Of a stretch of DNA of 64,000 bases, positions 1 through 64,000 are shown piece after piece. Position 1 is the first letter of the stretch; every line of letters begins with the position of its first letter. Source of the stretch: Elusimicrobia bacterium HGW-Elusimicrobia-3. GTDB lineage: Bacteria; Elusimicrobiota; Elusimicrobia; Elusimicrobiales; UBA9959. The notes below the pieces were generated by a model. That model saw only the letters and a program-made list of their open reading frames with translations, made no database searches and was not told the DNA's origin. The translations under genes and the position numbers were made by a program. Location of the stretch: contig PHAL01000005.1 in assembly GCA_002840355.1 (NCBI GenBank), positions 1 to 64,000 on the forward strand, written 5' to 3'.

Positions 1-631
1 GCGGCCTGAGGCCCGCCACTTTGCGGTCCAGTTTCACTATGGCGTAATCGGGGCCGCCCCTGAAGCTATGCTTCACCACCTGGGCGCATTTGTACACATT
101 GTCGGCCGGCACGGAACGCGGTATCCAGCCCCCCAGTTCCTTGCGGAAGCCGAAGACGAACTTGATGTCCTCGCAATACTTGCCCTTGGACAGGTTCTCC
201 TGGCAGGCGCCGGCGTGGTCCTTGGGGGCCGAGGCGTCGTTCTTGTGATGGTCCCGCACGCAATGGCCGGCGGTGGCTATCAGGTCCTCGCCCACCAGGA
301 AACCGGTGCAGAAGGCGTCGGCCGGCTGATTGGCGAAGCGCTGCCCCTCAGAGAGGGAGTAGCGGTCGCCCAGCGTAGTCGTGCCGAATACATACTCGCC
401 GCGGGCGGGTTCGGTGCTGCCGTCGGTGAACAGCCCGGCCACGGAGTCGGCCAGGTCGCGCAGTATTACGTTCTGGGAACAGTAATCCGCACGGTTGTCC
501 TCGCCGTAAGTGGATACGCTGCGTATATTGCCGCAGTCGCCGCGCAGGTCCGTGCCGGGATCACCGGCCAGGGCCGCGCCGGGCAGCAGCGCCAGGAGCA
601 GAAAGGAAATGGAATTAATGGCTTTTTTCAT
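1..631 (-). CDS. Secreted trypsin-like serine protease (C-terminus beyond window edge)
   Basis: Own translation from ATG at 631: MKKAINSISFLLLALLPGAALAGDPGTDLRGDCGNIRSVSTYGEDNRADYC...FLVGEDLIATAGHCVRDHH; signal peptide plus TAGHC catalytic-His motif. Not in ORF track because it is truncated. Confidence 0.75.
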   Translation of the reverse strand, partial: MKKAINSISFLLLALLPGAALAGDPGTDLRGDCGNIRSVSTYGEDNRADYCSQNVILRDLADSVAGLFTDGSTEPARGEYVFGTTTLGDRYSLSEGQRFANQPADAFCTGFLVGEDLIATAGHCVRDHHKNDASAPKDHAGACQENLSKGKYCEDIKFVFGFRKELGGWIPRSVPADNVYKCAQVVKHSFRGGPDYAIVKLDRKVAGLRP

Positions 632-705
632 AGGGCAGCCTCGCTATTAACCTCTGTAAATAGGATAACGGAGCCCCCAAAACTTGTCAAGGGACCCTGG
701 GGCGG

Positions 706-1188
706 TTAATGCCCGCCGCCGCGCATCATTTCCAGGGAATGAGGGATGAGGTCCAGCACGGCCTCGAGGGATTCCCTCACGGCCTTGGGGCTGCCGGGCA
801 AATTGAGGATAAGGGTGCTCTTGCGTATGCCGCATATGCCGCGCGAGAGCACGGCCTTCTTGGTCTTCTTCAGGCCCTCGGCGCGCATCAGCTCGGGCAG
901 GCCGGGGATATTCTTCTCTATCACCTGCAGCGTGGCCTCGGGGGTGACGTCGCGGCCGCTGAAGCCGGTGCCGCCGGTGGTGATGACCACGTTCACGGCG
1001 AGGGTGTCGCAGTAATGCAGCAGTTTCTCTTTAAGCGCCGGTATCTCGTCGGGCACTATCTCGTAGGCGGCTACCCGGCCGCCGATGGTTTTCACCATCT
1101 CGGCTATCAGCCGGCCGCTGACATCTTCGGCCTCGCCGCGCGAGCAGCGGTCGCTGGAGGTGAGTACGGCTATTTCAATAAAGCTCAA
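706..1188 (-). CDS. moaB: MogA/MoaB family molybdopterin biosynthesis protein
   Basis: 160 aa; TTGGTGFSGRDVTPEA and NLPGSPKAVRE motifs. Confidence 0.9.
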   Translation of the reverse strand: MSFIEIAVLTSSDRCSRGEAEDVSGRLIAEMVKTIGGRVAAYEIVPDEIPALKEKLLHYCDTLAVNVVITTGGTGFSGRDVTPEATLQVIEKNIPGLPELMRAEGLKKTKKAVLSRGICGIRKSTLILNLPGSPKAVRESLEAVLDLIPHSLEMMRGGGH

Positions 1189-1624
1189 TGGAGTCTCCTA
1201 CGGCTATCTCGCCGCCTTCCAGCACTTCGGCGAAAATGCCTTTCTTGGGCATGATGCAGTCGCCCACCTGGTGGTAGATGGCGCAGCGGCTGTGGCATTC
1301 CTTGCCTATCTTGGAGATCTGCAGTACCGCGCTGCCGCCCACGCGCAGCAGGTCGCCGATCTTCAGGGCGGCCAGGTTCAGGCCCTCGGTGGTGATGTTC
1401 TCGGCGTAGATGCCGGGGCGTATCTGCACGGTGGCCTTCTTGGCGGCGGCGTCGGCTATCTGGCCGCGCACGCTCTCCATGTCGAGCAGGCTGACCTGAC
1501 GCACCGGCGTGCCGGCATGCGCGTCGTCCTGTATGCCGTGGCCTTTCACCAGCACTGCCCTGGCCACGTTCTCTTTAGGCACGCCCTTGCCGGCGCTGAC
1601 GTTTATAGAGTAGATCTTTCCCAT
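1175..1624 (-). CDS. MOSC domain-containing protein
   Basis: MGKIYSINVSAGKGVPKENV...RPGIYAENITTEGLNL...IGKECHSRCAIYHQVGDCIMPKKGIFAEVLEGG; start trimmed from track ORF. Confidence 0.85.
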   Translation of the reverse strand: MGKIYSINVSAGKGVPKENVARAVLVKGHGIQDDAHAGTPVRQVSLLDMESVRGQIADAAAKKATVQIRPGIYAENITTEGLNLAALKIGDLLRVGGSAVLQISKIGKECHSRCAIYHQVGDCIMPKKGIFAEVLEGGEIAVGDSIELY

Positions 1625-1875
1625 CAGGCCTCTTTTCTTTCCCGCCTGATGCGGGGCAGGAAAACGGCGGCGAAATAGACAAAGACGGCGACGAACTTGC
1701 CCACCAGCAGCACGGCTATCCAGAGCGCCTGTATCTTGCCGTCCTTCTCGTTCTTGATGCAGTCGTACATCATGTACAGCCAGACCAGGGCCAGCGCGGC
1801 CGTAACCAGCAGGGCCATGGTGGACCCGTATCTCAGTCCGCTCGGCACGCCATTGTTCAATAAGAAATCCAGCAT
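1624..1875 (-). CDS. Small membrane protein of unknown function
   Basis: MLDFLLNNGVPSGLRYGSTMALLVTAALALVWLYMMYDCIKNEKDGK...; two predicted TM helices; start codon overlaps downstream stop context. Confidence 0.6.
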   Translation of the reverse strand: MLDFLLNNGVPSGLRYGSTMALLVTAALALVWLYMMYDCIKNEKDGKIQALWIAVLLVGKFVAVFVYFAAVFLPRIRRERKEA

Positions 1876-1904
1876 TTTTTCTCCCCTCGGCGACTCCGCC
1901 GCCT

Positions 1905-2330
1905 TTATCTTTTGTAATGACCGCTCTTGCCGCCCAGTTTCTCGAGGAGGTATATGTCCTGTATCTCCAGGTCCTGGGCGAACATCTTGCACATGTCGTA
2001 GATGGTGAGGGCGGCGGTGCTGGCGGCCACCAGGGCCTCCATCTCCACGCCGGTCTTGCCGGTGCAGCGGGCCTCGGCGGTGACCAGTATGCCGGTCTTG
2101 TCCAGCTTGAACTCCACGCCCACGAAATTGAGCGGCAGGTTATGGCAGAGCGGTATGAGGCTGGCGGTGTTCTTGGCGGCCAGAATGCCGGCAAAGCGCG
2201 CGGCTTCGAGAACATTGCCCTTGGGCAGCTTGCCGGCGTTTATGATGCCGATGATCTCGGCATTAAGCCTGATATAAGCCTGCGCCCTGGCCGTCCGCTT
2301 GGTGTCCTTCTTATTTCCCACGTCGATCAT
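1905..2330 (-). CDS. moaC: Cyclic pyranopterin monophosphate synthase MoaC
   Basis: MIDVGNKKDTKRTARA...TASLIPLCHNLPL...GKTGVEMEALVAASTAALTIYDMCK. Confidence 0.92.
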   Translation of the reverse strand: MIDVGNKKDTKRTARAQAYIRLNAEIIGIINAGKLPKGNVLEAARFAGILAAKNTASLIPLCHNLPLNFVGVEFKLDKTGILVTAEARCTGKTGVEMEALVAASTAALTIYDMCKMFAQDLEIQDIYLLEKLGGKSGHYKR

Positions 2331-2488
2331 AATAATTCCTTTATTCCCCTTTAGCCCAAAGCCTTGGCTGGCGGGGGCATGGGTTCCGAAGGCCCTCACG
2401 GAGGCCGACGCTTGCGTAGCGCGGAGGCCGAGTGAGGAGGGGCGAGCACGGTGTGCGAGACCCCGTGCCTGAGGGGCCCGTGCCCTCG

Positions 2489-3445
2489 TCAGCCTCCAAG
2501 ACTGCTCATCTCCACGTGGCCGGCGGTGCCCGAGTCCTTGCGGTATTTAGATTTTACTAAAAATATTTTTTTAAGATAGTCGGCCAGCGCGTCGTCGCTG
2601 GCGCCGCCGCGCAGCAGGTCTTTCAGGTCGTGCGTGGCCGGGGAATAGAGGCAGGGATAGACCTTGCCGGTACAGTCCATGCGCACGCGGTTGCAGGCGC
2701 CGCAGAAATAGCTGCTGCGCCCGCTGATAAAGCCTATCTTGCCGGCCGCGCCGGCCAGCGCGCAAACGCGGGCCGGGCCACCGCCGGGCTCCGGCGGCAG
2801 TTCGCGCAAGGCGCCGACCGAATCCTCTATGAGCCGCTTGGTCTCGGCGGTGGTGTACAAGGCGTCGCCCAGCCGCGCCGAGCGCGCGTTGGCCGGGTAG
2901 AACTCTATGAAGCGCACCGTCAGCGGGCGGTCCAGCGAGAGCCGCGCGAAAGCCGGCACCTCGGCATCGTTGACCCGCTTCATCACCACCATGTTCAGTT
3001 TGGTATCCTCGTAGCCGGCGGCCAGCGCGGCGGCTATGCCGTCCAGCACTTTGGAAAGGCCGGCCGAGCCGGTGATGCGCTTGAAATTATCTTCGTTCAG
3101 CGTGTCGAGACTGATGTTCAGGCGGCTCAGGCCGGCCTCGCGCAGCGGCACCGCCAGTTCAGGCAGCAGCAGGCCGTTGGTGGTCAGCGCCAGCTCGCGC
3201 AGCCCCGGTATGGCCCGCAGCATTTTCACCAGGCCCACGATGTTCTTTTTCACCAGCGGCTCGCCGCCGGTCAGGCGTATCTTGGTCACTCCGGCGCGCA
3301 CGAAGGCGGCCGCGGCGCGGGCGATCTCCTCGTGGCGCAGCAGCTGGTCATGCGCCAGGAAGCCCTCTTTTTCCATGGGAGTGCAGTAGATGCAGTTGAG
3401 ATTGCACCTGTCGGTAAGCGAGAGGCGGAGATAGTCTACAGCCAT
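2489..3445 (-). CDS. moaA: GTP 3',8-cyclase MoaA (radical SAM)
   Basis: CNLNCIYC radical SAM motif; RLTGGEPL; C-terminal CGACNRVRMDCTGKVYPCL. Confidence 0.95.
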   Translation of the reverse strand: MAVDYLRLSLTDRCNLNCIYCTPMEKEGFLAHDQLLRHEEIARAAAAFVRAGVTKIRLTGGEPLVKKNIVGLVKMLRAIPGLRELALTTNGLLLPELAVPLREAGLSRLNISLDTLNEDNFKRITGSAGLSKVLDGIAAALAAGYEDTKLNMVVMKRVNDAEVPAFARLSLDRPLTVRFIEFYPANARSARLGDALYTTAETKRLIEDSVGALRELPPEPGGGPARVCALAGAAGKIGFISGRSSYFCGACNRVRMDCTGKVYPCLYSPATHDLKDLLRGGASDDALADYLKKIFLVKSKYRKDSGTAGHVEMSSLGG

Positions 3446-4617
3446 GAGATGAACTTGGTCCGCTCCCCTTTGCGCAGGGCGCCGCCTTCGGGCACCATGG
3501 TGAAGCCGTTAGCCGCGGCCAGGGCCAGTATGTCGGCCGAGCCGTTGTTGGAGACCGGGGTCAGCGCGAACTCGGCGGCGGCGCGCACGGTGGACAGCAT
3601 CATGGCCCGGCGGGGCGTGCGGGGGTCGAACTTCACCTCGCAGGCGCCCTCCAGGAAAAGCGGCGCGCTGTCGGGCCGGCCGGCCAGCTTGCGTATAGCG
3701 GGCCTGATATAGGCCAGGTAGGCCATGAAATTGGCCACCGGGTTGCCGGGTATGCCGAATACCAGTTTCTTCCCCTTCACGCCGAAGAACATGGGCTTGC
3801 CGGGGCGCACCCTCACTTTGTGGAAAACTTTTTTCACGCCCAGTTCTTTGAGCAGGCCGGGCACCAGATCATAGTCTCCCATGGACACGCCGCCGGAGAT
3901 CAGAACCATGTCGGACTCCAGCGCCTTGGCCAGCGCCGCCCGCAGCCGGGCGGCCACGTCGGGCACTATCACCGGCGCGGCGTTTATGCCATCGGCGCGC
4001 AGCATGGCCGAGAGCATGGGGCCGTTGCTGTTGTATATGCGGTTCTTGCCCAGCGGCCGGCCGGGAGGCACTATTTCCCCGCCGGTATTGACCAGCGCCA
4101 CCGCCGGCAGCGCGCCGGTCTTCACCCTGCCCCGGCCCGCGGCCGCGAGGGCGGCTATATGCGAGACGGTGATCACGGTGCCGCGGCGCAGAATAAGCTG
4201 GCCTTTCTTTATATCCTCTCCGCGCCGGGCTATATTGGCGCCCTTGCGTATGGCGGCTGAAAATTTAATGAGGCTTCCCTCTTCGGCGCTGTCCTCCACC
4301 ATCACCACGGCGTCGGCCCCGGCCGGCACCGGCGCGCCGGTCATCACCTTCACGCATTCGCCCGGCTTTATTTTCCCTTTATAGCCCTGGCCGGCCTGCA
4401 CCAAACCCCGGCAGCGCAGGGCAGCACCGGGCTTTATGTCGGCGGCTCGCGCGGCATAGCCGTCCACGGCGCTCTTGTCGAAAGGCGGCATCTCCACAGC
4501 CGAGCGCACATCCTCCGCCAGGGCGCGGCCGACGGCCTCTTCTATGGGCGTGGTCGCCGGCGGCAGCGGCCTGGCGTTTTTCAATACGGTATAGATAGCC
4601 TCTTCGAAAGTTATCAT
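3436..4617 (-). CDS. moeA: Molybdopterin molybdenumtransferase MoeA
   Basis: MPPFDKSAVDGYA, MTGAPVPAGADAVV, ISGGVSMGDYD motifs. Confidence 0.95.
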   Translation of the reverse strand: MITFEEAIYTVLKNARPLPPATTPIEEAVGRALAEDVRSAVEMPPFDKSAVDGYAARAADIKPGAALRCRGLVQAGQGYKGKIKPGECVKVMTGAPVPAGADAVVMVEDSAEEGSLIKFSAAIRKGANIARRGEDIKKGQLILRRGTVITVSHIAALAAAGRGRVKTGALPAVALVNTGGEIVPPGRPLGKNRIYNSNGPMLSAMLRADGINAAPVIVPDVAARLRAALAKALESDMVLISGGVSMGDYDLVPGLLKELGVKKVFHKVRVRPGKPMFFGVKGKKLVFGIPGNPVANFMAYLAYIRPAIRKLAGRPDSAPLFLEGACEVKFDPRTPRRAMMLSTVRAAAEFALTPVSNNGSADILALAAANGFTMVPEGGALRKGERTKFISWL

Positions 4618-5678
4618 AGGTTCCTTTTAATCAGATGCGCGGCGGTGGCCTTGAACGAGGCATAAACCTCGGCCCCGGGCTTGAGGCCCAGGCCGTCCAC
4701 CAATTGCTTGGTCACCGCCGCCTGGGCGGTGAAACCGCAATCCAGCTCCACTTTATACTGCAGGCCCCAGGGGGCCACGCCGGCCACCCTGGCCTTGAAA
4801 TTATTGCGCCGGCCGCCGGCGTCGGCATTGAGAGAGACGCTGATATCCTCGGGCCGCAGGCAGAAGAACACGCTGTCGCCCGCCGCGCAGCCGGAGACGG
4901 CCATCAGCGTATGGCCGCCGGCCTCCACCGAACAGAGGTTCTCGCTGTTGGCGCTCACGCGCCCCGGCAATATGGTCTCCACGCCCACGAAATCGGCCAC
5001 TTCCTTGCAAACCGGCCGGGAGAAGATCTCCTGCGGCTGGCCCTGCTGCAGTATCCTGCCGCCCACCAGCACCGCCAGCGTGTCGGCCAGCGTCAGCGCC
5101 CCGGCCTGGTCCTGCGTCACCAGCACCACGGCGGCGCCGGAGAGCTTTATGACCTTGCGCAGGTCCTGTATGACGGACTCTTTCACCCGCTCGTCGAGGG
5201 AGGCGAAAGGTTCGTCGAGCAGCAGCAGTTTAGGCCTGGTGACGAAGGCCCGTGCTAGGGCGGCGCGGTGGCTCTCACCCTGCGACAGCGTCCTGCCGTT
5301 GCGCTCGCTCAAGTGCGCTATGCGGAACAGCTCCAGCGCCTCCCGCACGGCCGCCGCGTCCATCCGGCCGCGCAGCCGCAGCGGCAGGGCCACATTGTTG
5401 AAAACGGTGTCGTTGATCAGGTAAGGCTGCGAGAAGACGGCGGCCATGGCCCGGCGCAGCGGCAGTTTATTGGCCGCGGCCAGCGCGTCCTGCCCCATGA
5501 TCTCCAGGTTGCCGGCGGCGGGGCGGACTAGCATGGCCATGGCGTTGAGCAGCGTGGTCTTGCCGGCCCCGTTGGGGCCTATGATGGCGAACACCTCGCC
5601 CGCCCGCACCTTGAGCGAGTCCACGGCCAGCAGAAAGCCGGTGTCGAAAGCCAGGCGCAGGCCGGAGAGCTTTATCAT
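4614..5678 (-). CDS. tupC: ABC transporter ATP-binding protein, tungstate/molybdate type, with C-terminal TOBE-like region
   Basis: GPNGAGKTTLLN Walker A, LSQGESHRAALARAF signature; gene order with TupB-like permease. Confidence 0.85.
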   Translation of the reverse strand: MIKLSGLRLAFDTGFLLAVDSLKVRAGEVFAIIGPNGAGKTTLLNAMAMLVRPAAGNLEIMGQDALAAANKLPLRRAMAAVFSQPYLINDTVFNNVALPLRLRGRMDAAAVREALELFRIAHLSERNGRTLSQGESHRAALARAFVTRPKLLLLDEPFASLDERVKESVIQDLRKVIKLSGAAVVLVTQDQAGALTLADTLAVLVGGRILQQGQPQEIFSRPVCKEVADFVGVETILPGRVSANSENLCSVEAGGHTLMAVSGCAAGDSVFFCLRPEDISVSLNADAGGRRNNFKARVAGVAPWGLQYKVELDCGFTAQAAVTKQLVDGLGLKPGAEVYASFKATAAHLIKRNL

Positions 5679-6376
5679 CGGGCCAGCACCTTGTTCTGCT
5701 GTATCAGGGTCAGCGCCAGGTTCACAGCGAAGCCGAGCGCCAGCAGCACCAGGCCTATGGCTATGGCCATGTCGAAATTGCCCATCTGGGTTTCCATCAC
5801 GGTGGCGGTGGTCAGCATGCGCGTCTGGTGGCGTATATTGCCGCCCACTATCATCACCGCGCCCACCTCGGCCACCAGCCGGCCGAAGCCGGCTATCACG
5901 GCCGCTACCATGGTGAGGCGTATCTCTTTGAGGCAGACCCAGACGGCCTGGCGGTCGCTGGCGCCCAGGGCCAGGATCTGGTTGTAGAATTTGGGGTCCA
6001 CGTTCTGCATGGCGGAGATGGACAAGGCGGTGATTATGGGCAGGGCTATGATGAACTGCGCTATGATCATGCCCTTGGGCGTGTATAGCCAGTTCAGGAA
6101 GCCCAGCGGCCCGCTGCGCGCGAGGAACAGCATGACCACCAGGCCGGCCACTACCGGCGGCAGGCCCATGCCGGTATTGACCATCGCGATCACCAATTTT
6201 TTGAGCGGAAATTTCTTTACGGCTATCCAGCTGCCCAGCGGCACGCCGGCCAGCACGGCCAGGGCCGTGGCCGCCAGCGATACGGTCAGCGACAGCCGGG
6301 CTATGGAGAGCACCTCGGGATTGCCGGAGAGGATAATGTGCAGGGCTTTCCGGAAGCCTTCTATGATGAATTCCAT
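5675..6376 (-). CDS. tupB: ABC transporter permease, TupB-like
   Basis: 233 aa; MGLPPVVAGLVVMLFLARSGPLG and EVGAVMIVGGNIRHQTRMLTTAT typical of tungstate permeases. Confidence 0.85.
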   Translation of the reverse strand: MEFIIEGFRKALHIILSGNPEVLSIARLSLTVSLAATALAVLAGVPLGSWIAVKKFPLKKLVIAMVNTGMGLPPVVAGLVVMLFLARSGPLGFLNWLYTPKGMIIAQFIIALPIITALSISAMQNVDPKFYNQILALGASDRQAVWVCLKEIRLTMVAAVIAGFGRLVAEVGAVMIVGGNIRHQTRMLTTATVMETQMGNFDMAIAIGLVLLALGFAVNLALTLIQQNKVLAR

Positions 6377-6723
6377 CAGGTCAGCCGCCCGCCGGGAAAG
6401 GCCCGCTTAAAGAGTTTCCCGGCCGCCGCCCGCACGGCGGCGTCCAGCGCCTCGTAGCGCTCCAGGAAACGCCGGCCCTCGGGCGTCAATTCCGCCCCGC
6501 CGCGCCCGGCCCCGCCGCGAGTGACGGCCAGCACCGGCCGGCCCAGGGCGGCCTCGAGTTTCTTTACCAGTTTATGGGCCTTGGAGTAGGACATGTCCAG
6601 TTCGCGGGCCGCCGCGGAGAGCGAGCCCAGCTTTTCCACGCCGCGCAGCAGCCAGGCCGGGCCCAGGCCCATGAAGGAATCGTCGGCGGCGTCGCGCAGC
6701 CCTATTTTTACCCTTAATCGCAT
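6376..6723 (-). CDS. ModE N-terminal-type winged-helix transcriptional regulator (no molybindin domain)
   Basis: LGPAWLLRGVEKLGSLSAAARELDMSYSKAHKLVKKLEAALGRPVLAVTRGGAGRGGAELTPEGRRFL. Confidence 0.88.
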   Translation of the reverse strand: MRLRVKIGLRDAADDSFMGLGPAWLLRGVEKLGSLSAAARELDMSYSKAHKLVKKLEAALGRPVLAVTRGGAGRGGAELTPEGRRFLERYEALDAAVRAAAGKLFKRAFPGGRLT

Positions 6724-6749
6724 CCGTTATATTTTACGAAATATAACGG
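6724..6749. promoter_or_regulatory. ModE-box-like operator
   Basis: Perfect 11-bp inverted repeat CCGTTATATTT-TACG-AAATATAACGG abutting the regulator start codon; resembles CGTTATAT...ATATAACG ModE sites. Confidence 0.8.
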
Positions 6750-6751
6750 CG

Positions 6752-6781
6752 GAAAAGAAAAACCGGGGCCATTAGCCCCGG
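6752..6781 (-). terminator. Rho-independent terminator of tupA-like gene
   Basis: Minus strand CCGGGGC-taatg-GCCCCGG followed by TTTTTCTTTT. Confidence 0.85.
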
Positions 6782-6795
6782 CTTTCTCCGCGCCG

Positions 6796-7623
6796 TTATT
6801 TCGCGGCGTGATCGTAGAAGAACAGCTGCTGGCCGTATTTCTCCACGCCGAACTTCTCTATGGTCTCTTTGACCGGCTCCGACAGCACGAAGTCGAAGTA
6901 GGCCCTGGCGCCGGCAGCGTTCACCTTGGGAAACCTGGCCGGGTTGACCAGGATAAGGCTGTAGCGGTTGATCAGCAGATCGTCCCCCTCGCTCAACACG
7001 GCCAGTTTGAGGTTCCTGGCCATGGACAGGTAGGTGGAGCGGTCGGCCAGCACATAGGCCTTCTTCTCCTCGGCTATGGAGAGCGTGCCGGCCATGCCCT
7101 GGCCGGCTTCCAGGTAAAACTCCCCGGACGGCTTGACGCCGGCGGCGGCCCAGATCTTCAGCTCTTTCTTATGAGTGCCGCTCTGGTCGGCGCGGGAAAT
7201 GAACGGCGCCCTGGCGGCGGCTATTTTCCTGAAAGCTTCGGCAGCCTTATTCGAACCTCTCACTTTAGCGGGGTCGGCGGCCGGCCCCAGTATCACGAAG
7301 TCGTTGTGCAGGAAGGTGGTGCGGTCGTTGCCGTAGCCCTCCTCCACGAATTTGGCCTCGTCGTCGGGGCTGTGCACCCACAGTATGTCGGCCTCGCCGG
7401 TCTTGCCCAGCTTCATGGCCTGGCCGGAACCCACGGCTATGGCCTGCAGCCTGAACTCCCCGTTCTTTTGAAACTCTTCGTTCAACACGTCCAGCAGACC
7501 GCTGTCGCGCACGCTGGTGGTGGTAGCCAGCCGTACTATATTCTCAGGCTCGCTACCGGAGCAGCCCGCCAGCGCGGCGGCCAGGAACAGGAGCAGGTAT
7601 GCGGGAAGCGTTTTTGTTTTCAT
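6796..7623 (-). CDS. tupA: Tungstate-type ABC transporter substrate-binding lipoprotein
   Basis: Lipobox LAGCSG; RLATTTSVRDSGLLDVL motif typical of TupA. Confidence 0.88.
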   Translation of the reverse strand: MKTKTLPAYLLLFLAAALAGCSGSEPENIVRLATTTSVRDSGLLDVLNEEFQKNGEFRLQAIAVGSGQAMKLGKTGEADILWVHSPDDEAKFVEEGYGNDRTTFLHNDFVILGPAADPAKVRGSNKAAEAFRKIAAARAPFISRADQSGTHKKELKIWAAAGVKPSGEFYLEAGQGMAGTLSIAEEKKAYVLADRSTYLSMARNLKLAVLSEGDDLLINRYSLILVNPARFPKVNAAGARAYFDFVLSEPVKETIEKFGVEKYGQQLFFYDHAAK

Positions 7624-7656
7624 TTTTTCTTTATCTCCGGCGCTATAAGGAGGCCC

Positions 7657-8568
7657 TTATCGAGGCGAAGCCTCGATAAAGCCGAACAGCAGGCCGGCGG
7701 CCAGGGCGAAGAGCAGCCAGAAAACCGCGTAAATCAGCAGCCCGCGGCGGCCTATGAGCCTCTGCGACATGATCATCGTGGGAATGCAGGTGCCCACCGA
7801 GCCGAGCAGGAAGGCGAAGGCCGGGCCGGGGCCGAGGCCCAGTTTCATCAGCGACAGCGTTAGCGGAATCTCCTCGCCCTCGCAGACATAGAGCGGCACG
7901 CCCGCCAGCGTGGCGGCCAGGTAAGCCAGCGGCCCGGAAGAGCCGATATAGCGGGCCATGAGGTCGGCCGGCATCAGCACTATCAGCGCGCTGGCTATGG
8001 CCATGCCCAGGGCGAAATATTTGCCCAGTTCCTTGAGTATGTCGATAAAGACCGGCCAGAATTTCTTTGGTTCTTCCGACTCCGCCGCTGAGGAGCAGCC
8101 GCAGCCCGAGCAGCATTTCTTGGCCGGCTGGGCCGCGGGAATATCCAACAGCCCCGGAGCGCGCTCCAGGCGCAGGAACAGGGCGCCTATGGTTACGCCG
8201 CCGATCAGGCCGGCGAGCGTCCTGGCCGCGGCGAACTTCCAGCCGAGCAGGGCCCAGGTCAGCACCAGCGTCTGCGGGCTGGCCAGCGGCGAGGCCAGCA
8301 GGAAACTGGTGACCGTGCCCAGGTCGGCGCCCTTGCGGCGCAGGCCCTCGGCCATGGGCATAGTGGCGCAGGAACAGCCCGGCATTATCATGCCGAGCAC
8401 AGCGGCTTTGACCATGGACAGCCAGCCGCCGCGCAAATGCTTGAGGGCGAACTCCGGTTTCAGGTAAACGTCCAGCGCCGCGCCGAAAGCGGCGCCGCCC
8501 AGGAAGTAAGGCAGCACCTCCCAGGTCAGCGACAAAAACTCTTTAATGAAAGCGTAAATATAAGCCAC
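7657..8568 (-). CDS. DUF318/ArsP_1-like (SO_0444-type) permease
   Basis: GMIMPGCSCATMPMAEGLRRKGADLGTVTSFLLASPL; CCSGCGCSS loop. Track start at 8661 reads through a terminator; GTG at 8568 is the likelier start. Confidence 0.75.
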   Translation of the reverse strand: MAYIYAFIKEFLSLTWEVLPYFLGGAAFGAALDVYLKPEFALKHLRGGWLSMVKAAVLGMIMPGCSCATMPMAEGLRRKGADLGTVTSFLLASPLASPQTLVLTWALLGWKFAAARTLAGLIGGVTIGALFLRLERAPGLLDIPAAQPAKKCCSGCGCSSAAESEEPKKFWPVFIDILKELGKYFALGMAIASALIVLMPADLMARYIGSSGPLAYLAATLAGVPLYVCEGEEIPLTLSLMKLGLGPGPAFAFLLGSVGTCIPTMIMSQRLIGRRGLLIYAVFWLLFALAAGLLFGFIEASPR

Positions 8569-8623
8569 GTATATATTATCCCAGCCGGACGCCGTTAAAG
8601 TCAATCTATTTGGTCCGGTTAAC

Positions 8624-8655
8624 AAAAAAAGGACCGGAGGGCCAGCCTCCGGTCC
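8624..8655 (-). terminator. Rho-independent terminator
   Basis: GGACCGGAGG-ctggc-CCTCCGGTCC perfect 10-bp stem followed by TTTTTTT on minus strand. Confidence 0.9.
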
Positions 8656-8673
8656 TTTCAACTCCGTCAGTTC

Positions 8674-9177
8674 TTACTTGGCGCCGCGATTGACCATCAG
8701 GTCCAGGTCCTCGCGCAGGCTCTGCAGGTCTTCCTCATGCTCCACTTCCTGCTCGAGTATGGTCAGGGCCATGTTGTAGGTGACCATGTCCTTGTCCTTG
8801 GTGGCGTCCATCAGCGCCTTATAGGCGGAAATGGCGCACTGCTCGCCGGCTATGTTCTGGTCCAGCAGCACGGCCACGTAAGGGTCTGCCGGGGCGTCGT
8901 ACTTGCAGGGGGTCAGCTTCAGCCAGTCGGCGGGGCCCAGCGCCGGCGTGCCGCCGAGCTGTATGATGCGCCCGGCCAGCATGGTGGCGTGCGTCAGTTC
9001 CTCGGTGGCGTGCAGGGTCAGCTCGGCCGCCACGGCGTCCTTCATGGGGCCCTTGATCACCTTGGCGCCCAGCCAGTACTGGTAATAGGCCAGCCATTCG
9101 CTGGCGAAGGCACTGTTGAGCATTTCCAGCAGCTTGTCCACGTCCATCCCGATAATTTCGCGGCCGCGAGTTCCCAT
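8674..9177 (-). CDS. Ferritin-like / bacterioferritin-family protein
   Basis: LLEMLNSAFASEWLAYYQYWLGAKV...HATEELTHATMLAGRI...EQEVEHEEDLQ. Confidence 0.85.
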   Translation of the reverse strand: MGTRGREIIGMDVDKLLEMLNSAFASEWLAYYQYWLGAKVIKGPMKDAVAAELTLHATEELTHATMLAGRIIQLGGTPALGPADWLKLTPCKYDAPADPYVAVLLDQNIAGEQCAISAYKALMDATKDKDMVTYNMALTILEQEVEHEEDLQSLREDLDLMVNRGAK

Positions 9178-9201
9178 TTTACCCTCCTTACCCGTTAACT
9201 A

Positions 9202-9645
9202 TCAATGTTTACCGGTGCTGCCAAAGCCGCCCTCGCCGCGGGTGGTAACGGCCAGCTCCGGCGTTTCGGCGAAAGCGGCATGTTCCACCCTGGCGAACAC
9301 CATCTGAGCCACCTTCTCCCCCTTCTTGATCTCGTAGGGGGTCTTGGTGTCGAGGTTTACGAGGATGACGCCCACCTCGCCGCGGTAGGGCGCGTCCACC
9401 GTGCCGGGAGTATTGAGCACGGAGATGCCGTGCTTGAGGGCGAGGCCGCTCTTGGGCCGCACCTGGCCCTCGTAACCCTCGGGGATGGCCATCTTCAGGC
9501 CGGTGGGCACCAGTACGCGCGCGCCGGGCTGCAGCGTGTGGTCGATGGTCGAGAAAAGGTCCACGCCGGCGTCACCGTGATGGGCGTAGGCGGGCACCTT
9601 GGCGTCGGGGTGTATCTTCTGTATCTGTATTTCCACTTTTGACAT
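9202..9645 (-). CDS. dut: dUTP diphosphatase
   Basis: GDAGVDLFS, VRPKSGLALKHGISVLNTPGTVDAPYRGEVGVILVN, GEGGFGSTG motifs. Confidence 0.95.
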   Translation of the reverse strand: MSKVEIQIQKIHPDAKVPAYAHHGDAGVDLFSTIDHTLQPGARVLVPTGLKMAIPEGYEGQVRPKSGLALKHGISVLNTPGTVDAPYRGEVGVILVNLDTKTPYEIKKGEKVAQMVFARVEHAAFAETPELAVTTRGEGGFGSTGKH

Positions 9646-9646
9646 G

Positions 9647-10372
9647 TCAGCCTCTTAACTGGGTATTGGGAAGATGCTTGAGCACTTCCTGATGTATCTC
9701 CTGCAGCAGCAGCGGCGGGGTTTCCGGGAAACTCTCGAGCCGCTTGTCCAGCAGGCCGTCCTTGCGCGGCACGAACTTCTGGACATAATATTTATGCGCG
9801 TCGCTGCCGGTGGCCTGCACCACCAGGCGGGCCGCCGCCGACATCTCCTGCACGGTGAGGAAAGAGATCTCCCCGCCGCCGCGGACCACGGGGGCGACGG
9901 TGGTGCGGAATTCGTAGACGGGGAAGCGCGAGACCAGGCGCAGGCTTTCGCTCATGGCCTCCTCATGCCCCTCCACTCCGGCGGTGGCCGGCCAAAGGAA
10001 GCGCGGCCCTTTCACGTCCATGGCCACGTAGTCCACCAGCCCCGCGCCCAGCAGGCGCTCCAGCACCCGGGGGCTGCTGCCGTTGGTGTCGAGTTTAACG
10101 GAAAGGTTCCTGGCGCGCACCTGCTCTATGAAAGGGATCAGCCCTTCCTGCAGCGTGGGTTCCCCGCCGCAGATGGTCACGCCGGTGACCCACTCCTTGA
10201 CCGTATCCAGATAATCCAGGAAGCCCTGGTCGCCCAGGTCCTTGGCGCCGGCCAGCAGCGGCGCGGCGTGGCAATGCGGGCAGCGGTAATTGCAGCCGGG
10301 CGTGAAGGCCACCGCGGCTATCTTGCCGGGGTAGTCTATCAGGTTAAAGCCGAGCGCTGCGCCAATTTTCAT
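9647..10372 (-). CDS. nrdG: Anaerobic ribonucleoside-triphosphate reductase activating protein
   Basis: FTPGCNYRCPHCHA radical SAM motif; neighbour of nrdD. Confidence 0.9.
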   Translation of the reverse strand: MKIGAALGFNLIDYPGKIAAVAFTPGCNYRCPHCHAAPLLAGAKDLGDQGFLDYLDTVKEWVTGVTICGGEPTLQEGLIPFIEQVRARNLSVKLDTNGSSPRVLERLLGAGLVDYVAMDVKGPRFLWPATAGVEGHEEAMSESLRLVSRFPVYEFRTTVAPVVRGGGEISFLTVQEMSAAARLVVQATGSDAHKYYVQKFVPRKDGLLDKRLESFPETPPLLLQEIHQEVLKHLPNTQLRG

Positions 10373-10403
10373 TTTTTACCTATATAGCGGATGACTGATA
10401 CTA

Positions 10404-10557
10404 GCGGGTGACACGGTGACCGGGTTAGCAAAACCTTCATGAGGGCGAGGCTTGCTAATTCGCCGTGTGGAGCGAAGCGACACTTTCTTGCCCGATTGAT
10501 GAGCGAGGCCACGGTGTGGCCGAGCGCGTTTTGCGTTCCGGTCACCGTGGCGCTCGC
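10404..10557. repeat. Structured intergenic palindromic element (nrdD-nrdG)
   Basis: Outer arms GCGGGTGACACGGTGACCGG / CCGGTCACCGTGGCGCTCGC (17 of 20 paired) enclosing several hairpins. Confidence 0.6.
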
Positions 10558-10571
10558 CATCGGGCATACGC

Positions 10572-13500
10572 TTATTTTACAGCGTAGGCGCCTTCTACCA
10601 TCTTATAGTATTCCACTTCTTTGCGGTGCACCGGCTTGCCGCGCTTGAACTCCAGCTCGTAGCGGCCCATGGTGCCGTTGTTCTTCACCAGCACGGTGGG
10701 GATCGGGTCCAGCGGCACGTTCCAGCGGGCGGCGGCCAGGCGGGCCTCCTGCGTGGTCAGGTCATAGAACTCCACCGGGATCTCCATGCCCTTTTCCTTC
10801 AGGGCCTTGGTCAGGCTGTTCTTGGCTTCCTCGCACATCGCGCAGCCTTCCTTGCCGAATACCATGACTTTCTTGGAGCTGTCCTTCTCGTGCAGCCAGG
10901 GCACCTGCGGCGTGAAGTCGGCGTAATGCTGCGCCACCGCCTCGCGGGCCTTGCTGATCTCCAGCTGGGAGTCGTTCCAGCCGGAGAGGTTGGAGAAGTA
11001 GCCCACGATCTTCGTGCGCTTGGTCATGTCGGTGCTGCCGCACTTGCCGCACTTATCCTTGAAGCCGAAGTAGTTGGTATGGCAGCCGTTGCAGTGCGTG
11101 AACTCCGGGGACACCGTCACCTGCGAGGCGCGGGTGTTGCGGTAGGCCTTCTCCACCAGCGTGCCGATGGACTCCGGCGGTATCTGGCTCTCGCCGCAGT
11201 ACACGTGGATGATGGCGCCCGACTCTATCATCTCGTGGAACTTGCTCTGCAGCTCGATGCGGTCCAGGATGCTGATGTTGGCGCCGGGGTTGAGGTGTAT
11301 CGAGTTCGTGTAGTAGGGGGCGCGCTTCAGGTCGCCCTTGACCACCTTCTTGGCCTCGGGGAAGCGGGCCATGTCGCCCTTGGCGAGCTTCTGCGTGGCC
11401 GATTCGGCCGGGGTCTCCTCCAGGGTGATCTTGAGCCCGTACTGCGCCTTCAGGCTGGCGACCTTCTGGTACATCCGGTCGATGACCTGCAGGCCGGTCT
11501 CGTAGGCGTCCCGGCTCTCATGCAGCTCCTTGCCGGTGAGGTACTCCACCACTTCGTTAAGGCCGATGAGGCCTATGATATAGGTGGCCTTGTTGAGGTC
11601 CACGTAGGGCGTGCCGTCGTCGGAGGGCAGGCCCAGCGAGCGCAGCGGGCTGCCGTCGGTGTCGAGCAGGGTCTGCGTGTAGACCTTCTTCTGCAGGTGG
11701 GCCTTCATCGCCAGGTCCATGGCCTTCTCTATCTCGGTCACGGTGCCCTCGAGGGTCTTGCCCTTGAAGGCGGCCTGCGGCAGGTTGATGGTCACGTTCT
11801 GGAAGCCGGTGAAGCGGATGCACTCGGGGTGCTTGAGCAGGTACGGGTCGGTGACCTTCTCCTTGAGGCGGCAGCACTGGGCCAGGGTGGCGCCGGCGCC
11901 GTCGCGGTCGAACATGAAGTAGGTCGATCCGTTCTTGGTGGCCAGGCGGCAGCCGTAGTCGTACACCTCGCGTTCATCGGGGTTCTCGAGAGCTTCCCGG
12001 CTGACGTGCAGGTCGCACTTGGGGAAGGCGAACTGTATGCCGTACTTGTCGCCGTCCTCCCACACCTTCATCAGCTCTATGGCGAACTCCTGCGAGGTCT
12101 TCACCATGCGCTGGTCGCCGTAGGTGACATACTTGCGGCCGTCCGTCGGGTGCACCACGTCCCCGTTGCGGGAGTCGCCCTCGACGCCCTTGAAGCGGGG
12201 CGCCTCGTCGACGAGCTCCACGTTGCCGGCCGCGTCCTCTATCATGTACTTGCCGCCGGGGCCCATCGCCGGGACGTTATGCATGTACTGCGGCACGCCG
12301 GTGTGGATGTTGAAGTCGATGAACAGCGTCTGGCCGCCGCGGGAAAACGCGTTCTGGCTGGCCGAGAAGATCAGGTTCTGGGCTATCTGGCGCATTTCCT
12401 TCTTGGACAGCTTGCTGAGCACGCGCACTTCCCCGGTCTTGCGGAAGTAGGGCACGGCGGTGCCGTCGGTAAAGGAGACGCTGCCGGCCTCCACCATGGC
12501 TTCGAGCGCGTCCTTCTTCATGCGCACGGTCTTGCCCTCCAGCTCGCCTTCCACCAGCACTTCGGGGCAGTTGAGCATCGGGGCGTACAGTATATTAAGG
12601 AAGCCGAAGCCCAGGGCGCCGGCATAGCGGCTCTGCATGGAAGCCAGGAAGGTCTGGATATGGCCGTTGAGCACCATCGCCGATTTCGCGGGGTTGCTCT
12701 TGTTCTGCAGGTTGGAGACGATCTTGTCGAGGCCGTACTTCTTGATGTACTCGACGGAGTGGCTGGAGCAGTACACGCGCTGGGGGTAGCCCAGGTCGTG
12801 CACGTGCACGGTGCCGTTGTTGTGGGCCTGCGCCACTTCTTCGGAGAACACCTTGCGCAGGTTGTACTGCTTGAGCACGTACTCCGCTATGCCCAGGTTC
12901 ACGGCCTCGGGGTTATTGGAGGTGATATTGGAGTTTTCCTTGCTGTTGCCTATCACCAGGCTCTCCACGGTGGAGATGGGCATGGCGAGCGCGGAGTTCT
13001 TGAGCGGGATGCCCATCATGGAGAGGTGGCTCTCGGCGATGCGGCGCAGGAACTGCGTGTCGTAGCTCTTGGTGCCGTACTTCTCGGAGAGCTCGTAGGC
13101 GTTGTTCTCGGTCTCCTTGGCTATCATCGCGGCCAGGTCGGAGGTCAGGGCGTATTCCTTCTCCAGGGCCTCGGCCAGCTTCTTGCGGTCGAAGGGCTCG
13201 ATGGTCTCGTTGGTGATGCTGGCCACGAGCAGCATCTGGTCGGTGATGTCGGCCTTGCCGGCCTTCTTCTTGACGGTGAGGCCGCTCTTGCGCACGCGGT
13301 TGCGGTCCAGGGCGTAGAACTCGAACTTGTCGGCGGTGCGGTCGAACTTCTTCTCGCGCAGCACGGTGACGCACATGGCGTTGCTGTCGTCCACGGTGGG
13401 GATGACGTTCTTCAGGGTAAATTCGGTGTTTAGGCGGCGGGCCACGTCGTTGGCCACTTCCACGGCCTTCTCCTCGTCGCGGCCGCCCAGCGTGTAGGCG

Positions 13501-13592
13501 GCTTTATAGATGGCGGCTTTTATCTTCTCCAGGTTGAAAGGCGCCACTTTGCCGTCACGCTTCTTGATCACTTTCGGAAAAAATTCGTTCAT
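10572..13592 (-). CDS. nrdD: Anaerobic ribonucleoside-triphosphate reductase with ATP-cone and C-terminal glutaredoxin-like domain
   Basis: N-terminal ATP-cone; CNGCHTNYFGFKDKCGKCGS Zn site; RTKIVGYFSNLSGW glycyl radical region; then KVMVFGKEGCAMCEEAKNSL redoxin domain. Confidence 0.93.
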   Translation of the reverse strand: MNEFFPKVIKKRDGKVAPFNLEKIKAAIYKAAYTLGGRDEEKAVEVANDVARRLNTEFTLKNVIPTVDDSNAMCVTVLREKKFDRTADKFEFYALDRNRVRKSGLTVKKKAGKADITDQMLLVASITNETIEPFDRKKLAEALEKEYALTSDLAAMIAKETENNAYELSEKYGTKSYDTQFLRRIAESHLSMMGIPLKNSALAMPISTVESLVIGNSKENSNITSNNPEAVNLGIAEYVLKQYNLRKVFSEEVAQAHNNGTVHVHDLGYPQRVYCSSHSVEYIKKYGLDKIVSNLQNKSNPAKSAMVLNGHIQTFLASMQSRYAGALGFGFLNILYAPMLNCPEVLVEGELEGKTVRMKKDALEAMVEAGSVSFTDGTAVPYFRKTGEVRVLSKLSKKEMRQIAQNLIFSASQNAFSRGGQTLFIDFNIHTGVPQYMHNVPAMGPGGKYMIEDAAGNVELVDEAPRFKGVEGDSRNGDVVHPTDGRKYVTYGDQRMVKTSQEFAIELMKVWEDGDKYGIQFAFPKCDLHVSREALENPDEREVYDYGCRLATKNGSTYFMFDRDGAGATLAQCCRLKEKVTDPYLLKHPECIRFTGFQNVTINLPQAAFKGKTLEGTVTEIEKAMDLAMKAHLQKKVYTQTLLDTDGSPLRSLGLPSDDGTPYVDLNKATYIIGLIGLNEVVEYLTGKELHESRDAYETGLQVIDRMYQKVASLKAQYGLKITLEETPAESATQKLAKGDMARFPEAKKVVKGDLKRAPYYTNSIHLNPGANISILDRIELQSKFHEMIESGAIIHVYCGESQIPPESIGTLVEKAYRNTRASQVTVSPEFTHCNGCHTNYFGFKDKCGKCGSTDMTKRTKIVGYFSNLSGWNDSQLEISKAREAVAQHYADFTPQVPWLHEKDSSKKVMVFGKEGCAMCEEAKNSLTKALKEKGMEIPVEFYDLTTQEARLAAARWNVPLDPIPTVLVKNNGTMGRYELEFKRGKPVHRKEVEYYKMVEGAYAVK

Positions 13593-13610
13593 TTTATGTC
13601 TTGTCCCCTC

Positions 13611-14060
13611 TTATTTTTTTATTGATTTGATCTCTTTTTCAAAATCGGTGACATCTTCGAAGTCTTTGTAGATAGATGCGAACCGTATATACGCGACCTT
13701 GTCGAGGGCCTTCAGTTTCCTGGCCACGAACTCCCCTATCTTGCTGCTGGGGATCTCGTAGGTGTCCTCGTTGCGCAGGGAGCTCTCTATATCCCTGCCC
13801 GCCTCCTCCATTTTCTCCACGCTGACGTCCCGCTTCTGGCAGGACTTGATGATGCCGTTCATGAGCTTCTCTTTCAGGAAGCTCTCGCGCCTGCCGTCCT
13901 TCTTTATGACCACCAGCGGGTGCGATTCTATGCGCTCATAGGTAGTGAACCGCTTGGCGCAGTTCTCGCACTCGCGCCGGCGCCTTATTTCGAAGGCTTC
14001 GGACGAGTCGCGGCTGTCGGTGACCTTGGTGTCTTCCGCGCCGCAAAATGGACATTTCAT
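13611..14060 (-). CDS. nrdR: Transcriptional repressor NrdR
   Basis: MKCPFCGAEDTKVTDSRDSSEAFEIRRRRECENCAKRFTTYERIE. Confidence 0.97.
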   Translation of the reverse strand: MKCPFCGAEDTKVTDSRDSSEAFEIRRRRECENCAKRFTTYERIESHPLVVIKKDGRRESFLKEKLMNGIIKSCQKRDVSVEKMEEAGRDIESSLRNEDTYEIPSSKIGEFVARKLKALDKVAYIRFASIYKDFEDVTDFEKEIKSIKK

Positions 14061-14479
14061 CGTACTGTTCCCTGTTCCTGAGGGGCGAAAAGCCCCCGGG
14101 CGTTGTGCCTAGCTATACTATGCTAGACACTCGCCAGACTACCATACGTTGTGTTCTTTACCGCCCACCCCACTATTAGTAGTAGCGAGGATATTTTACA
14201 CCATATCTGATTTTAGGCGCAAGAATTTAATGTTTTTTCATTGGTAAAAATAATATTTGACATTGTTTTAAAAACCACGGGTCGCGGCTTTTGAGCCCAA
14301 ATAAGTATCCCTCGCGCCCCCTCCGCGGGCAGCCTGTTGGTTACTTGTATACATGGTCAAGTGTGACCGGCAAACGGTAGATAAACCGGACAAAAGCGGT
14401 TAGGATATAAGTGCGGAGGATGCGCCGGGGTTTCATTCATATATTATCCCCGGAAGGCGCCGCCGCAGGAGGTAGTGTT

Positions 14480-14971
14480 ATGAAAAAGATGAAGCAAGGG
14501 TTCACCCTGATAGAGCTGATGATAGTCGTGGCGATCATAGGTATATTGGCCGCGATAGCCATACCGAAGTTCGCCGACCTCATCAACAAGTCGAAGGAAG
14601 GCGCCACGAAGGGCGCGCTCTCGTCGGTGCGCAGCGCGATACAGGTGTACTACGGCGACAACGAAGGCTGGTTCCCGGCGGCGGAGACCCCGCTTCTGGG
14701 CTCGCTCACGCTGAACGCGAAGTACATCGGCGAGATACCGGTGGCGAAGCTGCCCGGCACCACGCACCAGGACGTGCGCACGGTTACCGGCGTGGTAGCG
14801 ACCACCCCCGGCGACTACACCACCCAGGCCATCGCCGACACCGGCGGCTGGGCTTACTACGCCGAGACGGACGTACCCCAGACCTGGGGCAACCTCCAGG
14901 TCGGCTGCACGCATGAGGACATAAAGGGCCGTGGCAGCGATACGCTGTTCACCCCGTGGTCTACCTTCTAA
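14480..14971 (+). CDS. Type IV pilin / pseudopilin-like prepilin
   Basis: MKKMKQGFTLIELMIVVAIIGILAAIAIPKF class III signal; AGGAGGT upstream; start trimmed from track. Confidence 0.9.
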   Translation: MKKMKQGFTLIELMIVVAIIGILAAIAIPKFADLINKSKEGATKGALSSVRSAIQVYYGDNEGWFPAAETPLLGSLTLNAKYIGEIPVAKLPGTTHQDVRTVTGVVATTPGDYTTQAIADTGGWAYYAETDVPQTWGNLQVGCTHEDIKGRGSDTLFTPWSTF

Positions 14972-14983
14972 GGAGGGAAGGAG

Positions 14984-15017
14984 AAGGCCCCGCGCTAGGA
15001 GACGCGGGGCCTTTTTT
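14984..15017 (+). terminator. Rho-independent terminator of pilin gene
   Basis: AAGGCCCCGCG-loop-CGCGGGGCCTTTTTT. Confidence 0.9.
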
Positions 15018-15052
15018 ACGCCCTGGCGGGAGGCAGCTTCAGTTTGTAAAGA

Positions 15053-15136
15053 AGGGGACGCTGATGACTATATGACTAATTACAGACACGATCCGCATCT
15101 GAGCAAATAATAGTCATATAGTCATCAGCGTCCCCT
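15053..15136. repeat. 26-bp perfect inverted repeat element
   Basis: AGGGGACGCTGATGACTATATGACTA ...32 nt... TAGTCATATAGTCATCAGCGTCCCCT. Confidence 0.9.
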
Positions 15137-17210
15137 AGGACAGGTCTATCAGGTTCCAGCGGGCGGCGTAGAGGTCGCGGAGTTTTTTGCGCAGGCCGCG
15201 GTTCTCCGGGGCGGCCAGGTCGGGGTCGGCGGCCAGAATGGCCTCGCGGTCTTCCATGGTTTGCGCCAGGATCTCGCCGTCGCGGGACATGTCGGCTATC
15301 TTGAACTCCATGTCGCCGTGCTGGCGCAAACCCAGGATCTCGCCGGCGCCGCGTATATAAATGTCTTTTTCGCTCAGTTCGAAGCCGTTGGAAGACTGCA
15401 CCATGGCGCGCAGGCGCTCGGCGGCGTCACCGGCGCGGGCATGGGCCACCAGCAGGCAGCGGGAATCCCACTTGCCGCGGCCCACCCGGCCGCGCAGCTG
15501 ATGCAGGCTGGCCAGGCCGTAGCGCTCGGCGTTGTTTATCACCATCAGCGTGGCGTTGGGCACGTCTATGCCCACCTCTATCACCTGCGTGGCGACTAAA
15601 ATGTCGGTGCGGCCGGCCGCGAAATCGTCCATGACCTGTTTTTTAAGCTCGCCGGGCATGCGGCCGTGCATCATGTCCACTTTTTTGCCGCGAAAAAGCA
15701 CCTTCAGCCGCTCGAACTCGGCCTTTACCGACTTCATGTCGGCCTCGGCGGTCTCCTCTATGACGGGGTAGACTATGTAGGCCTGCCGCCCTTTGGCCAC
15801 TTCTTCCTTGGCCGCGGCGAAGGCCGTAACCTCGTCGGCCTCGGTGGTCTTTATGGGCTTGCGGCCGGGCGGCAGCTCCTTCAGCACGGAAAGATCCAGG
15901 TCCCCGTACAGGGCCAGGAACAGCGTGCGGGGAATAGGCGTGGCCGTCATGATGAGCATGTCGGCCCGGTCGCCCTTGGCGCGCAGGGCCGCCCTTTGGC
16001 GCACGCCAAAGCGGTGCTGCTCGTCTATGACCACCAGCCGCAGGTTCTTGAACTTCACCCCGTCGCTGATGACGGCGTGGGTGCCCAGCAGTATGTCTAT
16101 CTTCCCGTCGGCCAGGTCGGCCAGTATCTTTTTCTTTTCGGCGGCCTTCATGCGGCCGGTCAACAGGGCGAAGCGCAGGCCGAGGCCCTTGAGAAAGCGC
16201 TCGAAAGTGAGGTAATGCTGCTCGGCCAGTATCTCGGTGGGGGCCGCGAACACGCTCTGGCCGCCGTTCTCGGCCGCGAGCAGCATGGCGCTGAGCGCCA
16301 CCACGGTCTTGCCGCTGCCCACGTCGCCCTCCAGCAGGCGGGCCATGGGGGTGGGGGCCTGCATGTCGGTAAAGATCTCGTTGATGGCGTGGGCCTGTGA
16401 GGCGGTGAACTGGAAGCCGAGGTTGGCCCGAAACGGCGTCAGCAGGGTCTTCTTCACCTCGTAGACGAAGCCCTTCTGCACGCTCTTGGTCTGGCGCTTC
16501 TTGAGCGCCCAGGCCAGCGTCATCAGCAGCAGTTCCTCGTAGATGAAGCGGCGGCGGGCGGCGGCCAGTTCGAAATTATTCTCGGGGAAATGTATGGCGC
16601 GGGCGGCGAGATCCCGGGCCACCAGCCCGCGGCGGGGGGCCAGGGCCGGCGGCAGGAAGTCCCAGACGGCCTCGTGCCCGGCCTGCACCGCCTCGTATAC
16701 CGCCTCGCGCATGAACCTGGCCGTCAGCCCCTCGGTGAGCGGGTAGACCGGGACTATGCGCCCCACGTGCATTTTGAGTGCGCGGGCGTCGTCGTCGGCG
16801 TAATACTCGTCGGCCCGCAGGCGGCTGACGAAAAGCGGGTCCTCCGGCGTGCCGGTGATCCAGACGACGCGACCTTCTTTAAGGTCCTTGCGCAGCGGGG
16901 CGAAAACGTCGAAGCGGGGATTGTGCCGCTTGAAGAAGCTGGCCTCGGCCTCCCCGTAGGGGGTCTCTACCACGGTCTTGAAGATGCGCAATTGGCTGGA
17001 GGTATAGAGGTCCCGGACGGACTTTATCTTTCCTTTAATAATAGGGGCGGGGTCCAGGCAGGGCAGCGGCTCGCGCCGGGCGGGCAGGCGCCGGTCCTCC
17101 CAGCCGCGCGGGAAATAGAAGAGCAGATCGTCCAGGCTCTCTATGCCGAGGCGGCCGAAAAGTTCGGCCTTTTTCGGCCCCACGCCCTTCAGGAACTGTA
17201 TGGAAGTCAT
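15135..17210 (-). CDS. recG: ATP-dependent DNA helicase RecG
   Basis: LLEGDVGSGKTVVALSAM, VIDEQHRFGVRQR, TATPIPRTL, VIEVGIDVPNA, QLRGRVGRG motifs. Confidence 0.96.
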   Translation of the reverse strand: MTSIQFLKGVGPKKAELFGRLGIESLDDLLFYFPRGWEDRRLPARREPLPCLDPAPIIKGKIKSVRDLYTSSQLRIFKTVVETPYGEAEASFFKRHNPRFDVFAPLRKDLKEGRVVWITGTPEDPLFVSRLRADEYYADDDARALKMHVGRIVPVYPLTEGLTARFMREAVYEAVQAGHEAVWDFLPPALAPRRGLVARDLAARAIHFPENNFELAAARRRFIYEELLLMTLAWALKKRQTKSVQKGFVYEVKKTLLTPFRANLGFQFTASQAHAINEIFTDMQAPTPMARLLEGDVGSGKTVVALSAMLLAAENGGQSVFAAPTEILAEQHYLTFERFLKGLGLRFALLTGRMKAAEKKKILADLADGKIDILLGTHAVISDGVKFKNLRLVVIDEQHRFGVRQRAALRAKGDRADMLIMTATPIPRTLFLALYGDLDLSVLKELPPGRKPIKTTEADEVTAFAAAKEEVAKGRQAYIVYPVIEETAEADMKSVKAEFERLKVLFRGKKVDMMHGRMPGELKKQVMDDFAAGRTDILVATQVIEVGIDVPNATLMVINNAERYGLASLHQLRGRVGRGKWDSRCLLVAHARAGDAAERLRAMVQSSNGFELSEKDIYIRGAGEILGLRQHGDMEFKIADMSRDGEILAQTMEDREAILAADPDLAAPENRGLRKKLRDLYAARWNLIDLS

Positions 17211-17274
17211 GATATTCGGACTAAAACACTATTATATGAATCCCCCGCCCGTCGGAGAAAGGCCTTTTGCAGTA

Positions 17275-17328
17275 TTGAGCGCCTCTTGAGCCGGATTTGA
17301 GCGCTTCTTGAACGGCTTTTATTATACT
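17275..17328 (+). promoter_or_regulatory. Four 11-bp-phased TTGARC repeats plus -10 box, upstream of RNA copy 1
   Basis: TTGAGC 17275, TTGAGC 17286, TTGAGC 17297, TTGAAC 17308 (11-nt steps); TATACT 17323-17328. Confidence 0.75.
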
Positions 17329-17334
17329 TTAAGT

Positions 17335-17560
17335 GTCAGGTTAAGCTCTTTAAACAAGCCGTAGTCAGCAGGTTTACGGCAACAGATCTCCAGCGCTGTA
17401 CGGTGCGCCCCCCTAACCCAAACCCCCAAGACACAGGGCTTCGGCCCCGTGCTCTAGTACCTGCAGCGCTGGTCTAATTTAATGCCCCGCCGGGCAACAG
17501 TGTTCTCCCTCTATAAGTCCCCTGTCAGGCGACCAGATATTCCGGCGGGGCCTATTTTTT
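17335..17560 (+). ncRNA. Putative structured small RNA, copy 1
   Basis: Non-coding; 83-nt core 17390-17472 identical to copy 2; terminal stem GCCCCGCCGG (17484) / CCGGCGGGGC (17542) followed by a T tract. Confidence 0.7.
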
Positions 17561-17562
17561 TG

Positions 17563-17616
17563 TTGAGCGGCTCTTGAGACGGATTTGAGCGCTTCTTGAA
17601 CGGATTTACATATACT
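17563..17616 (+). promoter_or_regulatory. Four 11-bp-phased TTGARM repeats plus -10 box, upstream of RNA copy 2
   Basis: TTGAGC 17563, TTGAGA 17574, TTGAGC 17585, TTGAAC 17596; TATACT 17611-17616; same geometry as copy 1. Confidence 0.75.
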
Positions 17617-17622
17617 TTCAGT

Positions 17623-17855
17623 GTAGCAGCAAGCTCTTTACAAAGGCCCGCGAAGGCAAGTCCTAGCGGCACAACGATCCCCAGCGCTGTACGGTGCGCC
17701 CCCCTAACCCAAACCCCCAAGACACAGGGCTTCGGCCCCGTGCTCTAGTACCTGCAGCGCTGGCTAAATTAAGCCCCGCCGGGCGACAACAGGTAAGACT
17801 CCTTCGTAAGGCAACTGTATCTCACCATGAATGTTCCGGCGGGGCGCTTTTTTTG
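17623..17855 (+). ncRNA. Putative structured small RNA, copy 2
   Basis: Core 17681-17763 identical to copy 1; stem GCCCCGCCGG (17773) / CCGGCGGGGC (17836) then GCTTTTTTT. Confidence 0.7.
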
Positions 17856-17934
17856 TTCCCCAAAAAGCCCGGCAAGAACCCGGCCGCAAGCAAAGCGGCC
17901 GCTTCTGTTATATTATCCCCGATCGGACCTCGGA

Positions 17935-18765
17935 TCAGAACCCGGCAAGGCCCTTCAACCCTTTCTTCACCGCGTCCCTGCCTTTCTCCGAAGCCGCTTT
18001 TTTCGCCCGGCCCCTGGCCTCTTCGGCCAGGCGTTTTTTTGCCTGTTCCATTATCATCTTCGTGTCGAAATTCCGGCGGTAACCGTTCCAGGCGGAGGCG
18101 TTCATCTTCTTGTAGCCGGCCGGCAGCGCGAACTTCTCCGCGGGAATGCTCCCGATCTTCACCGATTTTACCGTCATGGCGTGACTGGACCCTTTGGCCG
18201 AAGCCTCGTGGCCCATGAGCACGCCGGGCACGGCCTTCCCCCCGGAGAGCCCCAGCGCCCTGACCTGACCGCGGTAGAAGTCCGCCGCGGGCTTCAGCCT
18301 GGCGTCGCCGGAGATCCACGCCTTGCCTTTAAGGTCCTTACCCGAGAGCGCGTACTCGTCGGACGCGAAGCCGGCGATCTTCCTGGAGCCGGAGGTCTTC
18401 TTGTAGGTAAAGCCGGCCGGCGCCGCGCCGTCGGGGACCAGGCCGGAGCCGGAATCAACCGCCTTGCGCAGTTCGTCGAAGGTGAATTCGCAGTAGCCGT
18501 TGGAGGCCGGCATCAGCGTCCATACCATTTTCTTGTCCAGCCGGGTTATTATCACCGACTTCTGCGTGCTGCGCCCCTTCTTCTCAGGGTCCTGGTAGTT
18601 GACGGCCACCTCAAGCCGGGAATATTCCGGTTCTATGTAATTGACATAAGAGGATTTGTTCGATTGCCCCTCGTAGTCCGACACGTTCTCCATTTTCATG
18701 GTGACACCGGCCAGCGCGGGCGAGGCGGCCAGCAGCGCGGGAACGAGAAATATTAACTTTTTCAT
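17935..18765 (-). CDS. Secreted DUF4412-like protein
   Basis: Signal peptide MKKLIFLVPALLAASPALAG; family assignment tentative. Confidence 0.6.
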   Translation of the reverse strand: MKKLIFLVPALLAASPALAGVTMKMENVSDYEGQSNKSSYVNYIEPEYSRLEVAVNYQDPEKKGRSTQKSVIITRLDKKMVWTLMPASNGYCEFTFDELRKAVDSGSGLVPDGAAPAGFTYKKTSGSRKIAGFASDEYALSGKDLKGKAWISGDARLKPAADFYRGQVRALGLSGGKAVPGVLMGHEASAKGSSHAMTVKSVKIGSIPAEKFALPAGYKKMNASAWNGYRRNFDTKMIMEQAKKRLAEEARGRAKKAASEKGRDAVKKGLKGLAGF

Positions 18766-18901
18766 GGGACCCCCTTTTTTTCAGATTCTACTTAAATTGG
18801 CCCGGCCAGGGAACCTTGGCCGGACAGGCGCAGTGATTCCTTGAAGCGTATCCGCAAAATTCGTTCAATATACCGGAGAATACCGCCTGGAGGAAAGACC
18901 T

Positions 18902-19975
18902 ATGGAAAAATGGATGACCGATTCAGCCCTGATACTGGCCTTGGCCCTGGCCGCTTCCGGGCTGGCCTACTGGGGACTGATACTGCTCTCCAAGTACGTC
19001 CTGCCCAAACGCATCCTGTCCCCCCGGCTGGTCAACCACATCATGCGCTCGCTGCGGCTGCCGCTGGGGCTGCTGGTTGTCTCTTTCTCGATCGGGGGAG
19101 CGGTAACGCTGATGGAACTGCCCGAAGTGCTGGGCAGGGCGGCCCCCAGGACGCTGACCGTGCTGCAGATCATACTGATGGCCTGGCTGGCCGTGAGGGT
19201 GACGGGGATAGGGCGCGAGCTGGTCATGAACGCCTTCGACATCACCGCCAAGGACAATCTGCAGGCCCGCAAAATACATACGCAGATACGCGTGGTGGAG
19301 CAGATCCTGGCCGCACTGATCTCCTTCTTCGCGATAACAGCCGTGCTGATGACCTTCGACAAGGTTCGGCAGCTGGGCGTCAGCTTGCTGGCCTCGGCCG
19401 GCGTGATGGGCATCATCCTGGGCTTCGCCGCCCAGAAGAGCATCGCCACGCTCTTCGCGGGGATACAGATAGCGCTGACGCAGCCGATACGCGTGGACGA
19501 CGTAGTGATAGTGGAAAGGGAATGGGGCTGGATAGAGGAGATAACGCTGACCTACGTGGTGGTCAGGATCTGGGACCTGCGGCGCCTGATACTGCCGATA
19601 ACCTATTTCCTCGACAAGCCCTTCGAGAACTGGACGCGGGTCTCCGCCGACATACTGGGCACCGTCAGCGTCTTCACGGATTACACCGCTCCCGTAGGCG
19701 AATTCCGGGCGGAGGTGCGGCGGATCTGCGAGGGCAGCGAGCTCTGGGACGGCAAGGTCTGCGGGGTGCAGGTGGTCAACGCCTCCGACACGACGATAGA
19801 AGTGCGCGCGCTGGTCAGCGCCAGTGATTCGTCCCGGTGCTGGGACCTGCGCTGCCTGGTAAGGGAAAAGATGATAGATTTCCTTCGGGAAAAGCACCCG
19901 GCCTGCATGCCGCGCACGCGCGTGCTGCTCGACCCGAGAACCGCCGCGGGCCGCCCGGAAGCGAGCCCGGCCTGA
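18902..19975 (+). CDS. MscS-family mechanosensitive ion channel
   Basis: VSLLASAGVMGIILGFAAQKSIATLFAGIQIALTQPIRVDDVVIVE. Confidence 0.93.
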   Translation: MEKWMTDSALILALALAASGLAYWGLILLSKYVLPKRILSPRLVNHIMRSLRLPLGLLVVSFSIGGAVTLMELPEVLGRAAPRTLTVLQIILMAWLAVRVTGIGRELVMNAFDITAKDNLQARKIHTQIRVVEQILAALISFFAITAVLMTFDKVRQLGVSLLASAGVMGIILGFAAQKSIATLFAGIQIALTQPIRVDDVVIVEREWGWIEEITLTYVVVRIWDLRRLILPITYFLDKPFENWTRVSADILGTVSVFTDYTAPVGEFRAEVRRICEGSELWDGKVCGVQVVNASDTTIEVRALVSASDSSRCWDLRCLVREKMIDFLREKHPACMPRTRVLLDPRTAAGRPEASPA

Positions 19976-20187
19976 AGGTTCCGGCCCCGGCGGACCCTCT
20001 CCCCGCCGGGGACTCTCCCTCAGATACTTTTATTATCAAATACCGGACGGTTTTCCGTAAGTTCGGGCAGGTTTTTTTCCGCCAGGCAGGCGGCCAAGGG
20101 AGCGTCGGGCGCCGCAAAAGGCAAACCCGATCATCATGATAGCTCTGCCAATTAGGAATCAGCGTCCCCTTTTATTATAATTCAGTT

Positions 20188-20874
20188 ATGAAAGAACGGG
20201 CACTGATAGTGGACGACGACCCGGAGCTGCTCGGCATCCTCAGGAAATACCTGGAGAACCACGGCCTCGAGACGATCTCCGCCGCCAACGGCGCCGAAGC
20301 GCTGGCCGCAGCCCCGGCCGGCAAACCCGACATCATCATAACCGACGTGGAAATGCCCCGCATGGACGGCTTCACGCTATGCCGCCGCGTCAAAGAGAAC
20401 AAGGTGCTCGCCGACATCCCGGTCATAATCATGACCGGCAAGAAGATCTCCGAAGCCGACCAGGTGGCCGGCTACGGCTACGGCGCCGACGATTACGTGG
20501 TAAAACCCTTCTCCTACCCGGTGCTGCTGGCCAAGGTCAAAGCGATGCTGCGCCGGGCCGCCCGGGGCAAGAAGAAGGCCTCCGTGTTCAGGGCCGGCGA
20601 CCTGGAGCTGAACCTGGAAGGCCGCACGATAAAGATAAAGGGCAAGCCGGTAAAGCTCACCTCCAAGGAATTCGACCTGCTGCACACGCTGGCCTCCAAG
20701 CCGGGCAAGGTGCTCAGCCTCAACAGCCTGCTGGAGGCGGTCTGGGGCTACAATACCGCCGATTACAACGACCCCCACACCGTGGAAGTGCACGTCTCCA
20801 ACCTGCGCCGCAAGATAGGCGCGCTGGGCAAGCGCATCAAGGCCGTGCCCGGCCACGGCTACAAGTTCGAATAG
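20188..20874 (+). CDS. OmpR/PhoB-family response regulator
   Basis: Receiver domain ALIVDDDPELL..TDVEMPRMDG..VKPFSYPVLLAKV; C-terminal winged helix LTSKEFDLLHTLASKPGKVLS..VHVSNLRRKIG. Confidence 0.95.
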   Translation: MKERALIVDDDPELLGILRKYLENHGLETISAANGAEALAAAPAGKPDIIITDVEMPRMDGFTLCRRVKENKVLADIPVIIMTGKKISEADQVAGYGYGADDYVVKPFSYPVLLAKVKAMLRRAARGKKKASVFRAGDLELNLEGRTIKIKGKPVKLTSKEFDLLHTLASKPGKVLSLNSLLEAVWGYNTADYNDPHTVEVHVSNLRRKIGALGKRIKAVPGHGYKFE

Positions 20875-20875
20875 C

Positions 20876-22846
20876 ATGAAGAAAACCGGCACCAGCAAGG
20901 ATATAGAGGCCCTCGGCAAGGCCCTGCCGCTCATGCTGGATACGGCGCTGGCCCCGGACAATCTGGAACCCTTCCTCAAAAAAATAGCCCGCCTGCTGTC
21001 CGGCCCGGACGGCGTCTGCGCCTGCGCCAAGGTGGCCATAAGCCTCAAAGGCGTGCGCGGCCGCCCGGCCCTCAGCGTCTGCCCGGCCTGCCGCAAAGCG
21101 GACCTGGAGCGCATGGCTCTGGCCGCCAAAGCGCACGCCGGCAGGGGCCTTTTTTTCTCGCACGCCATCAAGGCGGGCAGCGCCCGCGCCGGCAGCATCT
21201 CCGTGCTGCTCACCAAGCCGCCGCCCAGCCCCCGCGCGGCGGCCGCGACCATAGAGCTGGCCGCCAAGGTAATAGGCGCCCGCCTGGTCAACGAGACCCG
21301 CGACGCCGAACTGCGCCGGGAAAAGGACCTGTCTTCCTCCCTTAAACATATAGAGGAGCTTTATCTCTCCTTCCCCGGCATCTCCATCGAGGAGATCTCC
21401 CGCGCCGTGCTCGACGAAGCCCGCCGCCTGACCGGCAGCTCGCTGGGCTTCGCCGGCTGTATTGACAATACCACCGGAAACATGGCGATGGCCTCGCTCA
21501 CCTCGGACGCCTGGGATAAATGCCCGGTAAAAGACAAGCCGGTGGTGTTCAGTAATTTCAGGGGTTTGTGGGGCTGGGTGCTCAAGCGCAAGCGGCCGCT
21601 GCTCACCAACGCCGCGGCCTCGGACAAGCGCGCCGCCGGTCTGCCGCAGGGGCACATGAAGATAGAGAAATTCCTGGGCGTGCCGGCGCTGTCCGGGCGC
21701 CGGCTGCTGGGCATGCTGGCGCTGGCCAACCCGCAGCGGGATTTCGCCCCGGAGGACCTGGACGCGGCGCAGAAGCTGGCCCGCGTCTACGCCATGATAC
21801 TGCAGCGCAAGGAGGCGGAGGACCGCCAGCGCGAAGAGGATACCCGCTTCCGCACCATCCTCTCCTCCACCAAGGACACCATCTACACGGCCGACCTCAA
21901 CGGCAGGATCACCTATATCAGCCCGCAGGCATCCGATTACGGCTACACTCCGGAGGAACTGCTGGGCCGCTCCATACTGGAGTTCGCCCACCCCGAAGAC
22001 AAGGATTTCATCACGAAGGCCTGGGCCAACGCGGTCAAGACCGGGCGCACGCTGCCCATACTGCCCTACCGCCTCAGAAAGAAGGACGGCAGCTACGCCT
22101 ACGCCGAGCAGAAAAGCGGCGTGGTGGGCGAGGGCGGCAGGTCGCTCTATATCACCGGGGTTATCCGCGACGTGACCGGCCAGAAGGAGACGGAGCGCCT
22201 GCTCAAGGAAAGCGAAACGATGATGCGCATGGTCTTCGACACGGCCGCCGACGCTATCTTCATCAAGGACATGAACGGCATGTACGTGAAGGCCAACAAG
22301 GCCTGCGCGGACCTGATGAGCACCACCCCGGAGGCCATGATAGGCCGCACCGACTCCGATTTCTTCCCGCCCGAGACCGCGGCCGCGGTGTTCCGCACCG
22401 ACAGCGAGGTGGTGCTTAAGGACAAAACGCTCTCGCTATACAATTACCACCCTTTCCCCGGCGGCAGCCGGCACGTAAACATCATCAAGACCCCGCTAAA
22501 GAACGTGCGAGGCGAGACCATCGGCCTGCTGGGCATAGCCCGCGACATCACCGACCTCAAGCGCATGGAAACCGAGCTGGCCCTCGCGCACGCGGCCGAG
22601 GCCGTAAGCAACGTGGCCAGGCCCATGGCGCACGACTTCAACAACGCGCTGGCCGCCATCAACGGCTACGCCACGCTGATAGACGAGGACCTGCCCGCCT
22701 CCAGCCCGATAAAGAAGGAAATTTCCAGGATAATAGAGGCCGTCAAAAGGGCGGCCGTGCTGACGTCGAAGTTCCAGGATTTCGCCAGGAATCCGGACAT
22801 AAAAAACCCCGGCAAGCCGGGGGAGAAGAAAGAAGAAGGGGCCTAG
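20876..22846 (+). CDS. GAF/PAS/PAS sensor protein with dimerisation-like H-box but no recognisable ATPase domain
   Basis: PAS segments RFRTILSSTKDTIYTADLNGRITYISPQ and MVFDTAADAIFIKDMNGMYVKANKA; MAHDFNNALAAINGYATLI; ends about 65 aa later. Confidence 0.85.
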   Translation: MKKTGTSKDIEALGKALPLMLDTALAPDNLEPFLKKIARLLSGPDGVCACAKVAISLKGVRGRPALSVCPACRKADLERMALAAKAHAGRGLFFSHAIKAGSARAGSISVLLTKPPPSPRAAAATIELAAKVIGARLVNETRDAELRREKDLSSSLKHIEELYLSFPGISIEEISRAVLDEARRLTGSSLGFAGCIDNTTGNMAMASLTSDAWDKCPVKDKPVVFSNFRGLWGWVLKRKRPLLTNAAASDKRAAGLPQGHMKIEKFLGVPALSGRRLLGMLALANPQRDFAPEDLDAAQKLARVYAMILQRKEAEDRQREEDTRFRTILSSTKDTIYTADLNGRITYISPQASDYGYTPEELLGRSILEFAHPEDKDFITKAWANAVKTGRTLPILPYRLRKKDGSYAYAEQKSGVVGEGGRSLYITGVIRDVTGQKETERLLKESETMMRMVFDTAADAIFIKDMNGMYVKANKACADLMSTTPEAMIGRTDSDFFPPETAAAVFRTDSEVVLKDKTLSLYNYHPFPGGSRHVNIIKTPLKNVRGETIGLLGIARDITDLKRMETELALAHAAEAVSNVARPMAHDFNNALAAINGYATLIDEDLPASSPIKKEISRIIEAVKRAAVLTSKFQDFARNPDIKNPGKPGEKKEEGA

Positions 22847-22847
22847 T

Positions 22848-23732
22848 TCAGGCTCCCCGCAGCGACACCGACAAAACCCGCAGTTCCTCGGTTTCTTTGC
22901 GGGATAATTTCAAACCCGCCAGGAACTCCTCGCCGGCCGCCCCCATCAGGGCGGCCACCGCGGCCAGTCTCGCCCGGGCCCCGGCCTGCGCGGCCACCAG
23001 CGGGCCGAAGGCGAAAGCGGGATGCAGCACGGCCAGCGCGCCCAGGTCACGCAGCAGTTCCAGGGCCGGCAGCGGGTTCTCCTCTGACAGGATCTTTACC
23101 AGCTCGTTGCGCAGGCGCTCGCGGCTGAGCACTCCTGGCAAACCGTTGGCTACGGCGGCCCGGGCCAGCGCCAGCGTGCCGGCCTCCAGCCGCCAGCCGA
23201 AGCGCCCGGCGAAGCGGGCCGCGCGGTAGACGCGGGTCGGGTCGTCCTCGAAACTTTTCTCGTGCAGCACGCGCAGCAGCCCGGCCTTGAGATCGGCCAG
23301 CCCGCCGTAAGGGTCCAGCAGGGAGTAGCGCTCCGGGCCGTTCAGGCGCACGGCCATGGCGTTGCAGGCGAAGTCGCGGCGCCGCAGGTCCTCGGCGGCC
23401 GAGGCGGCCTCGCTGACGGTAGGCAGGGCGCCGGGCCGCGCGTAGACCTCCTTGCGGAACCTGGCGAAGTCCAGGCGGCGGCCGGCGGCCGAGAAGAAGC
23501 GCACGGTCAGGAAAGGGGTGAATTTGCGGTGATTGCCGCCGTAGGCCAGCTCCAGGCCGGCCACCAGCGGGGCCTGGTCCCCCCCGACCAGGAAGTCGAT
23601 ATCCTCGCTGGGGCGGCCCAGCGCCCAGTCGCGCGCGCAGCCGCCCACGGCATAAAGCTCCCCCCCCGCCTCGTCGGCCAGCGCCGCGGCCTTTTCCAGG
23701 AGCGGCAGGTCGTTGAGCGGGCGCAGGAGCAT
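22848..23732 (-). CDS. CCA tRNA nucleotidyltransferase / poly(A) polymerase family
   Basis: YAVGGCARDWALGRPSEDIDFLVGGD; RRRDFACNAMAVRL; ARFAGRFGWRLE. Confidence 0.9.
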   Translation of the reverse strand: MLLRPLNDLPLLEKAAALADEAGGELYAVGGCARDWALGRPSEDIDFLVGGDQAPLVAGLELAYGGNHRKFTPFLTVRFFSAAGRRLDFARFRKEVYARPGALPTVSEAASAAEDLRRRDFACNAMAVRLNGPERYSLLDPYGGLADLKAGLLRVLHEKSFEDDPTRVYRAARFAGRFGWRLEAGTLALARAAVANGLPGVLSRERLRNELVKILSEENPLPALELLRDLGALAVLHPAFAFGPLVAAQAGARARLAAVAALMGAAGEEFLAGLKLSRKETEELRVLSVSLRGA

Positions 23733-24376
23733 CAGATCTTTACGAAGGGGATGGTGTCGTCTTTACCGGCTTTCAGCGCTTCCAGCAGCTTCTTGAGCCG
23801 GGGCAGCGCGTCGTTCTTGGCGAACAGGCCTTCGGCGGCCTTCAGGGCCGCGGCGCGGCTGAACAGGCCGGCCGGCATGGGCAGCGAGAACGGGATGTCC
23901 ATTTCGCGGGCGGCGACCGGGTTCACGGGCACCAGGCGCAGGCCCTCTTCACGGGCCATGAACTCCATCACGTCGGTCTCTTCTTCGCGGTCCCTGTCGT
24001 TCTCCAGCCTGGCGATCAGCTGGCCCAGGCCGAAAAGGTAAAGCGGAGCGGCGGTCAGGCCCTGGCCGGCGAAGAGCGAAGCCTTCACGGGCTCGTAGTC
24101 GGCGTTCATGCGCGCCACCCACTTCTCTTTTTCGGCCTCGTAGGACTCCGGCATCACGAAGGCCAGCAGGTCCCGGTGCGGGTCGATGTAGAGGAAAGGC
24201 TCCTCGTGCTGCACCATCTCCTCGCACTTGGGACAGACCAGCAGGTCGAACTCGCCGCTGAGGATGAGTTCTTTCACGTCGTGGTCGCGGTCGCCGCGCA
24301 CGACCGTCCAGAAGTCGGCGTCGAAGCCCTCGCCGCAGTGCGGACACTCGACCCTGAAGATGCCCTTGGTGGCCAT
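23732..24376 (-). CDS. CpXC-domain protein
   Basis: FRVECPHCGEGFDADFWTVV...LLVCPKCEEMVQHEEPFLYID. Confidence 0.8.
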   Translation of the reverse strand: MATKGIFRVECPHCGEGFDADFWTVVRGDRDHDVKELILSGEFDLLVCPKCEEMVQHEEPFLYIDPHRDLLAFVMPESYEAEKEKWVARMNADYEPVKASLFAGQGLTAAPLYLFGLGQLIARLENDRDREEETDVMEFMAREEGLRLVPVNPVAAREMDIPFSLPMPAGLFSRAAALKAAEGLFAKNDALPRLKKLLEALKAGKDDTIPFVKI

Positions 24377-25825
24377 TTACAGGCCCACTTCCCGGTTGAA
24401 AGCTACTATCAGCCTGTCGTACTCCTCCACCTGCGCGAAGGACTCGTCCCAGAAGGCCGGGTCCCACAGCTGGCGCAGCTCGTCGGAAGTGCGGCCCTGC
24501 TGCTCCACCCAGGTGAAGTACTTGAGGTTATGCACGGCCTTGCGGTCGGCGTAGGTGAGCTCTTTCATGCTGGAGGTGTTCTCGCCCAGCAGGCGGCGCT
24601 CGAAGTCCACCAGCGCGTTCTCGCGGGTGTACTTGCCCATTTCCTTCTCCATCTCCTTCAGGCGGGAACCGTACAGGTCCATGGAGTCGGTGAACACGGT
24701 GACGATGACGTCGTCCTTGCCCATTTCGTAATACTTGGCGGTCTTGATGGCGCTGAGCATGTTGGAGATACCGGAGAAGCCGAGCAGGCCCAGCTTCCCG
24801 ATGACCTCTTTCTTCACGCCGTACTGCGCCAGCACCTTCTTGCCCTCGGGCTCGTTGAAGAGCCGGGCTATGCGCACGCAGGCCTCGTCGTCGATGGCGG
24901 TGACCACGTCGGTGTTGCGCACGTTGTGCACCCACGGGATGTGCTTGTCGCCGATGCCTTCTATGCGGTGCTCGCCGAAACCGTTATTGAGTATCGTGGG
25001 GCACTGCAGCGCCTCGGAGGCGGTGATCTTCATGCCGGGGAACTTCTTCTTGAGGTAGTCGCCGGCGCCTATCGTGCCGGCGGAACCGGTGGCGGAGGTG
25101 AAGGCCGCGAGGCGGCTCTTGGGGCCCTTTATGGCGTTGAAGGCTTCCTCGAGGGCGGCACCGGTGACATGGTAATGCCACGTGGGGTTGCCCATCTCTT
25201 CGAACTGGTTGAAGATCACGCAGTCCTTGCGGGTCTTCTTGATCTCCCAGCACTTGTCGTAAATCTCCTTGACGTTGCTCTCGGTGCCGGGGGTGGCGAT
25301 GACCTCGGAACCTATCTCCTTGAGCCAGTCAAAGCGCTCCTTGCTCATGCCCTCGGGCAGTATGGCCACGGGGGTGGTACCCAGCAGCTTCGAATCGAAG
25401 GCGCCGCCGCGGCAGTAGTTGCCGGTGGAGGGCCAGACGGCTTTCTGGGCCTCGGCGTCGAACTCGCCGGTGACCATGCGGGGGGCCAGGCAGCCGAAGG
25501 CCGCGCCGACCTTGTGCGCGCCGGTGGGGAAGTATTTGCCGACGATGCCGATCACGCGGGCGTCTATGCCGGTGATCTCGCGGGGGATCTCCAGCATGTT
25601 CACGGGGCCGAAGCCGCCGGTCTTGGGGTCGTTATGCCAGTTGATGCGGAAGAGGTTTATGGGGTTGATGTCCCAGAGGCCGACGGGCTTGAGGGCCTTC
25701 TTGACCTTGTCGGGGATGAGGTTCGGGTCCTTCATCTGCGCGAAAGTGGGCATCACGATCTTGCGCTTGCGGCACAGGGCGGCGTTGCGCTTTACGATGA
25801 CGGGATTAACTTTAAGTTTGGCCAT
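24377..25825 (-). CDS. PLP-dependent enzyme, cysteine synthase/threonine synthase-like fold
   Basis: KYFPTGAHKVGAAFGCLAPRMV...STGNYCRGGAFDSKLLG...SATGSAGTIGAGDY; start trimmed to MAKLKVNPVIVKRN. Confidence 0.8.
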   Translation of the reverse strand: MAKLKVNPVIVKRNAALCRKRKIVMPTFAQMKDPNLIPDKVKKALKPVGLWDINPINLFRINWHNDPKTGGFGPVNMLEIPREITGIDARVIGIVGKYFPTGAHKVGAAFGCLAPRMVTGEFDAEAQKAVWPSTGNYCRGGAFDSKLLGTTPVAILPEGMSKERFDWLKEIGSEVIATPGTESNVKEIYDKCWEIKKTRKDCVIFNQFEEMGNPTWHYHVTGAALEEAFNAIKGPKSRLAAFTSATGSAGTIGAGDYLKKKFPGMKITASEALQCPTILNNGFGEHRIEGIGDKHIPWVHNVRNTDVVTAIDDEACVRIARLFNEPEGKKVLAQYGVKKEVIGKLGLLGFSGISNMLSAIKTAKYYEMGKDDVIVTVFTDSMDLYGSRLKEMEKEMGKYTRENALVDFERRLLGENTSSMKELTYADRKAVHNLKYFTWVEQQGRTSDELRQLWDPAFWDESFAQVEEYDRLIVAFNREVGL

Positions 25826-25905
25826 TATAATATTCCTCCGGAGTAATCTTCGCGAAAATCTTATTTTTATTATAGCAATATCCGGCAGAACCGGTATACC
25901 TTGGG

Positions 25906-26045
25906 GGGCGCTGCCGCCAGGGGACTGGGCCAGCGCGACTTTGGGGAAGGGGGACCCGCCATAATTTTCCCCGGGCGGGGGGAACCGCGCAACGGTTCCC
26001 CTCGGCCCAGGAGCGCTGGCCCGGTCGCCTGGCGGCGGCAATAGC
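25906..26045. repeat. Structured intergenic palindromic element
   Basis: Arms GCCGCCAGGGGACTGGGCCAGCGC (25913) / GCGCTGGCCCGGTCGCCTGGCGGC (26013), 19 of 24 paired, with internal hairpin GGGGAACCG-CGCAA-CGGTTCCCC. Confidence 0.6.
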
Positions 26046-26046
26046 G

Positions 26047-26080
26047 ACAAAAAAATACCCGCCGGTGAGGGCGGGTATTT
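26047..26080 (-). terminator. Rho-independent terminator
   Basis: AAATACCCGCC-CTCAC-CGGCGGGTATTTTTTT on minus strand. Confidence 0.85.
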
Positions 26081-26097
26081 CTTGCCGCTGGCGAAGC

Positions 26098-27054
26098 TTA
26101 TTTGGCTTCGATAGAGGGGGTCTTGTCCTTCTTGACGAAGTTGTCCTTGGAGATGGCGCCCACGCGCTTGAAGCCCCATTTCAGGAAGTACTTCTTGGCG
26201 CCGCGGTCGTCGGCGGAGCGGTAGGTGTCGTCGTCGGATTCGGGCTTCTCCAGGTCCTTGAGCGTGAAAGCCATCGTGTAGCCCTCGGCCGCCTCGAACG
26301 TGAATTCCTTGGAGCCCTTGTAGCCGTTGAAGATCCAGGCGCCGTCGCGGTAGAGGTCGATCTTTATGGAGACCTTCTCGCCGGCGTATTCCTTGGCCCA
26401 GCGGTCGTTGACCTTGAAGGTGAACTTGCCGTCGGCGTAGGAGAAGTCGCCGTAGTTGAGGCCGTTCTCGTCGGCTTTCATGGCCACCTTGTACTGCGGG
26501 GCCAGTTCGAAGAGCGTGTCGTAGTTGCCCTCGCGGCGGGCGGTGTACTTATAGGCCGCGGCGTTGATGTACAGGTCCATCCAGGGGCCCTGCAGGCAGA
26601 TCTCGAAGCTCTCGCGCTCCCAGGGCAGCAGCTTGCGGGGGTTGACCTTTATCTGGCCGGCCTGGGTCCAGGTCATGCCGGGGCGCTCGTAGCAGTACTG
26701 CTGCGGCACCATGTGGCACTTCTGCTGGGCCACCTGCGTACCGTTGGGGCCGGGCACCATCACGGTGTAGCACTGCTGCACCATCTGCGTGTGGCAGACG
26801 GTCTCGTACTCGGTGCTGCGCAGGTACACCCTCTCGCTGACCAGCTCCTTGTCGCTGGGGCCGAAAGAGAAGCGGGCGCAGTCGCGGCTGTAATGGCCGA
26901 TCTTGGGCGCCGGCGCGGCCGGGATCACCAGGTCCGAATTGACGGCCTGGGAAACAAAGTCCTTCACGTCTACGCCCTTGTTGAAATTCACCTGGGCGTT
27001 GGCCGCGGCGATAAAGCCCGTTATTACGAGCACCGCGAATATAACTTTCTTCAT
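26098..27054 (-). CDS. Secreted protein of unknown function with Cys-rich segment
   Basis: Signal peptide MKKVIFAVLVITGFIAAANAQ; VCHTQMVQQCYTVMVPGPNGTQVAQQKCHMVPQQYCYERPG. Confidence 0.7.
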   Translation of the reverse strand: MKKVIFAVLVITGFIAAANAQVNFNKGVDVKDFVSQAVNSDLVIPAAPAPKIGHYSRDCARFSFGPSDKELVSERVYLRSTEYETVCHTQMVQQCYTVMVPGPNGTQVAQQKCHMVPQQYCYERPGMTWTQAGQIKVNPRKLLPWERESFEICLQGPWMDLYINAAAYKYTARREGNYDTLFELAPQYKVAMKADENGLNYGDFSYADGKFTFKVNDRWAKEYAGEKVSIKIDLYRDGAWIFNGYKGSKEFTFEAAEGYTMAFTLKDLEKPESDDDTYRSADDRGAKKYFLKWGFKRVGAISKDNFVKKDKTPSIEAK

Positions 27055-27139
27055 TCTTGTTTCCTCCGTATTCCCCCCCGTCAGACTAAAAGGGATATAC
27101 CTATATTTTATCAAATCCGCGCGACAAGTACGGCCGGCC

Positions 27140-27439
27140 CTAGGATACCTTCACTTCCTTGCCTATCCAGATGAAGGCCGAGGGCAGGACGATGCACTGG
27201 CAATGAGAGCTCAGGATGGAGCTGTGCTCGGGCAGGATGCTCACTATCCCGTTGATCCAGGAGACGGAGCGTATATGCTCGGCGTCTATCCACTCGTAGA
27301 CGCGCGGCCCCACCCGGGGCATCATGGTCCACACCACCGCCTTGTCCCAGGGGATCTCGTTGGCGTCCGACGAAAACTTGATCTCCGGTATCTTCTGTCC
27401 CAATGAATCCATATATTCCGCCTTTTTCGGGTAGTCCAA
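27140..27439 (-). CDS. Small hypothetical protein
   Basis: ORF of up to 99 aa in a gap; start could be internal Met (27412). Confidence 0.45.
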   Translation of the reverse strand: MDYPKKAEYMDSLGQKIPEIKFSSDANEIPWDKAVVWTMMPRVGPRVYEWIDAEHIRSVSWINGIVSILPEHSSILSSHCQCIVLPSAFIWIGKEVKVS

Positions 27440-27446
27440 ATTTTTT

Positions 27447-27830
27447 AGACCGCGGACTGTACCCCGAATTCTGTCCAGCGCCTTGCGGCGCCTGGAGGAC
27501 CATTTATCTATTGCGGCCCACTCTGCGCTGCCCCCCGGAGGGGGCGGACGGGCAGTCCATCGCGCAACTTTGGCCTTGCTTCAGGAGGGGCTTGCATTGC
27601 CGCACGCATCTCTGCGTACGCGGTGCGCTCTTACCGCACCTTTTCACCCTTACCCTTGCGGGCGGTATGTTCTCTGTGGCGCTATCCGTCGACGGGGGAT
27701 ATAGCCCCCGCCTCCCGGCCTATGCTCCGCTCATATAATGCTGCGAAGTTTGAACCGGCACCCTGCCCTGTGAAGTTCGGAAGTTCCTCCCCTCCCTTGC
27801 GGGAAGAGCGGCCCTCCGTCCGCGGTCTAA
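27447..27830 (-). ncRNA. rnpB: RNase P RNA, bacterial class A
   Basis: Minus strand GAGGAACTTCCGAACTTCACAGGGCAGGGTGCC, GGTAAGGGTGAAAAGGTGCGGTAAGAGCGCACCGC, ACAGAATTCGGGGTACAG; closing stem AGACCGCGGAC...GTCCGCGGTCT. Confidence 0.95.
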
Positions 27831-27847
27831 ATTCTTTATGGCTGTGT

Positions 27848-28600
27848 TCAGCCCTGGCCGAAAAGCGTCTTTTCGCGATACAGCAGCCGGCGGCAGTCCG
27901 GGCAGTACGTGAGCGTGTCGGGCTTCTTCACGTCCACGGCCTTCTGCGGCGTGACCGCCATGTGGCAGCCCCCGCAGGACAGCTTGCCCGTGGCCGGCTC
28001 CTCGTGCACGGCCACCACGGCCAGGCCGGCGCGGTTGGCGCGCACCGCCTCGTAGCGCTCCACCAGCTCCGGGGTTATCGCGGCGGCGGCGGCGGCGCGC
28101 ACGCCCTCGGCGGCGGCCAGCTCGGCGGCCACGGCCACGGCCGCGGCCTGCAGCGCGGCCACCTCGGCGTTCTTGGCCTCTTCCACTTTCTTCACCTCGG
28201 CCTGCAGCGCCTTGTCCTGCCCGGAGGCCCGGTCTATCTCGTCGAGCAGCGTCAGCACGCCGGTCTCCAGCTCGTCCTTGGCCGCCTTGTCGGTCTCGAT
28301 CTCGGCGAGCAGCGCCTTGAAAGCGCTGTTGTCTTTTACCTGGTTGAGCTGCAGCTGGTGCTTGCGTATGCCTTCCTCGGCCTCGGCTATCCTGAGCTCC
28401 AGGTCCTTCTTGCGCGACTGCAGCGCCAGGTAAGCCTCCCGCGCGCCCAGCATCTCGGCCTTCTTGCCGGCGAAGGCGGCCTCCGCGGCCTTGACCTTGC
28501 GCGGTATGTCGGCCGCCCGGGCCCGCAGGGCGTCCAGGGCCGTGTCGCGTTTCTGTAGTTCGACCAGCGCCCTGGCCTCCACGGTATGTATAGTTTCCAT
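27848..28600 (-). CDS. Coiled-coil zinc-ribbon protein (C4-type, CT398/HP0958-like)
   Basis: Long coiled coil then CGGCHMAVTPQKAVDVKKPDTLTYCPDCRRLLY. Confidence 0.85.
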   Translation of the reverse strand: METIHTVEARALVELQKRDTALDALRARAADIPRKVKAAEAAFAGKKAEMLGAREAYLALQSRKKDLELRIAEAEEGIRKHQLQLNQVKDNSAFKALLAEIETDKAAKDELETGVLTLLDEIDRASGQDKALQAEVKKVEEAKNAEVAALQAAAVAVAAELAAAEGVRAAAAAAITPELVERYEAVRANRAGLAVVAVHEEPATGKLSCGGCHMAVTPQKAVDVKKPDTLTYCPDCRRLLYREKTLFGQG

Positions 28601-28616
28601 TGTCCCCCCGGCCGGC

Positions 28617-29486
28617 CTAAGGCCGCGCCGCTCCCTTCAGGTTCTTAAAGATCGCCATCGCCGCCCGGCTGCGGTTGAGCGTGTACAGGTGCAGCCCCGG
28701 CGCGCCGCCCTTCAGCAGCCCCTCGGCCTGCCGCGAGGCGTAGTCCACGCTGAACTTGAACATGCCGTCCTTGTCTCCCTCCCAGCGCTCTATGCCCGCC
28801 CTGAGCGGCTCCGGGATGGTTACCTTCATCATCTGGGTGAAGTTCTGCATCTGCCGGTAGCCGGTCAGCGGCATCAGGCCCGGCAGCACCGGCAGGTTTA
28901 TGCCGGCCGCGGCCGCCCGGTCCAGAAAGCGGAAGTAAAAATCGTTGTCGAAGAACAGCTGCGTTATCAGGTAGCCGGCGCCGGCGTCGGCCTTTTCCTT
29001 CAGCCGGGCGATGTCGGCCTCCGGCGAGGGAGACTCCGGGTGCTTCTCCGGGTAACAGGCGCCGCCCACGTCGAAGCCGCCGTCTTTCACCAGGTCCGTC
29101 GTCAACTGCGACGCGTAGCTGTAGTCCCGGCGCAGCGCGCCCGCGGCCACGTTCTGCGGGTCGCCGCGCAGCGCCAGCACGTTGACGATATCCATCTTTT
29201 TCAGGCCCGAGCAGATCTCGGCTATCTCGGCGCGCGTGTGGGCCAGGCAGGTCAGGTGGGCCACCACCTCCAGGCCGAACTGCGACTTCAGCACGCCGCA
29301 CAGCGCCACGGTGCGGTACGGCATGACGCCGCTGGAGGAATTGGTGACCGAAACGAAATCCGGCGACAGGGCCTTGAGTTCCAGCGCCGTGTTAAAGAGC
29401 TTGGCCGTGTCCTCCGCCGTCTTGGGCGGATAGAACTCGAAGGAATAGACCTTCTCGCCGGTCTTGAGCCTCTCGGTGACCTTCAT
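28617..29486 (-). CDS. metF: Methylenetetrahydrofolate reductase
   Basis: VYSFEFYPPKTAEDTAKLF; HLTCLAHTRAEI; ALRGDPQ; ITQLFFDNDFYFRF. Confidence 0.93.
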   Translation of the reverse strand: MKVTERLKTGEKVYSFEFYPPKTAEDTAKLFNTALELKALSPDFVSVTNSSSGVMPYRTVALCGVLKSQFGLEVVAHLTCLAHTRAEIAEICSGLKKMDIVNVLALRGDPQNVAAGALRRDYSYASQLTTDLVKDGGFDVGGACYPEKHPESPSPEADIARLKEKADAGAGYLITQLFFDNDFYFRFLDRAAAAGINLPVLPGLMPLTGYRQMQNFTQMMKVTIPEPLRAGIERWEGDKDGMFKFSVDYASRQAEGLLKGGAPGLHLYTLNRSRAAMAIFKNLKGAARP

Positions 29487-30484
29487 CAGCGCGGAAAGCC
29501 CATCCTCGATGGCGGCCAGTAAGTGAACCAGGCCTTGCCCTTTATCAGGCCCTCGGGCACCGCGCCCCAGTAGCGCGAGTCGCAGGAGCGGTCGCGGTTG
29601 TCGCCCATCACCAGGTACTGCCCCTCGGGGACCGTCACCGGCCCGAAATTATCGCGGATGTATTCGGAGAACATCTTGCCCAGCATACGGTTCTCCCAGA
29701 AAACCTGGTAGTCTCCGGGGGAGACCTTATCGGAGGCGCGCGGGTAGCGGGCCTTGTCGAGGTACTGCGTGTAGGGCTCGTCCTCCACCAGCTCCCCGTT
29801 GACGAACAGCCGGCCCTCTACCACCTGCACCCGGTCGCCGGGCATGCCGACCACGCGCTTGATGAAGTCCTTGCCGTACTGGCTGCCGCCGCACTGGTAC
29901 TCGGACGGGTCGGAGGACGGGAACTGGAAGACCACGATGTCGCCCCGTTTGACCTTCCTGAATTTCAGCAGCTTCGTCCTGGTGTAGGGAATGCGGAAGC
30001 CGTAGATGAACTTGTTGACGAACAGGTGGTCGCCGATGAGGAAGGTCTTCTCCATCGAGCCGGAAGGGATCTTGAAGGCCTGGATGAACAGGTACATGAC
30101 CACGCTGGCCAGCAGCACGGCGGAGAACACCGTCTCCGACCATTCCATGTCCTCCTTCATCGAAACGTTCAGGCCGTCCTTCACGGCGGCCTTGCGCGCC
30201 GAGCCGCGCCACCACGCGTAGGCGGCCCCGGCGGCGGCGGCCAGCAGGCCGTAGGTCAGCTGGCGCCCGCTGAAGAGCATGGAGGTCACCACGTCGCCGC
30301 GGCGGTTGTCGAGGCTCACGGACAGCAGCACCGCGACCACGAAAGAGACCAGCGCGGCGAAGACCGCGTGCCAGGCGCGCGTGAACCGCGTGCTGGCCCC
30401 GAACCTGCCCTTCTCCTTGAAGTGATGCGACAGGAACAAGTGCGCGCCCATCAGCACGCCTATCCAGAATAATTTCTCTTCCAT
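29486..30484 (-). CDS. lepB: Signal peptidase I
   Basis: IPSGSMEKTFLIGDHLFVNKF; FIKRVVGMPGDRV; MGDNRDRSCDSRYWG. Confidence 0.94.
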   Translation of the reverse strand: MEEKLFWIGVLMGAHLFLSHHFKEKGRFGASTRFTRAWHAVFAALVSFVVAVLLSVSLDNRRGDVVTSMLFSGRQLTYGLLAAAAGAAYAWWRGSARKAAVKDGLNVSMKEDMEWSETVFSAVLLASVVMYLFIQAFKIPSGSMEKTFLIGDHLFVNKFIYGFRIPYTRTKLLKFRKVKRGDIVVFQFPSSDPSEYQCGGSQYGKDFIKRVVGMPGDRVQVVEGRLFVNGELVEDEPYTQYLDKARYPRASDKVSPGDYQVFWENRMLGKMFSEYIRDNFGPVTVPEGQYLVMGDNRDRSCDSRYWGAVPEGLIKGKAWFTYWPPSRMGFPR

Positions 30485-30496
30485 CGTTGCGGTCCT

Positions 30497-32305
<1,809 letters not shown>

Positions 32306-32328
32306 GTTGTCTTAATGTCCGGGCCGCG

Positions 32329-34056
32329 CTATTTAACCTCTTCTTCTATCAGGCGGCGTATCTCGTCGGAAGTGGGCAGGCTGAGCGCGCGCTGCGCCAG
32401 GCCCGAGAACTTCTCGAAATTCATCGAGCGCACCGAATGCTTGGAGCGCAGGTACATCTTGGCGGGCACGCTGAGGATGTCCACCCCCAGCCCCACCAGC
32501 AGCGGGATCGCGTACGGGTCCGAGGCCATCTCGCCGCAGACGCTGACCGGCTTGCCCTTCTTGTGCGCGGTCTGCACCACCAGGTTGATAAGGCGCAGCA
32601 CGGCGGGGTGGAACGGCTCGTAGAGCTCGGAGACGTACTGGTTGATGCGGTCCACGGCCAGCGTATACTGCACCAGGTCGTTGGTGCCGATGGAGACGAA
32701 GTCTATCTCCGGCAGCAGCGAGTCCAGGATGATCGCGGCGGCGGGGATCTCCACCATCACGCCGAACTCGGGGTGGGACTTCACCGGGAAGCCTTCCTCC
32801 GAGAGCTCGGTCTTGACGTCGGCGGCGATCTTCTTGACCGTCAGCAGCTCGTCGAGCGAGCTCAGCATCGGGATCATGATCTTGATGTTGCCCTCGGTGT
32901 TGGCCTTGTAGATGGCGCGCAGCTGCGTCTTGAGCAGCTCCGGGTACTTGATGAACAGGCGGATACCGCGGAAGCCCATGAACGGGTTGCGCTCGTCCTT
33001 GAGGCCCTTGATGCCGAGCTCGGTGGCCCGGTCGCCGCCTATGTCGGCGGTGCGGATCGTCAGCGGGATGCCGGGCGCGGCCTTCACCACGGAGGCGTAG
33101 GCCTTCAGCTGCTCCTCCTCCGTCGGGACGGCGGCGCGGTTCATATACAGGAACTCGGTGCGGTACAGGCCCACGCCCTCGGTCTTCACGGCCGTCAGCT
33201 CGGGCGCGTCCTCGGCGGAGTCCAGGTTGCACATCAGGTGGATCTTGTGGCCGTCGCGCGTGGTGGCAGGCAGGCCCTTGAGGCGGTGGAAGAAATGCTC
33301 CTGCTTCTGCAGCTCCTCCTTGCGGGCCTTGTACTTCTCTATGATCTCGGGCGAGGGCGAGATGATGACCATGCCCTGCTCGCCGTCCACCACCAGCGTG
33401 TCGCCGCTCTGGATCTGGCGGCTGATGTCGGAGAGGCCCACCACGGCCGGGATGCCCATGCTCTGGGCGAAAATGGCGGTATGGCTGGACTTGGAGCCCA
33501 GGTCCATGCAGAAGCCCAGCACCTTGTTGCTCTCGCGGATATGCAGCGTGTCCGAGGGGTACAGGTTGTGCGCGACGATGATCACCGGCTCCTTGAGGTC
33601 CTTGAGCGACACCTTCTCGGAGTTCACCAGGTTGGAGATGATCTTTTTGCCCACGTCGAAGACGTCGTGCTTGCGTTCGTGGAAGAACTCGTCGTCTATC
33701 TTCTCGAACTGCTCTTCCGCCTTGTCGAGGATCTCCGACAGCGCGAACTCGGCGTTCATGCCCCTGGCCACGATGAGCTTGGGCACGTCCTTGGTGATCA
33801 TCGGGTCCTGCAGTATCAGGTGGTGCGCGTCTATCAGCTTGGCGTGGTTCTTGCCCAGCACGGTGAGGATCTTGGAGCGGATCGCGTCGAGGTCCAGCTT
33901 GGTCTTCTCCAGCGCGTCCTTGAACCGCTTGACCTCCGCCTTGATCTTCTCGGGCGGGATCTCTTTCTGCTCTATAAGGATATTCTCTTCCTTAACGATA
34001 TGCGCCTTGCCTATGGCGATGCCCAGGCTGGCCGGGACTCCTTTTTTTATCAGCAT
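32329..34056 (-). CDS. ptsI: Phosphoenolpyruvate-protein phosphotransferase (EI)
   Basis: GGKSSHTAIFA-type active site (DLGSKSSHTAIFAQSMGIPAVVG); EVPAAAIILD; SIGTNDLVQYTLAVDR; VCGEMASDP. Confidence 0.95.
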   Translation of the reverse strand: MLIKKGVPASLGIAIGKAHIVKEENILIEQKEIPPEKIKAEVKRFKDALEKTKLDLDAIRSKILTVLGKNHAKLIDAHHLILQDPMITKDVPKLIVARGMNAEFALSEILDKAEEQFEKIDDEFFHERKHDVFDVGKKIISNLVNSEKVSLKDLKEPVIIVAHNLYPSDTLHIRESNKVLGFCMDLGSKSSHTAIFAQSMGIPAVVGLSDISRQIQSGDTLVVDGEQGMVIISPSPEIIEKYKARKEELQKQEHFFHRLKGLPATTRDGHKIHLMCNLDSAEDAPELTAVKTEGVGLYRTEFLYMNRAAVPTEEEQLKAYASVVKAAPGIPLTIRTADIGGDRATELGIKGLKDERNPFMGFRGIRLFIKYPELLKTQLRAIYKANTEGNIKIMIPMLSSLDELLTVKKIAADVKTELSEEGFPVKSHPEFGVMVEIPAAAIILDSLLPEIDFVSIGTNDLVQYTLAVDRINQYVSELYEPFHPAVLRLINLVVQTAHKKGKPVSVCGEMASDPYAIPLLVGLGVDILSVPAKMYLRSKHSVRSMNFEKFSGLAQRALSLPTSDEIRRLIEEEVK

Positions 34057-34068
34057 ATATCCCTTGTG

Positions 34069-34335
34069 CTAATCCTCGTCGAATTTGCGCGCGAACAGGT
34101 CCACGATGGCCTCCACCGCCTCGGCCTCGTCCTTGCCGCGGGCCGTGATCTCGATGATCGTGCCCCTGCCGGCGGCCAGCGTCATGATGCCCATGATGCT
34201 CTTGGCGTTCACTTCCATCCCGTCCTTGACCAGCTTGATGTCGCAGGAGAACCTGGAAGAGGTGTTGGCTATCATGCCCGCCGGGCGCGCGTGTATGCCC
34301 AGCTCGTTAACTATCGTGATGTCTTTTTTTATCAT
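34069..34335 (-). CDS. ptsH: HPr phosphocarrier protein
   Basis: ELGIHARPAG (His site) and AKSIMGIMTLAA (regulatory Ser site). Confidence 0.95.
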   Translation of the reverse strand: MIKKDITIVNELGIHARPAGMIANTSSRFSCDIKLVKDGMEVNAKSIMGIMTLAAGRGTIIEITARGKDEAEAVEAIVDLFARKFDED

Positions 34336-35168
34336 AGGTAAAGTTTGAACGGTTCCAGCCCCAGTACGCTGAAGGCCAGCAGGGAGGCGCCCAGCACCAG
34401 CCCCGCGGCGAAAAACACCGACTTGCCCAGGGCCCGCGTCACCCGGTGCAGCGCCAGCACGCCCAGCGGCAGGCCGATCTTCAGGGCCAGAACGGAGGGA
34501 GAGCAGGAGCCGCAGTTCATGGCGGCCAGCAGGCCCACGGCCAGCAGCGCTATCGCCAGCGACATCGAGAAGCCCGCCGTGCTCAGCAGCCGTATCATCC
34601 GCGTCCAGTTCGAGCAGCCGAGGCCGCAGGAGGCCTGGCCGCCGCAGTCGTACCCGGTCTTAAGGCCGCGCCAGCGCCAGTACACCGCGAAAGCCGAGTA
34701 GAAGATTATTCCCGCCAGCGGGCCGGCCAGCAGCAGCCAGACGGGGGCCGGCGTGTCCAGCCCGGTGAACAGCCAGCCCAGGAAGCCGCCGGCGCTCCAG
34801 ACCAGCAGGCAGATCTGCGCGGTCATCGGCTTCAGGCGCCCCCAGAAGATCCGGTCGCCTATGGAGGCGAAACTGGTGGCCAGGGCCTGCTTCACCCCCG
34901 GCATGTTCTTCAGCGCGGCGGCGGGGTCGGGGGCGGCGGCCGCCGTCTCCTCGATGCGCGCCACGTTGCCCAGCACGAACGAGGCCATGTACGGCTGCGT
35001 GTTTATGATCTGCAGGTGTCGCAGCAGGGCGGCCCGGTACCGCTCCTTATCCGGGTAGATCTTCTCCAGCGCGGGCTGCAGGCAAAAGGCGAAGCCCAGG
35101 TTCTGGAACCTCTCGTAGTTCCAACCCGCCTGAATGAAGAACGACCGCAGGAACATCTTCAAGAACAT
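34332..35168 (-). CDS. PTS mannose/fructose/sorbose-family IID component
   Basis: FFIQAGWNYERFQNLGFAFCLQPALEKIY; context. Confidence 0.85.
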   Translation of the reverse strand: MFLKMFLRSFFIQAGWNYERFQNLGFAFCLQPALEKIYPDKERYRAALLRHLQIINTQPYMASFVLGNVARIEETAAAAPDPAAALKNMPGVKQALATSFASIGDRIFWGRLKPMTAQICLLVWSAGGFLGWLFTGLDTPAPVWLLLAGPLAGIIFYSAFAVYWRWRGLKTGYDCGGQASCGLGCSNWTRMIRLLSTAGFSMSLAIALLAVGLLAAMNCGSCSPSVLALKIGLPLGVLALHRVTRALGKSVFFAAGLVLGASLLAFSVLGLEPFKLYL

Positions 35169-35169
35169 G

Positions 35170-35784
35170 TCAGCCCTTTTTGTAGATCTGCGTCCTGAAC
35201 CTGAAATACAGCCCGCTGAGGCCCAGCCAGGGCATCAGCGAATAAGCGAAATCCGTGCCGGGGTACAGCCGCGCCAGCCCGGGCAGCAGCGCCAGCAGGG
35301 CGGCCATGCCGGCCCAGGCCGCCGCGTAGGCGGCCAGCGCCGCGTTCTCGATCAGCATGGCCCTGGCCAGCCAGCGCCGCAGCGCCAGCGTGCCGGCCGC
35401 GGCCTGCGCCTCCACTACGGGGTTCCAGGCGGAGCGCGCGGCGCGCAGCCGGGACTCCACCGGGGAATAGGCCGCGCCGGCGAGCACGCCCAGGAAAAAG
35501 GACAGGGACGGGGCGAGGCCGCCGTAGGCGTGGGCCAGCACCGCGGCGGCGGCCGCGGCCGCGCCGTTGGGCGGCACCACGCCGCCTACCGGGATGAAAT
35601 CTATATAGATCAGCTCTATCAGTATGCCCAGCCGCGCGCCTTCCAGCGGGCAGCCGTTGAGCCAGCCCAGCACCGGGCCCACCAGGGCGGGGCGCGAGAG
35701 CAGGAACTGCCCCGCCTGCACGGTGTCGAGGCCCAGCAGGCCGGCCAGGACGGAGGAGAGCAGGGCTTTGGCGGCGGCGATCAC
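35170..35784 (-). CDS. PTS mannose-family IIC component (short)
   Basis: Hydrophobic, 204 aa; LIELIYIDFIPVGGVVPPNGAAAAAAA. Confidence 0.8.
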   Translation of the reverse strand: MIAAAKALLSSVLAGLLGLDTVQAGQFLLSRPALVGPVLGWLNGCPLEGARLGILIELIYIDFIPVGGVVPPNGAAAAAAAVLAHAYGGLAPSLSFFLGVLAGAAYSPVESRLRAARSAWNPVVEAQAAAGTLALRRWLARAMLIENAALAAYAAAWAGMAALLALLPGLARLYPGTDFAYSLMPWLGLSGLYFRFRTQIYKKG

Positions 35785-37769
35785 AGCGGGCGCACCTCCA
35801 CCGAGAATTCCAGGGCGGCCCCGGCTTCCAGCCGGCGCTTGAGGTTGGGCAGCAGCACCGAGCCCTGGTAGGTTTTTTCAGCGCCAGCTTCGGAGCGGGA
35901 GATCGTTTCGAGCGGCATGACCCACAGGTCCAGCGGCTCGGAGAAGCGCAGGGCCACGCCGCCGTAGACCGGATCGGGGAAGGAGACTTCCTCCACGCCG
36001 AGGCGCTCGCCGGGCGGGCAATGCTTCTTTTCCGAGAAGGCCAGCGCCAGCTCGGGGCCGAACCACAGGTCGGAGGCGGAGCGGCCGGTATTGGTCACCC
36101 GGTACGAGGCGCGCCAGGAGCCGTCGTGGCGCAGCAGCACATCCTTCTCTACCCGGAAAGGGTGGCCGGCGCCGTCCGTCCAGGCGTGGCCGTCGCGGCT
36201 CAGCCTGACGCGCAGGCCCTCGGGGTCCTCGGCGTGGCTGGCGGCGTATTCGCCCAGCACGAAGTCGCCCAGCTCGCCGTAGGTGGAGCGCTCGAAAGAC
36301 CCGGGGGTGGTGTCGCCGCGCAGGAAATGGTCGAGCAGGCACATGCGCGGGTGCCAGTCGTAGACCAGGTCCCGCTTGAGCGCCTCCTCGGCGGCGCGCC
36401 GGGCCTCGCCGGAGATGCCGCGGGCCTCGCCCTCGTGGTAGGCCTCGGGGTGGCGCCAGACGACGGAGCCGAAATTCACGCCGCGCGGCTTGTAGTCCCA
36501 CTCCCACAGCCCCCCGCCCTTGGCGGGAGAGAAATAAAAATTGGCGTTCTCGCCCTCGGCCAGCAGCTCGGGGCGGCCGTCGGCGTCCCAGTCCTCGCGG
36601 GCCACCTCGAAGCGCGGCGTACCGGAGCGCGCCGGCAGGGCGGCCTCGGCCTCGAGCGCGTTCTTGTAGACGGCCATGCGGATATGCGGCAGGTACACCC
36701 CGCCGAACACGCCGTGCCAGTAGCCGCAGTTGCACTGCGCCTTGTACAGCGCCGCGCGGCCGTGGCTGGTGCCGGAGGCGGCCACCTTGCGGCTGGCGCG
36801 CAGCATGCGGCGGTAGAGCCGGTTGGCTTCGGGATACTTGGAGAAGAAATTGCGGAAGTAGCCGCCGCGCAGGAACTGCCGGAAGTCCTCGGGGGAGTCC
36901 TCCCAGAGGCCGGACAGCCGGCGGGACTTGGCGGGCGGCAGCGCCCACTGCGCCAGCTCGTGGTAGGAGGTGGTGGGCAGGTAGGCCAGGCCCTTCGAGG
37001 GACCCGAGAGGCAGTCGGAGAAGCGGGCCGTCTGCAGCCAAGAGGAGTTCTCTTCCAGCAGCGTGAACATGCGGTCCAGCCAGCCCTTGCCGTAGACGTG
37101 CCCGTGGGTGCCGGGCCACATGCCGAATTTTTCCCCGTCGTCGGCCATCACCAGCACGGCGTCCTGCCCCTCGAAGCCCTTCAGGTACTCTATGACCTTG
37201 TGGGGCTCGGCGTAAGGCATCAGGTAGCGCAGGCGGTGGTTGATAGGAAAGACGTCGAGGTGGCGGCCGGCGTACTCGGTGGTGTAGCGGCCGGTCAGCG
37301 CGGCCTCGTCGAAGCCGGCGGAGAAAAAATGAATGTCGTCGAGCGCGGTATAGCCCACGCCCAGGCCGGCCAGCGACCCGGCCAGCTCCGGCTCCCAGAC
37401 GCGCTCGGCCAGCCACAGCCCGGCGGGGTCCGCGCCGAAGCGCCGGCGCACGTAGTCGCGCATCATGTTCACCTGGCCGCGGCGGTCCTCCTCGGGCAGC
37501 AGCGCGAGGATGGGCTCGTAATAGCCGCCGGAGAGGATCTCCAGCCGGCCCGCCTTCACGAGCGCCGCCAGCCTGTCGAGGTAATCGGGGTGTTCGCGCT
37601 CCAGCCAGTCGTAGAGGATGCCCGAGAAATGGGCCGCCACGCGCACGCCGGGATGCCGCTCGAGCACTTCGAAGAACGGCGCGTAGGCGAGGCGGTAAGC
37701 CTCCTCGAGCACGCTGTCGAAGTTGCCCACCGGCTGGTGGTTGTGTATGGCGAGTACCAGTTTAACCAT
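35781..37769 (-). CDS. Glycoside hydrolase family 57 protein with C-terminal DUF1926-like domain
   Basis: LAIHNHQPVGNFD; AERVWEPELAGSLAGLGVGYTALDD; DDGEKFGMWPGTHGHVYG. Confidence 0.9.
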   Translation of the reverse strand: MVKLVLAIHNHQPVGNFDSVLEEAYRLAYAPFFEVLERHPGVRVAAHFSGILYDWLEREHPDYLDRLAALVKAGRLEILSGGYYEPILALLPEEDRRGQVNMMRDYVRRRFGADPAGLWLAERVWEPELAGSLAGLGVGYTALDDIHFFSAGFDEAALTGRYTTEYAGRHLDVFPINHRLRYLMPYAEPHKVIEYLKGFEGQDAVLVMADDGEKFGMWPGTHGHVYGKGWLDRMFTLLEENSSWLQTARFSDCLSGPSKGLAYLPTTSYHELAQWALPPAKSRRLSGLWEDSPEDFRQFLRGGYFRNFFSKYPEANRLYRRMLRASRKVAASGTSHGRAALYKAQCNCGYWHGVFGGVYLPHIRMAVYKNALEAEAALPARSGTPRFEVAREDWDADGRPELLAEGENANFYFSPAKGGGLWEWDYKPRGVNFGSVVWRHPEAYHEGEARGISGEARRAAEEALKRDLVYDWHPRMCLLDHFLRGDTTPGSFERSTYGELGDFVLGEYAASHAEDPEGLRVRLSRDGHAWTDGAGHPFRVEKDVLLRHDGSWRASYRVTNTGRSASDLWFGPELALAFSEKKHCPPGERLGVEEVSFPDPVYGGVALRFSEPLDLWVMPLETISRSEAGAEKTYQGSVLLPNLKRRLEAGAALEFSVEVRPL

Positions 37770-37783
37770 TTAAATCTTGCGGG

Positions 37784-38260
37784 CTACGCTATGGCCTCCA
37801 TCAGGTCCAGCGGGCTGTCCGACGGCACGCCGCGGCCCTCTATCTTGATGCCGGAGGCGGACAGCGCCTTCAGCGCGGCGCAGTCCTCGTCGTTGAGGAA
37901 GATGGCCTTGCCGATGGAGAGGTTCTTGCCGGCGGAATAATGCATGCCGCCGATATTCAGCGACGGGATGGGCAGGCCCTTGCCGGACAGGGCGAGCGCC
38001 TCGGCCAGGCCGGGCAGCAGCAGCAGCACCTTGCGCGGGGACTTGGCCGCCTCGGGCAGGTAGGCGGAGGCCTCGGCCACCGTCATGATCTTCAGGTCCA
38101 CGCCCTCGGGCGTGGCGAAGCGCATGATGGCCCGGCGCATCTCGTCGCCGGAGATCTCGTCCGACACCACGGCCAGTTCCTCGGCCTTCAGGTGCGGGAC
38201 CCAGCCCTCCACCACCTGGCCGTGCACCAGCCTGTCGTCAACCCTGTAAAGAATTATCAT
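37784..38260 (-). CDS. PTS mannose-family IIB component
   Basis: YRVDDRLVHGQVVEGWVPHL active-site His. Confidence 0.92.
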   Translation of the reverse strand: MIILYRVDDRLVHGQVVEGWVPHLKAEELAVVSDEISGDEMRRAIMRFATPEGVDLKIMTVAEASAYLPEAAKSPRKVLLLLPGLAEALALSGKGLPIPSLNIGGMHYSAGKNLSIGKAIFLNDEDCAALKALSASGIKIEGRGVPSDSPLDLMEAIA

Positions 38261-38270
38261 CGGCCGGTCC

Positions 38271-38678
38271 TCATTTCTTCATCAGCAGGCTCTTGACCTC
38301 GCAGATGGCCTTGCGGCCGTCGTCCACGATCTTGGTCTGCAGCCTGTCGAAATCCAGCGACCCCCTGTAGGCGAAGGCGGAGGTCATCATGTTTATGTTC
38401 ACGCCGCAGATCACGGCGCTCTTATCTATGTCCTTGGCCAGCGGCAGCACCACGTTCATCGGCGTGCCGCCGGGCATGTCTATCAGGAAGACCAGCCCGT
38501 CCTCGGACCGCATCTCCTCGATGGCGGCGGCGACGGCCTCCTTGACGCGCTCAAGCGTCATGCGCGGCGAAATGGAGACGTTCTTGAGCCCCGCGTTCTG
38601 GGCGCCCACTATGCCCTCGGCGGCCTCTATCAGGTAGGCCCCGAACTCGCCGTGAGTGATAACGATAATATTGATCAT
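38271..38678 (-). CDS. PTS mannose-family IIA component
   Basis: IIVITHGEFGAYLIEAAEGIVG; DMPGGTPMN. Confidence 0.92.
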   Translation of the reverse strand: MINIIVITHGEFGAYLIEAAEGIVGAQNAGLKNVSISPRMTLERVKEAVAAAIEEMRSEDGLVFLIDMPGGTPMNVVLPLAKDIDKSAVICGVNINMMTSAFAYRGSLDFDRLQTKIVDDGRKAICEVKSLLMKK

Positions 38679-38691
38679 AGAACCCCGGACC

Positions 38692-39552
38692 CTATTTGCG
38701 GATATCCCTGTGGTATTCTGAAACCGAGAAGCCGCCGGCGGCCAGGCCCCGGGCCAGCTCGCCGGCGATGTAGACGCTGCGGTGCCTGCCGCCGGTGCAG
38801 CCGATGCCGATGGTCAGGTAGGACTTGCCCTCTTTGATATAGAGCGGCAGCAGCGTCTTGATCTGCTCCGTGTAAGTCTTCAGGAAGGCCTTGAAGCCGG
38901 GCTGGCGGCGCAGGTAGGCGCCGACGGGGGCGTCCTGGCCGGTCTTCTTGCGCAGGGCGGCCACGTAATACGGGTTGGGCAGGAAGCGCACGTCCATCAC
39001 GATGTCGGCGTCGAGCGGGATGCCGTACTTGTAGCCGAAGGAGATGACGGACAGCTTCATCTCGGCGGTCCGCCGCAGCTCCAGCGCGGCCGATAGCATC
39101 TCCTTGAGCTCGCCCAGCGTCAGCTTGCTGGTGTCGATCACCTTGTTGGCGCGGGACTTGAGGTCCCAGAGCATGCGCCGCTCTTCTTTGACCGCGGCGG
39201 CGATGTTCTTGCCGAGCGGGTGGCGGTGGCGCGTCTCGGAGAAGCGCTGCATCAGCACCTCGTCGGAGGCGTCGAGGAAGATGATCTTGTAGTCCAGGCC
39301 CAGTTTGCCCAGGTTGTCGAGCGTGAGGATGAAATCCTTGAAGAAGCGCCCCTCGCGGATGTCGATGCCGAGGGCCACGTTCCTGAGGTAGCGGCGGTCG
39401 CCGACGAGGCCGGCGAACTGAGGGATCAGCGCTATCGGCAAATTGTCGATGCAGTAGAAACCGAGGTCCTCGAAGGATTTCAGGGCCTGGCTCTTGCCGG
39501 CGCCGGACATGCCGGTAATGATGAAGATCCTGCCCTTGTTTTTATGGGTCAT
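38692..39552 (-). CDS. rapZ: RapZ / YvcJ-family nucleotide-binding protein
   Basis: ITGMSGAGKSQALKSFEDLGFYCIDNLP; GIGCTGGRHRSVYIA. Confidence 0.94.
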   Translation of the reverse strand: MTHKNKGRIFIITGMSGAGKSQALKSFEDLGFYCIDNLPIALIPQFAGLVGDRRYLRNVALGIDIREGRFFKDFILTLDNLGKLGLDYKIIFLDASDEVLMQRFSETRHRHPLGKNIAAAVKEERRMLWDLKSRANKVIDTSKLTLGELKEMLSAALELRRTAEMKLSVISFGYKYGIPLDADIVMDVRFLPNPYYVAALRKKTGQDAPVGAYLRRQPGFKAFLKTYTEQIKTLLPLYIKEGKSYLTIGIGCTGGRHRSVYIAGELARGLAAGGFSVSEYHRDIRK

Positions 39553-39589
39553 TGGGTCGGCGGGGCTGCTGGCAGGCGGCCGGGGCCGC

Positions 39590-40555
39590 CTACTTCTTGC
39601 CCATCTCCCTTATAAGGCTCTCGTTGAAGCGCTTGGCCACGAAGTAGCCCTGGTTCTTAAGGCGCTGGTTCAGCGCGGCCACCTCTATGAGGACGGCCAG
39701 GTTGCGGCCCGGGGTGACCGGCAGCCGCAGGGAAGGCACGGGCACCTCGAGGATATGCACCTCGGCGGTGGAGAGGCCGGTGCGGTCGTAGCTCGCCAGC
39801 GTGCCGGTGGCGACGCTTTCCAGCTTGACGTGCATCTCGATGAGCGACTGGTCCATGATGGACCCGATGCCGAACAGCAGCTCGACGTCGATGATGCCGA
39901 GGCCGCGCACTTCCATGTAATGCTTGATGTTCTTGGGCGAGTTGCCCACCAGCATGTAGCCGATGCGGCGCTTCACTTCCACCACGTCGTCGGCTATCAA
40001 AATATGCCCGCGCTTGAGCAGTTCCAGCGCGCACTCCGACTTGCCCACCCCGGAGTCGCCCTGGATCAGCACGCCGAGGCCGTAGACGTTCACCAGCACG
40101 CCATGCGCGTAGGTGATCGCGGCCAGCTGGTCGTCGAGGTAGGTCGTGATCTCCCGGATGAAAGTCGACGTGTCCGACGTGGTCATCAGCAGCGGGATGC
40201 CCGCCTTGTCGCAGGCCTGCTTGATGACCGGCAGCGGCTTGGCGCCGCCGGTGACTATCACGCAGGGGATGTCGGGCGAGGAGAACATCTTCTGCAGGTT
40301 GGCGAGCACCTTGCGGGAGTCTTCCTTCTGGCAGTAGGCGTACTCGCCCTGGCCGATGATCTGTATGCGCTCCGAGCGGAACTGCTCCATGTGCCCGGCG
40401 ATGGCCAGGCCGGGCCGGTTGATCTCGCTGACCGTGATCTGGCGCGCGACGTTCTTAACGCCGGAAACCGTCTTAAGCCCGAGGATCTTTCCCCGGGACT
40501 TAAGCAGCTCCCTGACCGTTACGGACTTGGCCGGCCTTTTGGACGCCTCGGGCAT
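39590..40555 (-). CDS. hprK: HPr kinase/phosphorylase
   Basis: VLIQGDSGVGKSECALELLKRGHILIADD; EVRGLGIIDV. Confidence 0.95.
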   Translation of the reverse strand: MPEASKRPAKSVTVRELLKSRGKILGLKTVSGVKNVARQITVSEINRPGLAIAGHMEQFRSERIQIIGQGEYAYCQKEDSRKVLANLQKMFSSPDIPCVIVTGGAKPLPVIKQACDKAGIPLLMTTSDTSTFIREITTYLDDQLAAITYAHGVLVNVYGLGVLIQGDSGVGKSECALELLKRGHILIADDVVEVKRRIGYMLVGNSPKNIKHYMEVRGLGIIDVELLFGIGSIMDQSLIEMHVKLESVATGTLASYDRTGLSTAEVHILEVPVPSLRLPVTPGRNLAVLIEVAALNQRLKNQGYFVAKRFNESLIREMGKK

Positions 40556-40571
40556 GAGGAGCGGCGGCCTC

Positions 40572-41093
40572 TTACTTCTTCACCGGCTGCAGCAGCCCGT
40601 AGGTGCTGTCGAGCCGCTTGAAGACGACCTGCAGCTGCTTGGAACCCTTGTCCTGGAACATCCAGAAGTTATAGCCGATCTTTTCCATCTCGATGACGGC
40701 CTCTTCCTTGTTCATGGGCTTCAGGGGCACGTCTTTAACGACGGAGAAGCGGATCTCGGGGCCCACCAGCGTGGTGAACTCGTCCAGGCCGACGGTCTCG
40801 GTGGCGTGGTGGTCGGTGAAGCGCTCTTTGTACTTCTTCACCTGCACTTCCATCTTGTCCATCGCCTTGTCTATGGCGGAGTACATCTCGTCGGAGTTGG
40901 CGGCGGCCTTCATGGTCTGGTGGCCGGCGTGCACGATCACCTCGGCGGCGTGGATCTTCTTTTCCACGGAAACGATGACCTGCGCCCAGACTATGTTCTC
41001 GAGGTAGTCGTGAAGCTTGGCGAGCTTCGTCTCGATGAAGTCCTTTATCGGCTTGGTCATCTTTATCTTGCGGGCAACTATATGTATTCTCAT
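40572..41093 (-). CDS. hpf: Ribosome hibernation promoting factor, long form
   Basis: MRIHIVARKIKMTKPIKDFIETKLAKL..; C-terminal EEAVIEMEKIGYNFWMFQDKGSKQLQVVFKR. Confidence 0.93.
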   Translation of the reverse strand: MRIHIVARKIKMTKPIKDFIETKLAKLHDYLENIVWAQVIVSVEKKIHAAEVIVHAGHQTMKAAANSDEMYSAIDKAMDKMEVQVKKYKERFTDHHATETVGLDEFTTLVGPEIRFSVVKDVPLKPMNKEEAVIEMEKIGYNFWMFQDKGSKQLQVVFKRLDSTYGLLQPVKK

Positions 41094-41222
41094 TGTGTGT
41101 CCTCCGTAACGGCTAAAACAGGGACTTCTTACGCTTTGGGCGGGAAGCCTTATATTTATATTTTAACATAAAAACAGCCCCGGCTTGAATTTTGGCCGCC
41201 CCCGCCCCACTGTGCTATCATA

Positions 41223-41894
41223 GTGCTCATGAGGATAGAGGCCCGCGGCCTGGTTAAAACCTTCCCGGCCCCGCCGTTTTCGGGCGGGTCGCCGCTGCGG
41301 GCGCTGGACGGGATCTCCCTGGAGGCCGGCCCGGGCGTCACCGGCCTGGAGGGACCCAACGGCTCCGGCAAAACCACCCTTTTCAAGACCCTGGCCGGCA
41401 TCCTGGAGGCGGACGGCGGCGCCGTGCTGGCTGACGGGGCCACGACAAGCTCAAGCCGCCTGCGGGAGCTGGCCGCCTATTGCCCCGCCAACCCGCGCTC
41501 CTTCTATTTCCGCCTGAGCCCGGCCGAGAACCTGCGCTTTTTCGGCGCGCTGGCCGGGCTGCCGGCCGGCCTGGCACTGGAGCGGGCCGCCGCCCTGGCC
41601 GGCAGGCTGGGCCTGGCGCGGGCCGACCTGGACCGGCGCTTCGACCGTCTTTCCGAGGGCAATATGCAGAAGGTCTCCCTGATACGCGCCTTCTCACGGG
41701 GCGCCCCCCTGCTGCTGCTCGACGAGCCTTTCCGGGGGCTGGACGCGGAGGCCTGCCGCGGCCTGCTGGACCTGATAGCCGAAACCGGGCGGGAGGCGGC
41801 CGTGCTGGTCTCGAGCCACAGCCCCGAGCTGCTGCGAAAGGCGGCCGGCAGGATCATCAGGCTGGAGAACGGCAGGGCGGGAGGGACGCCATGA
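41223..41894 (+). CDS. ABC transporter ATP-binding protein
   Basis: GPNGSGKTTLFKTLAG; LSEGNMQKVSLIRAFSRG; LLLLDEPF. Confidence 0.92.
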   Translation: MLMRIEARGLVKTFPAPPFSGGSPLRALDGISLEAGPGVTGLEGPNGSGKTTLFKTLAGILEADGGAVLADGATTSSSRLRELAAYCPANPRSFYFRLSPAENLRFFGALAGLPAGLALERAAALAGRLGLARADLDRRFDRLSEGNMQKVSLIRAFSRGAPLLLLDEPFRGLDAEACRGLLDLIAETGREAAVLVSSHSPELLRKAAGRIIRLENGRAGGTP

Positions 41895-42703
41895 ACCTCG
41901 CCCGCGTAGTCCTGGCCTTCGTGCGCCGGGATTTTTTGGCAGAGAGCAGCTACAGGCTGTCCTTCGCGCTGGGCGCGCTGGCCACGCTGGCCAATCTGGC
42001 GGTCTTCTATTTCATCGGCAGGCTGTTCGGGACGGCCCTGGCCCCGGAGCTGGAGCCCTACGGGCGGGACTATTTCGCCTACGTCTTCACGGCGCTGGCC
42101 TTCTTCGGCTATATCGGCACCGGGGCCGGCTCCTACGCCGGGCGGCTGCGCCAGGAGCAGACCCAGGGCACGCTGGAGGCGACGCTGTCCACCCCGCTGG
42201 GCACGGTCCCTTTCCTGGCCGCGCTGACGGCCTGGAATTTCCTGTTCGCCACTTTCGAGCTGGCCGTCTACGCGCTGGCGGGGCTCTTCATTTTCAAATT
42301 GGATTTCGCCGCCGCCAACTGGCCGCTGGCGGCGCTGGTCTTCGCCCTGTCGGCCGGCTGCTTCGCGGCGCTGGGAATACTTTCCTCTTGTTTCGTGATG
42401 CTGTTCAAGCGGGGCAACCCGGTGGCCTGGGTGCTGAATAATTTCGAGGGGCTGCTGGGCGGGGTCTACTTCCCGGTGGCGGTGCTGCCGGCCTGGCTGC
42501 TGCCGGTCTCGGCGCTGCTGCCGGTGACCTACGCGGTGCGCGCCTTCCAGTCGGCGATGCTGCGCGGCGCGGGCCTGACCGAAATAAAAGGAGACCTGCT
42601 CGCGCTGGCCGCCTTCGACGCGGTACTGATCCCGGCCTCGGTCTGGCTGTTCGGCCTGGCGGTACGCCGGGCCAGGCGGACCGGCACGCTGGGCGAGTAC
42701 TAG
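41891..42703 (+). CDS. ABC-2-type transporter permease
   Basis: MNLARVVLAFVRRDFLAESSYRLSF...; multiple TM; ATGA-type overlap with ATPase gene. Confidence 0.85.
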   Translation: MNLARVVLAFVRRDFLAESSYRLSFALGALATLANLAVFYFIGRLFGTALAPELEPYGRDYFAYVFTALAFFGYIGTGAGSYAGRLRQEQTQGTLEATLSTPLGTVPFLAALTAWNFLFATFELAVYALAGLFIFKLDFAAANWPLAALVFALSAGCFAALGILSSCFVMLFKRGNPVAWVLNNFEGLLGGVYFPVAVLPAWLLPVSALLPVTYAVRAFQSAMLRGAGLTEIKGDLLALAAFDAVLIPASVWLFGLAVRRARRTGTLGEY

Positions 42704-42716
42704 TCCGGCCAGGCTC

Positions 42717-44213
42717 CTATGGCCGCAGGGCCGCGGCGTAGTGGCCGCTGAACGGGGCCGACGCCGAGAAAAGATAATCGTCCTGACCCGCCTCCAGCGG
42801 CGTTGTCGGCGCTTCCACCCACCGGTCGCCGGCCCGGTACATAAAGACCACGGAGCCCGCGCCGACCACGGCCTTGGGCAGCCTGAATTCAAAACCAATA
42901 TCCCCCTGCACGCTGCCCGGCAGCGCGCCGGGCCGCCACACCTTGAGCGGCAGCGCCCCGTCGGGGAAGCCCGCCAGCAGCTCGCCGGAAGGCGAGCCTT
43001 CGGCCACCTGCAGTTCAGCGCCGGCCTCGCCGCGCAGCAGCGTTTTGAAGGTCAGGGAAGAGAGGCCGCAGTCGGGCGAGGCGGCCTTTATTTCGTAGCG
43101 GATGCCGCGCGCCGACAGCGTCAGCGGCCTGGCCGCGACGGAAAAGTCGAAGTTCCTGTAGCCCTCCGGCGGGGCGGACCGCGCGGCGGCGGGGCGGGCG
43201 GCGGCGGCTTCGCCGAAACGCAGGTTTATGGAGAAGCGGTGCGAGTTGCCCAGCACGCCGAACGGCGTGAAGGCATAATCGAAGGTCAGGCGCTCGAAGG
43301 CCACGCCGGCCCCGGCCGAGAAGCCGGACCAGGCGCCCAGTTCGTTGCCGTGCAGCCGGTAGCGGTAGCCCGTGCGCAGGGCCAGCCGCGAGGTGAGCGG
43401 GTATTCCACGCCGGCCGCGAGAGAGAGGTAATTGTCCACGGGCTGGTCGGCCTCCACGCTCAGCAGCGCGCCGCTCTCGTCGAGGCGGCGGCTCAGGCCG
43501 GCCTTGAAGACCAGCGGCAGGCCGTAGCGCCGCTCCGAGAACTTTATGCCGGGGCCGAGGTTCAGCACCGCCAGCCCGGCGGTGTAGTCGCCGCCGCGCC
43601 AGGCGAACTCCCGCAGCAGGCCGAGGTCCAGCGCGGCCGAGTAACCGGTCTCGTCGTCGATGCTCTGCCGTATCAGCTTCACGGCGGCGCCGGCTGAATA
43701 ACCGTCCTTCAGGCGCCGCGCGTAGCCGCCGGAGAGGGCCAGGTCATAGGCGCCGAACTCGCCTTCGGGCGGGGAGATCGGGTTTACCGGGTCGCCCTCG
43801 TTGAGGCCGCTGCGGCGCTCGAGGCCGCTGCCGGCGTAGAAGTAGTTGAGGCCCAGGCCCAAGACGCCGCGGCGCGCCGGGGCGGAATAAGCCAGGAACT
43901 CCTGCCCCAGGCCCTGGAAATACTCGTTATGGAAGAAGCCCAGGCTGCGCTCCGGCCCGGAGTAAGCCAGGCCGGCCGGGTTCCAGTAAATGGCGAACGG
44001 GTCGCCGGGCACGCCGGTAAAGGCGCCGGCCAGCGCGGCCGCGCGGGCGCCCGCCCCCAGCTTCAGGAAGGCGGCGGCGGTGCTGCCGGCGTCGGGATGC
44101 ACCCGCGCTCCGGCGGCGTCCGGCGGGAAGCAGCAAACGGCGGCCAGCAGCAGGCCCGGCAGCGCCGCGGCCCGCCCGGTCACCGTTATTTTTCCGCTTT
44201 CTTTCCAGCCCAT
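42717..44213 (-). CDS. PorV/PorQ-family outer-membrane beta-barrel-like protein
   Basis: FLKLGAGARAAALAGAFTGVPGDPFAIYWNPAGLA. Confidence 0.85.
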   Translation of the reverse strand: MGWKESGKITVTGRAAALPGLLLAAVCCFPPDAAGARVHPDAGSTAAAFLKLGAGARAAALAGAFTGVPGDPFAIYWNPAGLAYSGPERSLGFFHNEYFQGLGQEFLAYSAPARRGVLGLGLNYFYAGSGLERRSGLNEGDPVNPISPPEGEFGAYDLALSGGYARRLKDGYSAGAAVKLIRQSIDDETGYSAALDLGLLREFAWRGGDYTAGLAVLNLGPGIKFSERRYGLPLVFKAGLSRRLDESGALLSVEADQPVDNYLSLAAGVEYPLTSRLALRTGYRYRLHGNELGAWSGFSAGAGVAFERLTFDYAFTPFGVLGNSHRFSINLRFGEAAAARPAAARSAPPEGYRNFDFSVAARPLTLSARGIRYEIKAASPDCGLSSLTFKTLLRGEAGAELQVAEGSPSGELLAGFPDGALPLKVWRPGALPGSVQGDIGFEFRLPKAVVGAGSVVFMYRAGDRWVEAPTTPLEAGQDDYLFSASAPFSGHYAAALRP

Positions 44214-44238
44214 ATGGTTACCCGTACCTTCCCGCCGG

Positions 44239-47200
44239 TTAATGTATGACCGCCAGTTTCTTGGTCACCGATTTATTGCCGACCGAACTCTGCGCCTCCA
44301 GCCGGTAGACGTAAACGCCGCTGGCTATGCCCCGTACGTCCCAGGCGATCTCGGACGCCTGGCCAGCGGGGCAATCCGCTTTTTTCAGCGAGGCCACTTT
44401 CTCTCCGGCCACGTTGTAGACCTCCACCCTGACATAAGCCTTGTGCGCCACCCTGAACTTGAAGGTGACCGTATCCCCCCTGGATGGGTTCGGGTAGGTG
44501 TAAACCTCGTCGTCGGCGAACAGCGCGCCCGACGGCACGTATTCCATCACCCGGAAGATGGAGAAATGGGAGACTTCGGCGCTGACCTTTTTAGCGGCCG
44601 CGTCCACCGAGGAGGTATTCAGCATCACCCAGACCCCGCCGGTCAAAGTATAGACGCGCAGATTCTCCGTCTGCATGCCGGCCACGTCGGCGTCAGTATA
44701 GGGCAGGTGGATCAGCGCGGGGGCCACCAGGCGCGTGGCCGGGTTCTGGAACTTGACCTCGTAGATGATGTTCGTGGGGTTGGCCGGCGTGGTAGCGCGC
44801 GCGCGGAAGAGCGGCGCGTAGGTGACGGGGTCCAGGCGGGTGACCATGATCTTGTCGTTCTGCGAGGCCGAGGCGCCGGGCACCTCCACCTCCATGCCGT
44901 CGGCCAGGCGCACGACGCCGCCGCGCGAGGCGTCGAAGAAGCGCCAGTTGTCGGCCGAGACTCCGGAGGCCTCCGCGCTCAGGGCGGAGTTGTTAGTGCT
45001 GTCGAAAGCCGCTACGGCGTAGTAGTACCGGATATTCAGGCCGGCGGCCGGGTCGGTGTACGAGGCGAGGCCGGCCGCGACGGAAGCGTAGGGGGCGCTG
45101 GAAACATAGGAGCCGCCCAGGCCGCGGCGGTAGATCTTGTAGCCGTAAACATCCCCGGCTCCGCCGCCGTCGTCGGGAGAGAGGTACCAGGAGAGGACCA
45201 GGCTGCCGCCCTCGTCGCCGGGCGCGTCGGCCACGGCCAGGGCGGAGGGCGGCGCCGGCGGCACGTAGTCCAGCGAGCCCCAGGCCGCCGCCACGTTGGA
45301 GAGGGCCGCCGTGTTGCCGACCGGGTCCACCGCCTTTATGGCGAAATAATAGGTGACCCCGCCGAGCAGGCCGCCGGCCTCCATGGCCTCGGTTATGCCC
45401 GCCGGCCCGCCGGACGGACTGCTGCTGCCTGGCAGGGAATCGAAAGCGGCCCAGTCCTGGCCCGGATCGGTGGAGAACTTTAACAGGTAATGCGAAACCT
45501 CTCCGATGTCGCCGTCGTTGCCGGGCGCGGTCCAGGTGAGACCGGCGGAGCCGGGCGCCTGGCCTGGCCTGGCGGCCAGGTCGGAGATGGCCGCGGGCGG
45601 CACGCTGTCCCCGGAATTGTTCACCGCGGAGGCTTCAGCCTCGGCGGAAGGCGCGGATTCCACCCAGCCGTCCCAGGCCGTGACCGTGTAGACGAAGGTG
45701 GTCCCCGTGACCGCCGTATTATCGGTATAGGACAACCCGGCCGCGGAGGCGAGCAGCGAGGGGCCGTAACCGGCGTCCCTGTAGACGCGGTAGGACGCGA
45801 CGCCCGGCGACGGCGAGGCGGACCAGGCGAGGGCGATGGCGTTGCCGTTGTCGGCGGGCACGTCGGCGGCGGTCAGGCCGGAAGGCGGCTGCGGGGCGGC
45901 GTTGAGCCTGACCTGCACCTGGGCCGAGCCGTCATAACCCGACGGCGCGCTCTCCAGCGCCCTGAGCCGCAGCGTGTATACCCCGTTCTCCAGGCCGCTG
46001 ACGTCCCAGGCGGCCAGCGCCGCGCCAACGGCCGGCGAGGCCGTAGCGGCGGAACTGATGCGCGTCCACAGCGGGACTTCGCCGCCGGTGCTGTAGTCCA
46101 GCTCGTAACCGGTCAGGTCGGGGCTGTCGAAATAGCCGGAAACGGTGACCGTATCCCGCAGGATCTCGCCGGCGGCTGGCCGCGAGATGGCGGCGTGCCG
46201 GCCGGCCCTGAAACCGGTAACTCTTCCGGCGTAATTGGCGGCCACCACCAGGCCGTTGGAGACGGCGGGCGAGGAGTAGGATTCGCCGGAGATATCCAGG
46301 TCCTCCAGCTGCACGCCGGAAGAGCTGACCACGAGCAGCCTGCCGCCCGGCGTGGCGGCGAATATCATTTCATTGGCCATAGCCGGCGAGGCCAGCACGC
46401 CGACCGGGGAGACCCCGCCCAGCGTGACGGACGAGGGCCAGACGGCGGCCAGCGTGGCCGAAGAGAGCGCCGCCAGCCTGGCCCCGTCCTCCGAGGCCTC
46501 GGCCGCGCCGGCGACGAAGAACAAAGTGGTCCCGTCGAACACAGGGGAGCCGGCCTGCGTCCAGGGGCCGATCTTGGTCAGCGCCGGCGAGATGGCCAGC
46601 TGGGACCAGTCGGCCAGCGAGCGCAGCTGCGCACTTTTTTCGTCGCGGCCGGGCAATGCGTACAGTGAACCGCTCGAGACAGCTACGGCGTTCTGGCCGA
46701 AGGAGCCCAGCGTGGAATAGGCGGCCCAGCGCGGGACCAGCGTCAGGGCGCCGAGGGCGTGAATGCTGCCGTCATTGGAGCCGAAATATACGTAGGCCCC
46801 GTCCGTAGACGGGGCGGAATCCACCGGCTGGGCGGCCTGATAGGAACCCAGCAAGGCCCCGGTGGCCGCGTCGTACATCTTCAGTTTGTTTTCAGGAGAG
46901 CCCGTCCCCACATACACCCGCCCGTTCAGTACCAGCGGCGAGGAGGCCGAAGCCGCCCTGAGGTCGGCTATCCAGCGCGGGGCGCCCGTCAGCCTGTCCA
47001 CGGCGTACAGGCGGCCGCCCCTGCAGGTGGCGTACACGGCGGAGCCTGAGACGGCCGGGGAGGAATCTACCCAGCCCGCCGTCAGCCGCTCCCAGAGCAG
47101 CGCGCCCGTGGCAGCGTCCAGCGCGTAGAGCCTGTTGCCGCGCGTGCCGAAATAAACCCTGCCGTCGTATATCACCGGGCCGGATACGGTGCCGCCGGGC

Positions 47201-47406
47201 GCCGTGAACTCCCAGGCCTTGGTCAGCGGGGGCGCGGCCTGCTCCAGGGCGTGGCCGGTGCGGCCCTCGTTGCCCATGAACATGGGCCAGTCGGCGGCGG
47301 GAGCCTGAGCGGCCAACAGGCAGAGCGCCAGGACGCAAATCAGCGGCTGCCCCGGAATTTTCCGGAGCGCGTTTTTTCTCCCGACCGCGGCTTTCGTTCT
47401 GTTCAT
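44239..47406 (-). CDS. PQQ-type beta-propeller / FN3 surface protein with FlgD-like (T9SS type A-like) C-terminal domain
   Basis: Propeller repeats (VYFGTRGNRLYALDAATGALLWE), FN3 modules, C-term TYPNPSRGDTVTFKFRV...VYNVAGEKVASL...GVYVYRLEA. Confidence 0.88.
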   Translation of the reverse strand: MNRTKAAVGRKNALRKIPGQPLICVLALCLLAAQAPAADWPMFMGNEGRTGHALEQAAPPLTKAWEFTAPGGTVSGPVIYDGRVYFGTRGNRLYALDAATGALLWERLTAGWVDSSPAVSGSAVYATCRGGRLYAVDRLTGAPRWIADLRAASASSPLVLNGRVYVGTGSPENKLKMYDAATGALLGSYQAAQPVDSAPSTDGAYVYFGSNDGSIHALGALTLVPRWAAYSTLGSFGQNAVAVSSGSLYALPGRDEKSAQLRSLADWSQLAISPALTKIGPWTQAGSPVFDGTTLFFVAGAAEASEDGARLAALSSATLAAVWPSSVTLGGVSPVGVLASPAMANEMIFAATPGGRLLVVSSSGVQLEDLDISGESYSSPAVSNGLVVAANYAGRVTGFRAGRHAAISRPAAGEILRDTVTVSGYFDSPDLTGYELDYSTGGEVPLWTRISSAATASPAVGAALAAWDVSGLENGVYTLRLRALESAPSGYDGSAQVQVRLNAAPQPPSGLTAADVPADNGNAIALAWSASPSPGVASYRVYRDAGYGPSLLASAAGLSYTDNTAVTGTTFVYTVTAWDGWVESAPSAEAEASAVNNSGDSVPPAAISDLAARPGQAPGSAGLTWTAPGNDGDIGEVSHYLLKFSTDPGQDWAAFDSLPGSSSPSGGPAGITEAMEAGGLLGGVTYYFAIKAVDPVGNTAALSNVAAAWGSLDYVPPAPPSALAVADAPGDEGGSLVLSWYLSPDDGGGAGDVYGYKIYRRGLGGSYVSSAPYASVAAGLASYTDPAAGLNIRYYYAVAAFDSTNNSALSAEASGVSADNWRFFDASRGGVVRLADGMEVEVPGASASQNDKIMVTRLDPVTYAPLFRARATTPANPTNIIYEVKFQNPATRLVAPALIHLPYTDADVAGMQTENLRVYTLTGGVWVMLNTSSVDAAAKKVSAEVSHFSIFRVMEYVPSGALFADDEVYTYPNPSRGDTVTFKFRVAHKAYVRVEVYNVAGEKVASLKKADCPAGQASEIAWDVRGIASGVYVYRLEAQSSVGNKSVTKKLAVIH

Positions 47407-47435
47407 ATACTGTCTCCCGCTAACCGCCCGGGGCG

Positions 47436-50400
47436 TTACGGCCCCACGTAAATCGTATACAGTCTCCCATCGGCGGAACCCACTGAAATGGTCCGCGTAT
47501 CCATGTCCGCCACCGGGTCGGCGCGCACCGGTCCGCCAGTAGTCACGGGCCAGCCGGTGCGCAACTGACCGGTATTAGCGTTGACGCCGTATATCCTGCC
47601 GTCGTCGCTGCCGAAATAGACATAGTCCTCGCCCGCGCCCAGCCCCATGTAGCCGGCCGGCGCCAGCACCGGTGAGGAACGTATGGCTCCGCCGGCCTGG
47701 AAGGACCAAACCAGCGCGCCGGTGCCGGCGTTGAGCTTGTAGAGCCTGCCGTTATCGGCCCCGAAGAACACGTACTTGGTGCCGCCCAGCGTCCAGAGGA
47801 AAGGAGAGGAGTAGATCGGAGAACCCGTGTCATAGTCCAGCCAGCCGCTCATCGCGGTCATGTTGCCGGAGTTTATCGCGTAGATCTTGCCGCCGGTGGA
47901 AGTGATATAAAGCGCGTTGTCCGGGCTGGCCACGTAGGCGTCGAAGTAAGGCGAGGACTTGACCGGCCCGCCGGTGACGAAAGTAGTGTTGGAGGTGCCG
48001 TCGCCGGTCTTGAGGCTGATTATCTTGCCGTCCTCCAGGCCTACCCAAGCGGTGGCCACGGTTGCCCGCTCGTCCACCGAGGGAGTGCCGGCGGGCGGCG
48101 CGGTCACGGCGGACGAGAAGGTCCAGCCGGAGCAGGACTGGCCGTCGGACCGATTGAGGCAGTGCACCTTGCTGTCCTCGGTCGGGATGTAGAGCCTGGC
48201 CGCGGTGTTGACGATCGAGACCGCCCTGGCGCCCAGCGGAGTCTTCCACTCCTGCGCGACGGAACCGCCGTCGTCGCGCAACTTGTAGACATCCCCGTTC
48301 TCTCCGGTGAAATAAAGGTGTACCGAGCCGCCTTCCTCCTGCGGTTCCGAGGGACTGACCGCGAGCCCGGTCAGCGGGGAAGTGACGAAGGTCCAGAGAG
48401 GGGCTCCGGTGGTGCTGACCGCTACCAGCGTGCCGTCGGTGGAGGGCACATAGGCCCTGGCTATCGGCAGCAGCGCCTCGCCGTAGAAGGTGATAGCGCC
48501 CGTTATCGGCGAGGAGGACTCGGAAACGTAAGGCCAGTCAGTGGCCGGCGGCGGCAGGGCCGGGGCGATGACGGTGAACGAGGCCGTGTCCACCTGCGCG
48601 CCCGGGGTGAAGTCCTGGCCGAGCAGGCCGGAGGCGTCGCGCAGGCGCGCGGAGGACGGGGCCAGGCTCACCCTGAAGGTAGCCGGCGTCTTGGAGGAAG
48701 CGTTCTGCGTGGTCACGAAGACTATATAGAAAGCGCGGGTGGAGCCGGCCGCCACAAAAGAGGCGTCCAGCCCGGCGGCGGTCACGGTCAGCGTGGAGAG
48801 GCCCGCTCCGTCCAGCGTTATGGCGGCCATGGGCACCCAGGCGGCCGTGGCCACGTCGATGGCCGGCTCGTAGGTGCCGGACAGGCCCGTGGAGGTGGAG
48901 TCGGCCACCAGCAGCACGGCGTCGAACAGCGCCCCGGCCTCGGCGGTGGTCAGCGGCGTAGCCAGGTCCTCCCTGAACAGGGTGAAGGCCACGGTGGCTA
49001 TCTCCACGCCGTTGAAGCCGGCGGGCGAGTTATTGGACAGGTCCAGGCGCAGGGCCGAGGCGCGGCTGTCGTCGTTGACCAGCGTGGCGGCGGCGGGGCC
49101 GGCGGCCGAGGCCGAGTGCACGGAGGCGTCGTAGGCCACCGAGGCGATGACCACCTGCGGCGCCGAGGACGGGCCGTTGCCGGAATTCAGTATGAATTTA
49201 TAATAAGCGCCGGAGACAGGGGCCTGGCCGTCCTGGTCGTAGAACTGCAGGCCGAATTGTTCCGTTGTCTGCTGCGCCAGCGAGGCCAGGTCGAAACCCG
49301 TGTCCTGCAGGCGGTAAATATGCGGTGAGCCGGGGTCGGCCGCGCCGCCGGAGCGGGACAGGACGATGTTGTTGCCGCGGCCGCCGGAGGCATCCTCGCC
49401 CAGCGCCAGACGCAGCGGGAAATTGCGCGACAGGTAGCGCGGGCTGGCGGCGGGGTCGGGGTAGGAGAGCGTATTGGCCGCGGCCAGGCCGGCGTTGTTG
49501 TTGCGCGAGACCGGCGTGGGAGAGCCGGCGGCCAGGAAATCGGCGGAATCGACGCCGCTGTGCGCGCCCTCGGCGGGCCCGCGGTGAGCCGGACTGCCAG
49601 GTGACCTGGTTCACCGTGGAGCCGCTGGAGTTCTCCAGCGCCAGGAAGTCCCCGCCGTCCGCCAGGCCAGCCGCGCCGAACACGGCGGCGTAGGCCAGCG
49701 CGTCGGCGCTCAGCGAGGAGCCGTCCAGCGCGGTATAGTCCAGCGGATAGATCTTCCTGTTGAACCGGAACACCAGGCCGGCCGCGGAGGAAGCGGCGTT
49801 GCGCAGGGCGTAGCCTTGCAGCGTGACCGTGGAGAAGGTGGCCGAGCTGTAGAGCTCCACGAACTCGGAGAGGAGCGAGCCGTAGGCCACCTCGTTTATG
49901 GTGTAAGGGTCGGTGGACACGGAATTGAAATAGCCGGGCGTCGGAGTAGGGTCTATCTCGAAGTAGTCCGGGTGGCCGTCGCTGACGCGCGCGAAGGACT
50001 GGCCGGGCGACAGCGCGCCGGGGCCGGGCCACTGCACCTGGTCCGTCAGGCCGCCGGAAGCGTCGAGCAGGCGCACGTGGTAGCCCTGCGCGGCGTTGAG
50101 GTCCAGCGCCAGGCCGCTGACGAGGAAAGTGGACATCGCGTTTACGTACTGGCCGGCCTGGCCGGTCCAGAGCGTGCTCGCCGATCCGCCCAGAGCGATG
50201 GTGTTCTCCACGTAGTCGAGCCGCCAGCCGGTCAGGGGCACCGTGCTCTGGGAATTATTATAGAGCTCCAGCCAGTCGGCCGCGGCGGACGCGCCCGAGG
50301 GGTAGACCTCGTTGAGGACCAGCGCCGCCGGCGAGACCACGCGGGGGTAGACCGGGTAGTACTCCAGCGGCACGCCGTCGCCCTTCACCAGCCTCAGGCA

Positions 50401-53400
50401 GTAGATCGCGCCGGGCAGCATGCCGTTGTCCTGCAGCGCCAGGTCCCACATGCCGTCCCTGTTCCGGGCGATGCCGGAGACTGAATTCGAGAAACCGCTG
50501 GATTCCGCGTAGACCTGGTTGAGGCTGGCCTGCACGCCGTGCTGGGGGTCCGCCGCGTTGGCGGTGAGCGTGGCCCTGTCGGCCGGGGCGTTATTCTTGA
50601 AAGCTATGGCGGTGAGGGCCGTCACGTCGGTCCAGGCGGCCGGGCTGCCGTTGGAGGGCGCCGCGCAAGTGCCGTCGCCCTGGCCGGCGAACTGCAGCTT
50701 GAAACTCTGCCCGGAGACGGGCAGGTCTACCTGGCCGATATTCACCAGCGCCCTGAGGCGGAAAGCGGCCCCGGCGGCCGGCAGCGCGGCCAGCACGTCC
50801 TGCGCCGCCAGCGGGGCGCCCACGTCGGTGGTGTCGGTATTGGCGAAGAAGCGGTAGGCGCTCTGTTCGAAGGTGGTGGTGGGCGGCGCGGGCCAGAAGA
50901 CGAAGGAGTAGCCGCCGGCCAGGGCGGAGCCGAGGTTGGGCTCGAGGGCGGCGCCGCCTTCCGTATTGGTCCAGGTGAAGGCCGCGGCGGCGTTCATGAC
51001 CAGCCGCTTGGCGAACAGGTCGGCGTTGGAATCCGCCAGCGTCAACACCAGCCTGTCCCGGTTAACCGGGTCCTGCTCGAGGTCGTAATAGCGCTGCGGG
51101 TTGGCGAAGAGCGGGGAGGGCGTGAAGTCGGCCTGCGCCGTGAAAACACCGCCGTTGCCTACGTACCAGCCGACGTTGGTGGCGGCGGCGTCGTTATAGG
51201 CGATGACGCTGCGCGTGGCGGTGCCTGAGCTTATCCACGCAACGGCCGCCAGCCTGGTGCCGGCCAGCGGAGTCTGGGCCGTGGTGTCCAGGTTGGGAGT
51301 ATTGGTCCAGGCCGAGCCGTTCCAGTAGCCGGCCTGCAGGTCGGAGCCTGCGTTGCCGATGGAGGCGAACACCATTTCATCCGAGGCCGGGTTCGCGGCC
51401 AGGTCCAGGTTGGTGGCGTCGTCGAGGAAGGCCGGCGCGTTCACCGGCCCGCCCCAGGCGTGCTCGGGGCTGCCGCCGTTCCACGCGGCGGTGGCGTAGC
51501 GCACGCCGTTGACGCCGTCGGCGCCGGCCGAGTGGCCCCAGGCCACCAGGACGTCGCCGGACAGGGATTCGGTCTCCACGGCGAAGCTTTCCGAGTCCTG
51601 CGCGGCCGCGACGGTCTCGAGCGAGGTTTCAAGCGCCGCGGCGGGCTCGTTCTCCCAGGCCGCGCCGTTCCAGACCATGGCCGACAGGTCGGAGTTGGAG
51701 TCGGCCCAGACGGCGGCGATATTGTCGTAGTCGGCCCGGCGGTCGGGGGCCATCTTAACCCAGTGCACCGCGCCGGCGGTGCGCAGCGGGTCCAGCGTGG
51801 CGGGAGCCGTCCAGTTGGCGGCGCCGCAGGCGGCCCCGCCGGGCTTGGTGCGGTAGCCCAGCTCGCCGGTCCCCGTAACGCCGCGCGAGTAGAGCACCAT
51901 CACGTCGCCGCTATTGGTCTCGAAAGCGATGTCGAAGCGGCGCGTGGCGTCGGCGCCGCCGACGCTCTGCGTCCACTCCTCGTACCAGTTGGCGCCGTCG
52001 GTGCAGAGCACGCGCAGCGTGCCGCTCTTGACGTAGGCGGCCACGGCCTCCTGCTTGGTGGTCAGCGGGTTGGTGCGCACCGTGAACAGGACCCCGGCCG
52101 CGCCCGAGACCGTCTGGCGCACGGCGCTGAAGGAGTTGGCGGCGCTGTCGTAGTCGCGGAACTGCGGCGTGCTGTTGCCGGCCTGGCCGTAGAGCAGGAC
52201 GCCGTCGCCAGCCTTATGAAGCGCGGCCAATATCAGCGTCTTCACCACCCCGAGGCTCACCCAGTCGGTGGAGGTACCGTTATTATGCTCGGCTCTCACC
52301 CTGGCGTAGTAATAAGTATCGCTGCTCAGGCCGCTGAACGTGGCCATCGGGCCGGCGGCCGGGGCCGTGGTCAGGATCACCTGGTTGGTCACCCCGTCGT
52401 TGAAATTCAGCGCCGTAGAGACCTGCACCGTGTACCTGGTCGAGACCAACGGGTTGGAGTTGGCCCCCCAGGCGAGAGTGAAACCGCTGTCCGTGACCGC
52501 GCCGAAGGGGCTGGCGGGAGCCGTCGGGGTATTGGCCAGCGTGGAAGTGGCCGGGTAAACCGCCCAGGGGCTCTCGTCCCCTGGCCCGCCGGCTTTCACG
52601 AACAGGTAATAAGTGCTGTTGAGCGCGAGACCGGTCAACTCGGCCGAAGTCCCGGCGGTGACGCTGGACGCGTAGACGGGCGACGGGGAGACGCCGGAAT
52701 TGACCGAAGCCGCCAGCGTGTAGCCGGTGGCGCCGGGCACCAGCGACCAGGACGCCGTTATCGAATAATCGGAGACCTGCGTTACCGGCAGCGGGACGGG
52801 CGCAGCGAGGCCCAGGGTGCGGGTGGAGCCCAGCTGCGCGTAGGCGCTGTATACGCCGTTGAGGTTCAGGGCGCGCACGCGGAAATAGTAGTCGCGGTTG
52901 GAGAGCAGGCCGGAGAAGGTGTAGGCCGCGCCGCCGGCCGGCGCCGTGGAGGCGGTCTGACCGGCCGCGCCGGCGTTGTAGTCCTGGGCCGTGGATACCT
53001 GCACCTGGTACACGGTGCCGGCCGGGTTGGCATTGGCGTTCCAGGCCGCGGTGAAACCGCCGGAAGTTACGGCGCTGAAAGTGGAGACGGCGCTCAGCGG
53101 GAGATTCGCCAGCGTGGCTGTGCCGGCCGGGGCGGTCCAGGCCGTCAGCTCGCCGTTCTGGTTGACGGCGGCCACGGCGAAATAACGGGTGGCGTTGGGC
53201 GTCAGCCCGGCGCTGCTCAGGTAGAGGTTGTAAGTATCGGAGCTGGTCACCACCGCCCCGGCGGGATTCAGCGGGTCCGCCGCGGTGGACACGCGCACGC
53301 GGTAGCGCGTGCCGGGATAGCGGTTGCCGTTGGCCGACCAGTTCACCTGTATGGCCGACGGCCCTACGCCGGTAAAGCCCGAGAAGACCGGCGGGTAGGC

Positions 53401-56400
53401 TACCAGCGTGGCCGTGCCGGCCGGCGCCGAGTAGGCGGTGGAGAGCCCGTTTACGCCCAGGGCAGCGGCCCTGAAATAATAGGTGGTGTCGGCCGCCAGG
53501 CCGGCGCTGCTCAGGAACAGGTTATAGGTCTCCGAGCTGGTCACTACCGCGGTACCGGGGCTCAGCGGGTCGGCCGCCGTGGAGACCAGCACGCGGTAGC
53601 GCGTGCCGGGGTTGCGGTTGCCGTTATGCGCCCAGTTGAACTGCAGGGCGTCCGCCCCCACGCCGGAGAAACCGGAGGAGACGGGGACATTGGCCGGGGT
53701 GGCCGTGGCCTGCACGGCGGTGTAGGCCGTCAGCACGCCGTCCTTGTTCACGCCGGCCGCGCGGAAGTAATATGTGGTGTCGGCCGCCAGCCCCGCCGTG
53801 GTCAGCGAGACATTGTAGGTATCGGAGGAACTGAAAGCCGCGGCGCCCGGCGCCAGCGGGTCCGCAGCCGTGGAGACCAGCACGCGGAACAGCGTGCCGG
53901 GATAAGCGTTGCCGTTGGCCGAGAAATCGAACCGCGCCGTGCCGGCCGCCACCCCGGCGAAGGAGGTGAACAGGGGCGGGGCCGCGAGCAGCGTGGCCCT
54001 GGGCTGGAAAGCGTACCAGTCTCCGGTGACATACTCCCCGTTGGCGCGGACGAACAGGTAATAGGTTTCGTCGGCGTCCAGGAGGGACACGTAAGCCTGA
54101 TTCCCGTCATTTATCGTTTCACTGGAGGAGACAATGGAGAGCGGCGGATTATCCGGCGACAAGGACGCGACCAGCATATAGCCGGTTGCCATGGACACCA
54201 CTTCCCAGGTGGCGGCCAGCGAACTGACATGCACGCCCGTTATCTCGCCCGAGGCGGGGCTGCCGATAGAACCGGGATCCAGCGTCCGCGCGCTGAAAGG
54301 CGGGTCGGACCAGGCCGAAGCTACGCCGTTACTGTTTACCGCCCTGGCCCTGAAATAGTAGTCGGTGCTGGGCGACAAGCCGGGGGTGCTCAGATGCAGG
54401 TTGTAGGTGTCAGTGGAGGAGACCGCGGCCCCGCCCGGCGCCAGCGGATCGGCGGCGGAAGAGGTCAGCACCCTGTAGAGCGTGCCGGGCTCGCGGTTGC
54501 CGGCGGCGGACCAGTTGAGTTGCATGAAATCAACCGTCACGCCGGTGGTGTAGAACCCGGACGGGACATTGGCCAGCGTGGAGGTGGCGGAGACGGCGGT
54601 CCAGGCCGTCAGCACGCCGTTCTTATTCACGCCGGCCGCCCTGTAGTAATAGGTAGTGTCGGCGGCCAGCGCGGTCCGCGCCAGCGAGAGGTTATAGGTG
54701 TCGGAAGAGGCCACCGCCGCCCCGCCGGGACTTAGCGGATCCGGCGCCGTGGAAGAGAGCACCCGGTACAGCGTGCCGGGATAAGCGTTGCCGTTGGCCG
54801 TGAAATTGAACTGCAGGGCGCTTTCCGCCACGCCGGTGAAGCCGGCCGGTATCGGCGGGAAACCAAGCAGGGTGGCCGTGCCGGCCGCGGCCGTGTAGGC
54901 CGTGGGCACGCCGTTCTTGTTCACGCCGGCCACCGAGAAATAGTAGGTGGTGTCGGCGGCCAGGCCCGCCGTGCTCAAGCTGGTATCGTAGGTCAGCGAG
55001 CTGACGGCCAGGGCCCCGCCCGGGTTCAGCGGGTCGGCCGCGGTGGACGAGACCACGCGGTACAGCGTGCCGGCCGCGTTGCCGTTAGCCGAGAAAGAGA
55101 AGCGCAGCGAGCCGGCCGCCACTTCTGAAAAACCGGTGAAGACCGGCGCGGCGCCCAGCAGGGTGGCCGTGCCGCGGGCGGAGGTATAAGCCGTGGCCGC
55201 CCCGTTATGGTTGAGGGCGGCCACGCGGAAATAGTAAGTGGTGTCGGCGGCCAGGCCTGCTGCGCTAAGCGAGAGGTCGTAGGTTTCGGCCAGGGCCACG
55301 GCGGCGCCGCCGGGGGCGGCCGGGTCCGGCGCCGTGGACGAGAGCACCCGGTACAGCGTGCCGGTCGGGTTGCCGCCCGAAGTCCAGTCCAGCCCCACCG
55401 CCGCCGCCGAGACCGCGGTGAAACTCCCGAAAGCCGGGGCATAGGCCAGCGTGGCCGTACCGGCGGCCGCCGTGTAGGCCGTGCTCACGCCGTTCTTGTT
55501 CACGCCGGCCACCCGGAAATAATAGGTGGTGTTCGCGGCCAGTCCGGAGGAAGCCAGATAGAGGTTATAGGTGTAGGAGGAAAGCGCCACCGCCCCGCCT
55601 GGGTTCAGCGGGTCCGGCGCGGTAGAAGAAACGACGCGGAACAGCGTGCCCGGATAACTGTTGCCGTTCGCCGACCAGTTGAACCGGATCGCGCCGGTAT
55701 CGATGGCGTCAAAAGAGGTGAAAAGCGGCGGCGCCGACAGCAGCGTGGCCGTGGCGGCCGCCGCCGTATAGGCCGTGGGCACGCCGCCATGGTTGAGGCC
55801 GGCCACCCGGAAATAATAGGTGGTGTCTCCGGCGAGCCCCGACGTGCTCAGGAAAGTATTATAGGTGAGCGAACTTACCGCCACCGCCCCGCCGGGACTC
55901 AACGGGTCCGGCGCCGTGGAGGAGACTACCCGGTACAGGGTGCCGGGGTCGGAGTTGCCGTTGGCCGCCCAGTCGAACAGCATGGAGCCAGCGGCCACGC
56001 TGCCGAAGCCGGAAGCGAGCGGGGCGAAGGCCAGGAGCGTGGCCGTGCCGGGGTGTACCTGCCAGGCGCCGGACACGCCGGGGGCGTTGCTCCTGACGTA
56101 AAGGTAGTATGTAGTGTTGGGTGAGAGCGTGGGCACGGAGAGGGTGGCCGACAGATTCCCGAGCGTGTCGCTGGAGGCGTAGACCGGCTCCGGCTCGGTC
56201 CCGAAATTTTCCGAAGCGGCCAGCGTGTAGCCGGTGGTCTCGCTGACCAGGGGCCAGGAGGCCGAAACCTGGCTGGCCGTGACGCCAGTCACCGAGAGCG
56301 AAGCCGGCCGGGCCGGGTACAATTTCTCCAGGATCTGCACCCAACTGTCGCCCTCCGCGCTGCCCGTCGGGCCGCCTACGGTAACGAAGACGCTCCGGTT

Positions 56401-59400
56401 GTTGGCTATGGTGGTGGCGTCGCCGTCGTCTATATACAGTCGCAGGGCCAGCCTGTCGCCGTTATTCAGGGCGGTGGGCACCGGCTCAACGGTCCAGGTC
56501 TGGGCGGCGTCCGCCACGGTCAGCTCGGTGCGCGGGATCAGCGCGGCGGCCACCGTGGACAGGATCACGCCGGAATTGTCCGTGCGGTAGAGCACCCCCG
56601 TGATAGTGGCGTTGGCCTGCACGGCGCTTTCGCGGGCCCGGATATTAAAAGTAACGCTGCTGACTATGGTCACGGCGTCGAGGGGCATGGAGTACCAGGT
56701 TTGCGGTGCCCCGCCGGCCGTTTTAGTGATCTGCAGGGCGCTGGTGGGCGGCGTCACGGGCCCCGAGAGCGTGTCCTTGGTGTAGGTCACCGCGGCCGCG
56801 CCGCGCAGCGCCGAGAGCCGCCGCTCTTCGCCGGTGTCGCCGGCCGGGTTGGCCGTGGAAATGTCGTCGAGCAGGTAGAGCTTGGTCACCACCTGCAGCG
56901 TGCGCTCAGACTGTGCCGCGCTGTAGGCGGTGGGCACGCCGTTCTTGTTCACCGCCGCCAGCCTGAAATAATAGCGGGTATTGGTGACCAGGCCGGAGGA
57001 AGAAAGGGACAGGTCGTAAGTGTCCTCGTAAGTGACCGCCGCCCCGCCGGGAGCCAGCGGGTCGGGCGCGGTAGAGACGGCCACCCGGTACCGGGTGCCG
57101 TCCGCGTTGCCGTTGGCGGTCCACAGCACCCGGATGGCATCCGTCTGTATGTCGCTGAAACCGGAGAACATCGGCGGATAGGCCGCCAGGGTAGCGGTGC
57201 CGGCCGCGGCCGTGTAGGCCGTCTCTACCCCGTCGCCGTTCACGGCGGCCACGCGGAAATAGTAGGTAGTGTCGGCGGCCAGGCCGGCGCTGCTGACATA
57301 GAGGCCGTAGGAAGCCAGCAGGGTCGCCGCCGCGGCGCCCGGGTTCAGCGGGTCCGGCGCCGCGGACACCGCCGCCCGGTACAGCGTGCCGGCCGGGTTG
57401 CCGTTGGCCGTCCAGTTGGCGCCGATGGCCGACGCCGTGATCCCGTCAAAATAGGAGAAGAGCGGCTGCCTGGCCAGCGTGCGCGCCCGCTGCGGCGCGG
57501 TATAGGCGGTAGGCTGGCCGTCGCGGGCCAGCGCGGCCACGACGAAATAATAGGCCCTGTCCACGGCCAGGCCGGAGGAGCTGAGATAGAGGTTGTAGGT
57601 ATCGGACGAGGTGACGGCCTCGGCCCCGGGGTTCAGCGGGTCCAGGGCCCGCGACACCAGTACGCGGTACAGCGTCCCGGCCGGGTTGCCGTTAGCGGCC
57701 CACATGAAATCCGCCGAGGAATCGGTGACGGCGCCGAAGCCGGGGAAGGACGGCGCCTGCGGCAGGGTGGGATTAGCCTGCGTAGCCGTCCAGGCGGTCA
57801 GCACCCCGTCGTTATTGAGCGCCGCGGCCCTGAAATAGTAAGTGGTGTTGGGCGCGAGGCCGGACGTGGAGAGCGAGAGGTTGTAGGTATCCGAGGAGGC
57901 CACCGGCGAGGCGCCGGGGCTAAGCGGGTCCGGGGCGACCGAGGAGAGTACCCGGTACAGAGTCCCGGCCGGATTGCCGTCGACCGCCCAGGCGAAGGTC
58001 ATGGCGTCGGTGCCGGTGCCGGAGAAGCCGGAGAATACCGGCTGGCCGGCCAGCGTGGAGGTGCCGCGGGAGGCCGTGTAAGCCGTGGTCACGCCGGCTT
58101 TGTTGATGCCGGCTATCCTGAAATAATAGGCGGTATTGGCCGCCAGCGAGGAGGAGGTCAGTGACAGGTTATAGGTATCCGACGAGACTACCGCCGCGCC
58201 GACGGGAGACAGCGGGTCCGGCGCGGTGGACGACAGCACCCGGTACAGCGTGCCGCCGGGATTCCCCCCGCCCGACCAGGACAGGCTCACCGCTCCGGCC
58301 GTAGGCGGGCCGAAAGAACCGAAGGCCGGGGCGTACTGCAGCAGCGTGGCGGCGGGATCGTATTTGCTCCAGGCGCTGACCACGCCGGCGCCGTTGGCGC
58401 GCACGAACAGGTAGTAGACCGTGTCCGGGGTCAGGCCCGGCAGTTGAGCGGAGGCCAGCGCGCCTACGGTGACGGAGGCAGCGAGGGCCGTAGGAGGGTC
58501 GTCGGGGTAGAGCGAGGCGGCCAGGGTGTAGCCGGTGGCGGCCCCCACGAGGGACCACGAGGCCGTTACGGAAGAGACATGCGGCGTCAGCGCGCCGGCC
58601 AGCGGGGCGGCCAGCGTGCCAGGCGCCAGCGTGGTGGTTGAAGCTATGGCCGACCAGGCCGTGACGATGCCGTTATTGTTGACCGCCCTCGCTCTGAAGA
58701 AATATTCGGTGCTGAAGGTCAGGCCCTCGGTGGAGAGATAAAGGTTATAGGTGTCGGAGCTGGTCACCGCCGCGCCAGCCGGCGCCAGCGGGTCCGCCGC
58801 CGTGGAGACCATCACACTGTAGAGAGTACCGGGACCGCCGGCGGCGTTCCACTCCAGGCGCGCCTTGTCGGTGGCGGTCTCGGTGAAGTTCAGGCCCGAG
58901 GGCACGGCCGCCAGGGTGGAAGTGCCGGCCCCGGCCGTATAGGCCGTCAGCGCCCCGTCCTTATTTACGCCGGCGGCGCTGAAATAATAGGTGGTGTTGG
59001 AGGCCAGGCCGCCGGCGGCCAGCGAGACGTTATAAGTATCCGAGGAGGACACCGCCGCCCCGTCCGGCAGCGGCGGTTCGGGTGCGGTGGAGTAGAGCAC
59101 CCGGTACAGCGTGCCGGGATAGGCGTTGCCGTTAGCCGAAAAATTGAACTGGAGCGAGGTTTCGGCCGCGCCGCTGAAACTGGCGAAGGCGGGAGCGTAG
59201 CTCAGCAGCGTGGCGCGGTCCGCCGGGGGCGTGTAGGCCGTCGCCACACCGTTGCGGTTGATCGCCGCCGCCCGGAAATAATAGCGGGTATCGGGAGCCA
59301 GCCCGGCTGAAGAGAGGAAAAGGTTATAGGTATCGGAAGAAGCCACCGGCGCCCCGGCGGGTGACAGCGGGTCGGGGGCGGTGGAGGAAAGCACCCGGTA

Positions 59401-61059
59401 CAGCGTGTCGGCAGGGTTCCCGTCCGTCCAGGCGAAGCGCATGGAAATATCCGTCTCCTCGCTGAAAACGGGATAGGAGGGCCCGGTAGCCAGAGTCGCG
59501 GTGGATACCGGAGAGAAGTAAGCCCCCTCCACCCCGTCGCCGTTAACGCCGGCGGCCCTGAAATAGTAAGTGGTATTGGACGCCAGGCCGGCGGTGCTGA
59601 AAGCGAGATTATAAGTCTCATGCTGGCTGACCGCCGCGCCGCCGGGAGACAGCGGGTCGGCCGCCGTGGAAACCAGCAGCCGGTACAGCGTGCCGGCCGG
59701 GTTGCCGCCTGAAGTCCAGGCGGCGGTCAGGCCGCTCTCGGAAATGTCCGAAAAGGGCGCGGCCGCCGGCATGCCCGCCAGCGTAAAGGTCGAAACTATG
59801 GGCGTATAGGCGGTATACGCTCCGCCGTGGTTTACGGCCGCCACGCGGAAGCGGTAGGCGGTATTGGCCGTCAGGCCGGCCGAAGAAAGAAAAGTGTTAT
59901 AGGTGAACGAGGAGGTGACCGGCGCGCCGAAAGGCGACAGCGGGTCGGCCGCGGTGGACATGACCACGTGGTACAGCGTGGCCGCGTGGTTGCCGTTGGC
60001 GGCCCAGTTGAACCGGGCGGTGTAGGAAGAGATATTAATGAAGTCGGTGAAGTACGGCGCGTAAGCCGGGGTCACCTGCACCGGGAAGGCCGACCAGGAG
60101 CTGGAGGCGCCGGGCCCGTTGGTGCGGACAAAGGGATAATAGGTGGTATTGGGGCTCAGCGCCGGGCTGTTGAGCAGGGCTGAATTTTCCGAAGTAGTAA
60201 AGGAGGCGTAAACGGGCGACGGGGCCGCCCCGGGATTCACGGAGGCGGCCAGCGTATAGCCGGTGGCGCCCTCCACCAGCGTCCAGGAAGCGGAGAACCC
60301 GGTCTGTGTCAGGCCGGTCACCGAGCCGATGACGGGCCGGGCCGGGGCCAAATTCTCGACCGTGCTGAACCAGCTGTCGCCGCTGGCGGCCGGGGTAGGG
60401 CCGTCTATTGTCGCGGTCACGGTACGGCCGGCGCCCATGGTGCCGACGTCGTCGATATATACCCGCAAGGCCAGCCTCTCGCCGTTTAGCAGCGCCGTGG
60501 GTACCGGGGTCATGGTCCAGGTGATCGGCCCAAGCGAAGTCCCCAGCTCGGAAGCCGGGGCGGCCACCGCGGAGATAACGGATTGCACCGCGCCCGAAGC
60601 GCTGACCCGCAGCAGCTCGGCGGCAAGGCCGGCGTTGGCCTGATTGTGGCTTTCCATGGCCCAGATATTGAAAGTAATGTTGCCGCTGATGGTGACGGCG
60701 TCGAGCGGGTCGGTATACCACGCTACAGCGGTGCCGCCCTCTATCTTCGTGAGCTGCGTGGCGGTAGTGGGGGGCGTGACAGGGCCCGCCACGGTGCTTT
60801 TAATATAGGTAGCCACGGTAGAACCGCGCAGGCGGTTCAGCCGCCGCTCATCGTCGCCGCCGGGATTTATCGAGGAGACCGTGTCGCTCAGGAATACGGT
60901 GCTGGCCGACCTGGCGACTACGGGGAATTGCGGCAGCAGGGCGGGCAGCAGCAGGAGCCCCAGCCAGGCGCGGCGCAGGCTTTTCAGGGCAAAAGGGAAG
61001 GCGCGCGCGATTCCGCCGCTTTTTTCACCTCCGTTATGACTTTCGCCCCGGGATATCAT
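47436..61059 (-). pseudogene. Giant secreted FN3-repeat / lamin-tail / PQQ-propeller protein, reading frame interrupted once near 49585
   Basis: ORF 49198-61059 and ORF 47436-49154 (open further upstream) are two frames of one protein; lamin-tail domain continues in the second frame. May be a sequencing indel rather than a true pseudogene. Confidence 0.8.
52235..60345 (-). repeat. Tandem FN3-like coding repeats, about 26 units of roughly 90 aa
   Basis: Recurring NPxGTLYRVLVSTAPDPLSPGGAAVxSSDTYNLSLSSxGLAxNTTYYFRVAAVNxNGVxTAYT. Confidence 0.9.
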
Positions 61060-61074
61060 AATTTATCTCTCGCT

Positions 61075-61515
61075 TTACTCCTCGGCGGCGCCGCCGCCGC
61101 AGGTCTGGACGCCGCGATTCTTGCAGCCTTTCTTGCGCTCTTCTTCCTTCATCATCTCTATGATGTCCTGCACGGTCAGCCCCACCAGCCAGTGGTTCAC
61201 CTCGGCGCGCAGCGTCTCATAAAGCCTGTTGGGCACCTGGGCCTTTTCGGCCTTGGGCGCGCCGTTCACGGTAAAGGCCTCCATCAGCTGCCAGACGCTG
61301 ATGCTGTCCAGGTCCTTGTGCAGGCGGTAGCCGCGGCCTTTCTGCGACTCCACGAAGCCGGCGTGCACCAGGGCCTGCAGCACCTTGTTGCAGTACGGCG
61401 CGGGCAGGCCCTGGAAGCGCGAGATCTCCGCCACCTGGTTCCAGCGGCCGCCGCCGTTCTGCCCGAGATAATGCAGGCAGGCCAGCCCGTATGCGAGAGT
61501 GCGGTTCATTCTCAT
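61075..61515 (-). CDS. Rrf2-family transcriptional regulator
   Basis: MRMNRTLAYGLACLHYLGQNGGGRWNQVAEISRFQGLPAPYCNKVLQALVHAGFVESQKGRGYRL. Confidence 0.9.
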   Translation of the reverse strand: MRMNRTLAYGLACLHYLGQNGGGRWNQVAEISRFQGLPAPYCNKVLQALVHAGFVESQKGRGYRLHKDLDSISVWQLMEAFTVNGAPKAEKAQVPNRLYETLRAEVNHWLVGLTVQDIIEMMKEEERKKGCKNRGVQTCGGGAAEE

Positions 61516-61649
61516 ATAGACACCATGCTGACTGAAATTTTATAAGCCGCGCCTGTTTCCCCGGCGAACAGCAGTCATTGGACAAGAAGTATCCAATGGC
61601 TCCCGGCAAAAAAACGGCACCGAAAAGCATGCCGTCCATTCGCACTTAT

Positions 61650-61677
61650 AGTATAACAGCCCTATTACGGCAGTCAA
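61650..61677 (-). promoter_or_regulatory. Sigma-70-like promoter for rrf2-giant surface gene operon
   Basis: Minus strand TTGACT-N16-TATACT. Confidence 0.65.
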
Positions 61678-61688
61678 TAGACAAATTA

Positions 61689-62738
61689 TCAGCCCCGGCC
61701 GTGCTTTTTTTTGAAAGCCGCAGCCATCTCGCAAGCGGGCCGATTCGGGGCGAAAGCGTCCCCCTCCTCCAGCAGGCTTATGCCCGGGCAGCGGCTGCAG
61801 AATTCGATATCGGGACAGCCGGCGCAATCTTGCAGGTCCTTAAGGCCGGCCCGGCGCCATTTTTTCAGCCAAGCCGAGCCCTTCCACAGGGCAGAGAATT
61901 TCTGGCGGGCCAGGTTGCCCAGTTTGACCGGCAGCTGCAGACAGGGAAACAGGGTTCCGGCAGGGTCTACAGCGCAGACATTGCGGCCGGCGCCGCACAG
62001 GAAATCCCAGGCGTCGGCGCTACCGGGAACCGGGGCGGCGGGCCCCGCCTCCGCTCCGGACGGCGAAAGGTGTGACAGAGCCCGCCTCAACTCCGGGCCG
62101 GAGAGGCGGTATTTAAGGGCGGCCCTGTCTCCGTCGTTGGCCGGCGCTATGACGGGGTCGAAAGAGATGCCGCAGCCTTCTTTCCGGGCCAGGCGCTTCA
62201 AAAATGCCGCCTGCCCGGAGTTCAGGTTCATCAGCGGCACCTTTATCTTTACCGCTACCCCGGCCGCTTTGAGCAGGCGGGCGGCAGCCAGGCTGCCGCC
62301 AAAGGAACCTTTCAGGCCTGTGAGGCCGTCATGCACCTCCGGGCGGCCGTACAAGCTGATCTCGAATGCCGAAACTCCCGCCTGGCGGAATTCCCGGGCG
62401 CGGGCGGGCGTCAGGCCCAGGCCGGTGGAAAACACCCTGACGTCAAAACTCAATGATTTAGCGAACCGGCACAACTCGGCCAAGTCCGGCCGCAGCAGCG
62501 GCTCGCCCCCGGTGAAAACGAGGTAAAGCCCCCCGGCGCGGGCCAGTTGGCGCAGTATCTGCTCCCATTGGGCGGTGGAGAGTTCGCGGCCGGGGCGCGC
62601 GCGGCCGGCGGTTTCGGGCAGGTAGCAGTGGCGGCAGGAGAGCGGGCAGCGGCGGGTCAGTTCTACGGTAACCGAAATTGGAATATTTTTATCCAGCGTG
62701 AGCGCGTTGAGCCGCGCTGAAGGCAGGCAGTCGGGCAT
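61689..62738 (-). CDS. Radical SAM/SPASM peptide maturase (PqqE-like)
   Basis: ELTRRCPLSCRHCYLPE; FTGGEPLLRPDL; C-terminal CAVDPAGTLFPC..CAGCPDIEFCSRCPG. Confidence 0.92.
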   Translation of the reverse strand: MPDCLPSARLNALTLDKNIPISVTVELTRRCPLSCRHCYLPETAGRARPGRELSTAQWEQILRQLARAGGLYLVFTGGEPLLRPDLAELCRFAKSLSFDVRVFSTGLGLTPARAREFRQAGVSAFEISLYGRPEVHDGLTGLKGSFGGSLAAARLLKAAGVAVKIKVPLMNLNSGQAAFLKRLARKEGCGISFDPVIAPANDGDRAALKYRLSGPELRRALSHLSPSGAEAGPAAPVPGSADAWDFLCGAGRNVCAVDPAGTLFPCLQLPVKLGNLARQKFSALWKGSAWLKKWRRAGLKDLQDCAGCPDIEFCSRCPGISLLEEGDAFAPNRPACEMAAAFKKKHGRG

Positions 62739-63061
62739 CAGTTGAAGGGATTGGCGGCGTACAAGGCGCGCCGCAGCCTGGCGTACCACAGACCCGGCAA
62801 GCCTGCGGCCAGCGGACCGCCGCCGAGCACCGTGCCCCGCACCTCGGCCCAGGAGACATAGTGCGGTTCCAGCCGTCCGGCGTCGTCCACGAACACGGCG
62901 CCGCCCGGGCAAACCTCGGCCACCCGGTGCAGCAGATTGCGTCCGCCGTAGACATAGACCGCGCAATCCCCGGCGCCGGGGCGCCCCGGGGCCACGGCCA
63001 CGGCCTGCCCCGGACGGAACAGGGGCAGCATGCTGGAGCCTTCCAACCTGAATACCTTCAT
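62738..63061 (-). CDS. S24/S26-like (LexA/signal peptidase-fold) protein
   Basis: MKVFRLEGSSMLPLFRPGQAVAVAPGRPGAGDCAVYVYGGRNLLHRV; Ser in GSSM motif; start trimmed; ATGA overlap with neighbours. Confidence 0.75.
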   Translation of the reverse strand: MKVFRLEGSSMLPLFRPGQAVAVAPGRPGAGDCAVYVYGGRNLLHRVAEVCPGGAVFVDDAGRLEPHYVSWAEVRGTVLGGGPLAAGLPGLWYARLRRALYAANPFN

Positions 63062-63204
63062 CAGGAAAATTTCTTCAGGGATTTGCAGGCCAGCTGGCTG
63101 ATAGGGCCGGTGATGCATTTGCCGCAGGCCAGCGCCGCGGTCTCGAAGATCTTCTCGGTCTTCATGGCGGGCTTCGCGTAGGTTTTTTTCTTCTTCATAT
63201 TCAT
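63061..63204 (-). CDS. Putative RiPP precursor peptide, 47 aa
   Basis: MNMKKKKTYAKPAMKTEKIFETAALACGKCITGPISQLACKSLKKFS; start overlaps stop of PqqD-like gene (ATGA), stop overlaps start of S26-like gene (ATGA). Absent from ORF track (too short). Confidence 0.8.
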   Translation of the reverse strand: MNMKKKKTYAKPAMKTEKIFETAALACGKCITGPISQLACKSLKKFS

Positions 63205-63467
63205 TTCTCCGCTTTGGCTATCAGTCCGGCGGCCAGCAGTTCTTTGATAAAGGCCGCCGTGTCGGCCGCGGCGGCAGAGGCGTCTATATCGTACTCGGCC
63301 GCGATGGCGGCGGCTATGGCCGCTTCGTCCCTGCCGGCGGCCAGGCCTTCCCAGACCAGGGCCGCTGCGCCGTTAAGTTCGTGCATCCTGGAGCCGGCGG
63401 CGTCCACGATGAACAATTCCCCGGCTATGCGCCGGAAGGCGAGGTCTTTTCTCAGTATAAGCTTCAT
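63201..63467 (-). CDS. PqqD-family peptide chaperone (RRE-like)
   Basis: MKLILRKDLAFRRIAGELFIVDAAGSRMHELNGAAALVWEGLAAG. Confidence 0.88.
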   Translation of the reverse strand: MKLILRKDLAFRRIAGELFIVDAAGSRMHELNGAAALVWEGLAAGRDEAAIAAAIAAEYDIDASAAAADTAAFIKELLAAGLIAKAEK

Positions 63468-64000
63468 ACCAACTCCAGGAAAGCGGCGTCCTTTTTAGAA
63501 AATTCCAGGCTGGCAAAAGAAATTTTACCCAGCAGCGCGGCGGCGTTGTTCAGCACCAGGGACGAGATATCCCGACCTTTTTCAAAATTCAGCAGGCAGC
63601 GCAGCAGCAACTTCAGGGCCTCGCTCCCGCCGCAGGGGGCAACCCTGTTCCCCCTGCTCTTCTTAAGCAGGTATATCCCGCCCAGCGGCCAGGAACCCGG
63701 CCGCCCGTCCGCGCGCATTTCGCCCCAGAACGGCGAACCGTGTACCGTGTAACGACCACCCTCCCGGCGCAGCAAATTAATCTCGTCGCTGATAACTTCG
63801 CAACCGGAGCCGGCGGCCAATTTGGAAAGCGTGGATTTGCCCGCCCCGGACCGGCCCAGGAACAGGTAAGCCCTGCCCTTTTTCACCAGGCCGGCGGAGT
63901 GAAGCATAAAACCGCCCGAGCGCAGCAGCAAACTGCTTATCAAAGACCGCAGGAAAGCGTCCAGGCATTGCTCGTAGGGGGCGGCCGAGAGTTCTCCGGC
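63464..64000 (-). CDS. HprK-related kinase-like protein (N-terminus beyond window edge)
   Basis: MLHSAGLVKKGRAYLFLGRSGAGKSTLSKLAAGSGCEVISDEINLL; frame stays open to 64000. Confidence 0.8.
   Translation of the reverse strand, partial: AGELSAAPYEQCLDAFLRSLISSLLLRSGGFMLHSAGLVKKGRAYLFLGRSGAGKSTLSKLAAGSGCEVISDEINLLRREGGRYTVHGSPFWGEMRADGRPGSWPLGGIYLLKKSRGNRVAPCGGSEALKLLLRCLLNFEKGRDISSLVLNNAAALLGKISFASLEFSKKDAAFLELV

Follow-up and report, generated by a model that had tools for sequence, protein, structure and literature searches.

Twin structured small RNAs with a nearly invariant C-rich loop represent an apparently unlisted RNA family in Elusimicrobia and are probably driven by a linked OmpR-family regulator

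The enterobacterial small RNAs OmrA and OmrB are tandem siblings under positive control of an OmpR-family two-component system; they act on regulator mRNAs, including that of ompR, which is repressed (PMC4211561). In Firmicutes, RoxS/RsaE carries conserved C-rich pairing regions and its transcription is activated by ResDE/SrrAB (PMC4409812), and it is countered by the sponge RNA RosA (PMC8216469). The small RNA sX13 of Xanthomonas is discussed in connection with C-rich and G-rich motifs (PMC3771888). A search of the literature found no report of small RNAs from Elusimicrobia. We analyzed a stretch of 64,000 nucleotides (the window) from an Elusimicrobia metagenome-assembled genome, in which two side-by-side units, both equipped with separate promoter and terminator sequences, may be read as sibling base-pairing small RNAs that would resemble OmrA/OmrB or RoxS/RsaE in their mode of action but show no detectable homology to either. 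Like OmrA/OmrB, they are tandem siblings with one common segment and a divergent remainder; activation by an OmpR-family regulator is predicted here from a linked regulator gene and 11-bp repeats. OmrA/OmrB differ in being 82–88 nt long, in having no C-rich internal loop and in belonging to another phylum; moreover, OmrA/OmrB act on ompR itself, whereas the partner predicted here is the 3′UTR of another regulator's mRNA. C-rich regions are common to RoxS/RsaE and the present RNAs, which have an invariant C-rich loop with a conserved computed complement, but RoxS/RsaE differs in structure, is a single gene and comes from another phylum. sX13 comes from another phylum and gave no sequence match in the Rfam search. 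If the proposed reading is true, the Elusimicrobia pair would have arrived, apparently independently, at the OmrA/OmrB design, in which sibling small RNAs are controlled by a regulator of the OmpR type.

The two units comprise the following features.

17275–17328, plus strand: copy 1 promoter; TTGA words at 17275, 17286, 17297 and 17308 (11-bp phase) and −10 element TATACT at 17323–17328
17335–17561, plus strand: copy 1 small RNA with predicted ends, ~227 nt, the start placed 7 nt past the −10 element and the end at the T tract; folded
17390–17472, plus strand: copy 1 core hairpin, conserved 83 nt; covariance model match of 98.7 bits
17407–17428, plus strand: copy 1 C-rich loop, unpaired in the fold, proposed seed
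17484–17561, plus strand: copy 1 terminator; GCCCCGCCGG (17484–17493) and CCGGCGGGGC (17542–17551) plus T tract, conserved in relatives
17563–17616, plus strand: copy 2 promoter; TTGA words at 17563, 17574, 17585 and 17596 and −10 element TATACT at 17611–17616
17623–17855, plus strand: copy 2 small RNA with predicted ends; folded
17681–17763, plus strand: copy 2 core hairpin, conserved 83 nt; covariance model match
17698–17719, plus strand: copy 2 C-rich loop, unpaired in the fold and nearly invariant among homologues
17773–17854, plus strand: copy 2 terminator; GCCCCGCCGG (17773–17782) and CCGGCGGGGC (17836–17845) plus T tract

The twin layout proposed by an earlier sequence-only reading was reproduced throughout. 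The 83-nt cores at 17390–17472 and 17681–17763 were 100% identical with a spacing of 291, the upstream blocks were offset by 288 and 78% identical, in agreement with the claimed offset of 288–291 bp, and the terminator blocks were offset by 289–294. Outside the core, the copies were only 56–58% identical, so the flanks diverge as described, and both units ended in the common GCCCCGCCGG/CCGGCGGGGC stem and T tract. In its flanks, copy 1 was 95–99% identical to copy 1 of G014, the nearest relative; the core of copy 1, by contrast, is identical to that of copy 2 and only 94% identical to the orthologous copy-1 core of G014. The exact core identity is therefore probably due to a recent gene conversion confined to the core. 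Across the genomes compared, the two cores inside one genome were 69–100% identical and the flanks generally much less so. The long terminator loops (17494–17541 and 17783–17835) contain repeated GUAAGRC- or GUCAGGC-like words, which also occur in many homologues.

In the computed fold of the core (−37.6 kcal/mol, z = −4.2, with none of 200 shuffles equally stable), the closing stem consisted of 11 bp, a bulge and then 5 bp. It enclosed an upper hairpin capped by GGGC-UUCG-GCCC and, 5′ of this hairpin, 22 unpaired C-rich nucleotides. Thus, the closing stem of the earlier reading was borne out but its length of 9 bp was too short, whereas the GGGC-UUCG-GCCC hairpin was recovered as the tip of the upper hairpin and the exposed C-rich segment as the unpaired 22 nt. 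A covariance model was then built, and covariation analyzed, on 37 distinct cores. Standard pairs filled 97.5% of the pair cells in these sequences, and both sides had changed in 15 of the 27 pairs, which was matched by 0 of 500 shuffles; shifting the partner columns by 1–3 abolished the covariation signal. The loop CGCCCCCCUAACCCAAACCCCCAAGAC was nearly invariant in the 37 homologues while the helices varied, the pattern expected of a constant single-stranded seed set in a changeable scaffold. The C runs of the loop were retained in distant genera despite changed flanking domains, and in some genera the core hairpin itself has a T tract behind it.

BLAST found the core in nearly all genomes of the same genus, with compensatory changes, and such recurrence shows that the core is not due to chance. 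The sequence-only reading had asked whether related genomes carry the core; they do, and the homologues show strong covariation. With the covariance model at E up to 0.01, a search of 341 genomes of the phylum gave matches in 46, which represent 8 genera of a single family; at a laxer threshold, 47 of 121 relatives matched. No core was found outside that one family in the 341-genome search, a restriction that marks the limit of the covariance model because this search used stricter filters by which weak matches can be lost. Most genomes of the genus carried a tandem pair, and other genera mostly a single copy. Scanning the whole window against Rfam 15 at the gathering score returned nothing except RNase P (RNA class A, 27444–27827, minus strand, the sole Rfam match in the window). 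For the region of both units, no family matched even at a lenient E of up to 5, and neither unit showed homology to the OmrA/OmrB, RoxS/RsaE, sX13 or 6S models in the Rfam scan, in line with the earlier failure to place the RNA in a known family. The proposed pair of sibling structured small RNAs, apparently non-coding, is supported, as are its lack of an Rfam match and its conservation in relatives with strong covariation. As far as found, both units belong to a real, apparently unlisted family of structured small RNAs that is so far confined to one Elusimicrobia family.

The earlier reading mentioned neither the 11-bp repeats of the promoters nor the two-component genes linked to the RNAs. 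The repeat word TTGARC recurs up to four times with an 11-bp period and abuts the −10 element, and by reading of the sequence no normal −35 hexamer stands at the usual −35 distance. TTGA words occurred upstream of TATACT at positions 0, −11, −22 and −33 in 37, 35, 25 and 27, respectively, of 37 promoter copies, which had been selected by spacing, leaving aside 14 further copies, mostly with CTGAAC as the last repeat. Searching nine genomes of the family for the promoter pattern with at most three mismatches gave 13 matches, 12 of them at these RNAs, and the match at copy 1 covered 17296–17328. PhoB sites are likewise built from a pair of 11-bp direct repeats (PMC3978041). The present promoters thus resemble PhoB/OmpR-type promoters in having direct repeats with an 11-bp period right upstream of the −10 element, but differ in the word TTGARC and in having up to four repeats. 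The neighboring genes of note are as follows.

15135–17210, minus strand: recG, divergent neighbor (Pfam RecG_wedge and helicase domains; synteny)
20188–20874, plus strand: OmpR-family response regulator, proposed activator (Pfam Response_reg and Trans_reg_C)
20876–22846, plus strand: GAF/PAS sensor with HisKA, proposed input protein (Pfam)

In most loci recG adjoins the RNA, and the usual pattern of the genus is a tandem pair beside recG. An OmpR-family regulator lies downstream of the RNA in most loci of g1, g3, g11 and g14, usually followed by the GAF/PAS kinase-like protein, and in g2, g13, g15 and g16 the kinase-like homologue is adjacent to the RNA. Here, two genes, for a DUF4412 protein and a mechanosensitive channel, stand between the RNAs and the regulator. 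The Pfam search did not detect an ATPase domain in the kinase-like protein at 20876–22846, and one of its homologues (locus L054) seems to end early. Because the 11-bp TTGA pattern occurs almost only at these RNAs, the linked OmpR-family regulator probably drives both of them, its binding to the repeats being predicted from gene linkage and repeat geometry. An HTH-17 (BldC-like) receiver protein was also considered as the promoter binder and rejected. BldC operators have a consensus of direct AATT-type repeats in units of 9 bp (PMC5859096), while here TTGARC recurs at 11 bp, which makes the linked OmpR-family regulator the better candidate.

In addition to the homologues, genome-wide BLAST with the core gave short matches to the loop, which in four species fell in the 3′UTR of an HTH-17/receiver regulator gene. 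A G-rich element of ~25 nt was found between stop codon and terminator in most orthologues of this gene, and it also complements the RNA outside the C runs, at GUGCGCC; in the own-genome element, GGGGUAUGGGUUAGGGAGGCGCACC, 23 of 25 nt pair with the RNA by computation. Across the 15 species that have both, the computed duplex between loop and 3′UTR ranged from −31.8 to −53.9 kcal/mol with z from −2.3 to −7.3. The z values come from dinucleotide shuffles, which control dinucleotide content only, and C runs and G runs readily find pairing partners in each other. The best predicted RNA partner is thus this conserved G-rich 3′UTR element, not a ribosome-binding site. It cannot be the sole partner, since at the threshold applied no HTH-receiver gene was detected in four RNA-bearing genomes (G002, G004, G006 and G010).

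We consider, with moderate confidence, that the two tandem genes encode trans-acting small RNAs of a new family, which are activated by an OmpR-type regulator and act by base pairing of their loop with G-rich RNA. The gene-like units, their structure and conservation, the invariant loop, the promoter repeats, the gene linkage and the conserved complementarity were all obtained by computation, and from them we infer transcription, activation through binding by the neighboring regulator, duplex formation and the direction of the effect. The GAF/PAS kinase-like protein would feed a signal to the linked response regulator, which would bind the 11-bp direct repeats standing in for a −35 element and activate both RNAs. 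Each RNA of ~225 nt would then present its 22-nt unpaired and nearly invariant C-rich loop on a hairpin with a 16-bp base. The loop would pair with G-rich segments in other RNAs, among which the HTH-17/receiver 3′UTR is the strongest predicted partner. Such pairing might target the HTH-17/receiver mRNA for degradation or, in the opposite direction, allow that mRNA to titrate the small RNA. These RNAs form a well-defined family, backed by covariation, with a candidate regulator encoded nearby, a specific DNA motif and a conserved predicted partner, so that every stage of a regulatory circuit in an uncultured lineage becomes testable.

The same RNA might instead have other main targets, blocking the Shine-Dalgarno sequences of several mRNAs, perhaps for oxygen defense, with the 3′UTR as a titrating sponge. 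GGTTAGGGRGG-like sites were found before the ATG of OsmC, FMN reductase, rubrerythrin and desulfoferrodoxin genes in different species (L159, L161, L165 and L167), and a precedent exists in the C-rich RoxS, which blocks a ribosome-binding site (PMC4409812) and has the sponge RosA (PMC8216469). Pairing of the loop with ribosome-binding sites, as the sequence-only reading had suggested, nevertheless found no backing in the counts: matches anchored at such sites numbered 13, after removal of three antisense matches, versus 11 for the reversed control. In the own genome, glgA and one small ORF have ribosome-binding sites matching the loop complement; the glgA site recurred in the nearest relative only, and the rubrerythrin site was full in G009 only and partial in G001, so that neither candidate target was supported. 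The glgA and rubrerythrin sites are thus unconserved across the genus, matches at ribosome-binding sites are not enriched over control, the matches at the four oxygen-related genes may be chance, and the oxygen-defense theme is a post hoc impression. We consider this alternative unlikely. Many rubrerythrin leaders (L209–L226) contain a small hairpin with a GGG-containing loop, which could be a putative kissing partner of the C-rich loop.

Spaced C triplets are typical ligands of Rho, KH and cold-shock proteins. The C-rich loop, which is conserved as a sequence, might accordingly bind such a protein, the RNA serving as a decoy or scaffold and the 3′UTR complementarity being secondary; but protein binding does not predict a conserved G-rich element of ~25 nt that also matches GUGCGCC, and we regard it as rather improbable. 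A divergent housekeeping RNA such as 6S RNA would explain why one hairpin-rich RNA per locus occurs across the whole bacterial family, yet no Rfam model, 6S included, matched at E up to 5, the C-rich loop is one-sided rather than a central bubble, and the tandem copies have dedicated promoters, so that we give this possibility very little credence. A repeat, mobile element or cis-acting leader, suggested by the palindromic core and by the several copies in some genomes, is no more credible given the fixed place by recG or sensor genes across genera, the promoter and terminator of each copy, and the lack of dispersed full-length core copies in the own genome. Finally, a short protein gene is of negligible probability although a frame is open through the core in each copy, because the start codon is not conserved and homologues differ by indels of 1–3 nt and compensatory base-pair changes, in line with the earlier judgment that neither unit codes convincingly.

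Besides the tandem pair, other hairpins expose C-rich loops. Downstream of the HTH-receiver gene, a hairpin, GUCAGGGCUGCC-UCCCUCACCCUACCCCCCAAAA-GGCAGCCCUGCC, followed by a T tract was nearly invariant in 17 of 19 loci (fold z −6.2), and is possibly a second small RNA of ~55 nt. Upstream of it lies TTGACA-17-TAGAAT and, in most species, also a TGTRAC-N4-GTTACA-like dyad; the promoter appears sigma-70-like and the dyad resembles a CRP-type site. By computation, its loop also pairs with the HTH-receiver 3′UTR, more weakly than the small RNA loop does. A third hairpin family carries GCGCCUCCCUAACCCAAACCCC or a close variant in its loop on a different closing stem in several genomes (z −3.2). No Rfam match was found at the eight loci holding these other RNAs. 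Tentatively, and with more doubt than conviction, we raise the idea that members of this Elusimicrobia family run an RNA network on one C-rich/G-rich code, with the tandem small RNAs, the hairpin behind the HTH-receiver gene and the third hairpin family, three hairpin RNAs at the least, displaying C-rich loops that resemble one another, and with the regulator 3′UTR as target or sponge; if true, two signaling systems would be linked through RNA alone. The own-genome copy of the hairpin behind the HTH-receiver gene lies on C72 at ~86350–86450, minus strand (locus L103; relatives L104–L121), between the HTH-receiver and TPR-like genes, and the third hairpin family was seen at loci L051, L056, L057, L058, L135 and L136.

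Follow-up and report, generated by a model that had tools for sequence, protein, structure and literature searches.

Near one end of the window (the whole stretch of 64,000 nucleotides that was analysed), a short open reading frame, 63061..63204 (-), lies between a PqqD-like gene and a gene for a small S24/S26-like protein, which raises the question of what peptide it encodes and what its neighbours would do with it. The preliminary description proposed a RiPP-type precursor, and our comparison bears this out: the peptide is kept beside homologous maturases throughout the phylum. The peptide quoted there is encoded exactly by this frame, which occurs in a single copy in the whole 2.88 Mb genome, and the neighbours are those it named, i.e., a PqqD/RRE protein upstream, a radical SAM/SPASM enzyme downstream and the small S24/S26-like protein in between (Pfam; S26 fold by model). 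Only one of the two claimed ATGA overlaps exists, at the upstream (RRE) junction (63201-63204); the downstream junction is TGATG, where the two genes share one base (63061), and TGATG recurs at 62738 between the S26 and radical SAM genes. That description did not include the HprK-like kinase, which lies just past the window edge, nor the FET leader motif common to linear polyphosphorylated peptides (LPPs), the invariant C-terminal Ser and the giant exported partner.

Translation from the first ATG gives 47 aa; the second ATG at 63198 appears the likelier start, giving 45 aa (MKKKKTYAKP...), because it has the better spacing to GGAG and is the start of most homologues (MKKKKxYxKP). The precursor (63061..63204, (-)) can be divided into the leader MKKKKTYAKPAMKTEKIFET and the predicted core AALACGKCITGPISQLACKSLKKFS. 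The predicted leader (63139..63198, (-)) carries YAKPAM (63163-63180), the predicted binding motif for the RRE, and ends in FET, where cleavage is predicted; its Tyr, Pro and Glu19 are invariant (55/55) and it resembles the LPP leader motif. In the predicted core (63064..63138, (-)), the cysteines C25, C28 and C38 are conserved, and K27 and the C-terminal Ser45 (codon 63064-63066) are invariant across the alignment of 55 versions. The window peptide had no match in NCBIfam or Pfam, its profile matched no solved protein chain, and an Rfam search of the cassette gave nothing. Single family members showed weak matches to SCIFF, ribosomal protein L40e and Mss4, and the defence-system library returned only weak generic radical SAM (viperin) and ATPase matches. 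A lipoprotein lipobox at ALAC was ruled out, as there is no hydrophobic region and the Leu is wrongly placed.

A peptide search of the phylum genomes (draft assemblies, probably metagenome-assembled) found homologues, 49-96% identical, in 54 of 341 Elusimicrobiota genomes at E <= 2e-6, spread over the window's own family and many further families and classes of the phylum. We looked for a lack of conservation next to homologous maturases and found the opposite, a peptide present in these 54 genomes with conserved gene order. The 55 distinct versions aligned have the common motif Y-x-x-P...E...L-x-C-x-K-C...C...S-COOH, in which the columns of Tyr, Pro, Glu, Leu, Cys, Lys, Cys and the C-terminal Ser are invariant; the third Cys is present in all 55, shifted one column by misalignment in one. 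Pairwise counts on 31 peptide-gene sequences gave a dN/dS of ~0.08; third codon positions varied at 38 of 39 sites, first and second positions at 15-16. On these counts the precursor evolves under strong purifying selection; conservation and dN/dS together rule out a random open reading frame. In the radical SAM tree f1 (0.98) and f19 (0.997) are monophyletic, which suggests largely vertical inheritance; the kinase tree is less clean. A scan of genome contigs with the radical SAM enzyme, which reaches close relatives only, returned records named Elusimicrobia or Elusimicrobiales and two named only 'bacterium', a plasmid search gave no match to peptide or kinase, and a search of IMG/VR gave no confirmed relative.

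Nearly every peptide locus compared holds the same five genes together, encoding an HprK/PEPCK-fold kinase, a lasso/LPP-type RRE ("PqqD"), the precursor, the S24/S26 signal-peptidase-like protein and the radical SAM/SPASM enzyme. In the window's family the genes run HprK-RRE-PEP-S26-rSAM; the arrangement elsewhere is HprK-RRE-rSAM-PEP-S26, and PEP stands nearly always immediately before S26. By profile search, the kinase is present in 65 genomes of the phylum, comprising 52 of the 54 with the peptide and 13 of the 287 others (Fisher p 2e-46, not corrected for relatedness). In both peptide genomes without a kinase match (G111, G114), the peptide lies no more than about 0.9 kb from the end of its contig. 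Among the 13 kinase genomes without a detected peptide, contig ends interrupt the sequence in at least two (G105, G145); G142 (63% complete), G237 and G330 either are incomplete or lack the other cassette genes, and different HprK cassettes of the phylum are found among the other eight. Kinase, RRE and radical SAM genes form an operon separate from the peptide in G239, and the kinase stands alone on another contig in G329 and G107; that it is kept although separated argues for a functional link with the peptide.

The discrete RRE (63201..63467, (-)) is PqqD-like, as previously described (Pfam PqqD 7.6e-17), but of the lasso/LPP rather than the PQQ type. In the profile ranking, TbiB1 (2.9e-14), LppB (9x8z; 8.7e-11) and TfuB1 (4e-10) came well before PqqD of PQQ (only 7.5e-5), which ruled out a PQQ-type PqqD. 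The RRE would bind the leader via YxKPx[I/L/M] and present the precursor. The leader here reads YxKPx[I/L/M]x[S/T]EKx[F/I/L]E[T]; compared with the LPP leader motif YxxPxVLxHQxIxFETxxS (Popov et al. 2026, PMC13381572), it has YxxPx[I/L/M/V] and [F/I/L]E[T], but the Pro-FET gap is two residues shorter and there is no HQ and no Ser3. In LPP biosynthesis, the leader is removed after F-E-T by LppS, a signal-peptidase-like protein with catalytic Ser/His/Asp, with the help of the RRE LppB (PMC13381572).

The analogous enzyme here is predicted to be the S24/S26 signal-peptidase-like protein of 107 aa (62738..63061, (-)), with Ser10 as nucleophile, His45 and Asp59/60. Its S24/S26 sequence match is weak by itself (0.076), and its model (pLDDT 91) retrieved SPase I, LexA, UmuD and SipA in Foldseek with top E-values of 0.003-0.03 and probabilities near 1. 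Across 38 homologues the nucleophile is Ser or Cys, the His is invariant (38/38) and the Asp nearly so; the catalytic Ser is replaced by Cys (GGCM) in loci L053, L054, L056, L060, L062, L063, L065, L066 and L068, suggesting a nucleophile swap in several lineages of these proteins. By analogy with LppS, the protein would remove the leader probably after FET, leaving a core of about 25 residues. A cut at ALA|C would satisfy the (-3,-1) rule of signal peptidases, but mutation of FET in LPP showed that this motif matters (PMC13381572), and FET is therefore the favoured site. The shorter distance from Pro to FET and the only partly conserved T(-1), owing to which the cut could fall at ALA|C instead, count against the preferred reading.

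The C-terminal part of the HprK-like peptide kinase occupies 63464..64000 (-) (weak NCBIfam matches to ScmC, 9e-9, and HprK_rel_A, 3e-7), and the gene runs past the window to contig position 64273, encoding 269 aa (L002:3465-4274). A close homologue, modelled with AlphaFold (pLDDT 91.8), had PEPCK and HprK/P as its best PDB matches; these belong to one known structural superfamily. The homologues conserve His, the P-loop and Ser-Asp-Glu; lasso kinases have Asp-Asp in place of the latter, a difference that weighs against the phospho-peptide reading. The candidate acceptor is the terminal Ser, found in 55 of 55 versions; all four TCN codons are used for it, then all three stop codons, and the preceding residue varies. 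That Ser is kept across four codons while its flanks vary indicates selection on the amino acid. PadeK, an HprK-like kinase, phosphorylates the C-terminal Ser of its own precursor (PMC9266682), and LppK, likewise HprK-like, (poly)phosphorylates a core Ser of LPP (PMC13381572). By this analogy, the kinase probably phosphorylates the invariant C-terminal Ser45 of the precursor. As BsfK illustrates, other kinases may choose another Ser, with the RRE assisting (PMC10368454); both the LPP kinase and BsfK act on core Ser3, so that the site can vary between kinases, which is a further point against the preferred assignment.

The phylum also harbours a second set of HprK and RRE cassettes (L090, L091, L093, L094, L095) with one to three radical SAM enzymes each. 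The precursors of the different HprK and radical SAM cassettes contain Cys, are otherwise unlike the window peptide, and end in Ser in five of six cases (L087 is the exception), which provides an independent hint for the proposed route. NTP_transf_5 occurs in L091 and L095 and S24-domain proteins in L090, L091, L094 and L095, and by these domain matches the neighbours of the second set are LPP-like; in G190, NTP_transf_5 is fused to a second RRE upstream.

The radical SAM/SPASM maturase of 349 aa (61689..62738, (-)) carries CX3CX2C and SPASM-region Cys (Pfam radical SAM 1.9e-21, SPASM 5.6e-8), and together with the Cys-containing precursor it provides the pairing that is a feature of sactipeptides and ranthipeptides. 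Its nearest solved structures are SkfB (7e-28) and, closely behind, PqqE (1e-25). SkfB forms thioethers and PqqE a C-C bond, so their nearly equal closeness leaves the maturase chemistry undecided by sequence and counts against a firm assignment. The enzyme would modify the AxC-x-K-C...C core, most likely by Cys-derived thioether link(s), a step that is plausible and more weakly founded than the others.

We consider it roughly 70% probable that the locus holds a cassette for a phospho-peptide kind of RiPP (LPP/paeninodin), to which a radical SAM maturase has been added. The gene, its conservation, the gene order, folds, conserved catalytic residues and co-occurrence are direct observations, and RRE binding, the phosphorylation site and leader cleavage are predicted from characterised relatives; that the cassette works like phospho-RiPP biosynthesis of the LPP/paeninodin type is well supported. 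Common to it and LPP (PMC13381572) are the discrete RRE, the HprK-like kinase, the signal-peptidase-like leader peptidase (Ser/His/Asp) and, as a partial match, a leader with YxxPx[V/I/L/M], then FET; by sequence and model, the RRE, the kinase and a peptidase fold with Ser(or Cys)/His/Asp residues are all present here. In contrast to LPP, there is a radical SAM/SPASM maturase (radical SAM is not mentioned in PMC13381572) with a conserved three-Cys core, an invariant C-terminal Ser in place of Ser3, a giant protein partner, and a near-vertical distribution in Elusimicrobiota rather than a patchy one in Bacillota. The NTP transferase and MsbA-like transporter of LPP loci were not found among the window-locus neighbours examined. 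The cassette can be set apart from LPP on the absence of NTP transferase and exporter from the window locus and the partial motif match, its chemistry being predicted.

Phosphorylated lasso peptides of the paeninodin/pseudomycoidin type (PadeK, ThcoK, PsmK) resemble the cassette in their HprK-like kinase, B1-type RRE, [Y/W]xxP-type leader and C-terminal Ser, the phospho-acceptor there and present in 55/55 versions here. They differ in having the lasso cyclase (C) and B2 transglutaminase-type peptidase, neither of which recurs as part of the cassette across the loci compared, where the radical SAM enzyme and Cys core are found instead. The SkfA/SkfB sactipeptide system shares the closest solved radical SAM/SPASM maturase and a Cys-containing substrate; to our knowledge, it has no HprK-type kinase and no S26-type leader peptidase. 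The SynChlorMet (Scm) NCBIfam models likewise combine an HprK-like ScmC, which is the kinase's best NCBIfam match, a PqqD-like ScmD and the radical SAM proteins ScmE/F, but all matches are far below the curated cut-offs (ScmC 35 of 125 bits) and there is one radical SAM enzyme here, not two. In the literature outside subscription journals, we found no RiPP combining radical SAM and HprK. The phospho-RiPPs so far reported are lasso or linear peptides; joining the same trio of kinase, RRE and peptidase to a radical SAM enzyme would be new to RiPP biosynthesis, in a host phylum with little known natural-product chemistry.

Other explanations must be weighed against the phospho-peptide reading. 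The three conserved Cys and SkfB as the closest solved maturase would suit a sactipeptide/ranthipeptide-type antimicrobial, i.e., a bacteriocin with Cys thioethers made by the radical SAM enzyme and an incidental kinase. We regard this as unlikely, given that the kinase is kept nearly 1:1 with the peptide, even in trans, and that the C-terminal Ser is invariant; a dN/dS of 0.08 is an unusual conservation for a bacteriocin core, the radical SAM tree mostly follows taxonomy with f1 and f19 monophyletic, and neither an immunity gene nor a dedicated exporter was recognised in the window locus. The strong conservation, the vertical-looking inheritance and the want of a recognised exporter would be expected of a redox-cofactor or carrier-type peptide (PQQ/mycofactocin-like), in which the peptide modified by the radical SAM enzyme would serve the cell as a cofactor and not as a product at the surface, and the enzyme does score high against PqqE and the mycofactocin maturase. 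The chances of this are low too, with an RRE of the lasso/LPP and not the PQQ type, no dehydrogenase-like gene standing out as a conserved neighbour (flanking genes are partly annotated) and a giant exported protein as the conserved partner outside maturation. The CxxC-type spacing and the weak single-member matches to L40e, Mss4 and SCIFF could point to a metal-binding regulator or partner with a CxKC...C site and no processed RiPP; this is very improbable for a peptide with a YxxP RRE motif in one cassette with an RRE, a leader peptidase and a radical SAM enzyme, and with a leader/core architecture including FET as in LPP.

In the phospho-peptide reading, the product probably works with the giant exported surface protein encoded beside the cassette. 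Tentatively, and with considerable doubt, we hypothesize a vertically kept, phylum-wide RiPP that combines radical SAM crosslinking, (poly)phosphorylation of the C-terminal Ser and signal-peptidase-type leader removal, and serves not as an antibiotic but as a dedicated partner of a giant surface protein (up to about 10,000 residues), e.g., for its export, anchoring or assembly. For LPPs and paeninodins, too, the role has yet to be settled; the LPP authors suggested a capsule or biofilm link (PMC13381572). With its unusual conservation and its tie to a giant exported protein, the present peptide makes it possible to test whether a RiPP can have a structural or physiological role. In the window, the neighbour downstream of the cassette is a giant exported fibronectin-III protein of at least 3953 aa (49198..61059, (-)). 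Most loci with enough downstream sequence have a very large secreted protein there. An aligned giant family that begins TRIKTVE[W/Y]NFGGYY after the signal peptide occurs in 25 genomes, one copy each, with open frames of up to about 10,480 codons (about 10,000 residues), and the cassette or its kinase is present in 25/25 of them (Fisher test not corrected for shared ancestry). The S26-like domain also occurs as a fusion, with this giant frame in G323, G327 and G328 and with a BNR/Vps10-repeat protein that has a FlgD-like end in G333. Against the preferred reading, common descent may account for part of the adjacency of giant proteins within a single family, and the window locus is without a recognised dedicated exporter.

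In loci L050, L051, L058 and L064, from three other families of the phylum, one reading frame joins the S26-like domain, a membrane-spanning/signal segment and a giant secreted protein. The giant fibronectin-III frame of the window seems to continue in another frame at 47436-49610 (beta-propeller sequence), and the overlap at about 49.2-49.6 kb suggests a frameshift or an assembly error. The gene at 44239-47574 (-) encodes a further secreted protein of the beta-propeller/fibronectin-III kind, with a Por_Secre_tail sorting domain at its end.

An Rrf2-family regulator (61075..61515, (-); Pfam Rrf2 2.5e-18) is a conserved downstream neighbour in the family, as seen from gene order. The perfect palindrome ATTGGA-n9-TCCAAT lies upstream of it (61577..61597, no strand assigned); the 2.88 Mb genome holds no second copy, and the same palindrome occurs in 20 other loci, near an Rrf2 gene where checked; it is a probable dedicated Rrf2 operator. 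A promoter-like site is located at 61650-61677 (-). Directly upstream of the kinase, past the window end (L002:4256-8605), the window's family has prepilin-like genes, two of them with the N-methylation motif and one encoding 842 aa with CarboxypepD_reg domains, and elsewhere their place is taken by an HD-domain protein.
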